A DNA stretch of 64,000 nucleotides, taken from assembly GCF_900452865.1 (NCBI RefSeq), contig NZ_UGOZ01000001.1, positions 2,830,001 to 2,894,000 on the forward strand. The letters run 5' to 3'. Positions within the stretch are counted from its first letter, which is position 1; each line of letters begins with the position of its first letter. A program made the position numbers and the translations under genes. Source of the stretch: Legionella taurinensis. GTDB taxonomy: Bacteria > Pseudomonadota > Gammaproteobacteria > Legionellales > Legionellaceae. Below are positions 1 through 64,000 of this stretch, piece by piece. The notes below the pieces were generated by a model. It searched no databases and had not been told where the DNA came from. It saw nothing but the letters and a program-made list of their open reading frames with translations.

Positions 1-2
1 GT

Positions 3-1358
3 TTTAAAATTTACCTTATTGACGAAGTGCATATGCTGTCGCAGCATAGTTTCAATGCCCTGTTAAAAACACTGGAAGAACCGCCGGCTCATGTTAAATT
101 CCTTTTGGCAACGACCGATCCGCAAAAATTACCCGTGACTATTCTGTCCCGCTGCCTGCAGTTTAATCTTCATCATTTATCACCTGAATTGATTGGCCAG
201 CAATTGCAATACATTGTCGACCAGGAAAAGCAACCCTGCGAACCGCAAGCCCTTGCCTTACTGGCAAAAGCGGCGAAAGGCAGTATGCGGGATGCTTTAA
301 GCCTGCTGGATCAGGTCATTGCCAGCGCCGATAACCTGCTCACAGCCCAAAAGGTGAAGTCGCTTTTGGGTTATACGCAACAGGATTATGCGCTTCCGCT
401 TTTGCAGGCATTGATTCACCATGACGCCCCAGCCCTGATTCAGTTAAGCCGCACCATTGCGCGTGAAGGCGGGCATTTTGCTTATGTGCTGAATGAAATG
501 TTGGACTACCTGCATCAGATGACCCTGTGTCAGGCTCTTGCGGGCGAACACCCCCTGCTGCAAAGCCCTGAAGCCATCAAGGCATTGGCGCAACAGGTGT
601 CGGCAGAAGACACTCAACTGTTTTATCAAATCGCGCTGAAGGGCTTGGAAGATATGCCGCTTGCGCCCACGCAAACCATAGGGTTTGAAATGACGCTGCT
701 GCGGATGCTGGCATTCAAGCCGGCAGGCAAAAGCCCTTTGCCTCCGCTGGCGCATGAAATACCGGCCGCGTCAGAACAAGCATTGCCGGTGATCGACCCA
801 GGCAGCCCATGCACGGCCGGACAAGCCGCCCGTCCCCTGTCGCCGGCAAACCCGCCACCGCTTCAGCCTGAAGATAGGCCGCCTGTTCCTGATGAGCCGT
901 CTTTTGATCCAGGCATGCCGGTGGTGAATGAGGCAGCCGTAACGGAAGAACCGCAACCAACCGAATCCAGTGACTTGCGCTGGGACACCCTTCTGCCGCG
1001 CTTAAAATTAAGCGGTCTGGCGCAAAACGCGGTGGAAAATGCGGAATTGATCAGTAAGAATGGCCGCAACCTGGTTTTGCGGGTGGATAAAGGCCATCAA
1101 TCGCTGTTTACTCCCGCCATTCAACAACGCATTGAGCAGGCCTTATCCCAGTTTTATGGTGAATCCATCAAGCTGACCCTGAATACAGACGGTCCTACGC
1201 AAGCCACGCCAGCTCAAAAAAAACAGCAGGCTCAGCAGGTGCGCATGGAAATGGCCGAAAACAGCTTGCAGAACGATCCTTTTTTACTTGAGCTGCAACA
1301 GCAATTTTCAGCGGAAGTGGTTAAAAATTCTATTGTGCCCGCTGAAGATCCATTATAA
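3..1358 (+). CDS. dnaX: DNA polymerase III subunit gamma/tau, 5' end outside the window
   Basis: This is the 3' part of the clamp-loader gene; the window opens inside the AAA+ module. The first visible residues cross the Walker B box (IDEVHML), followed by SFNALLKTLEEPP and the sensor 1/arginine-finger region (TTDPQKLPVTILSRC). The lid and collar follow up to about visible residue 225. Then comes a Pro/Ala-rich linker and a C-terminal tau region, which in this family contacts the polymerase alpha subunit and DnaB. The frame is open from base 3 and ends in TAA at 1356-1358. It lies 29 bases before ybaB, in the dnaX-ybaB-recR order common in gammaproteobacteria. Whether a shorter gamma form is made cannot be seen here. 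Confidence 0.96.
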   Translation, partial: FKIYLIDEVHMLSQHSFNALLKTLEEPPAHVKFLLATTDPQKLPVTILSRCLQFNLHHLSPELIGQQLQYIVDQEKQPCEPQALALLAKAAKGSMRDALSLLDQVIASADNLLTAQKVKSLLGYTQQDYALPLLQALIHHDAPALIQLSRTIAREGGHFAYVLNEMLDYLHQMTLCQALAGEHPLLQSPEAIKALAQQVSAEDTQLFYQIALKGLEDMPLAPTQTIGFEMTLLRMLAFKPAGKSPLPPLAHEIPAASEQALPVIDPGSPCTAGQAARPLSPANPPPLQPEDRPPVPDEPSFDPGMPVVNEAAVTEEPQPTESSDLRWDTLLPRLKLSGLAQNAVENAELISKNGRNLVLRVDKGHQSLFTPAIQQRIEQALSQFYGESIKLTLNTDGPTQATPAQKKQQAQQVRMEMAENSLQNDPFLLELQQQFSAEVVKNSIVPAEDPL

Positions 1359-1387
1359 TTAATTTACAACACGATTGAGAGGTAACG

Positions 1388-1732
1388 ATGGATATTAATC
1401 AAAATCTGGGCAATCTGATGAAAGAAGCCCAAAAAATGCAACAACGCATGCAGGAAGCCCAGCAGCAATTAAGTCAATTAGTTGTTGAAGGGGAAGCCGG
1501 CAGCGGCTCATTGAAAGTACGGGTTAAAATGAATGGCCGCCATGATGTCACCGAAGTCCGAATTGGCCAGGCGCTGATGGAAGAAGACGTTGAAATGGTA
1601 GAAGATTTAGTCGCAGCCGCATTCAACAATGCTGTCCGCAAAGTTGAAGTTGCCTCTAAAGAGAAGATAAGCCAACTCACCGCCGGGCTTAACATCCCAA
1701 CTGACTTTCTGAAAGACAAAGACGGGGAATAA
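1388..1732 (+). CDS. ybaB: YbaB/EbfC family nucleoid-associated protein
   Basis: A 114-residue protein of normal length for the YbaB/EbfC family, small dimeric DNA-binding proteins that coat the nucleoid. The N-terminus is a long polar helix rich in Gln, Met and Lys ([18 protein letters not shown]). It is followed by the family core with the [18 protein letters not shown] segment and a C-terminal helix. A GAGAGGTAACG ribosome binding site precedes the ATG. The gene lies between dnaX and recR with short gaps on both sides, so the three are probably co-transcribed. Its cellular role in Legionella is inferred from the family only. Confidence 0.95.
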
Positions 1733-1740
1733 TCGGCGTC

Positions 1741-2334
1741 ATGAGTGCGTTGAATCGTCTAATCGATGCCTTACGCTGCCTGCCGGGTGTTGGGCCAAAA
1801 TCCGCGCAGCGTATGGTCTATCATCTGCTTAGGCATCAAAGGCAGCGCGGGCTGCATTTGGCCGCGTGCCTTGAAGAAGCCATGCAGAAAATTAGCCATT
1901 GCCAACGCTGCAACAATTACACCGAAAACATGCTTTGCCACTTGTGCACTAATTCCAATCGCGATTTCAGCCAGCTTTGCGTGGTTGAAAGCCCTGCCGA
2001 TGTATCCGCCATTGAACAAAGCAATGCGTTTAGCGGCGGTTATTTTGTCTTGATGGGAAAAATTTCACCGCTCGATGGCTTGGGTCCGGATGACATCGGT
2101 TTACCCAAACTTGTTGATTTAATCGCGCGTGAAAAAATTAATGAGGTTATCCTGGCCTTAAGCCCTTCGGTGGAAGGACAAACCACGGTGCATTTTATTC
2201 ATGAATTGCTCAGGCCCATCGGGGTGCGGATCAGTCAATTGGCGCATGGCATTCCTTCAGGCGGAGAGCTGGAATTTCTCGATGGCAATACCATAGGTAG
2301 CGCATTAAAGAATCGGGCAGCCGTGCATGTCTAG
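1741..2334 (+). CDS. recR: Recombination mediator protein RecR
   Basis: A 197-residue RecR, the usual length. RecR works with RecO and RecF to load RecA onto gapped DNA. The N-terminal helix-hairpin-helix is visible (LPGVGPKSAQRM). It is followed by a four-cysteine zinc finger (CQRCNNYTENMLCHLC) and a Toprim domain starting at LCVVESPADVSAIE. The C-terminus has the conserved THLAHG-like segment (SQLAHGIPSGGELEFLD). It starts 8 bases after the ybaB stop codon and its own end overlaps the start of the DUF547 gene by 8 bases. Confidence 0.97.
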   Translation: MSALNRLIDALRCLPGVGPKSAQRMVYHLLRHQRQRGLHLAACLEEAMQKISHCQRCNNYTENMLCHLCTNSNRDFSQLCVVESPADVSAIEQSNAFSGGYFVLMGKISPLDGLGPDDIGLPKLVDLIAREKINEVILALSPSVEGQTTVHFIHELLRPIGVRISQLAHGIPSGGELEFLDGNTIGSALKNRAAVHV

Positions 2335-3166
2335 ATTCAAGGCCGTAGTCGTCTGTGGGTTTTATTTTTTAATGTTTTGTACGTTCAGCACACAGGCAGC
2401 GTTTAACAAAAGTCTGTGGCCTATCTGGGAAGTTAATAATCCTCTCTCGACGGCCGTCATTGACCACAGCGACTGGCAAACCCTGCTGAATCAATGCGTG
2501 GTGACCAACGACGAAGGAATTAACCTGGTCGATTATGCTCACCTGACGCCTAAACAGCATGAACGGCTTAAACGCTACATTAATCAATTATCAAAAATCG
2601 ATATTGATGCCTACAACCGCGACGAGCAACTGGCTTTCTGGATTAACTTATACAATGCCCTTACCGTCAGCATCGTGGCCGATTACTACCCGGTGAGCAG
2701 CATAGAAGACATTAATATATCTCCCGGCCTGTTCAGCATTGGCCCCTGGGGAGCAAAGATCATTACCATCAACGGCACTCCTCTGTCTCTGGATGAAATT
2801 CATAACCGCATTATCCGTCCCATCTGGAATGATCCGCGCACCCATTACGCCATTAACAATGGCTCCATCGGTGCTGCGAATTTAAGTAAAAAGGCTTACC
2901 TGGGCAAAACCATCGAACAGCAGCTTAATAATGCTGCAATGGAATACATCAACTCCCTGCGAGGCGTTCAAGTCATTGAAGGCAAGCTCATCGTCTCGAA
3001 AATCTACGAATGGTTCAGCGATGATTTTGGAGGCACCAAACTGGATATCATTAATCACATTAAATACTATGCCCGCGAACCTTTAAAAAGCCAGCTAAAG
3101 CATGTCAATACCATTGAGAATTACATGTACAACTGGCATCTCAACAGCACAGTCGACCCATCGTGA
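2327..3166 (+). CDS. DUF547 domain protein with signal peptide
   Basis: A 279-residue protein with a hydrophobic N-terminal segment (residues 5-24, ending at TQAA), so it is probably exported. The body matches the DUF547 family, with the characteristic AFWINLYNALTVSIVADYYP block near residues 104-125 and the GTPLSLDEIHNRIIRP and THYAINNGS blocks after it. The biochemical function of DUF547 is unknown. The ATG overlaps the end of recR by 8 bases. Its stop codon overlaps the GTG of the next gene, so it is probably translated together with the sulfatase-like protein and may act with it in the envelope; that link is inference. Confidence 0.85.
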   Translation: MSRFKAVVVCGFYFLMFCTFSTQAAFNKSLWPIWEVNNPLSTAVIDHSDWQTLLNQCVVTNDEGINLVDYAHLTPKQHERLKRYINQLSKIDIDAYNRDEQLAFWINLYNALTVSIVADYYPVSSIEDINISPGLFSIGPWGAKIITINGTPLSLDEIHNRIIRPIWNDPRTHYAINNGSIGAANLSKKAYLGKTIEQQLNNAAMEYINSLRGVQVIEGKLIVSKIYEWFSDDFGGTKLDIINHIKYYAREPLKSQLKHVNTIENYMYNWHLNSTVDPS

Positions 3167-5202
3167 AGAGAAAAGACCCCACCGCGTATTGGCATTATTT
3201 CAACCATTTTTTCCTTTTTAATTTAGTCTTTTTAGGGTTGCAGTTTGCCTACATTTTAAGCTTAGGCAGCAGTTTTTTGCATGCCATCCCGTTGCCTTTC
3301 CAAGTCTATTTTGAAATGGCGCTCACAGGCGGCCTGCAAGTGGCGCTGCATGCACTGCTGGCCTTACTTCAGGCCTTCTGGTTATTGGCTATCCTGGCCG
3401 GCAAACGCCTGGAGGATAACCACCGCCTGCTCATGCTGCTCTATGCCCTGACCATTCTCTGGGTTCTTTGCCTTAATTGTTATTTCTTTCCTTTAAGTGA
3501 ATTCAGCCGCCTGTTTTTACCGCCCATCCCCCTGACATTGATTCGATGGCTGCTTCTTGCCTTGTCTGCTTTTTTCCTACTGTTAACTTTGCTGGGTTTG
3601 GCGAGACTCATCCGAAAACAGCCGCGGATGGCAGCGGCCCTGTTGACAACGGGGTTAGCGTTCTCGCTTTTTATTATTCTCCCTGAACATGAAGCCGTTG
3701 CAGAAGGCCCTGCCAGCACGCGGCCGAATATCATTATCATTGGCGTTGATTCCTTCAGTGCTGAACGCCTCAATGCAACAGAAACACCAACCCTTTTCCA
3801 CTTTATTAATCAAAGCGTACACTTTACTGACACCATCAGCCCCTTAGCCCGTACCTACCCCGCCTGGTCAAGTATTTTGACCGGCTTATACCCCATTCAT
3901 CATCAGGCAAGGGAAAACTTAACGCCCGCCCAATTGGTTAAAAGCTCAGCCAGTATTGTCTGGCCGTTGCGGCAGGCAGGCTATTACACTCTTTTTGCCA
4001 CGGATGACAGACGGTTTAATACGCTGGATAAGGAGTTTGGTTTTCAGGAAATCATAGGCCCCAAAACCGGAATTAATGACGCGCTGATTGGTACATTTAA
4101 TGATTTTCCCCTGAGTAATCTGCTGGTTAATTTTAAATTAAGCCGCTGGCTTTTTCCCTATAACCACTTAAACCGTGCCAGCCATTACACCTATTATCCA
4201 GCTACTTTTGATAAAGCACTGGCAGAGCGAATTGAGGCTGCACAAACCCGGCAACCGATTTTTCTGGCCGTCCATTTCACCCTGCCGCACTGGCCCTATG
4301 CCTGGGCACAGTCTTTACCGGCCGAGGTCGGGGACGAATACAGTGTCATGGAGCGGGGTAGTCTTTATCATGCCGCCGTCCGACAGACTGACGAGCAAAT
4401 CGGGCGATTATTCGCACAGCTTCAAAAAGGGGGTTACCTTAAAAACAGTCTGGTTATCGTCTTAAGTGATCATGGCGAAGCCCTGTATGAAGAAGGCAGC
4501 CGTAAAACCAGCCTCGAGGGCTACCAGGGTAAGAAGCCCAGCCTGCTGGCCAGTTATTTTTCCCGCAAGACGTCAACCGAGTTGCAACGCAGCGCCGGTC
4601 ATGGTTCGGATTTACTCAGTCCCTCCCAGTACACCTGCCTGCTTGGCATGAAAATAACCAAAGATAACCGCCCCCTGACGCCGGCAAAAACCATCAGCAC
4701 CCGTGTCGCCCTGATTGATTTAGCACCGACCATTGCCGCTTTTGTCGGCCTGCCTGAAAAACTAAAAACAGACGGTCTCTCCCTGTTACCAAGCCTGTTA
4801 AGTTCCAGTGAGCCTCCCGCCAATCGTGTGTTCATGCTGGAAAGCGGCATGCTTCCCAATCAATTCATTTCTCGGGAAAAAGCGAGGCTATATGGGATTC
4901 TTTTATTTCGCGTTAATCCGGAAAATGGCTTGCTGGAACTGCGCGAGGACAAGCTTGAACACATTAATGCCATGAAAATATACGGTGTTATCCAGGGCGA
5001 TTGGCTATTGGCCTTATACCCGGATGACCGATTTTATATACCGGTGCTGTTGCGTTTAAGTAACGGACAATGGACGGATAGCCTGCAGACCCCTTTTGCC
5101 AACGCCTCTCCGGCTCAGTCCCTGCTGCGGCAATTGCTGCAATTTTATGCGGACGATTTGTCAACCTACCCTGAAACCAAACCTAGCCTTCCACTTCCTT
5201 AA
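3163..5202 (+). CDS. Inner-membrane sulfatase-like hydrolase/transferase
   Basis: A 679-residue protein with about five N-terminal membrane segments (residues 15-175) and a large C-terminal domain of the alkaline phosphatase/sulfatase superfamily. Metal-site features can be seen: NIIIIGVDSFSAERL near residue 190, the ARTYPAWSSILTG block where the nucleophile is expected, HFTLPHWPY, VLSDHGEALYEEG, and HGSD near residue 482. The architecture is like the PbgA/LtaS/EptA group of envelope enzymes, but the substrate cannot be read from the sequence. It starts with GTG overlapping the preceding stop. Its last 20 bases overlap the 3' end of the convergent gene at 5183-6652. Confidence 0.82.
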   Translation: MKRKDPTAYWHYFNHFFLFNLVFLGLQFAYILSLGSSFLHAIPLPFQVYFEMALTGGLQVALHALLALLQAFWLLAILAGKRLEDNHRLLMLLYALTILWVLCLNCYFFPLSEFSRLFLPPIPLTLIRWLLLALSAFFLLLTLLGLARLIRKQPRMAAALLTTGLAFSLFIILPEHEAVAEGPASTRPNIIIIGVDSFSAERLNATETPTLFHFINQSVHFTDTISPLARTYPAWSSILTGLYPIHHQARENLTPAQLVKSSASIVWPLRQAGYYTLFATDDRRFNTLDKEFGFQEIIGPKTGINDALIGTFNDFPLSNLLVNFKLSRWLFPYNHLNRASHYTYYPATFDKALAERIEAAQTRQPIFLAVHFTLPHWPYAWAQSLPAEVGDEYSVMERGSLYHAAVRQTDEQIGRLFAQLQKGGYLKNSLVIVLSDHGEALYEEGSRKTSLEGYQGKKPSLLASYFSRKTSTELQRSAGHGSDLLSPSQYTCLLGMKITKDNRPLTPAKTISTRVALIDLAPTIAAFVGLPEKLKTDGLSLLPSLLSSSEPPANRVFMLESGMLPNQFISREKARLYGILLFRVNPENGLLELREDKLEHINAMKIYGVIQGDWLLALYPDDRFYIPVLLRLSNGQWTDSLQTPFANASPAQSLLRQLLQFYADDLSTYPETKPSLPLP

Positions 5203-6652
5203 ACAGGGCTTCAAGACGTTGGTTAATGCGCGGCGACGGTTCGGCATACAAGCTGATTACCCGTCTGAGCGCCTGCAAATTGCGCCGCCCCGGTTTCACC
5301 TTTTTCAACCCCACCTGACGCTCATAAGCCACAGTGGTCATGCCGCGCTCATCCAGTGCCTCCCGCAGTGCTTCCATAATGGTTTCAAGCACACTGTAAA
5401 CATAAAAAACCGTGTCCCTTTCCTGAAGCGTTAAAGGAGGGAAATCGGTAATCTCATGACCGTGACAAGCCGCATCCAGCGTACGCATTAGATAGGAACT
5501 GTCCTTGTTGGCAAAATAACCGTACAAATCCAGGCAATCGGTGGTCGACAAATGCTGATACAGCCGCTTCATTTGTTGATTAAAAAGCACGTTTCCCTGG
5601 GTAACGGGAAAACCGCTTGCCAACGAGGCTTTAAGCGACATGGCCGCGTCAATGAGGCGATTGGGATTAAACCAGTATTTGTAAGCCCGAAAAATGTCGG
5701 ACAGCTTCGCCTGCCCCAACCGTTCCTCCTGCTCAAGCCAGTGGGTTAGACGCCAGTCCTTGATGACCTCGGTAATCAGTCCCTGGTATTTTTTTTCAGC
5801 TTCCACGGTAATCCCTTCCGGCAACTCGCTGCCGTGAAATAGAAAATCGTGACCGCTGTGAATGCCCCGCTGCCGCAAGGCCTGCAGTAAGTGCTGATGA
5901 AAAAAAACAATAAACTGATAGAGAGTGTTGAATCGATTTCTGACTGAAATCATTTTTTCCGCATGAAGCGAAAAATCATACAGATGGCCAGGATTAATCC
6001 AATAATAAAAAATGCTGTTAATGAGTGACCGGAACTCAGGCAGAGCCAGACGATGATCCAGTTCAATCAATTGCTGATCATCAAGATGTAAAAACAGACT
6101 GCCTGACGCCGCAGTTTTTTCTCCCGCCGTGTTGGCAAACCGTGTCATTGCCCACAACCAGTCAGCCGGTGAGTCGGCTTTGATAATCTGGTCAAATAAA
6201 GTCAATAACGGCAGGTGATCAGGCTTCCCGGTTTCAGCGGGGATTGCCTGTTCGCTCCCTGCGAGCAGGCTCACCATGTCAAGGTAATGCCTTTTTACCC
6301 GGGCAAGCACAATCATTTCCTCGCTTTTGGCAGCTGGGGAAAGAAGCTGTTGCCTGCATTTAAGCAGGTTCAGGTAGCTTTCTGAAACAGTTACACTGGG
6401 GTTAAAAGCGTCCTTTTCTTCGGTGAAACGTTGGTCAGGGGTCGCCATCAACGTCATTAATTCATCGTAAAGCGCAACCAATTGCTGGCAAGATGACGCA
6501 ATGACCAAGTAATGCTCAGAAGAGAGGTGTCCGCGGGTCATTAAGCGATGCAACCTGACTTCTCCCTGGCGAATAGCAAATTTAATCTTCGCTTTATTGC
6601 GGCTGGCATTATCAACCAACCAGCTCAAACCCAATCGATTAAAAAGAGGCAT
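5183..6652 (-). CDS. Uncharacterised 489-residue protein
   Basis: I do not recognise this protein. It is predicted to be largely helical and soluble, with no signal peptide, membrane segment or nucleotide-binding motif visible. A strong ribosome binding site (GGAGGAACGGG) precedes the ATG at 6652, so the gene is likely expressed. It is convergent with the sulfatase-like gene and overlaps it by 20 bases. The last 40 residues are basic (KKVKPGRRNLQALRR). A secreted effector is one possibility in Legionella, but there is no specific evidence for it here. Confidence 0.7.
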   Translation of the reverse strand: MPLFNRLGLSWLVDNASRNKAKIKFAIRQGEVRLHRLMTRGHLSSEHYLVIASSCQQLVALYDELMTLMATPDQRFTEEKDAFNPSVTVSESYLNLLKCRQQLLSPAAKSEEMIVLARVKRHYLDMVSLLAGSEQAIPAETGKPDHLPLLTLFDQIIKADSPADWLWAMTRFANTAGEKTAASGSLFLHLDDQQLIELDHRLALPEFRSLINSIFYYWINPGHLYDFSLHAEKMISVRNRFNTLYQFIVFFHQHLLQALRQRGIHSGHDFLFHGSELPEGITVEAEKKYQGLITEVIKDWRLTHWLEQEERLGQAKLSDIFRAYKYWFNPNRLIDAAMSLKASLASGFPVTQGNVLFNQQMKRLYQHLSTTDCLDLYGYFANKDSSYLMRTLDAACHGHEITDFPPLTLQERDTVFYVYSVLETIMEALREALDERGMTTVAYERQVGLKKVKPGRRNLQALRRVISLYAEPSPRINQRLEALFKEVEG

Positions 6653-6779
6653 CCCGTTCCTCCGGCATCAGATAAGGCTTAAACGCTTACAGCGCGTTAA
6701 TTTCATCATAGCAGGAAATGATTGGATTTACTTGCCATCTTCTTCTAGGATCTAAATAAAGCTGGCAGAGAAGTGATGA

Positions 6780-7163
6780 ATGAACATGAAGCCCCCACGA
6801 TTTGAGGAGTTTTTGGCTAAAAAAGTAGCTAACGGCCAACTGGCTCCGGAATTACTGCCCGAACTCGTTGGTAAGGAAAGTGCCAATCGCATCCTGGATA
6901 ACAGCATGAATGCCCAGGGAGCACCGGCCATAGGCGGCGGACACATTGCCGTTCAGCATGGCGCCATCAGTGAAATACTAGGTAAGATCCCGGACCAAAA
7001 AGACCGATTAAGCATGGAAAAGGAACTCGTGGATACTCTCAATCTGGAATCATTTAACGCCCAACAGGATAACCTTGAATCCACCCTTCAAAATCAGGAG
7101 CCCGTTTCCGAGAACCTTGAGAATGAAGACAACGTCGACGATCATCGGTCGAAACCGCGCTAG
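6780..7163 (+). CDS. Small acidic uncharacterised protein
   Basis: A 127-residue protein without a recognised domain. The N-terminal half contains FEEFLAKKVANGQLAPELLPELVG and a Gly-rich IGGGHIAVQHG segment. The C-terminal 45 residues are polar and rich in Asn, Glu and Gln and are probably disordered. There is no signal peptide or membrane segment. The start is weakly defined: ATG at 6780 is followed by another ATG two codons later, with only a modest purine-rich stretch (AGAGAAG) upstream. It precedes the response-regulator gene by 96 bases; a TATAAT at 7204-7209 in that gap suggests the regulator has its own promoter. Confidence 0.6.
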   Translation: MNMKPPRFEEFLAKKVANGQLAPELLPELVGKESANRILDNSMNAQGAPAIGGGHIAVQHGAISEILGKIPDQKDRLSMEKELVDTLNLESFNAQQDNLESTLQNQEPVSENLENEDNVDDHRSKPR

Positions 7164-7259
7164 CGCCGGTTTAAAAAAATCGCCAAATAAAAACCTTCCG
7201 GTATATAATCGTGTCCGAAACAAAACACATCAACGAGATAGTACGGATGGAGAGATTGC

Positions 7260-7988
7260 ATGCTGCCGCATCGTAAATACCTGCTGATTATTGACGATGC
7301 TCCCAAAGACCAACGACTGGAGGAGTATTTTGCCAAATTTAACTTCAGTCTGGTTCAGTACAGCGATACCCGGCAACTGGGGCAGGAAAGCGAGCCGCCG
7401 GAAGCCTTGCTTATTAACTGGCGGCTGCTTAAGGACAATGCCTTAACAATTGATACGCTCTACCACCGTTACCCGGCGCCCATTTTAGTCATCAGCGATA
7501 ATAGCAACGAGGAAATGTGTGTCAAAATGCTGGAGGCCGGGGCGGATGACTTTTTGGTAAAACCCATCCACCCGCGTGAATTGCATGCGCGCATCAGCGC
7601 CATCAGTCGCCGCGTCCAGCGCTTTGCCGATGAGGTGGAACAGGAAAAAGAAATCCTGGCTTTCGCCAACTGGCGTCTTTACCCTTCTTCCCGGCAAATA
7701 TTTGATGAACATCACCAGGAACTGCAACTCAGCGCCGGCGAGTATGATTTATTGCTGGCTTTTGTCAGGCAGCCGCAGCAGATCCTCGGACGTGAATTCC
7801 TGTTGCAGATTACCAAAAACAGCGATCTGAATCCCTTTGATCGCCGCATTGACGTGCAAATCAGCCGCCTGCGTCAAAAAATCGAAACTGACGCGAAAAA
7901 ACCTGCACTGATAAAAACCATCCGTAATGGCGGCTACCTGTTTACTGCGCGCGTGCTGTCGCTTAAGGAAGGGACGGAAAGTAAATAA
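7260..7988 (+). CDS. OmpR-family response regulator with degenerate receiver
   Basis: A 242-residue two-domain regulator. Residues 5-120 form a receiver domain with the acidic pair D12-D13, the switch serine near residue 79 (LVISD) and the conserved lysine K101 (FLVKPIHP). The phospho-acceptor position reads LLINWRLL, so the aspartate is replaced by N53. Residues 135-235 form a winged-helix DNA-binding domain of the OmpR type (LSAGEYDLLLAFVRQP, GREFLL, DVQISRLRQKIE, IKTIRNGGYLF). No histidine kinase gene is adjacent. By known behaviour of such variants, it may bind DNA without phosphorylation or respond to another signal. A TATAAT at 7204-7209 is a likely -10 element. Confidence 0.88.
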   Translation: MLPHRKYLLIIDDAPKDQRLEEYFAKFNFSLVQYSDTRQLGQESEPPEALLINWRLLKDNALTIDTLYHRYPAPILVISDNSNEEMCVKMLEAGADDFLVKPIHPRELHARISAISRRVQRFADEVEQEKEILAFANWRLYPSSRQIFDEHHQELQLSAGEYDLLLAFVRQPQQILGREFLLQITKNSDLNPFDRRIDVQISRLRQKIETDAKKPALIKTIRNGGYLFTARVLSLKEGTESK

Positions 7989-8010
7989 TCCCTTCCTGAC
8001 TGCAAGCCGG

Positions 8011-9231
8011 TTAGTGGGTCATAGCCGGTTGCCTGACCTTTTCCAGTCCCAGTTGCTCCCTCAAATTATAATTTCCACCAACTTTTACTGTTTGGGTATA
8101 AACCACGCCCATCTGCTCACGTGCTTCCGCAAGTATCTCATGAAGCTCACCCAGCTGATCGACAGCGCGGGCTTTCTTCTCAAAACAATCTAAATTGTCT
8201 TCCATGGCGTCAATTAACGCCTGAGCAAAATGTTGCGGTGTATCGATCGTATGGCCATTTTTGGCTTTGCGATCATTATCCACCGACGTGCCAGTCCCTT
8301 CACGGTCGCAGAGTTGATAACGCTCGATTTGCATTAATAACCTCGAAGCGATAGCTACGCGCGCTTCCTGCAGATCCTTGTTGTAAAAAAATCCACGGTT
8401 AATCGCCTTATAGCGTTGTGATACGTCGCCACTGTGGTCATTTTCTGCCACAACTTCGTCAAGCAATCTGGCGCGGCGGCTTAAATAATCCTCAAGTCTT
8501 ACGATAAGCTGCTCTCTTACCTTTTCAAGCTGGAAAGCAGAACCCACGTGGTTTAAAGCCGTTCCAGTATTCAATTTCTGGGTTGCAAAGACGGCAGGAA
8601 TATCCTCTTCAAATAAATTACAGATGGCGGAATCCGAGAGCTTTCCTTTGGTCACCACACCCAGCGCCGTGAACACGCGCGCACTGTACGCGACGGAGGC
8701 GATAACCGCGGAGACGGTTTTGGCGGACATGATCAGATGTTGCGTTTGAGTTAGCAGTTGTTGACAGGCGGCCTGCTTTTCTACAGCAACTTTTTCGACG
8801 AGTTTCTTTTGACCCAACTGCGCGACGATGGCTAATTTTAATTCCCTCAGGTTTGGGGTTGAGACATGATTAAACGAAGGGGATAACAGTTCGTTATCGG
8901 CCCGATAAAGGTGTTCAAACGAGGTTAGTCCGGACTCCATTCGTACACCCATGGCAATCGATTCCAGATTGATATTTCCCATGATTAAATCAATCTGATG
9001 CCGCTTAAGAAAAGCGTCATTGGTCTTTCTAACCAAATGAATCGTCAACTCCTTGTTGGTGGTCTTGAGCATGGGTTGTAACTCTCTCTCCAGCTTCAAA
9101 AACGCCTCAAGGGATTTGGATGACGTATGGATTTTAGGTTGTAATTGTTTTTTGAAGCTGACACGTGAAGTAAACACCGTGGGAAAATAGCGCACTTCAC
9201 GGCTTTGAAATAATTGAAACAGGTTAGTCAT
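8011..9231 (-). CDS. Uncharacterised Legionella-type protein
   Basis: A protein of about 406 residues with no domain I can name. It is predicted to be mostly helical, with polar segments and no signal peptide or clear membrane helix, although residues 190-215 are fairly hydrophobic (SAKTVSAVIASVAYSARVF). I chose ATG at 9231 because GGA lies seven bases upstream; an ATG four codons earlier (9243) has no ribosome binding site. It is convergent with the response regulator, 22 bases apart, and divergent from the efflux operon. It could be a Dot/Icm substrate, but no signal proves that. Confidence 0.65.
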   Translation of the reverse strand: MTNLFQLFQSREVRYFPTVFTSRVSFKKQLQPKIHTSSKSLEAFLKLERELQPMLKTTNKELTIHLVRKTNDAFLKRHQIDLIMGNINLESIAMGVRMESGLTSFEHLYRADNELLSPSFNHVSTPNLRELKLAIVAQLGQKKLVEKVAVEKQAACQQLLTQTQHLIMSAKTVSAVIASVAYSARVFTALGVVTKGKLSDSAICNLFEEDIPAVFATQKLNTGTALNHVGSAFQLEKVREQLIVRLEDYLSRRARLLDEVVAENDHSGDVSQRYKAINRGFFYNKDLQEARVAIASRLLMQIERYQLCDREGTGTSVDNDRKAKNGHTIDTPQHFAQALIDAMEDNLDCFEKKARAVDQLGELHEILAEAREQMGVVYTQTVKVGGNYNLREQLGLEKVRQPAMTH

Positions 9232-9379
9232 TGATAGATCCATCTGATAAAGGGAAAACTATTCTACAAAACTTATGTGCAGCCGGCGAGGGTGTTAACC
9301 AATTGACAAGTTGATCTGATTAAAACCAATTTCATTTTGTGGTAAACTACCTGCTTCCCAACTGGATGATGGCAAAATC

Positions 9380-10456
9380 GTGTTAAAAATCCAATGGCAT
9401 CGCATGGTGCGTTCGCGTTATTACTGGCAAAAGGCTGCCCTGATTCTGTTGCTTGCCACCCTTGGCATTTTTTCTATCCGCGCCTTGTTTCACTCCAAAA
9501 CCTCTGCCGAAGCGCCGGCCAATAAACTGGTCGAAATCGAGGTCGTAAAAAAGCAGACCCTTAGACAAACCATCCACCTATTGGGAACCATTCATCCTCA
9601 ACACAGCACCGTGCTGGTCGCCAAAGAGTCCGGGATGCTGGATGCCCTGGTTCCTACCGGCCAAAAAATCAGGAAAGGCACCTTGATTGCCAAAATTGCC
9701 AATCCCGATCGCGAAAAAAACCTGCAATTGTCCACGGCGGCCGTTGAACTGGCCAAGGCACAATACGAACGCATCAGCCCCTTGATTAAAAAGGGCTACG
9801 TCAGCGCCAAAGAGGCGGAAGAAAAAAAGCAGCTCTGGATAGATGCCCAGAAAGAATTGTCCAAAACAAAGATTGAACTGGATAACTCCCGTTTTTATGC
9901 CCCTTTTGACGGCATCATTGGCGCGTATAAAAAACGTGAAGGCGCGGAGGTCAATGCCGGTGAAGCCGTTGTGAGCCTCTATGACCCTTCCTCGCTGATT
10001 GTGGATGTGGATATTCCCTGCAGTAACTTAAGCGATATCCATGAAGGACAGCCCGTTTATGTTCAGGGTAAAACCTACGCCTTAAGCCATTTGCAAAAAA
10101 TGCTCGATGAAGACACCCACATGTGCCCGGCGGATGTCACCATCCAGTGCGAGGAGTGCCTGGTGGGCTCAACTGTTGACGTTGATTTGGTGGTCGCTGA
10201 AAAAAAAGACACCGTGGTTATCCCCTTTCAAGCGCTCTTTTTGAGAAACAGCAAACCCTTTGTGTATGTGGTCAGACAAAGCCGTATTGAGCTTGTTGCG
10301 GTAAAGACCGGACTTAAGCAGCAGGATCAGATTGAAATTATCAGCGGCTTAAAACCCGGACAACACTTGGTTATCCGAGGTCAGGAACGCCTTTACCCGG
10401 GCATGACTGTCGATAGTGTTAACCCTTCTGATGCCAAGGCCAGTAAGCCATCATGA
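9380..10456 (+). CDS. RND efflux periplasmic adaptor (membrane fusion protein)
   Basis: A 358-residue HlyD/AcrA-type adaptor that should link the inner-membrane pump encoded next to it to an outer-membrane channel. An N-terminal membrane anchor covers residues 17-35. It is followed by the first half of the lipoyl-like domain (TIHPQHSTVLVAKESGMLDAL...GQKIRKGTLIAKI), a short helical hairpin (90-140), the second lipoyl half (FYAPFDGIIGAYKKREGAEVNAGEAV) and beta-barrel regions. A Cys-containing stretch near residues 246-261 (CPADVTIQCEEC) is unusual for adaptors. The start is GTG at 9380. It overlaps the pump gene by 4 bases. No outer-membrane factor gene is present in the window. Confidence 0.9.
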   Translation: MLKIQWHRMVRSRYYWQKAALILLLATLGIFSIRALFHSKTSAEAPANKLVEIEVVKKQTLRQTIHLLGTIHPQHSTVLVAKESGMLDALVPTGQKIRKGTLIAKIANPDREKNLQLSTAAVELAKAQYERISPLIKKGYVSAKEAEEKKQLWIDAQKELSKTKIELDNSRFYAPFDGIIGAYKKREGAEVNAGEAVVSLYDPSSLIVDVDIPCSNLSDIHEGQPVYVQGKTYALSHLQKMLDEDTHMCPADVTIQCEECLVGSTVDVDLVVAEKKDTVVIPFQALFLRNSKPFVYVVRQSRIELVAVKTGLKQQDQIEIISGLKPGQHLVIRGQERLYPGMTVDSVNPSDAKASKPS

Positions 10457-13400
10457 AACTGACCAGTTATTTTATTAAACATCCCGTCATCGCCATCGTC
10501 TTAAACAGCATGATTGCTGTTTTGGGTCTTCTTTGTCTTTATACCCTTTCTGTGCGTGAGTACCCCGATATCAGTTTTCCCACCATCACGGTGTACGCAA
10601 GCTACCCCAATGCCAGTCCCGATCTCGTCGAAACCTCAGTGACCAACATCCTTGAGGATCGCTTGGCCGGGATTGAGGGTCTGGAGACCATTACCTCCCA
10701 ATCCAGCGCCGGCAGTTCACAAATCACGCTGGTGTTTCGGCCAAATACTTCCATGGACAGGGCTTTAAGCGCCACCCAGGATGCCGTGGGCATGGCCAAA
10801 GCCCTGTTACCGGCTCAAGTCAAATCGCCGTCGGTAGAACGCCAACGTAAATCCAATGGGCTGCCATTCATTGGCGTGTCATTGGAATCGTCTGTCCGTG
10901 ATTTCGGGGAATTAACCCATTACGCCAACCTTAATTTGAAAAATGTGTTCCGCAGCGTTCAGGGCGTGGCGACCGTGGATGTCTGGGGACAGCCCTACAC
11001 GTACACGATTAGCCTTAAGCCAGAAAAATTATTTGCCTTTGGAGTGAACACCGATGAAGTCGTTAATGCGCTTGATAAAAGCCGCATTTCCCTGCCTGCC
11101 GGGAATTACCGCAATAAAATTCCAAGCACCTTAAATTCGACTCTCAATACCCGGGACGATTATGAGAACCTCCTGATCAAAGCCAACCCCAAACACCCGG
11201 TTTTTTTAGGATCCTTGGCCGATGTGGCTCTGGAAACCGATAACAGCCAAATGCGGGTTCGGGTTAACGGCCATGCTGGGCTGGTGTTATCCATTAATCG
11301 CGCCAGTGATGCCAACCCAATCGAAGTATCCAAAGAGGTCCGTAAAGTCCTTCACGGCATCCAACAGAGCCTGCCCGCGGATTTGCAGGTCAAAGTCATT
11401 ATTGATCAGTCCGATTTTATTAATGCCTCCCTGAAAAATATTCGCTCCGCCATTGGCGAGGCCATTTTTCTGGTGCTGATTATTGTCTTTTTATTTTTAC
11501 GTAACCTGCGGGCCACGATCATTCCTTTGATTACTATCCCTGTTTCCCTGCTGGGCTCCCTGCTCTTTCTCAAACTCTTTGGCTTTTCCATTAACTTAAT
11601 GACCCTGTTGGCCATGGTGCTGGCTATAGGGCTCGTCGTCGACGATGCAATCATTGTCCTTGAAAACATCTGGCGACATATTGAGGAAGGCTTATCGCCT
11701 TTCGATGCAGCCATCCGGGGCGCTAAAGAAATTGGTTTCGCCATTGTTGCCATGACCTTTACCTTAGCCAGCGTTTATCTTCCCATTGCGTTTATTCAGG
11801 GCATGCTTGGGCAATTGTTTATTGAATTTGCAGTGGCCTTAGCCGGCAGCGTTTTTATTTCAGGCCTTGTGGCTTTAACGTTGTCACCTTTGATGTGCGC
11901 GCGTTTCTTAAGTAAAGACGCCAAAAACTGGTGGCCGCAGTTTGATGTCTTCCTTGAAAAATTAGCTGAGCGTTATGGCCATGCACTTGACTTTATCCTG
12001 CATCGGCAGAAGCTCACCTTTGCCGCCGCCTTACTCTCGATTCTCGCCTGTGTGGGTTTTTATCAGTTAATACCCCATGAAACGGCACCCAAGGAAGATC
12101 GCAGCCTGATTGGCATCTATACCCCTCCTGTTGCAGGTGAAGATCTGGCCACCCTGGATAACAAGATTGCTAAACTGGAAACCAAAATCAACGCACTTCC
12201 GGAATCCACCAATCGCCTGACCTTTATTGGTGATTGGGGAGGAAGCATTGTATTGCCTTTAAAACCTCACGCGCAAAGGCATCGTACGGCCAGCCAGCTG
12301 GTAGACGAGTTACGGCCTGCCTTTAATCACTATCCTTCAATTGATCCGCACGTGTGGAGCTGGGATACCGGCTTACCGGGTATTGATGATGCGGGAAGCG
12401 GGACGGAACTGGCTTTGGTCATTTCCACCCCTGAAAGCTACAGGCAACTGTTTGATGAAACCGAGAAATTAAAATCGGCGCTCGATAAAACACACTTGTT
12501 TGATGATGTCAGTTATGAACTTCGCCTGGATACCATGGGCTACACCATTGATCTGGATTACAACCAGTTGGCCAAGCTGGGTTTAAGCGCCAGCCAGGTG
12601 GCAAAAACCATTGAAGTCTTTTTCAGCGGCGATAAATCACAGACCTTTGAGAAAGATGGCGTTACGTATAATGTCACCATCAAAGGCAGTCACGCCCCCT
12701 GGACACTCAATGAACTCTACCTCACTACCAGTGAAGGCAAGCGGGTGTCTCTTGGGGCAATCACCACCATGCAACCCAAGGCACAGCCGGCAACGCTTGA
12801 TCACTACCAACAAATGCGCTCGACCACACTGCATGTGCAATTAAAAAAAGGCGATGCCATGGCCCGCGCTGCAAAAACGCTCTGGACTCAGGCCAAAGAA
12901 AACCTGCCGTCTCACTATAAATTAACCTGGACCGGAGCGGCCAAAGCCTTGCAGGAATCATCCCATGTCATGCTCTTCCTGCTGCTTTTATCGCTCGCTT
13001 TCATTTATGCCATCCTGTCGACACAATTTGAGAATTTCATTGATCCCTTCATTATTCTGTTCACTGTACCGCTTGCCTGCTCAGGCGCCCTGCTGTTTAC
13101 CTGGCTATTCGGTCAATCGTTAAATATTTATACGCAGGTTGGCTTAATTACCTTGATTGGTTTGATCAGTAAACACGGTATCCTGATTGTCGAATTCGCC
13201 AATAAGTTACATCAAAACGGCGCGCCCCTGCTCGATGCCATCCAACGGGCGGCTGTGCTGCGTTTAAGGCCGGTACTGATGACCACTGGCGCCATGGTGT
13301 TTGGTGCAATTCCGCTGGTTCTGTCGCATGATGCCGGCGCCGAATCGCGTCATGCCATTGGCACCGTACTGATAGGCGGGCTTTGTGTCGGGACTTTCTT

Positions 13401-13470
13401 TACCCTGTTTATTCTGCCCGCCGTGTATATCATTATTAAAAGTAAACGCCTGCCGGTGAAAACACAGTAA
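10453..13470 (+). CDS. RND efflux transporter permease, AcrB-like
   Basis: A 1005-residue proton-driven exporter of the RND superfamily, slightly shorter than AcrB. It begins with the first membrane helix (IKHPVIAIVLNSMIAVLGLL) and the REYPDISFPTITV segment found in this group. A cluster of helices around residues 330-475 includes the conserved GLVVDDAIIVLENI motif with the paired aspartates of helix 4. A second periplasmic loop and a second helix bundle (835-1000) complete the duplicated architecture, with GLISKHGILIVEFAN and LRPVLMTTGA in the usual places. It is translationally coupled to the adaptor. Substrates are unknown; it ends 13 bases from the convergent CNNM/CBS gene. Confidence 0.93.
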   Translation: MKLTSYFIKHPVIAIVLNSMIAVLGLLCLYTLSVREYPDISFPTITVYASYPNASPDLVETSVTNILEDRLAGIEGLETITSQSSAGSSQITLVFRPNTSMDRALSATQDAVGMAKALLPAQVKSPSVERQRKSNGLPFIGVSLESSVRDFGELTHYANLNLKNVFRSVQGVATVDVWGQPYTYTISLKPEKLFAFGVNTDEVVNALDKSRISLPAGNYRNKIPSTLNSTLNTRDDYENLLIKANPKHPVFLGSLADVALETDNSQMRVRVNGHAGLVLSINRASDANPIEVSKEVRKVLHGIQQSLPADLQVKVIIDQSDFINASLKNIRSAIGEAIFLVLIIVFLFLRNLRATIIPLITIPVSLLGSLLFLKLFGFSINLMTLLAMVLAIGLVVDDAIIVLENIWRHIEEGLSPFDAAIRGAKEIGFAIVAMTFTLASVYLPIAFIQGMLGQLFIEFAVALAGSVFISGLVALTLSPLMCARFLSKDAKNWWPQFDVFLEKLAERYGHALDFILHRQKLTFAAALLSILACVGFYQLIPHETAPKEDRSLIGIYTPPVAGEDLATLDNKIAKLETKINALPESTNRLTFIGDWGGSIVLPLKPHAQRHRTASQLVDELRPAFNHYPSIDPHVWSWDTGLPGIDDAGSGTELALVISTPESYRQLFDETEKLKSALDKTHLFDDVSYELRLDTMGYTIDLDYNQLAKLGLSASQVAKTIEVFFSGDKSQTFEKDGVTYNVTIKGSHAPWTLNELYLTTSEGKRVSLGAITTMQPKAQPATLDHYQQMRSTTLHVQLKKGDAMARAAKTLWTQAKENLPSHYKLTWTGAAKALQESSHVMLFLLLLSLAFIYAILSTQFENFIDPFIILFTVPLACSGALLFTWLFGQSLNIYTQVGLITLIGLISKHGILIVEFANKLHQNGAPLLDAIQRAAVLRLRPVLMTTGAMVFGAIPLVLSHDAGAESRHAIGTVLIGGLCVGTFFTLFILPAVYIIIKSKRLPVKTQ

Positions 13471-13483
13471 TCTTCTCAGCAGC

Positions 13484-14749
13484 TTAAGCAGGGTTGGGGA
13501 TTTTGATCATCCGCACCGTCTTGATGGTGTTATCGCCCACTTTCAAGACTTCAATCTGGTAGTGATCAATCTGCAAACAGCATTCCGGCGGCGGAATATA
13601 CCCCAGATGCTCGATAATGACCCCGCTTAAGGTGCGGGGTCCCAAAGCCGGCAATTGCCAGCCCAGCAGGCGTTTCAGATGCCTCAATGTAATGCTCGCA
13701 TCAACGATCACCGAGCCGTCGTCCTGTTCAATGATATCCTTGCTTAAGGCCGCAATGTCCGTAGTAAACTCACCGACCACTTCCTCGAGGATGTCTTCCA
13801 TGGTGACTAAACCCTGCAGATCACCGTATTCATCCACCACAAAACAACTGCGTTTTTTCATTTTCTGAAAATTTAAAATCTGGGCATTGAGCGGCGTGGC
13901 CTCAGGAATAAAATAAGGCTCATCAGCGGCCTTGATGAGGCTCTCCTTATCGAGACGCTCTTCAACCATCAGGTTAAATAAATCGCGTACGTGAACTACG
14001 CCAATTAAATGATCAATGGTATCGCGATAGAGAGGCAATCGGGTGTGTTGCGCCGTTTCCAACTGGTCAAGCAACTCATGCCAGGATTGATTTACATCAA
14101 TGCCCACAATGTCGCTTTTCGGCACCATGATGTCTTCCACCGTCGCCTGCTCCAAATCCAGCAGACTAATCAGCATGCTTCTATGTTCCGTTGGCATTAA
14201 TCCCCCGGCTTCATGCACCACCGAACGCAGTTCTTCACTGGACAATAACTCCTTTTGGGCTTTATCGATGGAAACACCAAAACAGCGCAGCAGGGTATTG
14301 GTTATCCAGGTAACGGTTTTCACGAAAGGCGCAAGCAGGGTCTGCAGTATCATCAGAGGCAGGGCGCTTCTGAAAGCGACGGCCTGGGGATGCAATGCCG
14401 CCAGGGTTTTGGGTGCCAATTCGGAAAAAACTAGAATAACCAGCGTCAGAATAGCGGTTGCAATTGCCACCCCGGCATCACCATAAAGGCGTTGACCGAC
14501 TAAAGTGGCCAGCATGGAGGCAATAATATTGGCTACCGTATTGCCGATTAAAATGATGCTGAGGAGGCGGTCGGGACGAGCTAACAGGTTGTTAACCCGG
14601 ATAGCTTGCTTATGCTTTTTCTTCACCATGTGGCGCAGGCGATAGCGGTTCAATGACATAATGCCAATCTCTGAACCGGAAAAAAAGGCTGACAGAATGA
14701 CTAACAGCAATAGCAGCATGAACAATGTCGTCAGTGATAACTGCCCCAT
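13484..14749 (-). CDS. CNNM/CBS/CorC-domain membrane protein (CorB/YfjD-like)
   Basis: About 421 residues: an N-terminal CNNM membrane domain (first helix LTTLFMLLLLLVILSAFFSGSEIGIMSLN), then a CBS pair starting near VEDIMVPKSDIVGID, and a C-terminal CorC/HlyC domain (SVIVDASITLRHLKRLLGWQLP, HLGYIPPPE). Members are implicated in Mg2+ or Co2+ homeostasis. I chose the ATG at 14749 (MGQLSL) because AAGAGAAA precedes it; the frame stays open to 14830, but that extension has no ribosome binding site and would spoil the N-terminal membrane topology. It is convergent with the RND pump and divergent from ffh. Confidence 0.88.
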   Translation of the reverse strand: MGQLSLTTLFMLLLLLVILSAFFSGSEIGIMSLNRYRLRHMVKKKHKQAIRVNNLLARPDRLLSIILIGNTVANIIASMLATLVGQRLYGDAGVAIATAILTLVILVFSELAPKTLAALHPQAVAFRSALPLMILQTLLAPFVKTVTWITNTLLRCFGVSIDKAQKELLSSEELRSVVHEAGGLMPTEHRSMLISLLDLEQATVEDIMVPKSDIVGIDVNQSWHELLDQLETAQHTRLPLYRDTIDHLIGVVHVRDLFNLMVEERLDKESLIKAADEPYFIPEATPLNAQILNFQKMKKRSCFVVDEYGDLQGLVTMEDILEEVVGEFTTDIAALSKDIIEQDDGSVIVDASITLRHLKRLLGWQLPALGPRTLSGVIIEHLGYIPPPECCLQIDHYQIEVLKVGDNTIKTVRMIKIPNPA

Positions 14750-14867
14750 GGTTTCTCTTGGTAGTAAAATCAAACCGACATCATAACAAAAGAATCCGGC
14801 TTGGCAGAGAGTATTTTTTACGGGCGTCAAACCACAACAAAGTGCTTTATGCTGTGCCGTATCCTTG

Positions 14868-14876
14868 TGGTATAAT
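14868..14876 (+). promoter_or_regulatory. Extended -10 promoter element before ffh
   Basis: TGGTATAAT is a perfect TATAAT with the TGn extension, 30 bases before the ffh start codon. A weak -35-like TTTATG lies at 14846-14851, at a long spacing, so the extended -10 may be the main determinant. Confidence 0.6.
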
Positions 14877-14905
14877 AACCCACTTTTTTCTACAGGGTCA
14901 TTGTC

Positions 14906-16282
14906 ATGTTTGAGAATTTAACCGAGCGGTTGACGCATGCCTTTAAAACACTGAGCGGTCAGAGCCGTTTCACGGAGGAAAATACCCAGCAGGCGTTACG
15001 AGAAGTCCGCCTCTCTTTACTGGAAGCTGACGTGGCCTTGCCGGTCGTTAAGGATTTCATCGCCCAGATTAAAGAAAAAGCCCTGGGCCAGGACGTGGAT
15101 GTCAATTTAAAACCCGATCAGGCGCTTATCAAGATCGTGCACGATGAGTTGGTGCATCTTCTTGGCGATACCCGCGCGGAATTGAATTTCAAAACTCAAC
15201 CGCCCGCTGTTTTTCTGATGGCAGGTCTTCAGGGTTCCGGTAAAACCACCACCACCGCCAAACTGGCGCGTTACCTGAAAGAGACAGAAAACAAAAAAGT
15301 CATGCTCGTCAGTGTTGACGTGTATCGCCCTGCCGCGATCGAGCAGTTGCGGTTGCTGGCAGAACAGCTGGATGTGGCTTTTTTCCCGGCTGAAAGCCAT
15401 GAGAAGCCCGTTTCCATTGCGCAAAAAGCCCTGGATAGCGCCCGTAAAAATTACGTGGATGTTGTCATTTTTGATACCGCCGGCCGCTTGCACATTGATA
15501 CGGAAATGATGTCTGAAATCAAGGCCATCCATAAAGCCATTAACCCGGTTGAAACCTTGTTTGTCGTCGACAGCATGACCGGACAGGATGCGGCCAATAC
15601 CGCGAAAGCGTTCCATGAAGCCCTGCCGTTGACCGGGGTTATTCTCACCAAAACCGACGGCGATGCCCGTGGCGGCGCCGCGTTATCCGTCAAACAGATT
15701 ACCGGGCAACCCATTAAGTTCATGGGTAGCGGCGAGAAGATCGACGCCCTTGAGCCCTTCCATCCCGATCGCGTTGCGCAACGGATTCTCGGCATGGGTG
15801 ATATCCTGACCCTGATTGAAGAAGTTGAGCGTAAAGCCGATAAGGCCACCAGTGAAAAACTGGCTAAAAAGCTTAAAAAAGGCAAAAGCTTTGATTTGGA
15901 AGACTTCAAACAGCAGCTGCTGCAGATGAATAACATGGGCGGCATCACCGGCATGATGAGCAAACTTCCGGGGTTAAACCAATTGCCTAAACAGGCGCTC
16001 AATCAAGTGAATGATAAAGCCATGGCGCAAACGATTGCCATCATTAACTCCATGACACCCAAAGAACGGCGTATACCCAAAATAATCGTTGGTTCCAGAA
16101 AGCGGCGTATCGCCCAGGGTTCAGGAACTCAGATTCAGGATGTTAATCGCCTGCTGAAGCAGTATGAACAGATGCAAAAAATGATGAAAAAATTCACCAA
16201 ACCCGGTGCAATGCAGAAAATGATGCGCGGTATGGGCGGATTAGCCGGTATGAAAGGCATGTTTCCGGATGAATTTAAATAA
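14906..16282 (+). CDS. ffh: Signal recognition particle protein Ffh
   Basis: A 458-residue SRP54 homologue, the usual length. It binds signal sequences of nascent membrane proteins together with 4.5S RNA and delivers ribosomes to FtsY. The N domain is followed by the GTPase domain with the P-loop GLQGSGKTTTTAKLARYL near residue 107, DVYRPAAIEQL, DTAGRLHID and TKTDGDARGG. The C-terminal M domain is rich in methionine (MNNMGGITGMMSKLPG; MQKMMKKF...MQKMMRGMGG). It is transcribed alone or ahead of rpsP, from which it is separated by 82 bases containing a likely promoter. Confidence 0.98.
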   Translation: MFENLTERLTHAFKTLSGQSRFTEENTQQALREVRLSLLEADVALPVVKDFIAQIKEKALGQDVDVNLKPDQALIKIVHDELVHLLGDTRAELNFKTQPPAVFLMAGLQGSGKTTTTAKLARYLKETENKKVMLVSVDVYRPAAIEQLRLLAEQLDVAFFPAESHEKPVSIAQKALDSARKNYVDVVIFDTAGRLHIDTEMMSEIKAIHKAINPVETLFVVDSMTGQDAANTAKAFHEALPLTGVILTKTDGDARGGAALSVKQITGQPIKFMGSGEKIDALEPFHPDRVAQRILGMGDILTLIEEVERKADKATSEKLAKKLKKGKSFDLEDFKQQLLQMNNMGGITGMMSKLPGLNQLPKQALNQVNDKAMAQTIAIINSMTPKERRIPKIIVGSRKRRIAQGSGTQIQDVNRLLKQYEQMQKMMKKFTKPGAMQKMMRGMGGLAGMKGMFPDEFK

Positions 16283-16295
16283 TTATAGGAAGCCC

Positions 16296-16324
16296 TTCCC
16301 ATACGGAGTTAATTTTCGTACAAT
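16296..16324 (+). promoter_or_regulatory. Promoter of the rpsP-rimM-trmD-rplS operon
   Basis: TTCCCA at 16296-16301 and TACAAT at 16319-16324 are separated by 17 bases and lie 40 bases before the rpsP start codon. The spacing is ideal, the -10 has one mismatch and the -35 has two. Confidence 0.55.
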
Positions 16325-16364
16325 ACACGGCATTTTTACGTAACCACTCTTAACGAGGAAAACA

Positions 16365-16622
16365 ATGGTCGTTATACGTTTATCACGAGGCGGCGCCAAA
16401 AAGCGTCCTTTTTATCACATGGTTGTTACCGATAGCCGCAGACGTCGCGATGGTAATTACATCGAACGCATTGGTTATTACAACCCGGTTGCTCGTGGCC
16501 AGGAAATCCCTTTACACGTTGAAATGGATAAGTTGGCTCACTGGCAAAGCGTTGGTGCACAATTGTCTGATCGTGTCAGCCAGCTGATTAAGCAACACAA
16601 GAAGAGCCAAGCCGCTGAGTAA
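16365..16622 (+). CDS. rpsP: 30S ribosomal protein S16
   Basis: An 85-residue S16 with the typical start [29 protein letters not shown] and the IERIGYYNP block. It binds 16S rRNA early in 30S assembly. The ribosome binding site is ACGAGGAAAACA before the ATG. It is the first gene of the conserved rpsP-rimM-trmD-rplS operon; the rimM GTG follows after a single base. Confidence 0.98.
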
Positions 16623-16623
16623 C

Positions 16624-17133
16624 GTGAAAAAAACGATTGATTGGGTTGTTATCGGCCGCTTCGGCCGAGCTCACGGTGTGAAAGGATTGATTACTGTTCA
16701 TTCATTTACTGAACCCCGTGATAATGTGTTGCGTTATACCGACTGGCATATCCAACGCAATAATCAATGGCAACCTGTTAATTTGCTACGCGTTGATGTC
16801 ACTGACAAGCAGATTCTTGCCCTGGTTGAAGGATGCTCTGATCGAGAACAGGCAGCCAGTTTAACCAATCTGGACATTGCTGTAAGCAGTGAGCAGCTGC
16901 CTGAATTACCTTCGGGTGATTATTACTGGCATCAATTGATGGGCCTGCAGGTGATGAACCAGCAGGGCGTTAATTTTGGCACGGTGACTGACATGATGCC
17001 GACAGGTTCGAATGATGTAATGGTGATCCATGGTGAAAACCGCCATTTAATCCCCTACATTCCGGGTCGGTATGTTGTAGCGGTTGATTTAGAGAAACAC
17101 GTGATTCTTGTCGATTGGGATGCTGATTTTTAA
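16624..17133 (+). CDS. rimM: Ribosome maturation factor RimM
   Basis: A 169-residue RimM, which binds S19 and assists maturation of the 30S head. The N-terminal RimM domain is recognised by VVIGRFGRAHGVKGLITVHSFTEP, and the C-terminal PRC-barrel by DYYWHQLMGLQV and HLIPYIPGRYVVAVDLEKHVILVDWD. The start codon is GTG, directly behind the rpsP stop. Its stop overlaps the ATG of trmD by one base, indicating translational coupling. Confidence 0.97.
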   Translation: MKKTIDWVVIGRFGRAHGVKGLITVHSFTEPRDNVLRYTDWHIQRNNQWQPVNLLRVDVTDKQILALVEGCSDREQAASLTNLDIAVSSEQLPELPSGDYYWHQLMGLQVMNQQGVNFGTVTDMMPTGSNDVMVIHGENRHLIPYIPGRYVVAVDLEKHVILVDWDADF

Positions 17134-17882
17134 TGATTCATCTCGGCGTCATCACATTAATGCCGGAGATGTTTGCGGTTCTTGAGCATGGCGTTGTAGG
17201 CCGAGCCATCAGTCAGGGAATTGCCAGCGTCAATTATTGGAATCCACGTGATTGGGCTTCCAGGCCTTATCGGCAAGTCGATGACAAGCCTTACGGCGGC
17301 GGCCCCGGCATGGTCATGATGTACGAGCCTCTGGCTTTGGCAATAACGCAGGCCAGACAGCAGATGCCAAAACCGTGCAAAACGATTTATTTGAGTCCCC
17401 AGGGACGAGCCATTAACCAGGGCGACTTGAACAAGATAGCCAGCGAAAAGCAATCCTTGCTCTTTATTGCTGGCCGATACGAAGGAATTGATGAACGAAT
17501 CATCGAAAAACACGTGGACGAAGAATGGTCCATCGGTGATTTTGTATTAAGCGGTGGTGAATTGGCAGCCATGATTTTTATTGATGCCATTGTGAGACTG
17601 CTGCCGGGGAGCTTAGGCCATGCCGGTTCAGCCGAGCAAGATTCGTTTATGAACGGCTTGCTGGATTATCCTCACTACACCAGACCGGCAACCATAGACG
17701 GCATGAGCGTACCGTCCGTCTTGTTGAACGGCAATCACCGCGACATTGAGCGGTGGCGACGCAAACACGCTTTGGGGAATACCTGGCTGAAACGGCCGGG
17801 TTTATTGGAAACGATTAAATTCAATGAATTCGACCGGCAGTTACTGGACGAATTTAAATGCGAACACGGTGATCCTGATTAA
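17133..17882 (+). CDS. trmD: tRNA (guanine-N1)-methyltransferase TrmD
   Basis: A 249-residue SPOUT-class methyltransferase that makes m1G37 in tRNAs and so guards reading-frame maintenance. Motifs of the knotted AdoMet site are present: DDKPYGGGPGMVMMYEPL, IYLSPQGRAINQ, FIAGRYEGIDER and EWSIGDFVLSGGE. The C-terminal tRNA-binding domain is seen in DYPHYTRPATIDG and VLLNGNHRDIERWRRKHALGNTW. It is the third gene of the rpsP operon, 27 bases before rplS. Confidence 0.98.
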   Translation: MIHLGVITLMPEMFAVLEHGVVGRAISQGIASVNYWNPRDWASRPYRQVDDKPYGGGPGMVMMYEPLALAITQARQQMPKPCKTIYLSPQGRAINQGDLNKIASEKQSLLFIAGRYEGIDERIIEKHVDEEWSIGDFVLSGGELAAMIFIDAIVRLLPGSLGHAGSAEQDSFMNGLLDYPHYTRPATIDGMSVPSVLLNGNHRDIERWRRKHALGNTWLKRPGLLETIKFNEFDRQLLDEFKCEHGDPD

Positions 17883-17909
17883 TAGGGAACACCCATTTGA
17901 GGAGTAACC

Positions 17910-18275
17910 ATGACTAACATCATTGATGAACTGAATGCCGAACAAATGAAAGGCAAAAACATTCCTGAATTCAGCCCAGGGGATACTGTTCTGGTGCAGG
18001 TAAAAGTAAAAGAAGGAAGCCGTGAGCGTCTTCAGGCCTTTGAAGGCATCGTGATTGCTAAACGCAACCGTGGTCTGAACTCCGCGTTTACTGTTCGTAA
18101 AATCTCTCACAATGTTGGTGTAGAGCGTGTATTCCAGACTTACAGCCCGATCGTTGACAGCATTACTGTTAAACGCCGTGGTGACGTCCGACGCGCCAAG
18201 CTTTATTACCTGCGTGATCTGGCTGGTCGTGCTGCCCGTATTAAAGAAAAACTGACTGGTAAGAAAGAAGGTTAA
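17910..18275 (+). CDS. rplS: 50S ribosomal protein L19
   Basis: A 121-residue L19, close to the usual length, with the family blocks [35 protein letters not shown] and [35 protein letters not shown]. It lies at the subunit interface of the 50S particle. A TGAGGAGT ribosome binding site precedes the ATG. It is the last gene of the operon, with a strong hairpin beginning five bases after its stop codon. Confidence 0.98.
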
Positions 18276-18279
18276 TTGC

Positions 18280-18309
18280 AAAGGCATCCTGTTTCGACAG
18301 GATGCCTTT
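18280..18309 (+). terminator. Hairpin terminator after rplS
   Basis: A perfect 13-base-pair stem (AAAGGCATCCTGT / ACAGGATGCCTTT) closed by a TTCG tetraloop. The stem ends in A:T pairs, and the downstream sequence is only moderately T-rich (CTTCC). It ends nine bases before the next start codon, so the following gene would need its own entry signal or read-through. Confidence 0.8.
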
Positions 18310-18318
18310 CTTCCTGCC

Positions 18319-18780
18319 ATGCTCAGTTTGACTGCCTATCAAACCCCGGTTGGCTGGCTTAATGTCCAGTACGATGAGCATTTTGTTTTTGGAGCTGTGT
18401 TCAGTCACACTCCGTTTGACAACGCAGAACCCACAACAACCCCATTGTGCCTGACCATTGCCCAGGAACTTGACCATTATTTCAGCGATCCTCACTACCG
18501 CTTTCAGCTTCCGTTAAAACCCCTGGGAACCCCTTATCAACAACGCGTATGGAATGCCCTGCTGGTTATTCCGGTGGGCCGCACTGTCACTTACGGGGAA
18601 CTGGCCAACACACTGCAATCCAGCCCACGTGCGATTGGGCAAGCTTGTAAAAACAATCCTCTGGCTCTATTTATCCCCTGCCATCGTGTCGTCGGCAAGG
18701 ACAACCCGGGTGGTTACATGGGGCATGCGCATGCCTTAAGTTACAAGCATGATTTATTATCGCACGAGGGTTATAGCTGA
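18319..18780 (+). CDS. ogt: Methylated-DNA--protein-cysteine methyltransferase
   Basis: A 153-residue O6-alkylguanine-DNA alkyltransferase. The suicide acceptor cysteine C121 lies in the FIPCHRVVGKDNPGGYMGH signature, and the helix-turn-helix is formed by VGRTVTYGELANTLQSSPRAIGQACKNNP. It transfers alkyl groups from O6-guanine or O4-thymine to itself. The N-terminal domain is short, as in Ogt/MGMT enzymes without the Ada regulatory part. The start lies nine bases after the rplS terminator. Its 3' end overlaps the convergent gene at 18771-19643 by 10 bases. Confidence 0.92.
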   Translation: MLSLTAYQTPVGWLNVQYDEHFVFGAVFSHTPFDNAEPTTTPLCLTIAQELDHYFSDPHYRFQLPLKPLGTPYQQRVWNALLVIPVGRTVTYGELANTLQSSPRAIGQACKNNPLALFIPCHRVVGKDNPGGYMGHAHALSYKHDLLSHEGYS

Positions 18781-19643
18781 GGACTTTGTTCCTTGTCTGT
18801 TTTCGTTTCTTTGGGCAACTCAACCTCAGCATTGCTAATCAAACGGCTAATCCAGCTTCCAATAAAAAAATGCAGGGATGTTTTGGTATTGTCGAGAAAC
18901 TCTTCCAGCACGTTTTTAGGCGCCAATTTGGATAAATACAAATTTTCTTCCCAGATCTCAGGTCCCATTTCCCGGAGTTTATTGACATAGTCTTTCAGCA
19001 AATTATCGCACTCATCACTGCCCATTTTCTTTTTAAATTGATCAAGTAAGGCCTGGACCACCCCTGCCCTGAGCGCAAACGCCTTATCGGTTTGATTCTT
19101 TAATTCTTCGGCATAAGCCTCACACAACTCCAACTGCAGCAGGCGCTGCCTGGTGATTTCGATTGTTTTACAATAGGGGTTGCTTTTGGCGAGCAGTCCT
19201 AATTCGTTACCCTTCTTAAGCAAATGATCACGGTTGATTGAGGCTGTGAACCTCTCGGTTTCCTGTGAAACCAATTGCTCAATCGTTTTGAGATTATGCG
19301 TTAAGGGTTGTTGTTTATACTCACTGAGGATTTGCAAATCCTCATAGACTAAGCATTGCATGGCGGCACTGACAAGGATGGTGGCAGCATAATCCAGCGT
19401 TCCAGGCAACATCGAGGGTTGTTCATTGATTAAGGCATATAACACAACAATGGCGCAGAGATCGTCCGCTTTTGAAAAGCCATGGTTGATTAGGTCATAA
19501 ATGGCCACGGGCAACAGCTGATCAGCCGATATCTGTTCATTTTTTCCCCCATACGATTGCTCGAGAAAGGAGACCCATTCCAGCGCGCTTAACAGCTCCC
19601 CCTGCCGCAATAAGGCTAAGTATTCCTCAGTCGATTTGAGCAT
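18771..19643 (-). CDS. Uncharacterised 290-residue helical protein
   Basis: No family recognised. The protein is predicted to be largely helical with a short hydrophobic stretch only near the C-terminus (LHFFIGSWISRLI, about residues 257-269) and a charged tail rich in Lys and Glu. A good ribosome binding site (TTGGAGATGGA) precedes the ATG at 19643. It is convergent with the alkyltransferase gene, with a 10-base overlap, and divergent from the small secreted protein. The acidic, polar C-terminus (KETKTDKEQSPQL) resembles the tails of some Dot/Icm substrates, but this is weak evidence. Confidence 0.65.
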   Translation of the reverse strand: MLKSTEEYLALLRQGELLSALEWVSFLEQSYGGKNEQISADQLLPVAIYDLINHGFSKADDLCAIVVLYALINEQPSMLPGTLDYAATILVSAAMQCLVYEDLQILSEYKQQPLTHNLKTIEQLVSQETERFTASINRDHLLKKGNELGLLAKSNPYCKTIEITRQRLLQLELCEAYAEELKNQTDKAFALRAGVVQALLDQFKKKMGSDECDNLLKDYVNKLREMGPEIWEENLYLSKLAPKNVLEEFLDNTKTSLHFFIGSWISRLISNAEVELPKETKTDKEQSPQL

Positions 19644-19762
19644 TCCATCTCCAAGTAGGTCGTCAGCAAGCTCTTAAAAAATAATCTATAGTCATAAAAG
19701 AGCCTTTCAAATCTTAAGCGTGCCCGTAGGTTAATAATAAGAACAGGCAAGGAGCAAGCCGC

Positions 19763-20056
19763 ATGAAAACATTAAGTCTCGCAGGTATTTTAATCACATT
19801 GCCCCTAAGTACTGCAATGGCCAATTGCGATCTGACCCGTTTCCGATGGGATTGTGACATTCCCATGCAGGTAAAACCGTCGCATGCGGCACAATCGTTA
19901 GTCTATTGCGGCAACACGTACGGTTACCTAACGCCAGCGCAATTTGACGTGTTAACCCGCTACCATCGCCGCAGCGTCAATATGGTATTAAAAATTAATG
20001 GCGAATACGTCGACAGCCCCTGTGTTCCGGCACGAAAATACCCTTATTGGGATTAA
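19763..20056 (+). CDS. Small secreted cysteine-containing protein
   Basis: A 97-residue protein with a clear signal peptide (residues 1-20, cleavage expected after AMA). The mature part has four cysteines ([31 protein letters not shown]), suggesting two disulphides in the periplasm or outside the cell. A good ribosome binding site (CAAGGAGCAAG) supports the start. No catalytic motif is visible and I cannot name a family. Confidence 0.75.
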
Positions 20057-20104
20057 CAGGCTGTCATTTATGGCGTTTATGTGTAAAATTTCAGCACCTA
20101 ATGA

Positions 20105-20728
20105 ATGCCTGAGGGTGCTGTGATTGATTTTACCAAACTGACTGACGAGTTGCATGGGCAGGGTTACAGTCTTGTTGACAATTTCCTACCCGATACCACT
20201 CACCAGCAACTGCTCTCACTGGCACAAAAAATGGCCGAAACGGGTGAGTTTAAGCAGGCACGCATTGGACGCCAACTGGATGCCCTGCACGATCAGAACA
20301 TTCGGCGGGACAAAATTCGCTGGCTTCACGACACGCCGGAGCATGAAGCCATCGAAGCCTATTATACCGCCATTCACCGGTTAGCCGGTACGCTGAATCA
20401 AACTTTCTACTTAGGCCTGGCTCACTTCGAAACCCATTTTGCGATTTATCAACCGGGGGATTTTTACCGCCGGCACGTGGATCAATTCATCAACACACGC
20501 GATAGGCGCCTCTCTTGTGTTTATTATTTAAACAATGACTGGCAAACCACCTGGGGTGGTGAGTTGAAGCTTTATAATGCCAGGGATGAACTCCTGCAAA
20601 CGGTGCTGCCCTTGGGCAACCGTTTCATCTGTTTTGACAGCCAGCTCCCCCACGAGGTCTGTGTAACCCGAGAAACCCGTTATAGTCTCGCCGGTTGGCT
20701 TAAAACCCGAAGCAGCGTCCCTGCTTAA
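20105..20728 (+). CDS. 2-oxoglutarate/Fe(II)-dependent oxygenase, prolyl hydroxylase-like
   Basis: A 207-residue protein resembling the SM-20/prolyl 4-hydroxylase group. The iron-binding facial triad can be seen as H124-x-D126 (RRHVDQF) and H183 (LPHEV), and the 2-oxoglutarate-binding basic residue is probably R192 in ETRYSLAGWLK. The preceding QPGDFYRRH and the SCVYYLNNDW and WGGELKLY blocks are typical. The substrate is unknown. The start is uncertain: ATG at 20105 has no clear ribosome binding site, whereas GTG at 20120 has GAGGG just upstream, giving a protein five residues shorter. Confidence 0.85.
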   Translation: MPEGAVIDFTKLTDELHGQGYSLVDNFLPDTTHQQLLSLAQKMAETGEFKQARIGRQLDALHDQNIRRDKIRWLHDTPEHEAIEAYYTAIHRLAGTLNQTFYLGLAHFETHFAIYQPGDFYRRHVDQFINTRDRRLSCVYYLNNDWQTTWGGELKLYNARDELLQTVLPLGNRFICFDSQLPHEVCVTRETRYSLAGWLKTRSSVPA

Positions 20729-20794
20729 TTTATAAAATCAAAAAAACCTGATATTCTCGTGTGTAATCAGATTCTCTTCTTTGTAAGCGATATC

Positions 20795-21709
20795 ATGCAC
20801 GCCCTTGAAATAAATGAACTGCGTAAAACGTATGCCAACGGGGTAGAGGCTCTAAAAGGCATTAATCTCACGGTCAAAAAAGGAGACTTTTTTGCCCTGC
20901 TTGGTGCGAATGGCGCAGGCAAATCGACCACCATTGGCCTGATTACCACCCTGGTCACCAAAACCTCGGGTAAAATTTCAATCGACGGGTATGACCTGGA
21001 TGAAAAACCCGATTTAGCCAAAGCATGCCTGGGCCTGGTGCCCCAGGAATTCAATCTGAACATCTTTGAAGCCTGTGATCAGATCCTTATCAATCAAGCC
21101 GGCTTTTACGGCATTTGTCGTAAACAGGCGAGACAGCAGGCAGACATTCTTTTACAGCAACTGGGGTTATGGGAAAAGCGCCACAGCATTGTCCGGCACC
21201 TTTCAGGAGGCATGAAACGGCGGCTGATGATTGCCCGGGCATTGATTCATCAACCCAAGGTTTTGATTCTGGATGAACCCACCGCCGGCGTTGACATTGA
21301 AATTCGCCGCAGCATGTGGGATTTTCTGACCCAAACCAATGCCCAGGGAACAACCATCATTTTAACCACCCATTACCTTGAAGAAGCAGAGCAACTGTGT
21401 AAAAACATTGCCATCATTGATCAGGGTCAGATTATCGAAAACACGTCCATGAGAGCGTTGTTGAAAACACTTCATCATCAAACCTTTGTATTGAACACCG
21501 AATCACCCATTACCGGGCTGCCCTCTCTTGCGCCTTTCAGTGCCACCTTGATTGATAACCACACCTTCGAATTGCGGGTAGACAATCAGGTGTCGCTTAA
21601 CGACGTGTTTTCAGTATTGAGCGAACGGGGTTTGCGTATCCACAGTTTACGTAACAAAACCAATCGCCTGGAAGAACTTTTTCTGGATTTAATTAACCAT
21701 GACCATTAA
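20795..21709 (+). CDS. ABC transporter ATP-binding protein (ABC-2 exporter)
   Basis: A 304-residue ATPase of the YadG type. Walker A is GANGAGKSTT, the signature is LSGGMKRRLMIARAL, Walker B is VLILDEPTAGVD and the switch histidine is in TTHYLEEAEQL. The C-terminal 80 residues form the accessory domain usual in this family. I start at ATG 20795 (MHALEINEL), where the domain begins; the frame is open from GTG 20759, but that extension adds a hydrophobic leader not expected in a cytosolic ATPase. It overlaps the permease gene by 11 bases, and the two together form an exporter of unknown substrate. Confidence 0.92.
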   Translation: MHALEINELRKTYANGVEALKGINLTVKKGDFFALLGANGAGKSTTIGLITTLVTKTSGKISIDGYDLDEKPDLAKACLGLVPQEFNLNIFEACDQILINQAGFYGICRKQARQQADILLQQLGLWEKRHSIVRHLSGGMKRRLMIARALIHQPKVLILDEPTAGVDIEIRRSMWDFLTQTNAQGTTIILTTHYLEEAEQLCKNIAIIDQGQIIENTSMRALLKTLHHQTFVLNTESPITGLPSLAPFSATLIDNHTFELRVDNQVSLNDVFSVLSERGLRIHSLRNKTNRLEELFLDLINHDH

Positions 21710-22472
21710 TCGTCAAGTTGTCGCGTTGTATACCCTGGTTCGCCGAGAATTAGTCCGTATGTTCCGCATCGCAAGCCAGGTCTTTTTACCGCCGGTCATT
21801 ACCACCGCGCTGTATTTTTTAATTTTTGGAACCTTGATTGGCAATCGCATAGGCCCGGTTGGCGGCGTCTTGTACACCACGTTTATTGCGCCGGGCTTAA
21901 TCATGATGTCGGTGATTACCAATGCCTATGGCAACGTCTCTACCTCGCTGTTCAGCTCACGATTCCAGAAAAATGTGGAAGAAATGCTGGTCAGCCCCAT
22001 GCACGACAGCCTGTTGCTGCTCGGCTATGTCTTGGGCGGTATTTTAAGAGGGATGATCGTGGCGCTGCTTGTCTACCTTGTTTCCTGTTTTTTTGTCCGG
22101 ATAGAACTTTACAGTCTCAGCATGACTTGCCTCGTGGTTATCCTGGTGTCCGCTATTTTTTCACTGGCCGGTTTTACCAATGCCATGGTCGCCCGCAATT
22201 TCGATGATGTCATGATTATCCCGACCTTCGTTTTAACGCCGCTGACCTATCTGGGCGGCGTTTTTTATTCAACGAGCATGCTGCCCGGCATCTGGCAGAC
22301 GATTTCTCACTTTAACCCCATTCTTTACATGGTTAATGCTCTGCGGCACGCCATGATCAATCAGGAAGAAATACCCATGACCGAAGCCCTGTTAATCATT
22401 CTGGCCCTGCTGGCATTCCTGACTGGACTCAACCTATACATGCTTAAAAAGGGGACTGGGCTACGGGATTAA
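21699..22472 (+). CDS. ABC-2 type transporter permease
   Basis: A 257-residue membrane protein with six predicted helices, matching the ABC-2 permease family (YadH-like). Typical features are LVRRELVRMFRIASQVFLPPVITTALYFLIFG at the N-terminus, and the PLTYLGGVFYSTSMLPGIWQTISHFNPILYMVNALRH block near the C-terminus. It partners the ATPase encoded just upstream. Its stop overlaps the 3' end of the convergent Toprim gene by 4 bases. Confidence 0.92.
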   Translation: MTINRQVVALYTLVRRELVRMFRIASQVFLPPVITTALYFLIFGTLIGNRIGPVGGVLYTTFIAPGLIMMSVITNAYGNVSTSLFSSRFQKNVEEMLVSPMHDSLLLLGYVLGGILRGMIVALLVYLVSCFFVRIELYSLSMTCLVVILVSAIFSLAGFTNAMVARNFDDVMIIPTFVLTPLTYLGGVFYSTSMLPGIWQTISHFNPILYMVNALRHAMINQEEIPMTEALLIILALLAFLTGLNLYMLKKGTGLRD

Positions 22473-25237
22473 CCCGGGCGGGAAGAGCGGGCGCTTGACA
22501 GTTTTTCAATTCGCGCATGAGCAATTTGTTCATTGCCTTTTTGTTGCCTTGAAAATCGGATGTGCACCTCGCGCAAGTCATGCTCTCTATTAAAAAACAA
22601 ACCAGTGTAGTTTTCTCTGGCAAAACCCTTCCCGCGATTTAAAGTAAATTCCAGGGTAATCGCTTTAAACGCCTCAATGATCCTGGTTTTAGCGGCCTGC
22701 ACCAGACGCTCCTGGCTTTCGGGAGTAAACTGCCTGCTATACCAGGATTCACGCTCAGGCGTATCGAGAAGAACCCAGGCTTCAGGCGTCGGGTGATCCA
22801 TGATTTTGCGCATGATGCGTTTTTGTAAAAACTGCATTTTGGCAATGATTTTATTCTGACAAAAATTGCGTTGCAGGAGCCCATCGCCGGTTCCATCATT
22901 CGATTTACGTTCAATCACAGTCAGGCGATGCCCGCGAAGCGCAATGCCATCAAATTCCTGTCTGGCCTTTGTTTCCGGGTCCATCACCGTAAAGGATTTA
23001 TACAGGCTCAATGACAGCTTCTGGGTAAAATCCATGATCGTGTCCAACAGGCCTTCCGTGACATCCCTCCCGTCGATACCGCACAATCTGGCGATTTGTT
23101 CCTTTTGCTCCGCTTGGAGTTGCGCATTTCTCCCGCTGAAATTATCGTATTCGCCGCCCGCTGCGGTAAGCACGGCGGAGGTCAAGGTGCTTATTGTCTC
23201 TTCCTCATCGGAATCGTAATCCAAAAAAGTATCGACAAAAGCAACGCCGGACTCGGTACCCGTATCCGGATAGGTATAAACCAGAGGTCCTACCATTTTA
23301 AAATGCGTGAGATTATTCACCCATTCCTGCAGGCTTCTAGCATCAGAAGAGACAGCGTCCAACTCAAGAAAAGCCTGGTGATAGTGCTGAAAACGCGTTG
23401 CTGGAGGCGGTAATGCATCTTCCAATTGTTCGATTTGCAACACCGTTTCTTGATTTAAACCCTGGATAGCCCCCTGAAGTTTGCCCATCTCACCCGCCAG
23501 ATGTTTCCGACAGGAAGCCCGCGCTTTATCCAGCAATTTGCCGTATTCTTTTTGCAGATGATTGCGTAGTTGTTCTTTCTCCCTGGTAGCCCGTTGCCTG
23601 ATCGTGGAGTAGTTGTATTCACATTGCAGCAGACTTTGGTTGACAAAATCAACGAAATGGCGGGAATAACGGGCATACTCCCCGGAAAATCCGGTGTGAT
23701 ACGCTAACAATTTAAGCTGCTTGTCGAGGACTGCCAGTTCCTGATGAAGAAATTTTTCCTCTGCCTGCAGGGATTGCATCTGTCCACTTAACAGGTTTGC
23801 AGTCACAGGCTCTCGCGCTAATTCCTGCTGCTGTCCCTCAAGAAGCTGAATTTCCTTACCTATTTTTACCAATCGTTCGTTTAGAAATTTTCTGTATTTA
23901 AACCGTTCCTTGTCTTGATCAGACAAAGAAGCGACATGCGCCTTCAACAATTCCAGCGTCGTGTAATAGGCTCTATAAACCGCGGCATCACAATCATCGC
24001 TTTTTAAAGAAAAATTTTCCAGCTCTTCATTAAGCAGCTTTTTACGCTTTTCATTCAATTTTTCATACTGTTTTAAGGCTACTTTAAACGGTTGAAGACT
24101 TTCTACAGGATTGCTCAAGGACTGACCCGTCAGGTGAGTCCAGGCGTTGTTAATGATTTTGATGTCGGCTTTGATTTCTTTGAGCTCTTGGACGATTGCA
24201 TCAAAATCGTCCTGAGTCGTTAGCATTTCACCCACCTTTAGTATCCTTTTTTCAAGCTCGGGCAAAGCGTAACCTACATTCAAAAAAAGGGCTTTTTTCT
24301 CTGAAAAATGTTCAAAAACCAACAATTCATTATAAATGCAACTAAAATACCGGAATACCGCTGGAGAGGGGTGATGACTCCGTCGCTGGTGATGCTTTGA
24401 TTTTTTATCCCGTTCTTCTTTTTCCCGCTCAGGCCTTCTGCTTGACACCAGGTCCTCAAAATGGCGATGTAATCGTGCCGGGCCTTCGCTCTGCAGCACA
24501 TCATTCCAGTCTGTTTCTTCCAATGGTGGTTCTTTAACGACCACATTGTAACCGGCATCAATAAACAGGTTTTTTGCCCTGCCAAACGCCTGATTGGCTG
24601 AAGAATTGTCCTTGTCATGGTCTTTCAGGAAGACGACGGTCGCGCCAGGAGGGTAATGGGTTTTAACATACCCCAATACGGTCGGTAAGGCATCAACACC
24701 CATGGAAGCTAAAATGGCATGATTTTCCCTGATCGCATCGATAACTGCGACACTGGCCGCCGTCTCAACTCCTTCCGCAATGTAGACCACATCCCGAGAG
24801 ACACCCGGATTGACAATGGCCGCTTTCCCGGGGCGCGGCGGGGCGGTAGCGCCAATGTACTTTTTGCAATAAAACTGACGGGATTTACCCTGCGCTTTCT
24901 GACCATCCGCCCCGACTTGAATGAGTTGTAAACCCATTAAGCGATTATCGAGATCATGAACCGGGGTCACCACATAATCACGGTACGGCTCGTTCTCATC
25001 CAGCTCCTTAATGCCCAAGGGACCGCGTAAATGTCTAAACGAAAGGCTTCTGGCCACTGCCGCAGGAATTTGTCGCGTGTCGACTAAGTATTTTTCGGCT
25101 GGCGTGTTGGTAATGGACTGAGACGATTCCCATAACCGCTTTGCCAAGGCGATTTTTTTTTCATCGATGAGAAACGCCTGTAATTCAGTAATGGATTTAA
25201 TGCGCATGAAAGATAAATTGGCGACCAAATTGATCAC
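22469..25237 (-). CDS. Large Toprim-domain protein with coiled coil and possible PD-(D/E)XK motif
   Basis: A 922-residue protein. Residues 20-130 look like the zinc-finger-less part of DnaG/TraC-like primases (PAEKYLVDTRQIP, YRDYVVTPVHDLDNRLMGLQLI). Residues 150-240 are a Toprim domain with the expected acidic residues E155 (YIAEGVETA) and D206-x-D208 (FLKDHDKD). Residues 330-640 are long charged helices likely to form coiled coils. Near residues 762-778 the sequence EFDGIALRGHRLTVIERK has the D-x(12)-ExK spacing of PD-(D/E)XK nucleases. I see no helicase domain. It begins with GTG at 25237 (GAG six bases upstream); ATG at 25207 is an alternative. It could be a mobile-element or defence nuclease, or an effector; the function is not known. 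Confidence 0.75.
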   Translation of the reverse strand: MINLVANLSFMRIKSITELQAFLIDEKKIALAKRLWESSQSITNTPAEKYLVDTRQIPAAVARSLSFRHLRGPLGIKELDENEPYRDYVVTPVHDLDNRLMGLQLIQVGADGQKAQGKSRQFYCKKYIGATAPPRPGKAAIVNPGVSRDVVYIAEGVETAASVAVIDAIRENHAILASMGVDALPTVLGYVKTHYPPGATVVFLKDHDKDNSSANQAFGRAKNLFIDAGYNVVVKEPPLEETDWNDVLQSEGPARLHRHFEDLVSSRRPEREKEERDKKSKHHQRRSHHPSPAVFRYFSCIYNELLVFEHFSEKKALFLNVGYALPELEKRILKVGEMLTTQDDFDAIVQELKEIKADIKIINNAWTHLTGQSLSNPVESLQPFKVALKQYEKLNEKRKKLLNEELENFSLKSDDCDAAVYRAYYTTLELLKAHVASLSDQDKERFKYRKFLNERLVKIGKEIQLLEGQQQELAREPVTANLLSGQMQSLQAEEKFLHQELAVLDKQLKLLAYHTGFSGEYARYSRHFVDFVNQSLLQCEYNYSTIRQRATREKEQLRNHLQKEYGKLLDKARASCRKHLAGEMGKLQGAIQGLNQETVLQIEQLEDALPPPATRFQHYHQAFLELDAVSSDARSLQEWVNNLTHFKMVGPLVYTYPDTGTESGVAFVDTFLDYDSDEEETISTLTSAVLTAAGGEYDNFSGRNAQLQAEQKEQIARLCGIDGRDVTEGLLDTIMDFTQKLSLSLYKSFTVMDPETKARQEFDGIALRGHRLTVIERKSNDGTGDGLLQRNFCQNKIIAKMQFLQKRIMRKIMDHPTPEAWVLLDTPERESWYSRQFTPESQERLVQAAKTRIIEAFKAITLEFTLNRGKGFARENYTGLFFNREHDLREVHIRFSRQQKGNEQIAHARIEKLSSARSSRPG

Positions 25238-25456
25238 TAATATCTCATATCCAGATTAAGAAAAGCTTAAACCGGCCACAATCCATACCACCGCCCTGAC
25301 TCTCTTCCCTCAGGGGATTGACGCTCTTGTTTAGACTGGTATATGGTAAGTAAATGATCTTTAAATTTAACTTTAATCCACTTTGGACTTCGTTTAACGC
25401 ATTTACACCGCGGGAATGGGTATAGAAAGCATTTTATAAAGCATCAGGAGGTCACC

Positions 25457-28400
25457 ATGGGAATTTTGGACTCCCTCATCAGTGCGGTTGTCAGTCCAGG
25501 CAGCGGCCACGCCATCACCGGCGGATTAGGTTTAATGCTCGGAACAGGATTTGGCGCCTATCTCCATTCACTGAAAGCCAATTGCGAAAAGAAAAATTTA
25601 GTCCTTACCTTAGAACATCTCCCCAAAACCCATGCGGAGATCCTGAATGAAAACTGCAAAGAAATCATCGAGAGCATGCTCCAGGAACTGGATGCCCTGG
25701 ATAAAGGCTGCGAATTGCAACTTCAATTAGGCAGTGCACTGCGTGAACACATTGACACGTTCTGCTATTTACGCCAACGAAGCGGCAGTGAGTTTTTTCA
25801 TATTCCCAAACTGCATGAAGGGGTTAAATCTCTGGATCTGAATCATTCGTCCGCTTACGCCATTGAAAAAACAATCAATGAATATTTTGAAACCTACCTG
25901 AATGTGAACCGTCAGGTTATCAATTCAGAAAATCGTGCCGCTGCCGTGGCAGCGGTGCAAATCATGCGCAACACCTCCATCATCCTTGTGCAGATGATGA
26001 AATCACTGGCGAGTTTACCAGGCTATGAGAATGAATTACGCCTGCTTAAGCTTAAAGACATCATGAAGAATTTCTACACCAACATCCTTCATAACAAACT
26101 GCTGACCGGTAATTTCAATAAAAATCTCCACGAATACCTCATTACCACGACAAAACAACGCGAAACCCTGGCGTTGCGTGTCCAGGGGCATTATGACCAA
26201 CTGATTGACCAATTGATTCTTGAACAGCGCGACATCAGCATCCAACAATTAGCGCAGCAATCATCGATTCAGTTGCATGGCTTGACCAGTACTTTTCTGG
26301 AATTGGTTGCCCGTTTCTTCGATAGTCAGGCGGGCAAGGAATTTACAGAAATCACTACCTATAAAATGGCGCAAGGGATGCTAAGAGCCGACACAGCTCA
26401 AGCCACTGGCGCACTTCCCTTCCCTGATAAAGGAATTTATACCCTGCTGAAACCCTTCGCGGTCATCGCAGAGCACTTAAATCAATTAAGTAACCAGGAG
26501 GATTTGCTTTCCTTTGTTCAATACCAGGACCTGTTCAGCGATCCCGCCGTACTCAAAGCGATAGCCAACTGGAACCAGAAATACCATTACCTCACATTAA
26601 GCGTCGAAGAGCAGGCGCTTCTCGCGGAAGATCTGGCCATGATTTGCAAATTACTGTTCGTCTGCCAGGCCCTTGAAAAAGACTTTTTTCAATCCGCAGT
26701 CAATTACGGCCACCGCGGCCTGCTGGCACGCGGCGAGTATAAGGCCAAGCGTTTCATTATCTCTTTCTTCTACGAAGCGGCTCTGCAGCGCATCGAACAT
26801 TTTTTTACACGCCATCCGGCGTTCTCGGAATTGTTGCACCACATTAACGATCCCAAATGGCTCGAAGCACAGGGCATCCCCATGACAGGAAATGGTCAAT
26901 CGTTTGTCATCAAAACGGAAGCGGCTTCCGATAAAAGCCTGATAAAACAGAATAAAGTGGTGACTAACTCCGTATTCCGGCGCTGCATTCAGATGTTGAA
27001 TAGCCTGCGCGTGAGAATGGATTACATCCACAATGCGTTTTTAGACAGGCATTACCTGGACACGCCGGGGGAGTCGGAGGCTTCACCTGCCCAGACCGCC
27101 GAAAATCGCGTCTACCAGTTTAATGTCGTACGGTTACTGGAAGAGTTCGGCCTGGTGGATAGTCTGGGGATCAATCTGTCCAGCAAAACCGCGCCCAATC
27201 CCTCAATCGATAAAAACCTGCTGACCTCCCTGCAATTGACTTATTTTCAAATTCAGCAGGCCGAGAAGCTTCTGCTTGATCTTTCCGGTAAACTGCGATT
27301 GCGCACCATTTATAACCCGACGCGGTTGACCAGCACTTACCAATTGCAATTTGATGATAACGTGGTGGAGATTGATGCGTCACTGTACGACTTCCTGAGA
27401 AACATTACCAATGCCCATTTTGGCTGGCTTGATGTGCCCCAGAACCGTTTGCTTAATTTAGTCACGCAGGAGCAGGAATTTCACTTTCATGAGACGAAAG
27501 GCGGCAATCTCGCGGCTTACATGACGTTGTACCATCAATTAACTCGTCTTTATGAGTTAACCAAACAGCAAGTCGCAAGCCAAACCAACGAAGCCATCGA
27601 AGCCTTTTTGAGTCGACTGCACGATGTGCTCGCTAACCGGCAGGTGGTGATTGAGCACGTGACATTGGAATCAGAAAACCTTAAACAGTTGGCTGCCAAC
27701 AATAGCCGATTAAAGTCCGAATACACCAAGAACCAGCAACAAATCGCAGCATTGAGCCAGGATGTCAGGCTGCTGCATGGTCAGTTACAAACCACTCAGG
27801 CAACCATTGCGGAGTTAAAAGAAAAGACAGAGCAGAATCTTGCCCACATCGAAAAGATTGAAACGATTAATGGCAATATCTACACCTTGTTGCTGGATGA
27901 ATTCAAGGACAACATCAATGATCTCAATGAAATTAACAAGGATTTAAATGGCAAACTGGATGAAATTCAGCAATTGCTGTGCGGCCATCAATCCAGTCAG
28001 ATTCAAATGGCCAGCGAGGAAATTTACACGCTGAAGCAGAATATGCGAACGCGCATTGACATCATCCTGCAACGTTTTAATCGTTACGAGAAAAGCTTTG
28101 AATGCGCCAATGACGAAATCCGCAAAGCTTTTAGCCGTCTTAAGAGTAATATTTCCCAGGAAAAATTAATCATCGAAAAACTGGAGTCCCAGCTCAATCT
28201 TGCCTTAAGGCAATTGGACGAACAGCGGCAGAAAGCACAGTTTTTTACCGCAAAACAAGGGCAAATTAAAGTCATTGTCAGTGATTTTAAAACCCTGTTT
28301 GCCCATCTTGAAACCACGTTTCAACCGCGGCTTGCTTTTTTCAGTTCCTACCGCGGCATAAAAACCAAAAATTTAATGACTTTCATCGAAATCCTCCTCG

Positions 28401-28696
28401 CCAATCAGCGGCATCTGAAAGCGTCTATCGACAGTTACCGCAGCAAGACGGATTTTAACCGCACCATCGAGGAGCTATTGAATCAGAGCGAGGTCATTAA
28501 TTGTTATCATGGGCTTTTCAACCGCAGCGTGTCGAAAAAAGTCTTTAAGGACATCATCGACCAGTTTCAACGCGGCACGTTGGTGCAGACATTAAAAACA
28601 CAAGGGATCGCCTACCACGATGCCTACATCAAGCTGAGCTATGATGGGGAACTGGTGTATAAAAACGAGCGCATAGCTTGCCCGGTGCAGCCTTAA
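25457..28696 (+). CDS. Very large coiled-coil protein, uncharacterised
   Basis: A 1079-residue protein preceded by an excellent ribosome binding site (CAGGAGGTCACC). The N-terminus has a Gly-rich hydrophobic stretch (residues 16-36, HAITGGLGLMLGTGFGAYL) that could insert in a membrane. Residues 40-700 are mostly helical without a recognised fold. Residues 725-960 have the heptad-like pattern of coiled coils (KSEYTKNQQQIAALSQDVRL; LNEINKDLNGKLDEIQQLL). There is no nucleotide-binding motif. It is divergent from the Toprim gene with 219 bases between them, and overlaps the convergent htpX-like gene by 4 bases. A Dot/Icm effector or a partner of the Toprim protein are both possible. Confidence 0.72.
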   Translation: MGILDSLISAVVSPGSGHAITGGLGLMLGTGFGAYLHSLKANCEKKNLVLTLEHLPKTHAEILNENCKEIIESMLQELDALDKGCELQLQLGSALREHIDTFCYLRQRSGSEFFHIPKLHEGVKSLDLNHSSAYAIEKTINEYFETYLNVNRQVINSENRAAAVAAVQIMRNTSIILVQMMKSLASLPGYENELRLLKLKDIMKNFYTNILHNKLLTGNFNKNLHEYLITTTKQRETLALRVQGHYDQLIDQLILEQRDISIQQLAQQSSIQLHGLTSTFLELVARFFDSQAGKEFTEITTYKMAQGMLRADTAQATGALPFPDKGIYTLLKPFAVIAEHLNQLSNQEDLLSFVQYQDLFSDPAVLKAIANWNQKYHYLTLSVEEQALLAEDLAMICKLLFVCQALEKDFFQSAVNYGHRGLLARGEYKAKRFIISFFYEAALQRIEHFFTRHPAFSELLHHINDPKWLEAQGIPMTGNGQSFVIKTEAASDKSLIKQNKVVTNSVFRRCIQMLNSLRVRMDYIHNAFLDRHYLDTPGESEASPAQTAENRVYQFNVVRLLEEFGLVDSLGINLSSKTAPNPSIDKNLLTSLQLTYFQIQQAEKLLLDLSGKLRLRTIYNPTRLTSTYQLQFDDNVVEIDASLYDFLRNITNAHFGWLDVPQNRLLNLVTQEQEFHFHETKGGNLAAYMTLYHQLTRLYELTKQQVASQTNEAIEAFLSRLHDVLANRQVVIEHVTLESENLKQLAANNSRLKSEYTKNQQQIAALSQDVRLLHGQLQTTQATIAELKEKTEQNLAHIEKIETINGNIYTLLLDEFKDNINDLNEINKDLNGKLDEIQQLLCGHQSSQIQMASEEIYTLKQNMRTRIDIILQRFNRYEKSFECANDEIRKAFSRLKSNISQEKLIIEKLESQLNLALRQLDEQRQKAQFFTAKQGQIKVIVSDFKTLFAHLETTFQPRLAFFSSYRGIKTKNLMTFIEILLANQRHLKASIDSYRSKTDFNRTIEELLNQSEVINCYHGLFNRSVSKKVFKDIIDQFQRGTLVQTLKTQGIAYHDAYIKLSYDGELVYKNERIACPVQP

Positions 28697-29724
28697 GCGC
28701 GGGGTGCTTTGCGCTTAAATCCAAGCGCTTCCAGCCGTTCTTCAACGGCAGGATGGGTAGAGAACGCACTGCTTAAGGATTTCACCGGATCAAAGCTTGA
28801 GGGGTCAAACAGGTAAGAAGCCTGACGCACCTGCTCATGGGGGGTATTGCCATACTCCTCGTTGTATTGCTCGGCGTGCTGTTCATGATCCTGACTTATT
28901 TTCAATAAGGCGCGGGCCATGGGCTCGTTATCGCGCATTAACTCCACCGCGCCTGAGTCCGCCATGTACTCCCTCGTACGGCTTAAAAAGAGCGTTAATA
29001 ACACTGTCAGGATAGGCAAAACATAACGCAGGAGAACAATGATAAGCACCAGGCGGTTGTCGCCGCGGCGATCGCGGCGGTAAATGACGGAATAAAACAG
29101 CATGTCAATGACAATCAGCAAAATATTGCTCAATATGGCAACCATTAAGGTCAATTTGATGTCGAGGTGGCGAATGTGGCTTAGCTCGTGTGCCATCACC
29201 GCCTGCATTTCCGCCCTGTCGAGTTTTTCCATCAGGCCGCGGGTAATCGCCACCATGGCTGACTTTTCACTGTAACCGCTGGCAAAGGCATTCATGTAAT
29301 TGGCTTCAATAATAAACACCTTGGGCATGTATTGTAATCCGGCCGAGACTTTCATCTCTTCAACGACATTATAAAGTTGCTTTTCCTGAAGATTCGCTGC
29401 CGTTTCAGGCGTAATTTCACGGTATTCCGTTCCCATCAACATGATGCGATCATAGAGTGCGTAAGCGGCAAAAAGGGAAATGACAGCCACCGCCCCCATG
29501 GTTAAGGTCGCATACGGTACCGCCTTAAGCGTCAGCAGCGCACTGAAGCATTGCTCTAGTGAAAGGCCCGGGTAGGTGGATTGCAGGATGACCACATCGA
29601 CTAACAGCCCCACGCCCACGTAAATGGCAATGAACAGGAGAATCACGGTGCGGGTTTTCCGCTGGTTGCGCCTTAACTGTTCACGCCAGTTACCGGTCGT
29701 GGCATGGTAATCGGACAGGGCCAT
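28693..29724 (-). CDS. htpX: HtpX-like M48 zinc metalloprotease
   Basis: A 343-residue membrane metalloprotease. Two N-terminal membrane helices (residues 25-48 and 72-92) are followed by the zinc site HELSHIRHLD, two more hydrophobic segments, and the third ligand region REYMADSGAVEL. HtpX-type proteases degrade damaged membrane proteins in the inner membrane. It follows lemA by 8 bases on the same strand, an arrangement seen in many bacteria where lemA and an M48 protease are neighbours. It is somewhat longer than E. coli HtpX, with a C-terminal extension containing ERLEALGFKRK. Confidence 0.88.
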   Translation of the reverse strand: MALSDYHATTGNWREQLRRNQRKTRTVILLFIAIYVGVGLLVDVVILQSTYPGLSLEQCFSALLTLKAVPYATLTMGAVAVISLFAAYALYDRIMLMGTEYREITPETAANLQEKQLYNVVEEMKVSAGLQYMPKVFIIEANYMNAFASGYSEKSAMVAITRGLMEKLDRAEMQAVMAHELSHIRHLDIKLTLMVAILSNILLIVIDMLFYSVIYRRDRRGDNRLVLIIVLLRYVLPILTVLLTLFLSRTREYMADSGAVELMRDNEPMARALLKISQDHEQHAEQYNEEYGNTPHEQVRQASYLFDPSSFDPVKSLSSAFSTHPAVEERLEALGFKRKAPRA

Positions 29725-29732
29725 GGTATAAC

Positions 29733-30314
29733 TCAGAACTTAACCGTGTAGGCTTCGTTCGCTTTAATCTGTTCCTCTGGCAAGGCCCAATACTCAAATT
29801 GCTTGTCGAGGGCTGCCGGGAAAAAATTAACGACCATCGCTTCAACAAAGGATTTCTTCTTGGCGTAATAACGTTCAATGCTGTCATTGTAGGCTTGTTT
29901 GGCATAGGACAGTTTATTTTCGGTATTGACGATTTCTTCCTGAAGCTGCAATACGTTCTGGTTGGCTTTCAAATCCGGGTATTGCTCGAAAACCACATTC
30001 AGCCCCGATGCAATTTGGGAAATCCCATTTTCAGCGGCAATTCTGGTCTGCTCATCGCCAGCCGCCTTAGCCGCCTGCGCCTGATTACGCAGAGCCACCA
30101 CGTCCTTCAGCGTGGTTTGTTCATAATCCATGTATTTTTTAACCGTCTCAATGAGCGATTCGAAGACTTTGAAACGTCGATCAAGCTGGATATCAATCTG
30201 GCGTTTGTTGTTGTTAATGGCTTCAATCATGCCGATTAGTGCGTTGTAAATACCTATCACCCAAAAGGCAATGATCACCACAATAACCAAAAGTACGATT
30301 AGGAATTTGCCCAT
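29733..30314 (-). CDS. lemA: LemA family protein
   Basis: A 193-residue LemA protein: one N-terminal membrane helix (MGKFLIVLLVIVVIIAFWVIGIYNALI) followed by a helical-bundle domain with the family blocks QIDIQLDRRFKVFESLIETVKKYMDYEQ and QFEYWALPEEQIKANEAYTVKF at the end. I prefer ATG at 30314 because AAAGGA lies at a proper distance; an ATG three codons upstream (30323) is too close to that site. The gene is in an operon with the htpX-like protease. The function of LemA is not established; a membrane-associated role together with the protease is plausible. Confidence 0.92.
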   Translation of the reverse strand: MGKFLIVLLVIVVIIAFWVIGIYNALIGMIEAINNNKRQIDIQLDRRFKVFESLIETVKKYMDYEQTTLKDVVALRNQAQAAKAAGDEQTRIAAENGISQIASGLNVVFEQYPDLKANQNVLQLQEEIVNTENKLSYAKQAYNDSIERYYAKKKSFVEAMVVNFFPAALDKQFEYWALPEEQIKANEAYTVKF

Positions 30315-30375
30315 CTTTTGCATTCCTTTAATTATTACTGTTCAATAAGTTATAGCTCAAATAACAAGAAAATAA

Positions 30376-30894
30376 AAATGTTTTAGTCCTGTAACCACCG
30401 ATCCCATCCTTGACCTTCTCCACACCCCGCAAAACCCTCGAAATTTTCTTGAAACACTTGAACTGGTCCTCGATACCCAACCGGACATGGTAGCGTTCGG
30501 ATTTATTAGCACTGCGAAACGGGAAGCTGACTACATTGCCTGCCTATACGCTACTAACATTATCGCCATTCCTGCCTTTCCTCCCTCGAATACCAAACTC
30601 AAAGCCAAATTAGAAAAAATTGCAGACGATGCGCAACCCGCGGCGGTGCTTTGTGGTCAGGCTATCGAGTTGAAGACTGGCATGGGCGATGCCCTCTTTA
30701 TTGCCTGGGATTTCAATAAGGTTGAGGCCGCCAAACTGGCCTGGGAATACCAATTACTCATTACACCAGGCATCTACCCCGCGGTTCCCCTGCATCGGGG
30801 TGGACTGCGTTTTTCTCTAACCACATTAAATACCGAGCAACAGGTTAATCAAGCCATCGACGCACTGGCAGACATTCATGCGCGGCTTTCCTGA
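30376..30894 (+). pseudogene. Relic of a fatty acyl-AMP ligase / AONS-like fusion gene
   Basis: An open frame from 30376, with its first ATG at 30487, joins pieces of two unrelated enzyme families. The first part (FLETLELVLDTQPD, then AKREADYIACLYATNIIAIPAFPP and KLEKIADDAQPAAVL) looks like the N-terminus of a fatty acyl-AMP ligase. The second part (WEYQLLITPGIYPAVPLHRG, GLRFSLTTLNTEQQ) looks like the C-terminus of an 8-amino-7-oxononanoate synthase-type PLP enzyme. Neither active site is present. The simplest reading is a large acyl-AMP ligase/PLP-transferase fusion gene reduced by internal deletions, without loss of frame at the junction. Its end overlaps uvrA by 19 bases. A small functional protein starting at 30487 is not excluded. 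Confidence 0.6.
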
Positions 30895-33719
30895 GCGGCC
30901 GGCAGCAATGGCTTTAAAAACTGCCCTGTGTAGGATTGGGGAGAGGCGGCAATCATTTCCGGCGTACCCACCGCGATGATTTGACCGCCTTTACTGCCCC
31001 CTTCCGGGCCTAAATCGATAATCCAGTCGGCGGTTTTAATGACATCGAGGTTGTGCTCGATGATGACGATGGTATTGCCCTGCTCTCGTAACCTGAATAA
31101 AACAGCCAACAGCTGCTTGGTATCATGAAAATGCAGACCGGTGGTCGGCTCATCGAGAATATAGAGGGTATTGCCTGTATCGCGCTTGGATAATTCCCGC
31201 GCGAGTTTAATGCGCTGCGCCTCGCCTCCCGATAAGGTTGTCGCGCTCTGGCCGAGGCGAATATACGATAATCCCACATCAATCAGTGTCTGGCATTTGC
31301 GGGCCAGTACTGGAATGGCATCAAAAAACACCCGGGCATCTTCCACGGTTAAATCAAGGATCTCATGAATGTTTTTGCCTTTGTACTGGATCTCAAGCGT
31401 TTCACGATTGTAACGTTTACCTTTGCAGACATCGCAGGCGACGTAGATGTCCGGCAGAAAATGCATCTCGACCTTGATTAAGCCATCGCCCTGGCAGGCT
31501 TCGCAGCGTCCGCCGCGGACATTAAAGCTGAACCGGCCCGGTTGATACCCGCGGGCGCGGGCTTCAGGCGTGCCTGAAAACAACTCGCGGATGGGTGTAA
31601 AGAGGCCGGTGTAGGTTGCCGGATTAGAGCGCGGCGTGCGGCCAATAGGGCTTTGATCGATATCAATCACCTTGTCGCAGTGTTCAAGCCCGGTAAGCGA
31701 TTCAATCGTGCACGGTGTAAGCAGGTTCGCGCGGTTTAAGCGGTTGGCCGCCAGCGGATAGAGCGTGTCATTAATTAAACTGGATTTGCCGGAGCCCGAT
31801 ACGCCAGTGATGCAGGTGATTAAGCCTGCGGGAATACTGGCATCCAGGCCTTTTAAGTTATTGCAGGTCACGCCTTTCAGGTGGATCATGCGTTTTTTAT
31901 CCACACTCACCCGTTTTTCAGGCACCGGAATGGATTCTTTCCCCGCCAGGTAGCGCCCTGTCAGGGAGGCTTTATTGGCCATGATCTCGTCTGGCTTGCC
32001 GCTTGCCACGATCATGCCGCCGTGCACCCCGGCCCCAGGTCCCACATCCAGCACGTAGTCTGCCGCCCGGATGGCCTCTTCATCATGCTCCACCACGATA
32101 ACCGTGTTGCCGAGATTACGCAGATGCAACAGGGTTTTAAGCAGGCGATCATTGTCGCGTTGATGAAGGCCGATGGACGGTTCATCAAGAATGTACATCA
32201 CGCCAACCAATCCCGAACCAATCTGACTGGCCAGACGAATGCGTTGCGCCTCACCCCCCGACAGGGTTTCGGCACTGCGGGCCAATGAGAGGTAATCAAG
32301 CCCTACATTCACCAGAAACCCCAACCGCTCCACGATTTCCTTATTGATTTTAGCGGCAATTTCTCCTTTATAGCCGTCCAGTCGCAGGCCTTTAAAAAAC
32401 TCATAGGCGTTTTCTATCGAATAGGCAGAAATCTCCGGCAGGTTTTTATTATCCACAAACACATGCCGGGCCTCTTCCCGCAAGCGCGCCCCCTGACAGG
32501 TTTGGCATGGGCGTGAGGAAAGGTACTTGGCCAGTTCCTCACGAACCATGGAGGACTCTGACTCATGGTAACGGCGCTGCATGTTAGGAATGATGCCCTC
32601 AAACGCATGGCGTCTTGACAAAAAATCACCATGCGGACGCTGGTAGCGAAACTCAATGACCTCGCTGCCGCTGCCGTAAAGAATAATTTGCCGTATTTTT
32701 TCCGGCAAATCGAGAAACGGAGTTTCCACATCAAACTGATAATGTTGCGCCAGGGACTCCAGCATCGGAAAATAATAGGTGGTTTTCCTGTCCCAACCGC
32801 GAATGGCCCCATCGGCCAGGCTTAACGTGTCATCATGAACCACGCGCTCAGGGTCAAAATACTGATCGACGCCGAGACCATCGCAATCGGGGCAGGCTCC
32901 CATGGGATTATTGAATGAAAACAACCGCGGCTCGAGTTCGCTTAAACTGTAGCCGCACTCAGGGCAGGCAAATTTGGAAGAGAACACCATCTCTGTGAAG
33001 TCGTTGTCCAGCGACGCGACAATGGCGATGCCCTCGGCCAGATTAAGCGCATTTTCGAACGACTCGCTTAACCGCTGCGCGATATCGTCGCGCACTTTAA
33101 AGCGATCGACCACCACCTCAATGCTGTGTTTTTGCCGCAGAGCGAGTTTTGGCGGATCGTCAAGCTCACATAATTCCCCGTCAATGCGGGCACGGACATA
33201 CCCCTGGGCCTGCAATTGCTGAATCAGCTGCAAATGTTCCCCTTTCCGCTCACGAACCACCGGCGCTAAAATCATGGCTTTACTGTCTGCCGGCATGGAC
33301 AAAACCTGATCAACCATCTGGCTGACGGTTTGAGCATGCAGGCTGATGTGATGCCTTGGGCAACGGGGCTCTCCTACCCGGGCAAATAAAAGGCGCAGGT
33401 AATCATAAATCTCGGTAATGGTCCCTACGGTGGAACGGGGATTATGCGATGTGGCTTTCTGTTCGATGGATATCGCCGGCGACAGGCCTTCGATGGCATC
33501 CACATCCGGTTTTTCCATCATCGATAAAAATTGACGGGCATAAGCCGACAGCGATTCCACGTAGCGGCGTTGCCCCTCGGCATACAGGGTGTCGAAGGCC
33601 AATGAGGATTTGCCGGAGCCCGATAGGCCGGTAATGACTGTGAGCTTATCGCGGGGAATGGTCACGTCAATGTTTTTCAGGTTGTGGGTTCTCGCGCCGC
33701 GAATGGTAATGGAATGCAT
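30876..33719 (-). CDS. uvrA: Excinuclease ABC subunit A
   Basis: A 947-residue UvrA, of full length. It scans DNA for bulky lesions with UvrB in nucleotide excision repair. It has two ABC ATPase modules, with Walker A motifs [14 protein letters not shown] near residue 31 and [14 protein letters not shown] near residue 640, two signature motifs ([17 protein letters not shown] and [17 protein letters not shown]), and zinc-binding cysteines ([10 protein letters not shown]..., [11 protein letters not shown]...CDVC). No LexA-type operator was recognised in front of it. It is divergent from the IcmL-like gene. Confidence 0.98.
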
Positions 33720-33848
33720 GGAAGTGCCGGATTAATTGAAAAAAATTACAAATTATATCTCTGCTATAATTCTTAAACCAATGTTTGTTTTTGCCAATAG
33801 TAGTTAATTATCAACCAAAATTGCTGTAATCGTTACAAGGAAACCATC

Positions 33849-34304
33849 GTGAAGAGTAGCCTATTGCGCAATTTTTTTCTACTATTCCTTTTTTCTCTGC
33901 CCGTTTTTTCTTATGCTGATGCCCAGGATGATGAGGTTGCCGCTTGGACTCAGACCACGTTATTGAACACATTTACCCTGGATTACGACAGTTACGAAGA
34001 GGACATTGCTGCCAATCGCATCAATTACACTCAAAATGCCAGAGACGCGCTGCGAGGCTTCCTTGGCAATTACCTTTCCGTTATTGAAGAAAACCAGCTC
34101 TCTCTGCACCCGCAGGCTTTGGGCAACGCGCAAATCATCAATGAAGGTTATTTTTCCGGCATTCATTTCTGGCGGATTAATCAGGCCATTGCCATACCCG
34201 AATTAAGCATCCAAATTGCCTTTTCCATTGTGGTGGTTAAAGTCAATGGCGACCCGCCCTACCTGGTGCAAAGCGTCAGCATGATTAAGCAACCTTATCC
34301 TTAA
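33849..34304 (+). CDS. IcmL/DotI-like secreted protein
   Basis: A 151-residue protein with a signal peptide (residues 1-23, ending SYADA). The mature domain resembles the periplasmic domain of IcmL/DotI (TraM family): AAWTQTTLLNTFTLDYDSYEEDI, ARDALRGFLGN, GIHFWRINQAIAIP and a C-terminal VSMIKQ strand. It lacks the membrane anchor and cytoplasmic part of full IcmL, and no dot/icm gene is nearby, so it is one of the stand-alone IcmL-like proteins found in Legionella. The start is GTG behind ACAAGGAAACC. A TATAAT lies at 33765-33770 upstream. Confidence 0.78.
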   Translation: MKSSLLRNFFLLFLFSLPVFSYADAQDDEVAAWTQTTLLNTFTLDYDSYEEDIAANRINYTQNARDALRGFLGNYLSVIEENQLSLHPQALGNAQIINEGYFSGIHFWRINQAIAIPELSIQIAFSIVVVKVNGDPPYLVQSVSMIKQPYP

Positions 34305-34374
34305 ACGGCGATGGTGTTGGAGCCTGGCTAAAAAATGGTATACTGGCGAAATAGCCCTGGCCCTGCGAATTTCT

Positions 34375-34929
34375 ATGCGCGCACTCATTCATTTAATTGC
34401 AAGCACCCTGCTTCTGTTGACTGTGAATTTCGCTCATGCGGAAACAAACCTGAAAGAGATTGAACAAACGTTAAGCGACTCCGTCATTACTGCCAAAATT
34501 ACCGCGAAATTCACCAAAAACCGTGATCTCAATCCGCTGAAAATCTCGGTAAGCACCCGTGATGGCGTCGTAACCTTAAACGGCCACGTGAATGATCGGG
34601 AAGCCTTTGTTAACGCTCTGCGTCTGACCAAAAACACCAAGGGCGTTAAGACCGTTGAAACTGAAAATTTAGTTATTCAGCCAGTCAACACGTCGTTTAC
34701 CGATGCTTACATCACCGCCAAAGTGGAAGCTGCCATCCTGAAGGCGAAGGTGTTCGATGACGAAACCATTCCCTTGGTGGGGATTAACGCCACGACAAGC
34801 AATGGCGCAGTGACCCTGTCCGGTCGCGTTAAAACCAATAAATCAATCATCGCCATTGTGAAACGGGTGAACGCGGTCAAAGGGGTAAAAAAGATTATTT
34901 CCAATCTGGAAGTCAACAAGGAAAGTTAG
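34375..34929 (+). CDS. Periplasmic protein with two BON domains (OsmY-like)
   Basis: A 184-residue protein with a signal peptide (residues 1-22, ending AHA) and two BON domains, at about residues 30-100 (SDSVITAKITAKFTKN, VSTRDGVVTLNGHV, GVKTVETENLVIQ) and 108-181 (TDAYITAKVEAAILK, TSNGAVTLSGRV, GVKKIISNLEV). BON proteins bind phospholipid surfaces and often protect the envelope under osmotic stress. It lies 20 bases before the hot-dog protein gene and may share its transcript. Confidence 0.88.
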   Translation: MRALIHLIASTLLLLTVNFAHAETNLKEIEQTLSDSVITAKITAKFTKNRDLNPLKISVSTRDGVVTLNGHVNDREAFVNALRLTKNTKGVKTVETENLVIQPVNTSFTDAYITAKVEAAILKAKVFDDETIPLVGINATTSNGAVTLSGRVKTNKSIIAIVKRVNAVKGVKKIISNLEVNKES

Positions 34930-34949
34930 AACAAGTGTAGGACACAGGC

Positions 34950-35423
34950 ATGAAACCAATAACCCGCTTTCGTATTTTTCTTTGGCAATTCAGTCATTTC
35001 AAGGTGCCGTTAATCGGCTACTTAAAGCCTAAGCTTTTATCCATCGATGATGCGCAGGCGGTGGTCAAACTTCCTTTAACCCGGCGCAGCAAAAACCACC
35101 TGAATTCCATGTATTTCGGTGCACTGTCGGTAGGGGCTGACCTGGCTGGCGGCCTGCATGGTTTTTATTATGCTGAAAAAAGCAAGGTTAAAATCTCCCT
35201 GGTGTTTAAATCCTTTCAAGCGCAATTCATCAAACGGCCAGAAGCCGATGTGTATTTTGTCTGCAACCAGGGCGAGGTGGTCAGGCAAATGATTGATGAA
35301 TCCCGACAGAGCGGTGAGCGCATCAATAAGCCGCTTGCCATTGAAGCCTTTATCCATTATGACAGGGAACCGGAAGAAGTCGCACGGTTTATCCTTGAAC
35401 TGTCGCTTAAAGTGGTTGGTTGA
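34950..35423 (+). CDS. DUF4442 hot-dog fold protein, thioesterase-like
   Basis: A 157-residue protein whose pattern fits the DUF4442 family of hot-dog fold proteins related to acyl-CoA thioesterases: FLWQFSHFKVPLIGYLKPKL, VKLPLTRRSKNHLNSMYFGALSVGADLAGGLHGFY, then strands KISLVFKSFQAQFIKRPEADVYFVC. The NSMYFGAL segment corresponds to the usual active-site helix start. The substrate is unknown. It is followed after 9 bases by the GT87-like membrane protein. Confidence 0.75.
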   Translation: MKPITRFRIFLWQFSHFKVPLIGYLKPKLLSIDDAQAVVKLPLTRRSKNHLNSMYFGALSVGADLAGGLHGFYYAEKSKVKISLVFKSFQAQFIKRPEADVYFVCNQGEVVRQMIDESRQSGERINKPLAIEAFIHYDREPEEVARFILELSLKVVG

Positions 35424-35432
35424 GCCTGTCTC

Positions 35433-36740
35433 ATGACCGGTAAAAAATTACTCCTGGGGTTCATTTTGGCTACCGGGGTAACGCTTGTCTATGGACTTAT
35501 CTTTGCCATGCAGTTTAATAAATGCATACGCCTTGATATCTCCGCATTTTATTCAACCTCCCAGGCCCTGTCCCAGGGGCTTGACCCTTATCAGAATTTT
35601 ATTCCAGATTACTTACCCCACGCCAAGAAGCTGCCGGCCAATCTTAACCCGCCCATTTTTTTACTTCTCTTCAGACCCTTTTCACAACTCCCTTATGAGT
35701 ACGCAGTCCCTGTCTGGTCATTGTTTATTTTTGCATTGGGTATTTGCGGTGCGTGGCTTACGTTCACGCTAGCCTTCCCCATGCCCTTTGTCAAAAAGCA
35801 CGGGGCCTTGTTGCTGGCTGTTTACTTGTTATTGTTCAGCACCCTCATGGATACCGCCATTGTCCAGATGGGTTCTGTGATCTTTTTCATGGTGATGGCG
35901 GGCTATTTCGCCTACATCCGCGGTCAGGATCGTCTTGCCGGTTGCTTGTGGGGATGCATTACCGCCATTAAGCTTTTTCCGGGTTTATTGCTTGTTTTTG
36001 CGTTCAGGCAACGACGATACGCCGTCTGTCTGGCCATGGCCTTAAGTTTCATCGTTCTCTGGCTCATTCCACTGTTCACCCACAGCGCCATTCTTTATGA
36101 GCAGTATTTCACCATGATGAAGCGGGTATTATGGTATGGCGACAGTTGGAATGCGTCCATCCACGGCTACCTGTACCGGTTATTGATTGAAAACGCTCAC
36201 CCTGAACCCTGGATTTTAGTTCTTACCAAGAGCCTCTGCCTGGTGTTTTTTGCCCTGATTTTTTACGGGTACTGCAAAGCCATCAAACCCGGGAATCATT
36301 CAGCGAACCCGCACTATGCGTTTTGTTTAACCCTGCTGCTCATGCTGCTGTTAAGCCCTTTTGGCTGGCTGTATTATTTTTCCCTGCTGCTGCTTCCCTT
36401 CTGCTTAAGCTGGCAGACACTGGTCACCTGCAGAGACATCCCGCCGCATCTGACAGCCCTCTGGTTTTTGGCCTTTTTTTTAGTGAACGTGCCACTGGAT
36501 TATGTCATGTTTACCAAAATGCCTGATTTTGTAAGCCGGATGACGTGGTACTCCCTCTTTTTTTATGGCCTGGTGTTGTTTATTTATGTGGTGACGCGTC
36601 TTTTAGGCCGAACCTACCCAAAGGCACAACAGAGTCTTCATAAAAGCCGCGAACTGGTTGTGCCCTTTTTTTTAATCCTTGCTCTGGGTGCGGTCATTCC
36701 TGTGGTTTTTTATGGTGTAAGCCTGCTTAAGACACCTTAG
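35433..36740 (+). CDS. GT87/DUF2029-type polytopic membrane protein
   Basis: A 435-residue protein with about ten to twelve membrane helices. The first periplasmic loop carries DISAFYSTSQALSQGLDPYQ, which fits the aspartate-containing loop of GT-C glycosyltransferases in family 87, and LNPPIFLLLFRPFSQLP and AIKLFPGLLLVFAFRQRR are also typical. Such enzymes use polyprenyl-phosphate sugars to modify lipids or glycans. The acceptor and donor cannot be deduced. It ends immediately next to the convergent diguanylate cyclase gene. Confidence 0.78.
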   Translation: MTGKKLLLGFILATGVTLVYGLIFAMQFNKCIRLDISAFYSTSQALSQGLDPYQNFIPDYLPHAKKLPANLNPPIFLLLFRPFSQLPYEYAVPVWSLFIFALGICGAWLTFTLAFPMPFVKKHGALLLAVYLLLFSTLMDTAIVQMGSVIFFMVMAGYFAYIRGQDRLAGCLWGCITAIKLFPGLLLVFAFRQRRYAVCLAMALSFIVLWLIPLFTHSAILYEQYFTMMKRVLWYGDSWNASIHGYLYRLLIENAHPEPWILVLTKSLCLVFFALIFYGYCKAIKPGNHSANPHYAFCLTLLLMLLLSPFGWLYYFSLLLLPFCLSWQTLVTCRDIPPHLTALWFLAFFLVNVPLDYVMFTKMPDFVSRMTWYSLFFYGLVLFIYVVTRLLGRTYPKAQQSLHKSRELVVPFFLILALGAVIPVVFYGVSLLKTP

Positions 36741-39700
36741 CTAACCTGGGTTACTGAAATAAAAACTGTTTTTACCCTCGCTTTTAACCTTGTACAACGC
36801 GGCATCGGCCTTCTGTAATAAGGCCTCGGCTGTTTTGGCGGCAAAAGGATACACGGCAATGCCAATACTCACCGACACATTCACCTCAATACCGTCAATC
36901 ACCAGGGGGTGAGGAATGGATTCGATCAACCGCTTTGCCAGCAACGAGAGAGCAGAATAGGAGCTGAAATCGGTGACAATCAGCAAAAACTCATCTCCGG
37001 CCAAACGGGCCAAATAATCGTGGCCGCGAATCGATTGTTTAAAGCATTGACTGACCTCCACCAGCAATTGATCGCCCAGGTGATGACCGTAGGTGTCGTT
37101 CACCTCTTTAAAATCGTCAAGGTCAAGAAACATAAGGCCAACCTCGCTTTTGTTGCGCATGGCGCGGCTGATGGCTAACTCGAGCATCTCCATGCAGGCA
37201 CGGCGATTGGGCAATTTGGTCAGTTCATCATGCAGGGCTAGATGCTGAAGCTGGGAATAGGCCATTTTGCGTTCTACCGCAAGACTCATCTGTGAGGCCA
37301 GCAGGTCAATCATGTCCAAATCTTCAATGGGTGCGGTATGGCTTTCGTCACTTAAAAACTCAAACACCGCATAAATCTCATCCGCGACGATAATGGGAAA
37401 AGCCAATGCCCCGCTGAATTTAAAATGGGTGCAGTGCGCCTGTTCCAGTGAAAAGGGATTGGCGCTGGAGGAGGACAGCCATACCGCTTTTCGCTCCTGA
37501 AAGACCTGCCCCACAATGCCTTCCTTTTTACTGAGCTCAAGGCTTTTCAGTGAGGCGCTACAGGCTGCCTCTCCTTTCATCGTTTGGTGCCAGACCGATT
37601 CGACATGCGGACTGTCCTCATTGACATAATACACCAGGCCTACCGCAAACCGGATCGCCTGACTGATTGTTGCGGCACAGAATTTAAAGGCATCCTGAAT
37701 GGTGTCGGTGACCAGTATTGTGCGGGTGGTCTTGTAAATGAGGTCGAGTTCAAGGTTTTTAAGCGATAATTTCTCCTGGGTAAATTTCAATGTCGTAATA
37801 TCAATGTGGGTACCAACCACACGGCGTATTCGGCCATCAGGATCGACAATGCCCTGTCCGCGGCAGAGAATCCACACCGGTTTGCCGTTACGATGGCGAT
37901 AACGCACCTCCTGATGAAGGGGGTATTTGCCTTTGGACAGGATGTGTTTTTTAAGATTGCTCTCAAGCAATTTAAAGTCGTCAGGGAATGCGTTGTCGCG
38001 GAAAAAATCCAGGGTCGGCGTGTAATGATCCCGCTCGTAGCCTAAGGAGCGCAATAATTTACTGGATAAAATACACTCTTTGGTTTCAAGATTAATATCC
38101 CACCAGCCATCCGTGGTTTCATCAAGGATAAGATCATAAATGGCCTTGTTTTCCCGAAATAGATTTTCACTGTATTTTTTTGAGGCCAGCTCTTCCTGCA
38201 GGGCTTTGATATTGGAGATATCACGAAAACTGAACAGATAACCGATGGTCTGATTATCCGCCCCGATGAATGGACTGACCTTAAGCATCATCCGGCTGGT
38301 GGAATCAAATTGATTCATCAAATCGAGTTCAAGGTTATTAATCACGCCAGTGGCGGCAATCCGGTTCATGATGTTTTTTTCAAGCATGGTGTTTTTGATA
38401 TTCAACACATCAAAAACGGATTGCCCTAACAGACTTTTTTTACGGACAATACCCAGAGTACGCATAAACGTCTGATTGCATTCCATCACCCGGCAGGTGC
38501 GATCCACAAAGAGGTAGAGATCAGGCGAATTGTCATAAATCCGTTGATACCTGGACTCCACCTCCAGCAAACGACGGCTCTTATCAGTAATCGACGTTTT
38601 TAACTGGGTGTTGTCCATGGCCACTTTATTGCGCAATAAATTAACCAAAGCCAACAAGGCTGTAATGGCTAACCCAAGCAAAATAGTAACAATCGGCAAC
38701 CAGGGTCTGTTTTCTGCCACGTAACGGGGCGAAGGCCAGAGTTTAAAAACCAATGGTTCTGTCAAAAAATCCAGTTGCAGCAGCTCGCTGTATGCCCAAC
38801 GATGGATAAAGGCCGGGCTTCCCTCATTGATCTGGGTGAAGAGCGTGATGGGGCCATAATGAACCTCCACACCGGTTAGTTCGGAATCAGCCCGCTTCAC
38901 CGCCCCCGACACAATGCGCTGCAGATTATAAAACATCCACCCCGGGCGGCCTTGATTATGCGCAAAACATAAATAGGGCACGCCACCGCTCGCTGCGTGT
39001 TCAACGACCGTGACGGTCATCCCCTGTGTTTTTAATCCTTGCTGACAAAGGCTGATTAAACGCAGTAAATGCGATTTTTGCAGATCATCCATTGGGCCGT
39101 GCTGAGACAGGGCTTCCTTACCCCAGGCAATGGCTGCGAGCGTAGGCATGTCTTTCAAATAATTCCCCGCATCCTCACTGATGGCCTCATCGTTGAACGC
39201 ATGATGGTTCAAACGGGAAAAAAAACGGCGGGTAGCCCAAAAGCTGTCATGCAGGTTGACCTCAATCTCCTTAGCAATCAGTCGCGTATCGGCTGCAATT
39301 TTTCGCCGCAATTGTTCTGCCGCATCGTTTAAAAAATTCTGCCAGAGTAAAATAAAAAACAGGAACCCGGTCACCAGAATGGTCATGGTCTGAACCATGC
39401 TGTGTTTTGAATAAAATTTAAAGTGGCGGTAATAAAAGAGGATGGAGAGTGACAGGCTGAGCAACATAAAACAAAAGGCAGACTGGGCTCCCATGCCGGG
39501 GTAACCTGCCCAGTTGTAAATGAGTTGGATATCCAGAAAATAACCAAACAGCGCGGCCAGACCGAGACACAACACCAGAGCGACCAGCACCAATTGCAGC
39601 AGTTTGGTCCATGTTTTTTTAAATAAACAGTACAGAAGAATAGCCGCATTGAGCAAAACAATGCAAAAGGCGGTATTAGGTCCCATACGAATGGGATACC

Positions 39701-40040
39701 CCTTGTCAATGGTGGTTTGTGGGATGAGCAGCCAATAATCAAGACCCAGATCCCAACCGCTTGCGTACTCTAACAGGGTAAAAAGACCGATAAGACCCGA
39801 CAACAGACTTAAAAGCATCGCCAGGCGCTTTTTAAGCGCGAGTGCAAAAACAGCGGAAGACGTCAGGGTAATGCAAAGCGCGGTATTGAAGCGCATAACC
39901 AGAGAGCCTGCGCCAAGCGTCGCAAATTGCGGCGCACGCGTTATCCAGCCAACCATGATCACAACCCCGATCAAATAGGCCGCCGCTGCCAGCGCGTAGC
40001 AAAAATAATATCGCTTTGACCTTAATCCATTCGCCGTCAA
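36741..40040 (-). CDS. Multi-sensor membrane diguanylate cyclase
   Basis: A 1099-residue signalling protein. About eight N-terminal membrane helices (residues 12-225) are followed by a periplasmic sensor-like loop to about 440 and another helix near 460. Then come two PAS domains (about 500-615 and 640-755), a GAF domain (about 775-920) and a C-terminal GGDEF domain starting at ALHDELTKLPNRRA. The catalytic signature is AGDEF, an active variant, and an RxxD inhibition site (RGHD) lies exactly five residues before it. No EAL domain is present, so it should make cyclic di-GMP with product feedback. The start is TTG at 40040, chosen because AAGGA lies seven bases upstream and no ATG exists upstream in frame. 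Confidence 0.9.
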   Translation of the reverse strand: MTANGLRSKRYYFCYALAAAAYLIGVVIMVGWITRAPQFATLGAGSLVMRFNTALCITLTSSAVFALALKKRLAMLLSLLSGLIGLFTLLEYASGWDLGLDYWLLIPQTTIDKGYPIRMGPNTAFCIVLLNAAILLYCLFKKTWTKLLQLVLVALVLCLGLAALFGYFLDIQLIYNWAGYPGMGAQSAFCFMLLSLSLSILFYYRHFKFYSKHSMVQTMTILVTGFLFFILLWQNFLNDAAEQLRRKIAADTRLIAKEIEVNLHDSFWATRRFFSRLNHHAFNDEAISEDAGNYLKDMPTLAAIAWGKEALSQHGPMDDLQKSHLLRLISLCQQGLKTQGMTVTVVEHAASGGVPYLCFAHNQGRPGWMFYNLQRIVSGAVKRADSELTGVEVHYGPITLFTQINEGSPAFIHRWAYSELLQLDFLTEPLVFKLWPSPRYVAENRPWLPIVTILLGLAITALLALVNLLRNKVAMDNTQLKTSITDKSRRLLEVESRYQRIYDNSPDLYLFVDRTCRVMECNQTFMRTLGIVRKKSLLGQSVFDVLNIKNTMLEKNIMNRIAATGVINNLELDLMNQFDSTSRMMLKVSPFIGADNQTIGYLFSFRDISNIKALQEELASKKYSENLFRENKAIYDLILDETTDGWWDINLETKECILSSKLLRSLGYERDHYTPTLDFFRDNAFPDDFKLLESNLKKHILSKGKYPLHQEVRYRHRNGKPVWILCRGQGIVDPDGRIRRVVGTHIDITTLKFTQEKLSLKNLELDLIYKTTRTILVTDTIQDAFKFCAATISQAIRFAVGLVYYVNEDSPHVESVWHQTMKGEAACSASLKSLELSKKEGIVGQVFQERKAVWLSSSSANPFSLEQAHCTHFKFSGALAFPIIVADEIYAVFEFLSDESHTAPIEDLDMIDLLASQMSLAVERKMAYSQLQHLALHDELTKLPNRRACMEMLELAISRAMRNKSEVGLMFLDLDDFKEVNDTYGHHLGDQLLVEVSQCFKQSIRGHDYLARLAGDEFLLIVTDFSSYSALSLLAKRLIESIPHPLVIDGIEVNVSVSIGIAVYPFAAKTAEALLQKADAALYKVKSEGKNSFYFSNPG

Positions 40041-40235
40041 AACAGCATCCTTAAAGGAAATAATATCCGTCCGCTTCCAGGTAAGTATAGCCGCACAGAA
40101 AGCATTCAGGCCCTGTCCATATCATAGCAATAACAGTGCCAGCTATTATTTTATTCTCATCACAGCATTTGACAATTAGGGGCCCGAAGACTAACGTTTT
40201 AAGAACCAAGCCACTGTTTTTCAATAATTTAAACA

Positions 40236-40964
40236 ATGATTGATCTCTGTATCAACACACAACCTGATGATGAGAGCTGCGGCCCCACCAGTCTGCAGGC
40301 TATTTATCGCTATTATGGACTGGATATTCCGCTTGACCAGGTTATCCAGGGTGTGGAGCGTTCGCATTCCGGCGGCACGCTGGCGCCCATGCTCGGTAAA
40401 CACGCGCTCCTGCATGGGTTTGATACCATCATTTACATTAACAACCTCAATATTTTTGACCCCACCTGGTTTGAACAGGGTGAAGCAAAGACCACGCTTC
40501 TGCTGCAGAAATTAAATACCCAGATGCGTTACAAACGCACAGCAGGAGTCCTGCAGGCCAGCAAAGCCTACATGGAATACGTGTCCTTGGGGGGCATTTT
40601 ACGTTTCCGCACCCTGAGCGTTCAGCTTCTGAAGGATTACTTTAAGCAGGGCATCCCCATTTTGACGGGCTTAAGCGCCACGTACTTATACCGCAGCGCC
40701 AGAGAACGCTATACTAGTAAAGGTGAAGCTTATTACGATGATATTCGCGGGACACCCTGCGGGCATTTTGTTGTGCTCTGTGGTTATGATGCTAAAAAAA
40801 GGCTTATCGTAGTCGCCGATCCGCATCGTGAAAACCCGCTCTCACATGACAATTATTACAAAGTGAGCAGTCATCGTTTGATTAACGCCATCATGCTTGG
40901 TGTACTGACCTATGATGCCAATTTACTTATCATTCAACCAAAGAGCACCCAATGCAAACTATAA
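40236..40964 (+). CDS. C39/papain-like cysteine peptidase of an amidoligase operon
   Basis: A 242-residue protein with the hallmarks of a C39/papain-like cysteine peptidase: Q9 and C15 in QPDDESCGPTSLQAIYRYYG, H177 in GTPCGHFVVLCGYD and D195 in VVADPHRENP. The oxyanion glutamine and catalytic triad thus look complete. There is no signal peptide and no fused ABC transporter, so it probably acts in the cytosol. It overlaps the ATP-grasp gene by 13 bases. Peptidases of this kind are known as neighbours of RLAN/RimK-type ligases, sometimes fused to a GNAT domain that is missing here. The substrate is unknown. Confidence 0.8.
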   Translation: MIDLCINTQPDDESCGPTSLQAIYRYYGLDIPLDQVIQGVERSHSGGTLAPMLGKHALLHGFDTIIYINNLNIFDPTWFEQGEAKTTLLLQKLNTQMRYKRTAGVLQASKAYMEYVSLGGILRFRTLSVQLLKDYFKQGIPILTGLSATYLYRSARERYTSKGEAYYDDIRGTPCGHFVVLCGYDAKKRLIVVADPHRENPLSHDNYYKVSSHRLINAIMLGVLTYDANLLIIQPKSTQCKL

Positions 40965-42442
40965 TCGTTACGGATGACCCTGACAGTTGGCAATTTTTAA
41001 GCCCCTTAGCCGCCATCGTTCATGCGTCGGAATACCTTTCCAGCGAAAATTTTCTGCAAAACAATTCCCTGCGCGTCATTAACCTCTGCCAATCTTATCA
41101 GCATCAAACCATTGGCTATTATGTTTCCCTTCTGGCCCATGCCCGGGATCACAAAGCCATTCCGTCGGTGCACAGCATTCAAGACGTCATGAACACCAGT
41201 TTGTCCAAGCTGATTTCTCAGGAAGTGGATGAAGAAATACAGCACAGCCTGCAGGACATCAAAGGCACCGAATTTGTCTTTAGTCTGTATTTCGGTCAGA
41301 ACATGGCCAAATGCCATGCCGATCTGGCGAGAAAACTGCATGGGTTATTCCCGTTGCCGCTTATCCGTTTCACACTGGAAAAACGCAAGCAATGGCGGAT
41401 TAAAAACCTGCAGCCCTTGTCGTTAAGCGGCGTTCCGGCCCACCACCGCGATTTCATGCGCCAGGCAGCGGAAAGCTACCTGTCGAAAAAACGGTTCCAT
41501 CAATGGCGTAAAAAACAACGTTATCATGATTTGGCTATTTTGGTTGATCCCACCGAACCCAATGCCCCATCCAACAAAAAAGCATTGGATTTCTTTGCCA
41601 ATACCGGTGAAGACATGGGACTCAATGTTGATTTCATCGAAAAAAGCGACAGCAAATCCATTGCCGAATACGATGCGCTGTTCATACGTGCCACCACCTC
41701 CGTCAATCACTACACTTACCGAATGGCGCGCCGGGCTGCGCAGGAAAATATCGTGGTGATCGATGATCCGCAATCCATCATTAAATGCAGTAATAAAGTC
41801 TATCTTGCCGAACTAATGCGCAGCCATCAGATCCTGACACCCGAAACCACCTTCATCAGCAAATACGACAAGGAACTGCCGCCGATTGAATTCCCGTGTG
41901 TATTAAAACGCCCGGACAGTGCCTTCTCTCACGGAGTCATCAAACTCGATGACTTTAAATCCTTGCAAAAGTCGCTGAATCAATTTTTCAAAAGTTCGGA
42001 TCTGGTCCTGATTCAACGGTTTATTCCCACGGAATTCGACTGGCGTATCGGCGTGCTGGATAACAAACCGATTTTTGCCTGCCGCTATTTCATGGCCAGG
42101 GATCACTGGCAAATCTACAACTGGGATGCCCTGAGCGATAAATCGCAAGGCAATATCGATGTTCAGGGCAACTTTGCCATACAGGGTAATCATGAAACGA
42201 TTCCCATTACCGATGTCCCGGACGGGGTCATCAAAACAGCCCTGAAAACCACCCGACTCATTGGCGACGGGTTGTATGGCGTAGACATTAAAAGTCAGGG
42301 CGACAAACATTATGTGATTGAAGTCAATGACAACCCCAACATTGATTTTGGTATTGAAGATCAGATTCTTGGTGAAAACCTCTATCAACAAATCATGACC
42401 GTCTTTTTACAACGCATTCGCAGGAAGCATGGCTATGGGTAA
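40952..42442 (+). CDS. RimK-like ATP-grasp ligase with RLAN N-terminal domain
   Basis: A 496-residue protein. Residues 1-170 fit the RLAN domain that precedes certain RimK-like enzymes. Residues 270-490 are an ATP-grasp domain: FPCVLKRPDSAFSHGV (ATP-binding lysine), LIQRFIPTEFDWRIGVLDNKPIFACRYF, GDGLYGVDIK and the metal-binding VIEVNDNPNIDFGIED. RimK-type enzymes join an amino acid to a carboxylate through an acyl-phosphate. The gene overlaps the peptidase gene by 13 bases and the GCS2-like gene by 14 bases, so the products are made together. Neither the amino acid nor the acceptor can be inferred from the sequence. Confidence 0.88.
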   Translation: MQTIIVTDDPDSWQFLSPLAAIVHASEYLSSENFLQNNSLRVINLCQSYQHQTIGYYVSLLAHARDHKAIPSVHSIQDVMNTSLSKLISQEVDEEIQHSLQDIKGTEFVFSLYFGQNMAKCHADLARKLHGLFPLPLIRFTLEKRKQWRIKNLQPLSLSGVPAHHRDFMRQAAESYLSKKRFHQWRKKQRYHDLAILVDPTEPNAPSNKKALDFFANTGEDMGLNVDFIEKSDSKSIAEYDALFIRATTSVNHYTYRMARRAAQENIVVIDDPQSIIKCSNKVYLAELMRSHQILTPETTFISKYDKELPPIEFPCVLKRPDSAFSHGVIKLDDFKSLQKSLNQFFKSSDLVLIQRFIPTEFDWRIGVLDNKPIFACRYFMARDHWQIYNWDALSDKSQGNIDVQGNFAIQGNHETIPITDVPDGVIKTALKTTRLIGDGLYGVDIKSQGDKHYVIEVNDNPNIDFGIEDQILGENLYQQIMTVFLQRIRRKHGYG

Positions 42443-43661
42443 TTACTCGCTTTTTTCTGTCATAGGACTTGAAATCGAATACATGCTGGTTGATAAAGCC
42501 ACATTAAACGTGCGTCCGCAAAGCGATACCATCCTTCAAGCCTTAAGCCACGGCGAACTCACCAACGAAGTGGCCCTGGGGGACATTGCCGTCAGCAATG
42601 AACTGGTGATGCATGTGCTTGAATTAAAAAACAATGGCCCGGCGCCTGTCTCACCGACCATTGTCACGCAGTTTAGGGAGGCAATTCAACGCGTGCAGCC
42701 GCTTCTTGAGGAACAGCAACTCCTGCTGCTGCCTACTGGCGCGCACCCCTGGATGGATCCTGCCTTAGAAACCCAACGCTGGCCGCACGGCAATCGCCAA
42801 ATCTATCAGCAATACGATCAGATTTTTAACTGCCATGGCCATGGCTGGGCGAATCTGCAAAGCATGCATGTCAATCTGCCTTTTGCCAATGACGAGGAAT
42901 TCAACCTGCTGCATAACAGCATCCGCCTGGTATTGCCTCTCCTGCCCGCCTTAGCCGCAAGCACCCCTTTCCTGGATGGCAAGCGCACCGGCATGCAGGA
43001 CAGCCGCCTTTATTTTTATGATAAAAACCAGCAACGAATACCCGAAATTACCGGGCTGGTGGTGCCTGAATTTGTCCAATCCGAAGCGCAGTACCACCGT
43101 GACATTCTGACACCGATGTATGAGGCGATACGGCCCTATGATCCCAAAGGCATTCTCCAGCACGAATGGCTGAACTCCCGCGGCGCCATTGCCAAATTTG
43201 AGTATGGCGCCATTGAAATCCGCTTGATTGATTCCCAGGAATGCGTGCAGGCGGATTATGCGATTGCCAGTGCCATTGTAGCTATCCTGAAACATTGGGT
43301 GAACCATTCCCATTACTTTCTGGATAATCCCTGCGACACAGGAACTCTGGCGGCACTTTATCAGCAAAGCCTGCAGGACGGCCTGGATACGCCGATAGAA
43401 AGCCGCGAATTGAGCCGGCAATGGCAATTAGCGCGAGGGGTTAAAACCTGCCGCGATGTCTGGGCAGCATTGATTGAACAGGTCAGCGCCGAGCTCGATT
43501 ACTCGTGCCAGACGGTTTTGGAAACGATACTCAGTCAGGGGAATCTCAGCCAGCGGATGGTACGCGCCTGCGGTAATGACATCAGCCATCACACCTTAAA
43601 GCGCTTATACCGCCAACTGGGAGATTGTTTATTAACTAACCAACAACTGCACGCACTATGA
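42429..43661 (+). CDS. Glutamate--cysteine ligase-like (GCS2) amidoligase
   Basis: A 410-residue member of the GCS2 carboxylate-amine ligase family, related to glutamine synthetase-fold enzymes. The first strand with metal-binding acidic residues is FSVIGLEIEYMLVD. HGHGWANLQSMHVNLPF and KFEYGAIEIRLIDSQECVQADYAIA are further family blocks around the ATP and substrate sites. It probably makes a gamma-glutamyl or other amide bond, but a true glutathione-pathway role is not implied. It overlaps the ATP-grasp gene by 14 bases and the hydrolase gene by 4 bases. Confidence 0.86.
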   Translation: MAMGNYSLFSVIGLEIEYMLVDKATLNVRPQSDTILQALSHGELTNEVALGDIAVSNELVMHVLELKNNGPAPVSPTIVTQFREAIQRVQPLLEEQQLLLLPTGAHPWMDPALETQRWPHGNRQIYQQYDQIFNCHGHGWANLQSMHVNLPFANDEEFNLLHNSIRLVLPLLPALAASTPFLDGKRTGMQDSRLYFYDKNQQRIPEITGLVVPEFVQSEAQYHRDILTPMYEAIRPYDPKGILQHEWLNSRGAIAKFEYGAIEIRLIDSQECVQADYAIASAIVAILKHWVNHSHYFLDNPCDTGTLAALYQQSLQDGLDTPIESRELSRQWQLARGVKTCRDVWAALIEQVSAELDYSCQTVLETILSQGNLSQRMVRACGNDISHHTLKRLYRQLGDCLLTNQQLHAL

Positions 43662-44407
43662 AACCAATCGCCGTGGTTTTAAGTTGTGAACATGCCGTTA
43701 ACCATGTCCCTGAGGAGTACAGGCCGCATTTTATGGCGCATGAGCATTTGCTCAACTCGCACAGGGGCATGGATTTTGGCGCGGAAGCCATCGCCAGCTA
43801 CCTGCGCGACGCGCTGGCCTGCGAGCTCGTCTCAGCTAAAGCCACCCGCCTGTTGATCGATTGTAACCGCAGCCTGCACCATCGCCACTGCTTTTCTGAA
43901 ATCACCTACCCTTTGCCAATCAATGAAAAGGAAGCGATACGGCAACGATACTACCTGCCTTTTCGGCAGGATGTGGAGACGCGGATTCATAGCCATCTGC
44001 AAGCGGGCAAGCAGGTGTGGCATTTGTCGGTCCACAGTTTTACACCCATTCTTAATGAAATAACCCGCAATACTGAAATTGGTTTATTGTATGATCCCAA
44101 ACGGCTGCTTGAGAGAAACCTGGCAAGGCATTGGCAGCAACAGATTAAACACCTCGACCAAGGTCTGCGGGTCCGCCTGAATTACCCTTACCGTGGTGTC
44201 AGCGACGGTTTTGCCGCGTCCCTGCGTAAAAAATACCCGGCTGAGGATTATCTTGGTCTTGAAATCGAAAGCAATCAGGCCCTGGTGCATGAAAACCATG
44301 CTATTGCTCACCTGGCCTGTGTGTTGTCAACCAGCCTAAGAATCATGCTCGACAATTGGCAACCCATCAGTCATCAAACGCTCCCGCAAACTAGCCAGGG
44401 CGATTGA
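43658..44407 (+). CDS. N-formylglutamate amidohydrolase-like enzyme
   Basis: A 249-residue protein of the N-formylglutamate amidohydrolase family, a zinc-dependent hydrolase fold. Recognisable blocks are VVLSCEHAVNHVPEEY, HRGMDFGAEAIASYL, RLLIDCNRS, WHLSVHSFTPIL, NYPYRGVSDGFAASLRKKYP and LGLEIESNQALV. In histidine degradation this enzyme releases glutamate from formylglutamate, but no hut genes are nearby. Within this operon it more likely hydrolyses an amide made by one of the two ligases; that is inference. It is the last gene of the operon, and its 3' end overlaps the convergent gene at 44391-44768 by 17 bases. Confidence 0.86.
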   Translation: MKPIAVVLSCEHAVNHVPEEYRPHFMAHEHLLNSHRGMDFGAEAIASYLRDALACELVSAKATRLLIDCNRSLHHRHCFSEITYPLPINEKEAIRQRYYLPFRQDVETRIHSHLQAGKQVWHLSVHSFTPILNEITRNTEIGLLYDPKRLLERNLARHWQQQIKHLDQGLRVRLNYPYRGVSDGFAASLRKKYPAEDYLGLEIESNQALVHENHAIAHLACVLSTSLRIMLDNWQPISHQTLPQTSQGD

Positions 44408-44768
44408 GCTGTTTTAAGTGGCAAAGCACGGGACCATTGTCCAGTTGCAGGGCATTACCGCCGGCATCCGTCATGAATTGCCCGGCATAACCTGACTTAC
44501 TGGCCGCCTTCTGAGCAGAAATAAACAGACGGGGACGGCTACTGTCCTCGCTATCAACCGCCATGAGCAGCAGGTTATTATTCCGCAGGCTGTAAAGACT
44601 GACCTTAACCGGGTAGACGAAGTCAATCGACGGTTTGTCCCCGTCCTTTTCAGGCAAGGCAAACACCACGCGCTCACTGACACCCTGAAGCACACATTCC
44701 ATGGTCTTTGTGCCCGCAAAAACCGGAAAAGCAACCAACACCAGAAGAACAGCCAATCTTTTTTTCAT
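44391..44768 (-). CDS. Small secreted protein
   Basis: A 125-residue protein with a signal peptide (residues 1-18, ending VFAG) and no recognised domain. Two cysteines (MECVLQG near residue 25 and VLCHLKQL near residue 117) could form one disulphide. It is predicted to be mainly beta strands. It lies 16 bases after the HerA-like gene on the same strand and overlaps the amidohydrolase gene from the other side. Confidence 0.7.
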   Translation of the reverse strand: MKKRLAVLLVLVAFPVFAGTKTMECVLQGVSERVVFALPEKDGDKPSIDFVYPVKVSLYSLRNNNLLLMAVDSEDSSRPRLFISAQKAASKSGYAGQFMTDAGGNALQLDNGPVLCHLKQLNRPG

Positions 44769-44784
44769 CGCCAGGTTCCTTACG

Positions 44785-46308
44785 TTATGGTTTTTTTCGT
44801 GAACGGCCTCGACTGGAGGGAAAGAATAAATTGAGTAATTTCCGCCAGATATCGCGAATCAACTGACGCAACAAGGTGTTTTTACTCAATTGCTCCAGCA
44901 CGGACGGCTCTTGCTTTTCCTGTGACGTGTCACTGCTTACGTCACCCGGAACAGAGGAGTCTGCCGTGCGGTTTGCAGTTCCCAGCTTTTCCGCCGCCGA
45001 GGGCGTGGATTGGCGTTGGCCATATTGGGTATACAGAGGCGATTGATGAATAATGGCCTGAACCTGCGCATCGGTAATTGTCCCCATGCGCGATTCAGGC
45101 GCCCGGATTAAACACTGGATTAACGGGGTGGGTTGGCCATTGCCATCCAGTGCGCTGACCAGGGCTTCCCCGATACCCAGGGACGTTAACAACTGTTCTG
45201 TCGCATAATGGGTTGACGGCGGAAAATTCTGCGCCACCAGTTTCATCGCCTGCCTGTCTTTGGCGGTAAATGCACGCAGGGCATGCTGGATTTTTAATCC
45301 CAGTTGACTCAATACCGCCTCAGGAATGTCATTCGGCGTCTGGGTACAAAAGACAAGGCCAATGCCTTTGGAGCGGATTAATTTGACCATGGTCTCCAGT
45401 AAATTTAACAAGGCTTTACTGGCGTGATTAAAAATAAGATGGGCTTCGTCAATAAAAAGCACCAGTTTAGGCTTGAGCGGATCACCAAGCTCAGGGGATT
45501 GACGGTACACATCCGACAGCAATTTAATCATGAAGGTTGAAAACAACAAGGGTTTATCCTGCATGTCCATTAAACGCAGGATGGACACAATCCCAAGCCC
45601 CTCGGCCGTTGTGCGGAACAGATCCGTGACCTTAAAGGCCGGCTCGCCAAAAAAATCGCCGCCGCCCTGCGCTTCCAATTCGATGATTTTGCGCATGATC
45701 GAGCCGACGGAGGCAGACGACACGCTGCCATAACGCGACTCCACGTCAATGTTTCCTTCATCTGACTGGATGTATTGCAGGATGGCTTTAAAATCATTTA
45801 AATCATTCAGCGGTAATTGACGGTCTTTGGCGTATTCAAAAAGAATGGTGACCACGCCCGTCTGCGTCTCATTCACATCCAGCATGCGCGAGAAAAGCAA
45901 CGCGCCAAAATCACTGACTTTACCGCGAACCGGCACACCTTGCACCCCGCGGTCTAAGGTTAACAGCTCCACCGGAAAACCCCGCGGGACAAATTCAAGG
46001 TTTAGGGAATGGCTGCGTTTTTTTAAGAAGTCATTGGACTCCCCAGGCACGGCCAGGCCGGACACATCGCCCTTGATGTCCATGACAAGGCTGGGTACGC
46101 CGGCTAACGATAACTGCTCACAAAGCACCTGAATGGTTTTGGTTTTACCGCTACCGGTGGCACCGGCGATAAGGCCATGGCGATTGAGTGATTTCAACAC
46201 CAGGTTTACCGGCGCATCCTGAAGGATCGTTCCATCCAGCATAATCCCGCCCAGTTGAAGGGCAGGCAGTTCGCCGGCCTGATAGGGCACACGCAAATCA
46301 TCGTACAT
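44785..46308 (-). CDS. HerA-like (DUF853) ATPase
   Basis: A 507-residue P-loop ATPase of the HerA/FtsK superfamily, DUF853 branch. Walker A is GATGSGKTKTIQ near residue 51, Walker B is LVLFIDEAHLIF near residue 285, and the following FCQT-like segment (IGLVFCTQTPNDIPEAVLSQLGLKIQHALRA) contains sensor and arginine-finger regions. The C-terminal 90 residues are polar and low in complexity. Such proteins are common, but their cellular role is poorly known. No NurA or SIR2 partner gene is adjacent, so a defence role is not supported. It starts with ATG at 46308, about 80 bases after fur. Confidence 0.9.
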   Translation of the reverse strand: MYDDLRVPYQAGELPALQLGGIMLDGTILQDAPVNLVLKSLNRHGLIAGATGSGKTKTIQVLCEQLSLAGVPSLVMDIKGDVSGLAVPGESNDFLKKRSHSLNLEFVPRGFPVELLTLDRGVQGVPVRGKVSDFGALLFSRMLDVNETQTGVVTILFEYAKDRQLPLNDLNDFKAILQYIQSDEGNIDVESRYGSVSSASVGSIMRKIIELEAQGGGDFFGEPAFKVTDLFRTTAEGLGIVSILRLMDMQDKPLLFSTFMIKLLSDVYRQSPELGDPLKPKLVLFIDEAHLIFNHASKALLNLLETMVKLIRSKGIGLVFCTQTPNDIPEAVLSQLGLKIQHALRAFTAKDRQAMKLVAQNFPPSTHYATEQLLTSLGIGEALVSALDGNGQPTPLIQCLIRAPESRMGTITDAQVQAIIHQSPLYTQYGQRQSTPSAAEKLGTANRTADSSVPGDVSSDTSQEKQEPSVLEQLSKNTLLRQLIRDIWRKLLNLFFPSSRGRSRKKP

Positions 46309-46387
46309 GGCAATCGTCCTTGTTGAACGCGTTATGAGTTCTAGTCAATGACGCGTCTGTTGGTAAATCAATGGTCTAAGAAATGCA

Positions 46388-46807
46388 TCACCCTTTGTCC
46401 TGACAATCCGGACAAAGGCCGTAAATATTGAGTGCATGATCGGTCATCTTGAAATGCGCCTGTCTCGCAATGGCTTCCTGACGCTTTTCGATGATGTCAT
46501 CAATGAATTCTTCCACCCGCCCGCATTTGACGCAGACCAGATGATCATGGTGCTCGCCCTGACTTAATTCGAACACGGAATGACCGCCCTCAAAATTATG
46601 GCGGGAAACCAGCCCTGCGGTTTCAAACTGGGTTAGCACGCGATAAACCGTCGCCAGGCCGACATCTTCACCCATTTCTATCAAGGCTTTGTAAACATTT
46701 TCCGCACTCATGTGATGATCGCGGGATTGTTCCAGAATCTGTAAAACCTTGACTCGAGGCATGGTTATTTTTAATCCGGCATCTTTTAATTGCTGGCTTT
46801 CTTCCAT
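46388..46807 (-). CDS. fur: Ferric uptake regulator Fur
   Basis: A 139-residue Fur, the global iron-responsive repressor. The winged helix (MEESQQLKDAGLKITMPRVKVLQILEQ, LATVYRVLTQFETAGLVSR) is followed by the metal-binding dimerisation domain with HHDHLVCVKCGRVEEFIDD and the C-terminal YGLCPDCQ pair. I start at ATG 46807 because AGGAG lies just before it and because the Fur N-terminus begins with this sequence; the frame stays open for 19 more codons upstream. It is divergent from bamE, as in many gammaproteobacteria. Confidence 0.97.
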   Translation of the reverse strand: MEESQQLKDAGLKITMPRVKVLQILEQSRDHHMSAENVYKALIEMGEDVGLATVYRVLTQFETAGLVSRHNFEGGHSVFELSQGEHHDHLVCVKCGRVEEFIDDIIEKRQEAIARQAHFKMTDHALNIYGLCPDCQDKG

Positions 46808-46901
46808 TCGTACTCCTACCTGGCTGATTTGCATGGGTCGCAGGTGTCTTTCTATTAATGACATGCTATTATGGCGAAATTTTTCAACACAGGCAAAAAT
46901 T

Positions 46902-47216
46902 ATGCGCTTCCGTTTGTTTATTTTTACCGTCCTGATTTCCCTGCTGGTTTCCGGCTGTGCATCCTATGATTTTTCAAGGCGCATTGTGCAGCAGGGGAAT
47001 TTGTTACCGCAGGCTAAAATTTCGCGATTGGCGATAGGCATGAGCAAACAGGATGCGGCCACGCTCATGGGAACCAGCCTGTTAAGCCCCACCTTTAATA
47101 ACAACCGTTGGGATTATGCCTACACCTGGCGCAAAGGCAGCAACGCCCCGATTGTACGCAATGTCAGCCTTTATTTTGCCAACGGACGTCTGATTCGAAT
47201 TGAACATCACCCTTAA
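46902..47216 (+). CDS. bamE: Outer membrane assembly lipoprotein BamE
   Basis: A 104-residue lipoprotein with signal peptide and lipobox (LLVSGCAS, modified cysteine at residue 19). The mature domain has the SmpA/OmlA fold features IVQQGNLLPQAKISRLAIGMSKQDAATLMGTSLL and RWDYAYTWRKG, then RNVSLYFANGRLIRIE. BamE is a small component of the BAM complex that inserts beta-barrel proteins in the outer membrane. It faces fur across 94 bases and is convergent with rnfH, 4 bases apart. Confidence 0.95.
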   Translation: MRFRLFIFTVLISLLVSGCASYDFSRRIVQQGNLLPQAKISRLAIGMSKQDAATLMGTSLLSPTFNNNRWDYAYTWRKGSNAPIVRNVSLYFANGRLIRIEHHP

Positions 47217-47220
47217 CCGG

Positions 47221-47514
47221 CTAACCGCGCTGGCGGTTCCTGCCTCCGGCGCCTTTTGCCCGCTCTCGTCGTTTCTGTTTGGGGTCAATCGTTAAAGGAC
47301 GATACACCTCAATACGGTCCCCCTCCCTTAAACGCGTCGCCGCCGTCACCGGCTTTGAAAAAATACCCAGCGGCAATTGCTGCGTTTCGGGATAGTGCTC
47401 ATGCAGTTGAGACTGCGACACCGCATCGCCTACACTGGCCCCAGCGGGAAGGGTCAGTTTTTTATGAAAAAAACCCCCTGCCTCATCCATGTAAATGATT
47501 TCGACATTAACCAT
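47221..47514 (-). CDS. rnfH: RnfH family ubiquitin-like protein
   Basis: About 97 residues with the beta-grasp pattern of the RnfH/UPF0125 family: VNVEIIYMDEAGGFFHKKLTLPAGASVGDAV, LPLGIFSKPV, LREGDRIEVYRPLTIDPKQKRRERA. I start at ATG 47514, which lies within the last codons of ratA (8-base overlap); the frame is open ten codons further upstream but would run deep into ratA. The basic C-terminus is typical. Its exact function is unclear; the gene usually sits with ratA. Confidence 0.9.
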   Translation of the reverse strand: MVNVEIIYMDEAGGFFHKKLTLPAGASVGDAVSQSQLHEHYPETQQLPLGIFSKPVTAATRLREGDRIEVYRPLTIDPKQKRRERAKGAGGRNRQRG

Positions 47515-47935
47515 ACAAGGACGCGGCCCGGTCACAAAAGGCATCCACCATTTTCTCTGTCACCTGCTCAAACACAGGGCCTAAGAACATGGAAAACATT
47601 CGCCCCGCGAATTCAAACTCGAGGTCAAAGGAGATTCTGCAGCCTTCCGGTGTTTCATCGAAACGCCAGAACCCCTCCAGGTGACTGAACGGACCATCCA
47701 CCAAACGGATTTCAATCATTTTATTTTTCTGCAGCCGATTGCGGGTGGTAAAGGATTTGCTCATGCCGGCGGCTGAGATGACCAAAGTCGCCTGCACTTC
47801 GTCTTCATCACGATGATGCACCTGGCTTTGAGCGCAATAAGGTAAAAATTCGGCATAATGTTCCACGTCATTGACCAGCGTGAACATTTGCTCGCAACTG
47901 TAGGGGATTACTCGTGATTTTTTTACAATGGTCAT
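47507..47935 (-). CDS. ratA: RatA/Coq10-type START-domain protein
   Basis: A 142-residue protein with the START-like fold of the RatA/COQ10 family: SRVIPYSCEQMFTLVNDVEHYAEFLPYC at the N-terminus and SFDLEFEFAGRMFSMFLGPVFEQVTEKMVDAFCDRA at the C-terminus. Relatives bind ubiquinone in the membrane, and the E. coli homologue has been reported to affect ribosome subunit association. It overlaps rnfH by 8 bases and starts one base after the end of the esterase gene, so the three genes are probably one operon. The smpB gene that often neighbours ratA is not here. Confidence 0.92.
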   Translation of the reverse strand: MTIVKKSRVIPYSCEQMFTLVNDVEHYAEFLPYCAQSQVHHRDEDEVQATLVISAAGMSKSFTTRNRLQKNKMIEIRLVDGPFSHLEGFWRFDETPEGCRISFDLEFEFAGRMFSMFLGPVFEQVTEKMVDAFCDRAASLYG

Positions 47936-47936
47936 T

Positions 47937-48611
47937 TCAAACGCCCCTTACATGCTGAATAAGCCACTGCGACAAATCCACTATTTCATTGGCACAAACA
48001 CTATGCTCCATGGGGTATTCATGAGCGGAAATCGCAGTAAATCCCTTTCGATCGAGCCATTTGAGGGTTTCTTTCGTCCAAACCGGCCAGACAATCGGAT
48101 CATAGGTCCCAAAAGCGAGAAAAAGCGGCGTTGTGGCGGGTAATTGCGGTTCACATTCATTAACCAGAGGCAGGTAAGCCGACAGTGAAATAACGCCGCC
48201 AAGCGGCTTGGTCATGCCTAAGGCCGTATGCAGCGCCATGGCCCCGCCCTGTGAGAATCCGGCCAGGTAAATCTGTTCGCTGGTAAAGCCTGCCGCCAGT
48301 TGCTGCTCAACCGCTGCGCTAATCATTTTCTCCGATGTTAAAATGCCTTCCTTGTCTTCACGCGCGGCGAAATCCATGGCCAGGATATCATACCAGGCGC
48401 GCATGGCCATGCCGCCATTGATGGTAATCGGCCGTACCGGCGCGTCCAGAAAAACATGCCGCAGCATCAACTCATTAACCTGCAATTGCTCAGCCAGCCC
48501 GACCATGTCGTTTGCATCCGCACCGAGGCCATGCATCCAGATGACGCAGGCCTGTGCCGGGTGTTTCGGATCGATATGAAACACTGTTACCCCTAATTCA
48601 GCAAAAGGCAA
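47937..48611 (-). CDS. Carboxylesterase/phospholipase-type alpha/beta hydrolase
   Basis: A 224-residue serine hydrolase of the acyl-protein thioesterase/carboxylesterase family. The nucleophile S120 lies in LAGFSQGGAMALHTALG, the aspartate is in AFGTYDPIVWP and the histidine in YPMEHSV. The oxyanion region is IWMHGLGADANDMVG. No signal peptide is present. The start is uncertain: the frame begins with TTG at 48611, preceded by GGTGA, and a GTG lies nine codons later. It is directly upstream of ratA on the same strand. Confidence 0.88.
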   Translation of the reverse strand: MPFAELGVTVFHIDPKHPAQACVIWMHGLGADANDMVGLAEQLQVNELMLRHVFLDAPVRPITINGGMAMRAWYDILAMDFAAREDKEGILTSEKMISAAVEQQLAAGFTSEQIYLAGFSQGGAMALHTALGMTKPLGGVISLSAYLPLVNECEPQLPATTPLFLAFGTYDPIVWPVWTKETLKWLDRKGFTAISAHEYPMEHSVCANEIVDLSQWLIQHVRGV

Positions 48612-48722
48612 ATTATCACCAAAGTACTGGTGTATAGCAAGGTTGCGGCCCCTGTTACCCTGTAAATTTTAGACCGATGCAGCAAAAGAACGTTATTTCA
48701 GCGTTATCCCGTGAATTACTGT

Positions 48723-48751
48723 TTGTTCATCGATGAAATATAGAGTACAAT
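48723..48751 (+). promoter_or_regulatory. Candidate promoter of the nuclease-like gene
   Basis: TTGTTC at 48723-48728 and TACAAT at 48746-48751 with a 17-base spacer, 46 bases before the ATG at 48798. The -35 is weak, so this is only a suggestion. Confidence 0.4.
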
Positions 48752-48797
48752 ACTGATCAATTAATGAACACACTTTTAATTTTTAGAGCGACGTCTG

Positions 48798-49988
48798 ATG
48801 CCTTTAAAACCCGAACAGCTTAAAAAATACCAAGCGGACATTAAAAAAATAGTCCCCGGCGTGGTTAACCTTCATTTAAGCGAATCGCAATGGCAGGATC
48901 TAAGCGATCGCCTCCCCACAGGCAAATCGCAACTGCAGACGATGCAGCCCAAAAAACTGACATTCACACGCATTGTTCTTGCGTTATCCAAAGTCACAGG
49001 ACAGCACCCTAATCACATTATTCAGCAAATCAGCAATAAACAACCGTCGCGCGCCTGTAAAAAAGAGCCCTCCCCGCAGACCGTTTCCATGCCAGCGAAA
49101 AGAAAGATAGACCAGGTTCTTAATCCGGACGACAACTCGTTTGTATCCGAGAAGAAAAAACTGACCACCCCTTTAAAAAAGACAGGAGTGACCGGTAAGG
49201 ACTCCCTCACCCAGGTAACGCCAAAGCACGGCTATAGCCGTGAAGCCCTCACACCCGGCGGAACCCGTGTACGGCTTTTTTTCAGTAATTCCCAGGGCAG
49301 CCTTTATAAAAAGGTGACACCCGTCGGCAACCGCACTAATCAGGGAAAAGTGGACCTGTCCAAAGCCAGAAAACGTCTGTTTGACGAGAAATTACCGACC
49401 ACCCTTTATAAAGAACGTCCCAAAGCCCAGCGTTTTGTGGCCACACTCGATAAAATGCTCCCCGAGGGCCAGAACCGCCTGTGCAGTCAAAAGCAATTAA
49501 CGCAGGCAACCTGCAAGGATATTTTCATTGCCCATGGTCATGACGAAGCCAGCACAACCCATGGCAATCAATACCATTGGTCGCACCTTGTCGCCCATTT
49601 CTTAGGCGGCGACCACAGCGTCGACAACTTAATTCCCGCCACCCGTCAATGCAATCTCAGCATTCTGCAAATTGTCGAGCGGGAAATTGCGGACCGATTA
49701 AAATCAGGCATTCCTTCCATTACCATTACGGTCACACCCCATTATGACCAGGAGGATTCCTTAATCCCCTCGGAAATCATTTATCGCCTGGAGTGGCTTA
49801 AAAAAGACTGTGACAATGAATTTCATCAGGAGGAAATACGGTTTAATCCAGCGTCTTACGGATTCCCTACCCGATCCATGCGGGCTTCCATTGATCATCT
49901 TCGCAAAGCGGCAGAAGCAGAACAACCCAGTGAAAGCATGGAATCTGAGACGAACCAGCATGGCGCTTTGTTAAAGGTTTCTTTATAA
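48798..49988 (+). CDS. Candidate nuclease with long polar N-terminus
   Basis: A 396-residue protein. The first 230 residues are basic and largely polar, with basic clusters PAKRK (99-103) and KARKR (189-193). Residues 245-350 resemble a bacterial nuclease domain: YHWSHLVAHFLGGDHSVDNLIPATRQCN has the S/G-H-L, GG and spaced Asn pattern of HNH/endonuclease-NS type toxin domains, followed by strands ITITVTPHYDQED and SEIIYRLEWLK. The tail is rich in Glu and Ser. There is no signal peptide and no immunity gene next to it. A Dot/Icm-secreted nuclease acting in the host nucleus is an attractive but untested idea. Confidence 0.7.
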   Translation: MPLKPEQLKKYQADIKKIVPGVVNLHLSESQWQDLSDRLPTGKSQLQTMQPKKLTFTRIVLALSKVTGQHPNHIIQQISNKQPSRACKKEPSPQTVSMPAKRKIDQVLNPDDNSFVSEKKKLTTPLKKTGVTGKDSLTQVTPKHGYSREALTPGGTRVRLFFSNSQGSLYKKVTPVGNRTNQGKVDLSKARKRLFDEKLPTTLYKERPKAQRFVATLDKMLPEGQNRLCSQKQLTQATCKDIFIAHGHDEASTTHGNQYHWSHLVAHFLGGDHSVDNLIPATRQCNLSILQIVEREIADRLKSGIPSITITVTPHYDQEDSLIPSEIIYRLEWLKKDCDNEFHQEEIRFNPASYGFPTRSMRASIDHLRKAAEAEQPSESMESETNQHGALLKVSL

Positions 49989-50018
49989 TCAAAGGCATTG
50001 GCTCCCTTTGAGATACTC

Positions 50019-50141
50019 ATGAAACTGTTCCACCATGGCGTATTGCTGGCAATAATGACCCTGCTTCTGGCCGCTTGCGGGCAGAAGGGCCCGCTGTACC
50101 TGCCTGACAACAACCCGCCACACTCATCGAAAATTCGTTAG
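50019..50141 (+). CDS. lptM: LptM-type small lipoprotein
   Basis: A 40-residue lipoprotein just upstream of dapF, a position and sequence typical of LptM (YifL). The signal peptide ends in the lipobox LLAAC, followed by the family signature GQKGPLYLP. LptM assists disulphide-dependent assembly of the LPS translocon LptD. It starts with ATG at 50019 and ends with TAG at 50139-50141, 13 bases before dapF. A TATAAT overlaps the stop codon of the preceding gene at 49984-49989 and may be its -10 element. Confidence 0.9.
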   Translation: MKLFHHGVLLAIMTLLLAACGQKGPLYLPDNNPPHSSKIR

Positions 50142-50154
50142 CAGCGAGTCCATT

Positions 50155-50991
50155 ATGGCCATTAAGTTCACAAAAATGCACGGTCTTGGCAATGATTTCA
50201 TGGTCATTGACGCCATTCATCAGACACCGGATTTACGCCCCCAAACAATCGCCCGCCTGGCCGCGCGTCATACCGGCATCGGCTTTGATCAATGCCTTAT
50301 TGTTGAAAAAAGCACGAGCCCGGATACTGATTTTTTTTATCGCATTTTTAACGCTGACGGCCATGAGGTCGGGCAATGCGGGAATGGCGCCCGCTGTCTG
50401 GCGCGTTTTCTTCATCATTATGGTTTAACCGACAAGAAACGCATCACAGTGGCCACGCCCACAACCCGCATGGCACTTCTCCTCAATGACGATAAGACCG
50501 TCACGGTCGACATGGGTAAGCCCCGGCTTAATCCAGCAGAAATCCCGATGTTTGCCGTGGAAAAATCACCGCATTACCCGATCCCGCTGCTGGATGGGAC
50601 TCACCTGCCGGTGCACGCCGTCAACGTCGGCAATCCCCACGCGGTTCTGGTGGTGGATGAGGTAGCCAACAGCCCGGTCGCTACCCTGGGGAAGGAAATT
50701 TGTGAGCATCGTTTATTCCCTGAACAGGTGAATGTCGGTTTTATGGAAATTGTTAATCCCGGACAAATCCGGCTGCGGGTCTATGAACGCGGGTGTGGAG
50801 AAACCAGTGCCTGCGGCAGCGGCGCAGTCGCGGCTGTTGCCGCAGGACGTCTTTTCCATCGGCTTGAACCCACGGTGAAAGTGAGCCTGCAAGGCGGTGA
50901 GTTAACCGTGGATTGGCCTGATATGAATAGCCCCATACAGCTGACTGGCCCGGCCGTTTTCGTGTATGAAGGAGTTTTGTTATGCGCATAG
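50155..50991 (+). CDS. dapF: Diaminopimelate epimerase
   Basis: A 278-residue DapF, which converts LL- to meso-diaminopimelate for lysine and peptidoglycan synthesis. Both catalytic cysteines are visible, in FNADGHEVGQCGNGARC and ERGCGETSACGSGAVA. The N-terminal FTKMHGLGNDFMVID is a family signature. It follows lptM directly, and its end overlaps trkA by 10 bases, so lptM-dapF-trkA-trkH may be one transcript. Confidence 0.98.
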   Translation: MAIKFTKMHGLGNDFMVIDAIHQTPDLRPQTIARLAARHTGIGFDQCLIVEKSTSPDTDFFYRIFNADGHEVGQCGNGARCLARFLHHYGLTDKKRITVATPTTRMALLLNDDKTVTVDMGKPRLNPAEIPMFAVEKSPHYPIPLLDGTHLPVHAVNVGNPHAVLVVDEVANSPVATLGKEICEHRLFPEQVNVGFMEIVNPGQIRLRVYERGCGETSACGSGAVAAVAAGRLFHRLEPTVKVSLQGGELTVDWPDMNSPIQLTGPAVFVYEGVLLCA

Positions 50992-52358
50992 TGATTCTTG
51001 GCGCCGGTCAGGTTGGCGGTACGCTGGCACGTAATTTAACGCGCGAAAACAATGACATTACCGTGGTGGACCTGGACGAGGAACGTCTGCGGGAATTGCA
51101 TCACCGCCTGGATATTCAGACGGTGCAGGGTTCCGCCGCACACCCCAATATTCTGATTGCTGCCGGCATTGAGCAGGCGGATATGCTGATTGCGGTGACC
51201 AACAGCGATGAAATCAACATGATGGGTTGCCAGATTGCCTACAGCCTGTTTCGCACGCCCACAAAAATTGCCCGCATCCGCTCGCAATACTATTTTGATT
51301 ACCCCCAGCTGTTCTGCAACGACCATGTGCCGGTGGATGTGTGCATCAGCCCCGAAAAACTGGTCACAGAACACATTGAGAACCTCATTGATTACCCTGG
51401 CGCCACCCAGGTGCTTGATTTTGCAGACGGCCGCCTGTTATTGATTACCATCAAGCCCAAACCCGGCGGGGTGATGGTCGGCAAAACCATACAGCAGCTT
51501 TATCGACATCTGGAACTTATCGATGTCCGGGTGGTGGCGATTTTCCGCGACAAGGAAACCTTGATGCCGGAGGAAAATTGCGAGATCAAAAGTGATGATG
51601 ACGTCTTGTTCATCGCGCCCCCGCAGGCCATTCAACAGGTTTTGATTGCCCTGGGCCGTTATACCCATCCGAACCGCCGCATTATTATTGCCGGTGGCGG
51701 CCATATCGGTACGAAACTCGCACAAACGCTTGAAGACCGCTACCGCATCAAAGTCATTGACCATAACATGACACGCGCCATGGATCTTGCCGGACAACTG
51801 AACAAGGGCACCGTTTTGCAGGGGGATATCGCCGACCGCGATCTGCTGCTGAATGAAAACATTGAATTTACTGATGTGTTTTGTGCCGTAACCAATGACG
51901 ATGAAGCCAACATCATGTCCTGTCTTCAAGCTAAACGATTGGGGGCTCGCCATACCATGGCTCTGGTTAATCGCAACGCGTATGTCGAGTTGATCGAAGA
52001 CAGCAGCATCGATCATGCCATTTCCCCGCAATTAATTACCATTGGCAGCATTCTGACTAAATTGCGGCGGGGAAATATGATCAAGGTTCACCGCCTGAAC
52101 AATGGCGAACAGGAAGCCATTGAATTGGTTATCCATGGCGACCAGCAGACCTCGAAAGTCATTGGCCGGAAACTCAACGAAATCGATCTGCCGCAGGGTT
52201 GCTCTGTGATGGCGGTGATTCGGGAAGATAAAATCCTGATGAGTGATCCCCAGTTGACGCTTGAGGCCGGCGATCACCTGGTGATTTTATTATTAAAAAA
52301 ACGTTACCTTCGCCAGGTCGAATCGCTGTTTCAAGTCAGCTTAACCTTTATGAGTTAA
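50982..52358 (+). CDS. trkA: Trk potassium uptake regulatory subunit TrkA
   Basis: A 458-residue peripheral membrane protein that binds nucleotides and gates the Trk K+ channel. It is a tandem of two RCK units, with NAD-binding motifs MRIVILGAGQVGGTLARNL at residue 1 and RRIIIAGGGHIGTKLAQTL near residue 233, each followed by a TrkA-C domain. This is the normal E. coli-like length. It overlaps dapF by 10 bases and is followed after 18 bases by trkH, the channel subunit. Confidence 0.97.
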   Translation: MRIVILGAGQVGGTLARNLTRENNDITVVDLDEERLRELHHRLDIQTVQGSAAHPNILIAAGIEQADMLIAVTNSDEINMMGCQIAYSLFRTPTKIARIRSQYYFDYPQLFCNDHVPVDVCISPEKLVTEHIENLIDYPGATQVLDFADGRLLLITIKPKPGGVMVGKTIQQLYRHLELIDVRVVAIFRDKETLMPEENCEIKSDDDVLFIAPPQAIQQVLIALGRYTHPNRRIIIAGGGHIGTKLAQTLEDRYRIKVIDHNMTRAMDLAGQLNKGTVLQGDIADRDLLLNENIEFTDVFCAVTNDDEANIMSCLQAKRLGARHTMALVNRNAYVELIEDSSIDHAISPQLITIGSILTKLRRGNMIKVHRLNNGEQEAIELVIHGDQQTSKVIGRKLNEIDLPQGCSVMAVIREDKILMSDPQLTLEAGDHLVILLLKKRYLRQVESLFQVSLTFMS

Positions 52359-52376
52359 ACGGGATTAGATCTCACC

Positions 52377-53831
52377 ATGCAAATTAAAACCATACTGCGC
52401 CTGATCGGTTTATTGTTAATGATGTTCAGCTTCAGCATGGTGACACCCCTGCTGATTAACGTCATCTTTCATGAAGATTTCTGGAAGCCCTTTGTGACCG
52501 CCTTTGCCTGTACTTTTTTTACCGGGGCTTTACTCTCTTTTTTATTTAATGGGCAGCAGACCGAGCTTAAAATACGCGACGGCTTCCTGATTGTCGCCCT
52601 GTTCTGGGTCGTGCTTTGTTCATTTGCCTCCCTGCCCTTTATTTTTGCCATCAGCCATCACGATCACAGCATCACCGATGCGATTTTTGAATCGGTTTCA
52701 GGATTTACCACCACAGGCGCCAGCATCATTCCCCAGTTGGAAACGCTACCGCATGCCCTTTTGTTTTACCGTCAACAATTGCAGTTTTTGGGGGGCATGG
52801 GTATTGTGGTTCTGGCTGTGGCCATTCTTCCCATGCTGGGCGTCGGAGGCATGCAGCTGTACCGTGCCGAAACACCAGGCCCGATGAAGGACAGCAAATT
52901 AACACCGCGCATTGCCCAGACTGCCAAAGCATTGTGGTCTATTTATGTTTTGTTGACACTCTTGTGCATGCTCTGCTACTGGCTCGCTGGCATGGATTGG
53001 TTTGATGCCCTGGGAGAAAGTTTTGCCACCGTGTCCACCGGCGGCTTCTCCATGCATGACACCAGTTTTGCTTATTATGAAAGTGATTTGATTGAACTCA
53101 TCGCCTGCCTGTTTATGTTGCTCGGCGGCTCCAGTTTCGCCCTGCATTTTATGATCCTTAAAAAACGAAGCTTCAGGCATTACTGGGAAGACGAAGAGTT
53201 TCGCAGCTACATCGCGTTTTTAATCATTGTCATTGGTTTTGTGACCTGGAGCCTGGTGATCAACGGCTTCTTTGATGAAAAGCACCATGCCCTCATCAAA
53301 AGCACCTTTAATATTATCTCCATGGCCACCACCACGGGCTTTATTTCTGCCCCATTCAGCACCTGGCCTACCTACGTGCCTGTCTTAATCATGCTGGCTG
53401 CCCTGATTGGCGGTTGTGCCGCATCCACCAGCGGCGGCATTAAAGTGATTCGTGCGCTGCTTATTTATAAACAAAGCCGGCGCGAGATGTACCATCTGCT
53501 CCATCCCAACGCCATCATCCCCATTAAATTCGGTAAACAGATTTTGCCGGAATCCATTCTGCAATCGATGTGGGGTTTTATTTCTGTCTTTTTAGGCTTG
53601 TTTATTTTCCTGATGCTGCTGTTTATGGCCCTGGGGAATGACTTCATAACATCGTTTTCCTCCATAATTGCCAGCATGGCGAATGCCGGCGCCGGCTTAG
53701 GCACGGTCAGCCAAAATTTTGCAGGCTTAACCCGCGCCAGCAAATGGGTTCTGATTTTTGCCATGATTGCGGGCCGACTTGAAATCTTTTCCCTGCTTAT
53801 TATTTTTTCCCGCCAATTCTGGCAAAAATAA
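52377..53831 (+). CDS. trkH: Trk potassium transporter membrane subunit TrkH
   Basis: A 484-residue polytopic K+ channel subunit of the TrkH/TrkG family. It has the four-fold pore-loop pattern with selectivity-filter-like segments FESVSGFTTTGASII, FATVSTGGFSMHDTSF, IISMATTTGFISAPF and IIASMANAGAGLGTVSQNF. It works with TrkA encoded just upstream. A 134-base gap separates it from the giant gene that follows. Confidence 0.96.
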   Translation: MQIKTILRLIGLLLMMFSFSMVTPLLINVIFHEDFWKPFVTAFACTFFTGALLSFLFNGQQTELKIRDGFLIVALFWVVLCSFASLPFIFAISHHDHSITDAIFESVSGFTTTGASIIPQLETLPHALLFYRQQLQFLGGMGIVVLAVAILPMLGVGGMQLYRAETPGPMKDSKLTPRIAQTAKALWSIYVLLTLLCMLCYWLAGMDWFDALGESFATVSTGGFSMHDTSFAYYESDLIELIACLFMLLGGSSFALHFMILKKRSFRHYWEDEEFRSYIAFLIIVIGFVTWSLVINGFFDEKHHALIKSTFNIISMATTTGFISAPFSTWPTYVPVLIMLAALIGGCAASTSGGIKVIRALLIYKQSRREMYHLLHPNAIIPIKFGKQILPESILQSMWGFISVFLGLFIFLMLLFMALGNDFITSFSSIIASMANAGAGLGTVSQNFAGLTRASKWVLIFAMIAGRLEIFSLLIIFSRQFWQK

Positions 53832-53965
53832 CCGCGTGATTTTATTCATTAACATGACAGATTGATTTTTTTTTTGAAGGCGTTATGCTGATGCTACTTG
53901 TCAAGGATTGAGTCCGGGACGCTCTTTCATCGTTTCCGCAGCTCAAGGCACAGGAGGCCACGTCC

Positions 53966-56900
53966 ATGGGCGAACAATTTCTTAGCGTTTTTCTGTCAAA
54001 AAAAACCATCAGTGAATTACGCCAGCTTCTGCTCATCGAAAAGCCTTCTGTTCACGATCTAACGCAACTCATTGCCCGGCTTGACAAAGCACAGGCCTAC
54101 GAACATCTACGTCTATTGCTGGTTTTAGTCAGGGAGCAGATCCAGGAGGAGAGCGAGCAAAAGCAATTGCTGAACAGCTTAAATTCCATTTTACTGGCCC
54201 ATGCCTGTCAACACAATGACAGCGAGGACATGATGAGCCGGCTCACTGAGCTAAAACCGTTGGCATCCCCTGACGATGCGCTGTGGTCAATGGTAATGGA
54301 GGAGCTGTTGCAATGGATTAAACAATCACGCCCGGCTGAAGAAATCAACGGGGTATTAAGCCGCCTTCCGCCCCCTGTTTGTGAAAAATTCTACCAACGC
54401 CTACTTGAAACAGCGTCAGGTAAAGAGCACTGGGTTCCGTCCTTCATTCAGTTTGTTTTGTCTTCTGCTGAGGACCATAATAAAAGCCAGCACCTCGAAC
54501 TGTTAGCCCGCTGTCTGATTCTATCCCCTCTGCCGTGCACCACCGAGGATTTAAAATCACTAAGCCTGTTATTAAGTACCCCGCAACTGATTGACGTGAC
54601 CTTTCATTTGCGCGCGCTGGCGTCCACTTATACCAGTAAAGACACCCCCAGCCATTCATCGCCGCTTAAGCACCTTTATTTAAGCCATTACGAAGAATTG
54701 CTGATGTGCCTGACCATTCGGGCGACCGCGTCGGAATCGGAGTATCAGCAATTAACAGAGAACAATGCGGAACTGGCTAATTTACTGATGTCCAAGCGGT
54801 TAAAATTGCTCGACTCCGTGGAAGAGCAACGGAGCCTGGTTTTTAAATTGCTGAAAAACTGTGCCCATTTCAACTGGCAGGATAAGCCGTTTCACGCCTT
54901 TATCCTCGGGCAGATTGTCGATGTGCTGCAAGCCCTGTCAAAAGAACAGGCCGCCCTCGCGTTTAGCCACTACTTCAATTACCATCACGACCGAAATTAT
55001 TATGACGTCATTCGCCTTCTTGATGCCCTTTTTGAAAGAAAACCCGATGACGAGCTTATTCTCCACTGCCTGAAGCAGCATAATGATGCGGATAACTTCT
55101 TTATCATTAATTATTTGACCGCCAGCCGTACACGTGACAATAAACTGCTTCGCGGCTGCCTGGACATGCTCGACATCAGCCAGTTGCTTAATTTTTGCGG
55201 GCCGCTTGCGGCTTTGGCGCACCTCTATCGTCACGAACAGCCTTATTACCTGAAAATCTATTGCGACATCGTGATCCGGAAAATCACGCTGGCGAATAAG
55301 GTAAAAAACAGCTTCCCTGAACTGGTGGCCGCCATTCCTGATCAGGCCTGGGATGAAATGGTCGATTTGGTCTTTAATCAGTTAAAAGGGCAACCTCAAG
55401 TACAATATGAATGGCTGATGGCCCTGCTGGGCAGTTGTGTCAATAAGACCAAATTAATGCCTTATTGCCGCCTGCTGCTCAATCAGGGCATTTACGCCAA
55501 TCAAAAGCAGGACATTTTAAAACAATTGTCCTGCAAGGAATTATTTGATTTCTACCTGTATCTGGTCCGAAATCAGGCGGGGGAAGAAGAATTTACCTGC
55601 TTTGTCGAACTGTTTAAGGAAACTGACCGAGAAACAGTATTGCTTTACATTCTTTCCAATACGCCGCTTATCAGTCGCACCTTCCTTGGCAAGCTGCTGG
55701 ATTGCATTGAAATTAAAAACATCATTTATCTTGTGGAGTCACTGGTTGATTTAGCTCAAACGAATGCCGAATACAAGGCCACGCTGGAGCAGGTGCTGCT
55801 TCATTTCTGCAACAGGCTGCAGCTCACCTATGACGGTAACGCGCCGGTACATCACTGGACCGATTGTACAAACAATGCCCTTATTGCTGAACAGTTACTG
55901 TTGAGTCCCGTCTGTTTTCTTTCACTTTGCTCGCGCTCGTCTTACCTGCAAAATTTCACACCGTCCCTATTGCAGGGGATTGTTTGCCAGAATGTAGCGA
56001 CTGATCTTAAATTACGAATAACCCGTGTGCTGGATATCGCGAGACTCAATGAAGCCTCAGCGGATACGATAGCGCTCAATTTACTCAGTCAGTTTCGCGA
56101 GTCTCCTGCTGTCCTGCATGAACTGTTTAGCCATTTATCATTCATTGAAAGCAGTTTAAGCGAAGAAGGTAAAAAAAATTATAACCACCTAAAGGCCAGT
56201 TGCTGGGCGTTGTTAAAACCCAAAGAACAGGAGAAAGCGGTCGATGACGACAGTTCTATCAAGACACTGCTCACGTCTCAATTGACCGCCCCTCATCGTT
56301 TTGACGGCGTATTGACCACCCTGGCTAACAACCTTGCCCAAAACAAGGACGTGCATTTAAGCGCATTGTACCTTACCCAGATTGAGCCTAAGAATTTTGA
56401 TCAAATCAAACCCGACGTGATGGTCTCGGTTTTGCTCCATTCCATGGATGACCGGACGCAGGAAAACTGGAAAAAGACCGCCCAGTATTTACTGACTCAA
56501 TCGCCGGAGAATGCGGTTGCTTTTTTGAAACGCCTGATCAGTGAATTAAAAAAAATCAAAAATAACCCTTTACTGGTGAATCAGTGTTTCCAGTTTGTCA
56601 GTCAGTTGCCTCCGTTTGCCACCCTTCTGCCTTTATTCGATGACGAGCTCTTGCAGTGGCTGGTTAGGGAAAGCAGTGAGGACTACCTGAAAAACAATTT
56701 CTGCGCGTGGCTGAAAACGTTGGCTGACAAGGGGGGTCTTCAAGACATTGCCCTGGGGCCTTTAATTTCCCTGTTGCCAGCCGATTCGCAATGGCTCAAT
56801 GGCGTATTGCAGCAACAATGCTTAAGTCCCTACCTGCCCGCCATTTTTATCGAATTGACCCGCCATGAGCGGTGTGAAGTGCATTGCATCTGCCTCTATC

Positions 56901-59900
56901 AACAGATTAATAAACTGGGTGCGGCTGAAAAACGCAAAGCCATCGACGCCATGCAACAGCACCTGGGGAAAACAGGACACAGACTCTCCATTGCCGCGCC
57001 CGTATTAACCATGCTCATCCTTGATTTAACCGACATCCAGTTTCACAATTTAAGTGACAAGGCCCTCATTCTTCAGCAACTGAAGCTCTTTCAACAATGG
57101 ATGAGTAATCGGGATGAAAACCCTTATTTCATGAAGGAGCTTGAAAGTCAGCTGTTTAATCTCATCAATTTTCTTAACGAACGCGATATCCAGTGGCCCC
57201 GATTAATTTTAAGCGACAAGGCCTTTGCCTCGCTGGCTTTATCCTGCCTTTTCAGCGCGGAGGCCAAAACCATTGATCGTCACCCGTTCACGACCCTGTT
57301 GTTGAATCACATCACCGTGTCGCTTCATCCTGCCCTGACCAAAGACCGGATTTTTCAAAATTACATTAAACAATTGCTGCTTAATCCACCGGCGCTGCTG
57401 CAAGAGGATCAATTCACCCTGCTCTTTGATAAGCTGGACGCCGAAGAAGGCAGGCAACTTGCCTTGGAACTGCTTAAGCGACCCGCGCTTGAAGACGTGC
57501 AATGGTCTGCCTTGTTGACCTTGTCCCGTGCATTAACGGTGAATGAATTATTTGATATTTATGAAAAAAGTAAAACCCGCTTTGTGTTTGTGGATTTGAT
57601 CGTCCGTCATCCGCAGGGGATTGGCCAACTGAATAGAATGCAAAAAAAGTCGCTATTGGACAATCTGGACTCCGGAAAACAGTTGTTACGGATTTTAGAC
57701 AGCCAGACCGGCGTGGACAGTAAATTTGCCTTCGTTGCCGCCCTCTTTGACTACTTAGCCAGTACCAATACGTCACTGGAAGACTGGTTTGGCCGATTGA
57801 ATATTGACGGCCAGACCTTAGCCGCGCTGGCCAATTACACCTCTCATGAGGCGCATCAAACGCAATTACGGCAGATGATTGAGCGAAATTCGTATCGTCT
57901 CCATGAAATCAGGCATTACCTTAATCATCCAACACTCGATATGCCGCTTAATCACGAAGGTCTCCTGCATCAATTTGTCAAAACCCTCTGGCTTAATCCT
58001 GAGCAGGGTCACTCATGCCATCCCGCGCTCCTTAAAAGCCTCGATCTTAAGACGTTGAAAACCACGTTAAAAATTCAATCCTTATTCCTGTCGCACTTAA
58101 ACAGCCTGCAAACCTTTTTTGAACCCTTTGCCAACAGCCAGGAAGTGGCAGCCGAAACGCTGACTGCTGCGAGGTGGGTGCATCGTCTGCCGCTGCTCGG
58201 TGACGGCTTGCTTGAAATTATTCATTACTATCAGAGTTGTGATGATAAAAACATCACAATCGCCATTGAAGGGACCAAACTCTACACCAGTTTAATTAAG
58301 CCGCTGTCAGAAGGCTCTTCATTCCAGGGATTATTTGACACCCAGCTTAATGAGCTTCATGCCCTGTTAAATGACTATGTGAAGGTATTCCCCTCTGACC
58401 ATTCACACCGAAAATGGATACAAAACCTCATTCATCGCTATGATTTCAGCCTGAAGAGTATGGAACATGCCGCATCAACCCAGGTGTACAATCTCTTTCT
58501 GCCCGGATGTAATCAGGGCAAAATGGTTAAAGGCAGTGTCGCTCGCCTGGATTCCAAAACCATTCATCATCTCGTCACCATCGAGCCCAAGCCGTTGCCC
58601 ACGACCAGCATGCCCGCCTTGTTGACCATGAGTGCCAACCATCCCCTGTTGCTGAAAGATAAAGAAATGCAAGCCTGGCTTCTTGATTCTTTCCTTTTTT
58701 CCGCCGCAGGCCGCGCCCTTGATAGTCCCTTGCTCCATACCTTGCTCAGCGGCGTTGACCCTGCGGAATTGACCATCAAAATGCGCGAAATAAAGCAAAA
58801 AATGGACACGTATCAGGAGAGTTTCCTTTTCCTGCGGGAATTAAGAAAAGAAGTGAGTTTATCCGATCTGGTTACGTTATTATTAAAACAGAACCAATCC
58901 AGGCTAAGCCTCTTTTTGGAGGCCTGTGAGTTTGCCGAACTGCGTTACCTCACGCAGATTATTCTTCTGGTTCTGTACATGAAACGTCTTAGGCTTACAC
59001 CGGACCAGATCAGCAGTTTACTGCCTTTGCCGTCAATCAATACCCACACGCTCGAATGGGTGCAGCAGGATCTGGTTAAAACAGAGGGGATGAAGTCCCT
59101 GCTGGTTGAACAACATCACTGCATCGAGCAGGAAGGGTTAAGGTATCGTGCCGATAGTAAAAACAGCGCCCGATTAAATGCGCTGGCAGTAGCCAACATA
59201 CGCCAGACCAGTCCTCCCCATTTCTACACCACGCTCAACAGCTACCTCGCTGTCTTTGAAAAAAAATACGACGACGAAAGCCGGGTCGCGTTCATCAGGC
59301 TGCTGGAATCGCTCCTCAGTGAGGAAAAAAATCCTGCTGCGGTTTTATCCCATTTGAGTCCCAAACTGCTTGAATTGCTGACTCACTACGCACTGGATAA
59401 CCAGGGTAAGCCGGTTTTCCTGCTGGAACACCTGGCACTTAGCGGTTATGGGCAAAAATGCCAGGCCCTGGCCAGGATCAAATTGCAACAGCTCTTGGCC
59501 AACAGCCTAGCGATTGAGCCCGTGCCAGGCACACTGGATGAGTTGTCTCTGGAGCAATGGTGTCAACTTCCCGAATCCGATCTTGACACCCTGCTGCGCG
59601 TTCAACACCTCCTGTACCTCATTGAACCAGCCGCCGAGTTAATCCCCTGGCGCAAACACCACCTGGACATAAACCCGCGTGTACGGGCCTCCTTTAGCGC
59701 GGACGCAAGCCTGTTTAAGCTGTTTACACGGCTGGAGCAGGACGCCCGGCGATTGCAGGCCAATGAGCAGTTACCACTTAAAGCTCGCGACAATTTACGC
59801 GCTGCCTTTGCTTTTTTAAAGCGGGAAAACAAAAGCCTGGCCTATCTGTCGATGGACAATTATCCGCAAAAAAGCCAATTCGCTGAACCAGTGATTAATC

Positions 59901-62461
59901 AGCATTATTATGGATTATTTGCATTTATAGGTGAAAGCCCGGAGTCGCTCGTGGATGGCTTCATCGAATGGTTAGCCGCCCTGCCCCCCGCAACGCTTGA
60001 TAAGCAGCAGTCATTAAACGAATTATTGCAGGACATCAGCAACAAGCACTTGGTGAACGAGCTCGCGGCGCGTCTGACGAATAAGACACTTCACCCCACG
60101 CAGGCCACGTGGATTTACACTCAACTCAAATCCTTTGCCATCCCCCGCGAACAACGCATTGAGTTGGCCGCTACGGCCTTTGACTGGTCCTGGCTTCAAG
60201 AAGAAATCAGCACGTCGTCGATGCCCGACGCCTTAAACCTGCTCAAAGCAGCCATGGCAAATGCCCGTCATCAAGAGGCTATTCTTGCCACGACAAAGAG
60301 TCAGCAGGCCTTTTTAAAATTGCTTGCGGCTTTAAAATTTCCAGCCAATGAACTGGTTCCACTGCTAAAAAGCACCCGTCCCGCCTTGCGTTCCCTGATG
60401 GCCATTCACCTGCTAAGCCGGACAGATTACCTTGATAAACTAAGTGGCGAATCACTCCTTTTGTCATTAAACAATCTGCCGGCCATGCTCCTGCCCCGGC
60501 GTCTGCAGAGCCTGACTCAGGCCATAGAAAAGAACATGCTGACACAGGACCTGCTGCAGGATCTGACCGAGGAGTCAGCCGCCAGTTTATTTTGCTCCCC
60601 TTTGCATTTCAATGGTTTCTCGGAAGCAACGGTGACCTTGCTGCTGAAACGTTTACCCACTCAAGCCCGCGACAATCTCATCCGCTACTGGTTAAATCAG
60701 TACGCTAACCTGCCATGCTCAGCGGGTCCCTTGATTGCCTTGGCCAATGCATGGAATAAGCAGGTACTGACGACCCTTGGCGAAATGGACCCCGGCAAAC
60801 GGCGTCCCCTGCTGATGACGCTGATTGAGAAACATCATCTGTTATCAGACGGCAGCAAATTAAATGGCCTGGTCAGTTATTGTGACGAAACGCATTTGGC
60901 CTATGCCTTGCAACTGTACCTTCACGGACGTCAGGACATGCAGTCCTTGATTGATCTGATTAAAAATGCCCTAGCCACGATGGATGTGCAGAAATTATCC
61001 TCGCCGACACTGCAACTGTTGATTCGAGTGACGGAAGACAGTCATTTTGCGGATTTGCAGGCGCGTTTAAGTTCCGCGACCAGTGATTATCTGCGCGAGA
61101 ACGCCCTCCAAGGCAACTGCAGCTTCTTTTACGATGACGGCATGTTGTCGATCCAGCGCTTGCGCAAGCCATTACTCGATGAAAACGCGGAAAAAGAGAA
61201 AACGTCCCGTGGGTTCCTGGGCTTCTTATTCAAACCCGCGAACAAGGAGCCGGCAGAATCCCTGTCACGGGATGAACCGGTTGTATTTAATGACATGAAG
61301 GAAGAGTTCAATTCCATTCTTTCCATTCATTATTTTTTAATTCATTACCGCAATAATGACGAAGACCTAAAACAGTTGATGACCCATTATCTTCACTACT
61401 GCAGCCAGGAAAAACAGGTTCATCATCTCCATGCAATCGCCTGGTTAATTAATCAAACCGGCCTTAAAGCCTCCCTACGCAAAATTCTATTTGAAAGTTT
61501 CTGGAAATACCCCCAGGTTATGGATGGCAAAATCGCCTCCTGCCTCCTGCGCTACGATGGTATCAAAGTACTCAAACGCCTGGGACTGCAAAAAAAATAC
61601 CCGGAATTATCCCACCTGTGCAGTCAGAGTTTGCCTTATCTCGACCCTTATTCAGACACCGCCTCCATGGTACGTCTGGCCCAGCAGGAAGCTGATTTTG
61701 AACAGGCTTTAAGCACGACATCCTCTTTTTTACGGGAATGGCGCATCTGGTTCAAACGCTGCCTTTTTTATGGTTTCAGCGGCTGGTTTGTTCCTAAAAA
61801 ACCGCAATTTGTTACACCGTTTGATGACGATCCCAGTCGTCTGGAACTGGTGTTTCCAGACTTGTCCGGCGATAAAAAAGAACCGTCCAAAACCCATATC
61901 AAATCGTTGGCTGAACAGCTTCGTCAACTCGACAGTGACGCGTCTCTGGACGCGTTGACGGAATTGAAACAGGCCCTTGAGGTTTATGATTGGCAGGCTC
62001 AGAAACCGGATGAATTACTGGTGCGTGAACAAACGGATCGCGTGTTCAGTGAATTGCTTCTGCGGGCTAAACGGCTTGAGTTTTCTCCCTGGCTCTCGCA
62101 CAACATGGATCCTTTTATTAAAAACCGCAAAAGACTGCTTGCCATTTACAGCCAGAGTGGCGATGAAAAAGCCTTGCGTCGCTTGTTAAAAAAAGCGACA
62201 GACGAATTGCCTTTATTTAAAAGCCTGGCGGATGAATGGTTTACGTCGGCAGAGCCGCCGTTGCCGGAATCAAGCCACCTCGTACCGACGGATAACAAAC
62301 CAGCCGATCCTGGCCTTGTCGGTCAACTCATTACCGCCACGGTCAATGCCGTTGTTTCTTTACCCGGTTTGCCGAAATTATTATTCTGGGGGTCGGAGAA
62401 GCCGCTTAAGTCGGAGATGGAGTGCAACCCACCCAGCCAAACCCCGCTGTCCTCCACCTGA
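53966..62461 (+). CDS. Giant 2831-residue protein of unknown function
   Basis: A single uninterrupted frame of 8.5 kb, preceded by a strong ribosome binding site (CACAGGAGGCC). The protein is Leu-rich and almost wholly helical, with repeated short helix pairs that suggest an alpha-solenoid (HEAT-like) architecture. I see no signal peptide, transmembrane helix, Walker motif or catalytic signature. The C-terminal 420 residues contain three similar short hydrophobic motifs ending in Lys-Pro, each followed by a polar linker: GFLGFLFKP (residue 2416), GFSGWFVPKKP (2603) and GLPKLLFWGSEKP (2801). The last 30 residues are Ser/Pro/Glu-rich. It is transcribed alone after trkH. A Dot/Icm effector or a large scaffold are possible; nothing decides between them. 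Confidence 0.8.
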   Translation: MGEQFLSVFLSKKTISELRQLLLIEKPSVHDLTQLIARLDKAQAYEHLRLLLVLVREQIQEESEQKQLLNSLNSILLAHACQHNDSEDMMSRLTELKPLASPDDALWSMVMEELLQWIKQSRPAEEINGVLSRLPPPVCEKFYQRLLETASGKEHWVPSFIQFVLSSAEDHNKSQHLELLARCLILSPLPCTTEDLKSLSLLLSTPQLIDVTFHLRALASTYTSKDTPSHSSPLKHLYLSHYEELLMCLTIRATASESEYQQLTENNAELANLLMSKRLKLLDSVEEQRSLVFKLLKNCAHFNWQDKPFHAFILGQIVDVLQALSKEQAALAFSHYFNYHHDRNYYDVIRLLDALFERKPDDELILHCLKQHNDADNFFIINYLTASRTRDNKLLRGCLDMLDISQLLNFCGPLAALAHLYRHEQPYYLKIYCDIVIRKITLANKVKNSFPELVAAIPDQAWDEMVDLVFNQLKGQPQVQYEWLMALLGSCVNKTKLMPYCRLLLNQGIYANQKQDILKQLSCKELFDFYLYLVRNQAGEEEFTCFVELFKETDRETVLLYILSNTPLISRTFLGKLLDCIEIKNIIYLVESLVDLAQTNAEYKATLEQVLLHFCNRLQLTYDGNAPVHHWTDCTNNALIAEQLLLSPVCFLSLCSRSSYLQNFTPSLLQGIVCQNVATDLKLRITRVLDIARLNEASADTIALNLLSQFRESPAVLHELFSHLSFIESSLSEEGKKNYNHLKASCWALLKPKEQEKAVDDDSSIKTLLTSQLTAPHRFDGVLTTLANNLAQNKDVHLSALYLTQIEPKNFDQIKPDVMVSVLLHSMDDRTQENWKKTAQYLLTQSPENAVAFLKRLISELKKIKNNPLLVNQCFQFVSQLPPFATLLPLFDDELLQWLVRESSEDYLKNNFCAWLKTLADKGGLQDIALGPLISLLPADSQWLNGVLQQQCLSPYLPAIFIELTRHERCEVHCICLYQQINKLGAAEKRKAIDAMQQHLGKTGHRLSIAAPVLTMLILDLTDIQFHNLSDKALILQQLKLFQQWMSNRDENPYFMKELESQLFNLINFLNERDIQWPRLILSDKAFASLALSCLFSAEAKTIDRHPFTTLLLNHITVSLHPALTKDRIFQNYIKQLLLNPPALLQEDQFTLLFDKLDAEEGRQLALELLKRPALEDVQWSALLTLSRALTVNELFDIYEKSKTRFVFVDLIVRHPQGIGQLNRMQKKSLLDNLDSGKQLLRILDSQTGVDSKFAFVAALFDYLASTNTSLEDWFGRLNIDGQTLAALANYTSHEAHQTQLRQMIERNSYRLHEIRHYLNHPTLDMPLNHEGLLHQFVKTLWLNPEQGHSCHPALLKSLDLKTLKTTLKIQSLFLSHLNSLQTFFEPFANSQEVAAETLTAARWVHRLPLLGDGLLEIIHYYQSCDDKNITIAIEGTKLYTSLIKPLSEGSSFQGLFDTQLNELHALLNDYVKVFPSDHSHRKWIQNLIHRYDFSLKSMEHAASTQVYNLFLPGCNQGKMVKGSVARLDSKTIHHLVTIEPKPLPTTSMPALLTMSANHPLLLKDKEMQAWLLDSFLFSAAGRALDSPLLHTLLSGVDPAELTIKMREIKQKMDTYQESFLFLRELRKEVSLSDLVTLLLKQNQSRLSLFLEACEFAELRYLTQIILLVLYMKRLRLTPDQISSLLPLPSINTHTLEWVQQDLVKTEGMKSLLVEQHHCIEQEGLRYRADSKNSARLNALAVANIRQTSPPHFYTTLNSYLAVFEKKYDDESRVAFIRLLESLLSEEKNPAAVLSHLSPKLLELLTHYALDNQGKPVFLLEHLALSGYGQKCQALARIKLQQLLANSLAIEPVPGTLDELSLEQWCQLPESDLDTLLRVQHLLYLIEPAAELIPWRKHHLDINPRVRASFSADASLFKLFTRLEQDARRLQANEQLPLKARDNLRAAFAFLKRENKSLAYLSMDNYPQKSQFAEPVINQHYYGLFAFIGESPESLVDGFIEWLAALPPATLDKQQSLNELLQDISNKHLVNELAARLTNKTLHPTQATWIYTQLKSFAIPREQRIELAATAFDWSWLQEEISTSSMPDALNLLKAAMANARHQEAILATTKSQQAFLKLLAALKFPANELVPLLKSTRPALRSLMAIHLLSRTDYLDKLSGESLLLSLNNLPAMLLPRRLQSLTQAIEKNMLTQDLLQDLTEESAASLFCSPLHFNGFSEATVTLLLKRLPTQARDNLIRYWLNQYANLPCSAGPLIALANAWNKQVLTTLGEMDPGKRRPLLMTLIEKHHLLSDGSKLNGLVSYCDETHLAYALQLYLHGRQDMQSLIDLIKNALATMDVQKLSSPTLQLLIRVTEDSHFADLQARLSSATSDYLRENALQGNCSFFYDDGMLSIQRLRKPLLDENAEKEKTSRGFLGFLFKPANKEPAESLSRDEPVVFNDMKEEFNSILSIHYFLIHYRNNDEDLKQLMTHYLHYCSQEKQVHHLHAIAWLINQTGLKASLRKILFESFWKYPQVMDGKIASCLLRYDGIKVLKRLGLQKKYPELSHLCSQSLPYLDPYSDTASMVRLAQQEADFEQALSTTSSFLREWRIWFKRCLFYGFSGWFVPKKPQFVTPFDDDPSRLELVFPDLSGDKKEPSKTHIKSLAEQLRQLDSDASLDALTELKQALEVYDWQAQKPDELLVREQTDRVFSELLLRAKRLEFSPWLSHNMDPFIKNRKRLLAIYSQSGDEKALRRLLKKATDELPLFKSLADEWFTSAEPPLPESSHLVPTDNKPADPGLVGQLITATVNAVVSLPGLPKLLFWGSEKPLKSEMECNPPSQTPLSST

Positions 62462-62598
62462 GAGGAAAAGGCATTATTTCACCAACAGAGCAATTAATAA
62501 CCCAAAATGTTTATTTATTCCCAATGTTGGAATATAATCACCCACTTTGGTATTTTTACCATTTCTTTCTGGATAAAAAACAAGATCTTACGGAGTTA

Positions 62599-62994
62599 AT
62601 GATGAGTCGATTTAAATTATTGGTATTGTTTCTTCTGTTTTCTTCAATGGCTGTTGCCATGCCTGAGCATCATGAGAAATTAAAAGGCACAGGCCTGCTG
62701 GCCAGTCAGGTTGTTGAAGGAAGCGCGTCGCTTTTCACCAACAAGGAAATCAGGGTTACTGCTGTAAAAAAATCAGGCAGCACCACGTACATTACCTTGA
62801 AGACCATGGATCAACAATCAACCGCAACCCTGGCTATTCCAACACTGACGACGCACCAATTGCCTCTTGTCGCAGGACAGGTATTAAAAGTAACCAGTAA
62901 TGCCGGAACCTATCTCCTTTATGCCGCAGGCCAATTGGTTGCCGTTCTTCCTCATGAATTTAATAAAACCCTTACCTTAAAAGCCTACGCCTGA
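62599..62994 (+). CDS. Small exported protein
   Basis: About 131 residues with a signal peptide (MSRFKLLVLFLLFSSMAVA). The mature part is basic and rich in beta strands and threonine (EIRVTAVKKSGSTTYITLKTMDQQSTATLAIPTLTTHQLPLVAGQVLKVTS). I start at ATG 62599, with CGGAG upstream; the next codon is also ATG. The frame stays open upstream to 62422, but that part overlaps the end of the giant gene and has no export signal. No family is recognised. It is followed by a clear terminator. Confidence 0.75.
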   Translation: MMSRFKLLVLFLLFSSMAVAMPEHHEKLKGTGLLASQVVEGSASLFTNKEIRVTAVKKSGSTTYITLKTMDQQSTATLAIPTLTTHQLPLVAGQVLKVTSNAGTYLLYAAGQLVAVLPHEFNKTLTLKAYA

Positions 62995-62999
62995 TAATC

Positions 63000-63025
63000 A
63001 ACCCGGCGCTTGCCGGGTTTTTTTT
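63000..63025 (+). terminator. Rho-independent terminator
   Basis: Stem AACCCGGC / GCCGGGTT with loop GCTT, followed by a run of T residues (63018-63025). It begins six bases after the stop codon of the small exported protein. Confidence 0.9.
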
Positions 63026-63122
63026 GCCATTCCATTTTGCTTTTTCAGAAATTCTTAACTATTTTTAATGACACTGAGACAATTAGCACGCCTCAGTACA
63101 AAAAATAAACAAGGAGAATGAA

Positions 63123-63323
63123 ATGAATAAGGATATCTTTCAAGGCCGTTGGGAAGAAGTCAAAGGCAAAATGAAACAAGCCTGGGGGAAACTGACTGAC
63201 GACGATTTACAGGCTATCGAAGGCGACCAACAGGAAATTTACGGCAAACTGCAACAACGTTATGGTTATAACCGTGAGCAGGCAGAGAAAGCCATTAAAG
63301 ACTTCCAAAACCGTTATCATTAA
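63123..63323 (+). CDS. CsbD family stress protein
   Basis: A 66-residue CsbD-like protein: MNKDIFQGRWEEVKGKMKQAWGKLTDDDLQAIEG followed by a second helix pair (YGKLQQRYGYNREQAEKAIKDF). CsbD proteins are small, hydrophilic and often induced in general stress or stationary phase; their biochemical role is unknown. AAGGAG precedes the start, where two ATG codons lie five bases apart; the one at 63123 is in frame. It is followed after 25 bases by a small secreted protein and may share its transcript. Confidence 0.92.
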   Translation: MNKDIFQGRWEEVKGKMKQAWGKLTDDDLQAIEGDQQEIYGKLQQRYGYNREQAEKAIKDFQNRYH

Positions 63324-63348
63324 TTTACTTAGTACAAGGAGAGTTACT

Positions 63349-63591
63349 ATGAAAATCACTTCTTTCGTATTTGCTGGCGTCATGCTGGCAGCCACCAGCC
63401 TTTATGCAGCCAATACCGACATGACGTCCAAATGGGTTTGCACAACCAATGCCAGCAGCAGCGACGTTGAGTCAGATAAAGCAGCCGACAAACAAATGGC
63501 CGACACCGCTCGTTCTGCGGATGAAGCCTTTAATTTTGCCGGCCAACATTGCCGTGACTGCACAAAAATCACCTGTGAAGTCAAAGAGTAA
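63349..63591 (+). CDS. Small secreted cysteine-rich protein
   Basis: An 80-residue protein with a signal peptide (residues 1-20, ending LYA) and a 60-residue mature part with four cysteines (WVCTTNAS, QHCRDCTKITC). The spacing C-x2-C-x4-C near the end suggests disulphides or metal binding. AAGGAGAGTTACT precedes the ATG at 63349. The frame is open upstream to 63262 through the csbD-like gene, but the export signal and ribosome binding site fix the start. No known family. Confidence 0.78.
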   Translation: MKITSFVFAGVMLAATSLYAANTDMTSKWVCTTNASSSDVESDKAADKQMADTARSADEAFNFAGQHCRDCTKITCEVKE

Positions 63592-63600
63592 GCGGCCTGC

Positions 63601-63625
63601 CTTCCATCCTCAAGCAGGATGGAAG
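63601..63625 (+). terminator. Hairpin after the small secreted protein
   Basis: A perfect 10-base-pair stem CTTCCATCCT / AGGATGGAAG with loop CAAGC, ten bases after the stop codon. No T run follows, so it may be a weak terminator or an mRNA-stabilising end. Confidence 0.5.
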
Positions 63626-63913
63626 CACTTCACCTGCCGTTTTTCCCTGTGAAGAAGACCTGAAGTATAAAGCCCTGCCGCTAAGCCATTCAAATCGAAC
63701 TTTGCTTAAACTTAACAAAATAGATTTTGCGAAACACCCTTGCATGGCATAAGGTTATGTTAGTGGTAGTTGTTCCTGCTCGGCTAACAAGACATCGCCA
63801 GGAGGTCTGATTCGACCCGCCGTGTGCCAGCTTACCGTGAGTAAGACGCCTAACGCGAGTCATGTGACATCCACTTTGTGACCAGAACTGCTGCAGGACA
63901 ACTTTCCACACTT
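63626..63913. other. Intergenic region without a convincing gene
   Basis: No start codon here is followed by a plausible protein on either strand, and no tRNA, RNase P, 6S, tmRNA or SRP RNA signature was recognised. The stretch contains a small hairpin CTTAC-CGTGA-GTAAG at 63831-63845 and the palindrome GTCATGTGAC near 63859. A small RNA gene is possible but not supported by a promoter-terminator pair that I could see. Confidence 0.4.
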
Positions 63914-63943
63914 TTGGCATCCTGCCCCGCTATCGTTTATACT
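63914..63943 (+). promoter_or_regulatory. Promoter of the gene at the right edge
   Basis: TTGGCA (63914-63919) and TATACT (63938-63943), spaced by 18 bases, each with one mismatch to the sigma-70 consensus. They lie about 26 bases before the start codon at 63970. Confidence 0.65.
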
Positions 63944-63969
63944 CTCTTTTTCGTTTGAATGATTTCACC

Positions 63970-64000
63970 ATGACTGAACCCACTAAACCCTATCGTAAAC
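63970..64000 (+). CDS. Start of a gene cut by the window edge
   Basis: Ten codons are visible (MTEPTKPYRK), behind a good promoter. There is only a weak ribosome binding site. The product cannot be identified from this fragment. Confidence 0.5.
   Translation, partial: MTEPTKPYRK

What the first reader, a model, noticed from the sequence alone, without database searches (positions are those of the whole stretch)
40236..44407. Four-gene ligase/hydrolase operon: C39-like peptidase, RLAN-RimK ATP-grasp, GCS2 ligase, N-formylglutamate amidohydrolase-like enzyme
The four genes overlap by 13, 14 and 4 bases, so they are translated as a unit. Two members form amide bonds (ATP-grasp and GCS2) and two cleave amide or peptide bonds. 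Comparative genomics has linked RLAN/RimK-type ligases with papain-like peptidases and GCS2 proteins, but no product has been established to my knowledge. The cytosolic peptidase keeps Q9, C15, H177 and D195 and lacks any ABC transporter. I infer a pathway that builds and trims a small glutamate-containing peptide or tags a protein.
Basis: partly seen in the sequence, partly recalled or inferred. Interest (0 to 1): 0.85.

Follow-up and report, generated by a model that had tools for sequence, protein, structure and literature searches.

The report
Conserved two-ligase, two-hydrolase peptide operon
Four overlapping Legionella genes encode two amide-bond-forming and two amide-cutting enzymes that stay together in the same order across many bacterial phyla, which points to an uncharacterised pathway that builds and trims a small glutamate-containing peptide or tag.

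Summary
In detail: four genes at 40236-44407 overlap by 13, 14 and 4 bases and match Peptidase_C39_2, RLAN+RimK, GCS2 and FGase. It is a widespread module. Of 80 named loci fetched with GCS2 alone, 79 have RLAN-RimK upstream on the same strand and 52 hold all four genes in this order, in ten phyla. In an even draw of Bacteroidota, 23 of 23 further loci keep RLAN-GCS2. Catalytic residues are invariant in the rows aligned. The genome makes glutathione and carries canonical RimK elsewhere.

New here: RLAN-RimK enzymes split into two groups (unrooted, 100/99) with the same core residues but different partners. One has a RimI-like GNAT beside RLAN in 60 of 61 loci and GCS2 in none; no GCS2 locus has a GNAT (0 of 80 and 0 of 23). 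GCS2 seems to stand in for an acetyltransferase. The peptidase fold is as close to glutathione-cleaving phytochelatin synthase as to C39.

Best reading: a cytosolic pathway for a gamma-glutamyl-capped peptide. The product is not established. RLAN's link to GCS2 and papain-like peptidases is, as I recall, in print; that paper was not held.

The parts
40236..40964 (+). C39_2-type papain-like cysteine peptidase, 242 aa; Q9/C15/H177/D195 set; predicted fold closest to C39 leader peptidases and to the phytochelatin synthase Alr0975 (tie)
40952..42442 (+). RLAN-RimK ATP-grasp ligase, 496 aa: RLAN domain residues 26-171, complete ATP-grasp ligase about 192-491 (best fold matches ArgX/LysX and RimK)
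42429..43661 (+). GCS2-family carboxylate-amine ligase, 410 aa, GhExE signature G13-E15-E17; below the YbdK-family cut-off of NCBIfam
43658..44407 (+). FGase (PF05013) amidohydrolase, 249 aa; nearest solved relative Atu2144 (2odf); invariant E11, H12, D39, H122, H126, E202, E204
40041..40235 (.). 195-base gap to the divergent GGDEF gene, the likely place of an operon promoter; promoter-like matches over 40000-44800 are 9 against 6.0 (sd 2.5) in shuffles, so none is evidence

Best explanation
The four genes form a self-contained cytosolic pathway that builds, caps and trims a non-ribosomal, glutamate-containing peptide. Proposed steps: (1) RLAN-RimK uses ATP to join an amino acid, most likely glutamate, to a free carboxylate of a small acceptor (fold and residues shown, reaction inferred). 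(2) GCS2 uses ATP to acylate an amine with a gamma-glutamyl group, the chemical equivalent of the acetyl cap that a RimI-like GNAT would give in the sister RLAN systems (partner exchange shown, reaction inferred). (3) The papain-like C39 enzyme cleaves or transfers the peptide through a Cys acyl-enzyme, as the glutathione-cleaving phytochelatin synthase does (fold and catalytic set shown, activity inferred). (4) The FGase-family enzyme, seen here with the GCS2 version only, hydrolyses an acyl-glutamate bond to recycle or correct the product (co-occurrence shown, activity inferred).
Against: No product, substrate or activity is known. Strong constraint on C39 and RLAN would also fit a fixed protein substrate. 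ArgX/LysX and RimK, the best fold matches, act on protein C-termini. C39 is missing in 22 of 80 and FGA in 6 of 80 loci (some are cut off by contig ends) and FGA in 8 of 23 Bacteroidota loci, so neither hydrolase is essential. One RLAN that falls on the cassette side of the tree (L130, no GCS2) has a weak, 102-aa GNAT frame beside it. A shared fold shows no function, and the C39/phytochelatin-synthase match is a tie; by sequence profile C39 is nearer.
Confidence: 0.45

Rival explanations
1. A protein-modification system: RLAN-RimK adds glutamate(s) to the C-terminus of a host protein (as RimK on S6, or LysX/ArgX on LysW), GCS2 attaches a further group to the tag's gamma-carboxylate, and the peptidase and amidohydrolase erase it.
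For: Best fold matches of the ligase are enzymes that act on protein C-termini; GCS2 shares the GhExE signature with the Pup ligase PafA (passages of PMC2588565); dN/dS of C39 and RLAN is 0.009 against L. erythra, where Fur gives 0.041, though against the nearer L123 C39 (0.025) is above Fur (0.012) and RLAN 0.009 below; the sister systems carry a GNAT whose best NCBIfam match is RimI, 76.8 bits, under its cut-off of 86.4.
Against: No small acceptor or carrier protein family is shared beside the cassette across lineages; the genome has its own canonical RimK.
Confidence: 0.3
2. A second glutathione/phytochelatin-type pathway: GCS2 makes gamma-Glu-X, RLAN-RimK adds the third residue as GshB does, and the papain-like enzyme removes it or transfers gamma-Glu-X to another tripeptide.
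Against: NCBIfam glutathione models fall far below cut-off for both ligases; the genome already makes glutathione; no PF05023 match; C39 leader peptidases fit equally well; GCS2 resembles solved GCS enzymes only weakly. RLAN keeps the same core residues in the GNAT systems, which have no GCS2.
Confidence: 0.15
3. A ribosomally made peptide (graspetide-like RiPP or Pup-like tag) is modified by the ligases and cut by C39.
For: ATP-grasp ligases and C39 peptidases occur in RiPP loci (PMC8939145, passages).
Against: No small ORF family shared across lineages within 1.5 kb of the cassette (very short or diverged peptides could be missed); the peptidase has no ABC exporter domain.
Confidence: 0.05

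Closest known systems
RLAN + GNAT/papain (DUF3335) systems of other Pseudomonadota (predicted only; Iyer et al. 2009 as recalled and as cited for GNAT-fused DUF3335 in PMC10318531)
   Same: RLAN-RimK with the same near-invariant residues; a papain-like peptidase, and the DUF3335 model built here picks up three cassette C39 proteins (1e-5 to 8e-5)
   Different: GNAT instead of GCS2; in 42 of 60 the GNAT frame is 300 aa or longer (fusion size); same strand as RLAN in 31 of 60; no FGase; a separate RLAN group
RimK / LysX / ArgX ATP-grasp ligases
   Different: Extra RLAN domain; below NCBIfam cut-offs; canonical RimK is a separate gene
GCS2 / YbdK carboxylate-amine ligases
   Same: Pfam GCS2; GhExE signature; E263-x-R265-x-x-D268
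   Different: 66.6 bits against a cut-off of 176.4 for the YbdK family; RLAN beside it in 102 of 103 loci
N-formylglutamate amidohydrolase (HutG) / Atu2144
   Same: Pfam FGase; 114.9 bits to 2odf with shared conserved residues
   Different: No NCBIfam match; found beside GCS2, not beside the RLAN-GNAT pair
Phytochelatin synthase Alr0975 (C83) and C39 leader peptidases
   Different: No PF05023 match; no ABC transporter domain; about 14-15% identity to Alr0975 and 18-26% to the C39 domains ranked beside it in the aligned part

Membership tests
RLAN-RimK ATP-grasp family (PF14401 + PF08443) | RLAN domain fused to a RimK-type ATP-grasp, above Pfam cut-offs | tested here: met
   RLAN 157.5 bits (cut-off 25), RimK 32.5 (21); fold
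RLAN-GNAT-papain system | GNAT acetyltransferase beside or fused to the papain-like peptidase | tested here: not met
   0 of 80 cassette loci and 0 of 23 Bacteroidota loci have a GNAT near RLAN; none beside the window's RLAN
Ribosomal S6 glutamate ligase RimK | NCBIfam RimK models above cut-off | tested here: not met
   rimK_fam 55.6 bits against 143.4; canonical RimK elsewhere in the genome, 440.9 bits
GCS2 family (PF04107) | Pfam match and GhExE signature | tested here: met
   94 bits (cut-off 21); G13, E15, E17 in 45 of 45
YbdK / glutamate-cysteine ligase equivalogs | NCBIfam score above cut-off | tested here: not met
   TIGR02050 66.6 against 176.4; others lower
N-formylglutamate amidohydrolase family (PF05013) | Pfam match | tested here: met
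   82.6 bits (cut-off 28.9)
N-formylglutamate amidohydrolase family (PF05013) | Hydrolysis of N-formylglutamate | not testable with these tools
   no assay
Phytochelatin synthase (PF05023, C83) | Pfam phytochelatin-synthase match | tested here: not met
   no PF05023 hit at E 0.1; not found by profile in the PDB at E 10
Phytochelatin synthase (PF05023, C83) | Papain-like fold with Cys-His-Asp set | tested here: met
C39 double-glycine leader peptidase of ABC exporters | Peptidase domain fused to an ABC exporter | tested here: not met
   242 aa, peptidase domain only
Glutathione biosynthesis | GshA and GshB equivalogs | tested here: not met
   cassette ligases below cut-off; TIGR02049 GshA and TIGR01380 GshB lie elsewhere
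Pup/graspetide-type system | Conserved small peptide gene beside the enzymes | tested here: inconclusive
   no small ORF family spans lineages within 1.5 kb; one encoded elsewhere was not sought

The most novel reading that the evidence does not exclude
RLAN-RimK ligases define one widespread, undescribed class of intracellular capped peptides, made in two chemical dialects: acetyl-capped where the partner is a GNAT, gamma-glutamyl-capped where the partner is GCS2. The second dialect is a parallel of glutathione/phytochelatin metabolism, with its own papain-like transpeptidase and its own FGase-family recycling enzyme, running beside glutathione in the same cell.
Probability: 0.2. Interest if true: 0.85.

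Novelty: new variant of a known kind. Interest (0 to 1): 0.62.

Why it matters
Operons of this type occur in ten phyla by the names of the records and C39 and RLAN are under very strong selection in Legionella, yet no product is known to me. A new intracellular peptide or tag shared by bacteria this distant would matter to physiology. The GNAT/GCS2 exchange gives a concrete, testable prediction (amine capping), and the minimal pair RLAN+GCS2 is small enough to reconstitute.

Tried and rejected
Glutathione synthesis: rejected, gshA and gshB lie elsewhere in the genome; the PF04262 type of GshA is absent but the TIGR02049 type is present. S6 modification: rejected, canonical RimK elsewhere. RiPP: no precursor found (531 small frames; two small families, each within one lineage). 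Legionella-specific oddity: rejected. A fifth constant gene: not found among the families listed or the neighbours scanned; M19, M42-like and radical-SAM neighbours occur in a few loci only. Flavobacteria without a cassette C39: in 10 genomes searched no full-length copy elsewhere (3 partial hits in frames of 700-737 aa; an eleventh genome was not held). RNA families: none at the gathering score in 39500-45000. Plasmids: one record, Legionella adelaidensis. A strong solo FGase (6.8e-71) in one gammaproteobacterium: no GCS2 hit in that genome, none listed for RLAN, and no such gene order in the ORFs around it (read by eye, not scanned by profile). The RLAN domain itself got no fold match because the ATP-grasp part filled the list; its fold is untested. 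In one search, 9 loci fell out of the first greedy gene call; replace it. The GNAT model was built from 26 proteins of 26 of the 61 loci it was then used on; in the other 35 loci it finds a GNAT in 34. Papers: listings (mostly off-topic); one search gave no paper. Only passages were seen of PMC8939145, PMC10318531, PMC2588565, PMC2922099, PMC4431377 and PMC12153261. Iyer et al. 2009 (Mol Biosyst 5:1636) is not held; what I say of it is recalled, as is the Pfam RLAN text on GNAT-papain, M20 and GCS2 neighbours.

Full report
Observation. The four ORFs lie at the stated coordinates on the + strand, with overlaps of 13, 14 and 4 bases. Pfam gives Peptidase_C39_2 (37.4 bits, cut-off 24), RLAN (157.5, 25) with RimK (32.5, 21), GCS2 (94, 21) and FGase (82.6, 28.9). 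NCBIfam finds no model above cut-off for any of the four. The nearest named record is Legionella erythra: 83.8% DNA identity over the region and 99% identity in RLAN.

Spread inside the family. RLAN occurs in 80 of 143 genomes of the order sample, with 87 matches in all. I fetched 39 of the 86 matches outside the window's genome. GCS2 and FGA are present in 32 of 39 and C39 in 27 of 39, besides the window. The other seven loci hold RLAN without GCS2; three of them have a GNAT frame beside it. Eight of the 39 are the same sequences as loci.

Spread outside. In an even draw of 398 Pseudomonadota genomes RLAN occurs in 72, but cassette-type GCS2 in only 1, the window's own (profile from Legionellaceae rows, E 1e-10). 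Of the 80, 52 read C39-RLAN-GCS2-FGA, 21 RLAN-GCS2-FGA, 6 C39-RLAN-GCS2 and 1 GCS2-FGA. All genes are on one strand and the median junction is -4 bases. Some absences are contig ends. No locus lacks both hydrolases (0 of 80). An even draw of 296 Bacteroidota gave 24 genomes with cassette GCS2; one of them is the genome of L213. I fetched the other 23, none of which is a near-copy of the 80. All 23 have RLAN upstream; 13 have all four genes, 7 lack FGA, 2 lack C39, and one has GCS2 and RLAN in several frames and no FGA. So RLAN+GCS2 is the near-obligate pair (102 of 103).

Active sites. I aligned part of each set: 48 of 54, 49 of 73, 44 of 69 and 32 of 62 of the length-filtered frames listed, plus the window. 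Invariant: Q9, C15, H177, D195 in 49 of 49 peptidases; K282, K319, D363, R365, D445, E457, N459 in 50 of 50 ligases; G13, E15, E17, E263, R265, D268 in 45 of 45 GCS2; E11, H12, D39, H122, H126, E202, E204 in 33 of 33 FGA. The GhExE signature is described for GCS2 and PafA in PMC2588565 (passages). Which FGA residues bind metal is inference.

Two RLAN groups. The RLAN tree has 147 rows (frames of 470 aa or more; the Legionellaceae cassettes were left out in favour of those). All 77 cassette enzymes and 7 solo copies of the family fall on one side, and all 61 others plus 2 solo copies on the other, SH-aLRT 100; the root is not known and the tree warns of long branches. A careful tree of 57 subsampled rows, with five long-branch rows kept out of the draw, gives 100/99. 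The 61 others were fetched from 74 matches outside the family. In them a RimI-like GNAT lies within 1.5 kb in 60 of 61, a DUF3335-type peptidase is detected in 41, and GCS2 and FGA in none. The GNAT model was built from 26 of these loci; in the other 35 it finds a GNAT in 34. No GNAT hit lies farther away in those loci; the GNAT is on RLAN's strand in 31 of 60, so the pair is often divergent rather than one operon. In the cassette loci GNAT is found in 0 of 80 and 0 of 23. The 80 were chosen by GCS2, so the informative part is the lack of GNAT. The RLAN-chosen set of the family (39 loci plus the window) gives the same picture: GCS2 in 33 of 40 and GNAT in 3 of 40, in different loci. One of the three, L130, has a cassette-side RLAN, no GCS2 and a weak 102-aa GNAT frame (7.8e-5): an exception to the rule by tree, though not by locus. 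Both groups keep the same 49 near-invariant residues, and only two positions differ consistently. I infer that RLAN-RimK does the same reaction in both and that GCS2 stands in for the GNAT. Both enzymes acylate an amine. The DUF3335 model also picks up three cassette C39 proteins, which supports kinship of the two peptidases.

Selection and co-evolution. Against L. erythra dN/dS is 0.009 for C39 and for RLAN, 0.102 for GCS2 and 0.058 for FGA; Fur in the same stretch gives 0.041. Against the nearer L123 it is 0.025 for C39, 0.009 for RLAN, 0.090 for GCS2, 0.085 for FGA and 0.012 for Fur. Pairwise distances of the four proteins correlate (rho 0.40-0.72; at most 1 of 500 permutations reaches the value); shared ancestry contributes to this.

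Redundancy. The genome has gshA (TIGR02049, 536.8 bits) overlapping gshB (399.6 bits), and a canonical rimK (440.9 bits) elsewhere. The cassette is therefore neither of these.

No peptide gene. Among 531 small frames within 1.5 kb of the 80 cassettes, no family is shared across lineages; very short or diverged peptides could be missed. Flanking families listed are mostly those of related genera and hold no fixed place.

Mechanism. Shown: the module, its residues, its folds and the partner exchange. Inferred: the reactions. I favour a small capped peptide over a protein tag because no acceptor gene travels with the cassette and because the flanks vary, but the best ligase matches act on protein C-termini and the constraint on C39 and RLAN is strong, so the tag rival keeps 0.3.

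Known or new. A JBC paper says that DUF3335 domains are often fused to GNATs and cites Iyer et al. 2009 for it (PMC10318531, passages). That 2009 paper is not held. From memory, it and the Pfam RLAN entry already link RLAN with papain-like peptidases, GNAT, M20 and GCS2. Searches that asked for the ligases together with N-formylglutamate amidohydrolase listed no paper that holds both, in an open-access library only. I therefore call it a new variant of a known, uncharacterised kind.

Noticed in passing
L129 6648-11469 (G023): Three RLAN-RimK genes in tandem in one genome of the family, with a fourth copy on another contig; no GCS2 or FGA beside them.
   Followed up: partly
window 40952-42442, residues about 400-411: The window's RLAN-RimK carries about 12 extra residues in a low-confidence loop that the other 22 rows of alignment A4 lack; three near relatives (L122, L123, L151) have the same protein length.
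   Followed up: no
L191 3891-5344: In Legionella norrlandica RLAN is present as two overlapping frames; in L290 (a Bacteroidota genome) GCS2 is in two pieces. Described only.
   Followed up: no
L291 1-9073: The Legionella adelaidensis '9-kb plasmid 27' holds three cassette genes plus fur, bamE and dapF, which looks like a chromosomal contig deposited as a plasmid.
   Followed up: no
L199: A MAG titled Klebsiella pneumoniae carries the cassette; the title is probably wrong.
   Followed up: no
window 36741-40040: A 1099-aa PAS-GAF-GGDEF protein (TTG start as called) is divergent to the operon across a 195-base gap.
   Followed up: no
L212 3112-4401, L201 7961-9025: An M19 dipeptidase and an M42-like peptidase lie next to some cassettes outside Legionellaceae; each occurs in few loci but hints at a peptide substrate.
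   Followed up: partly
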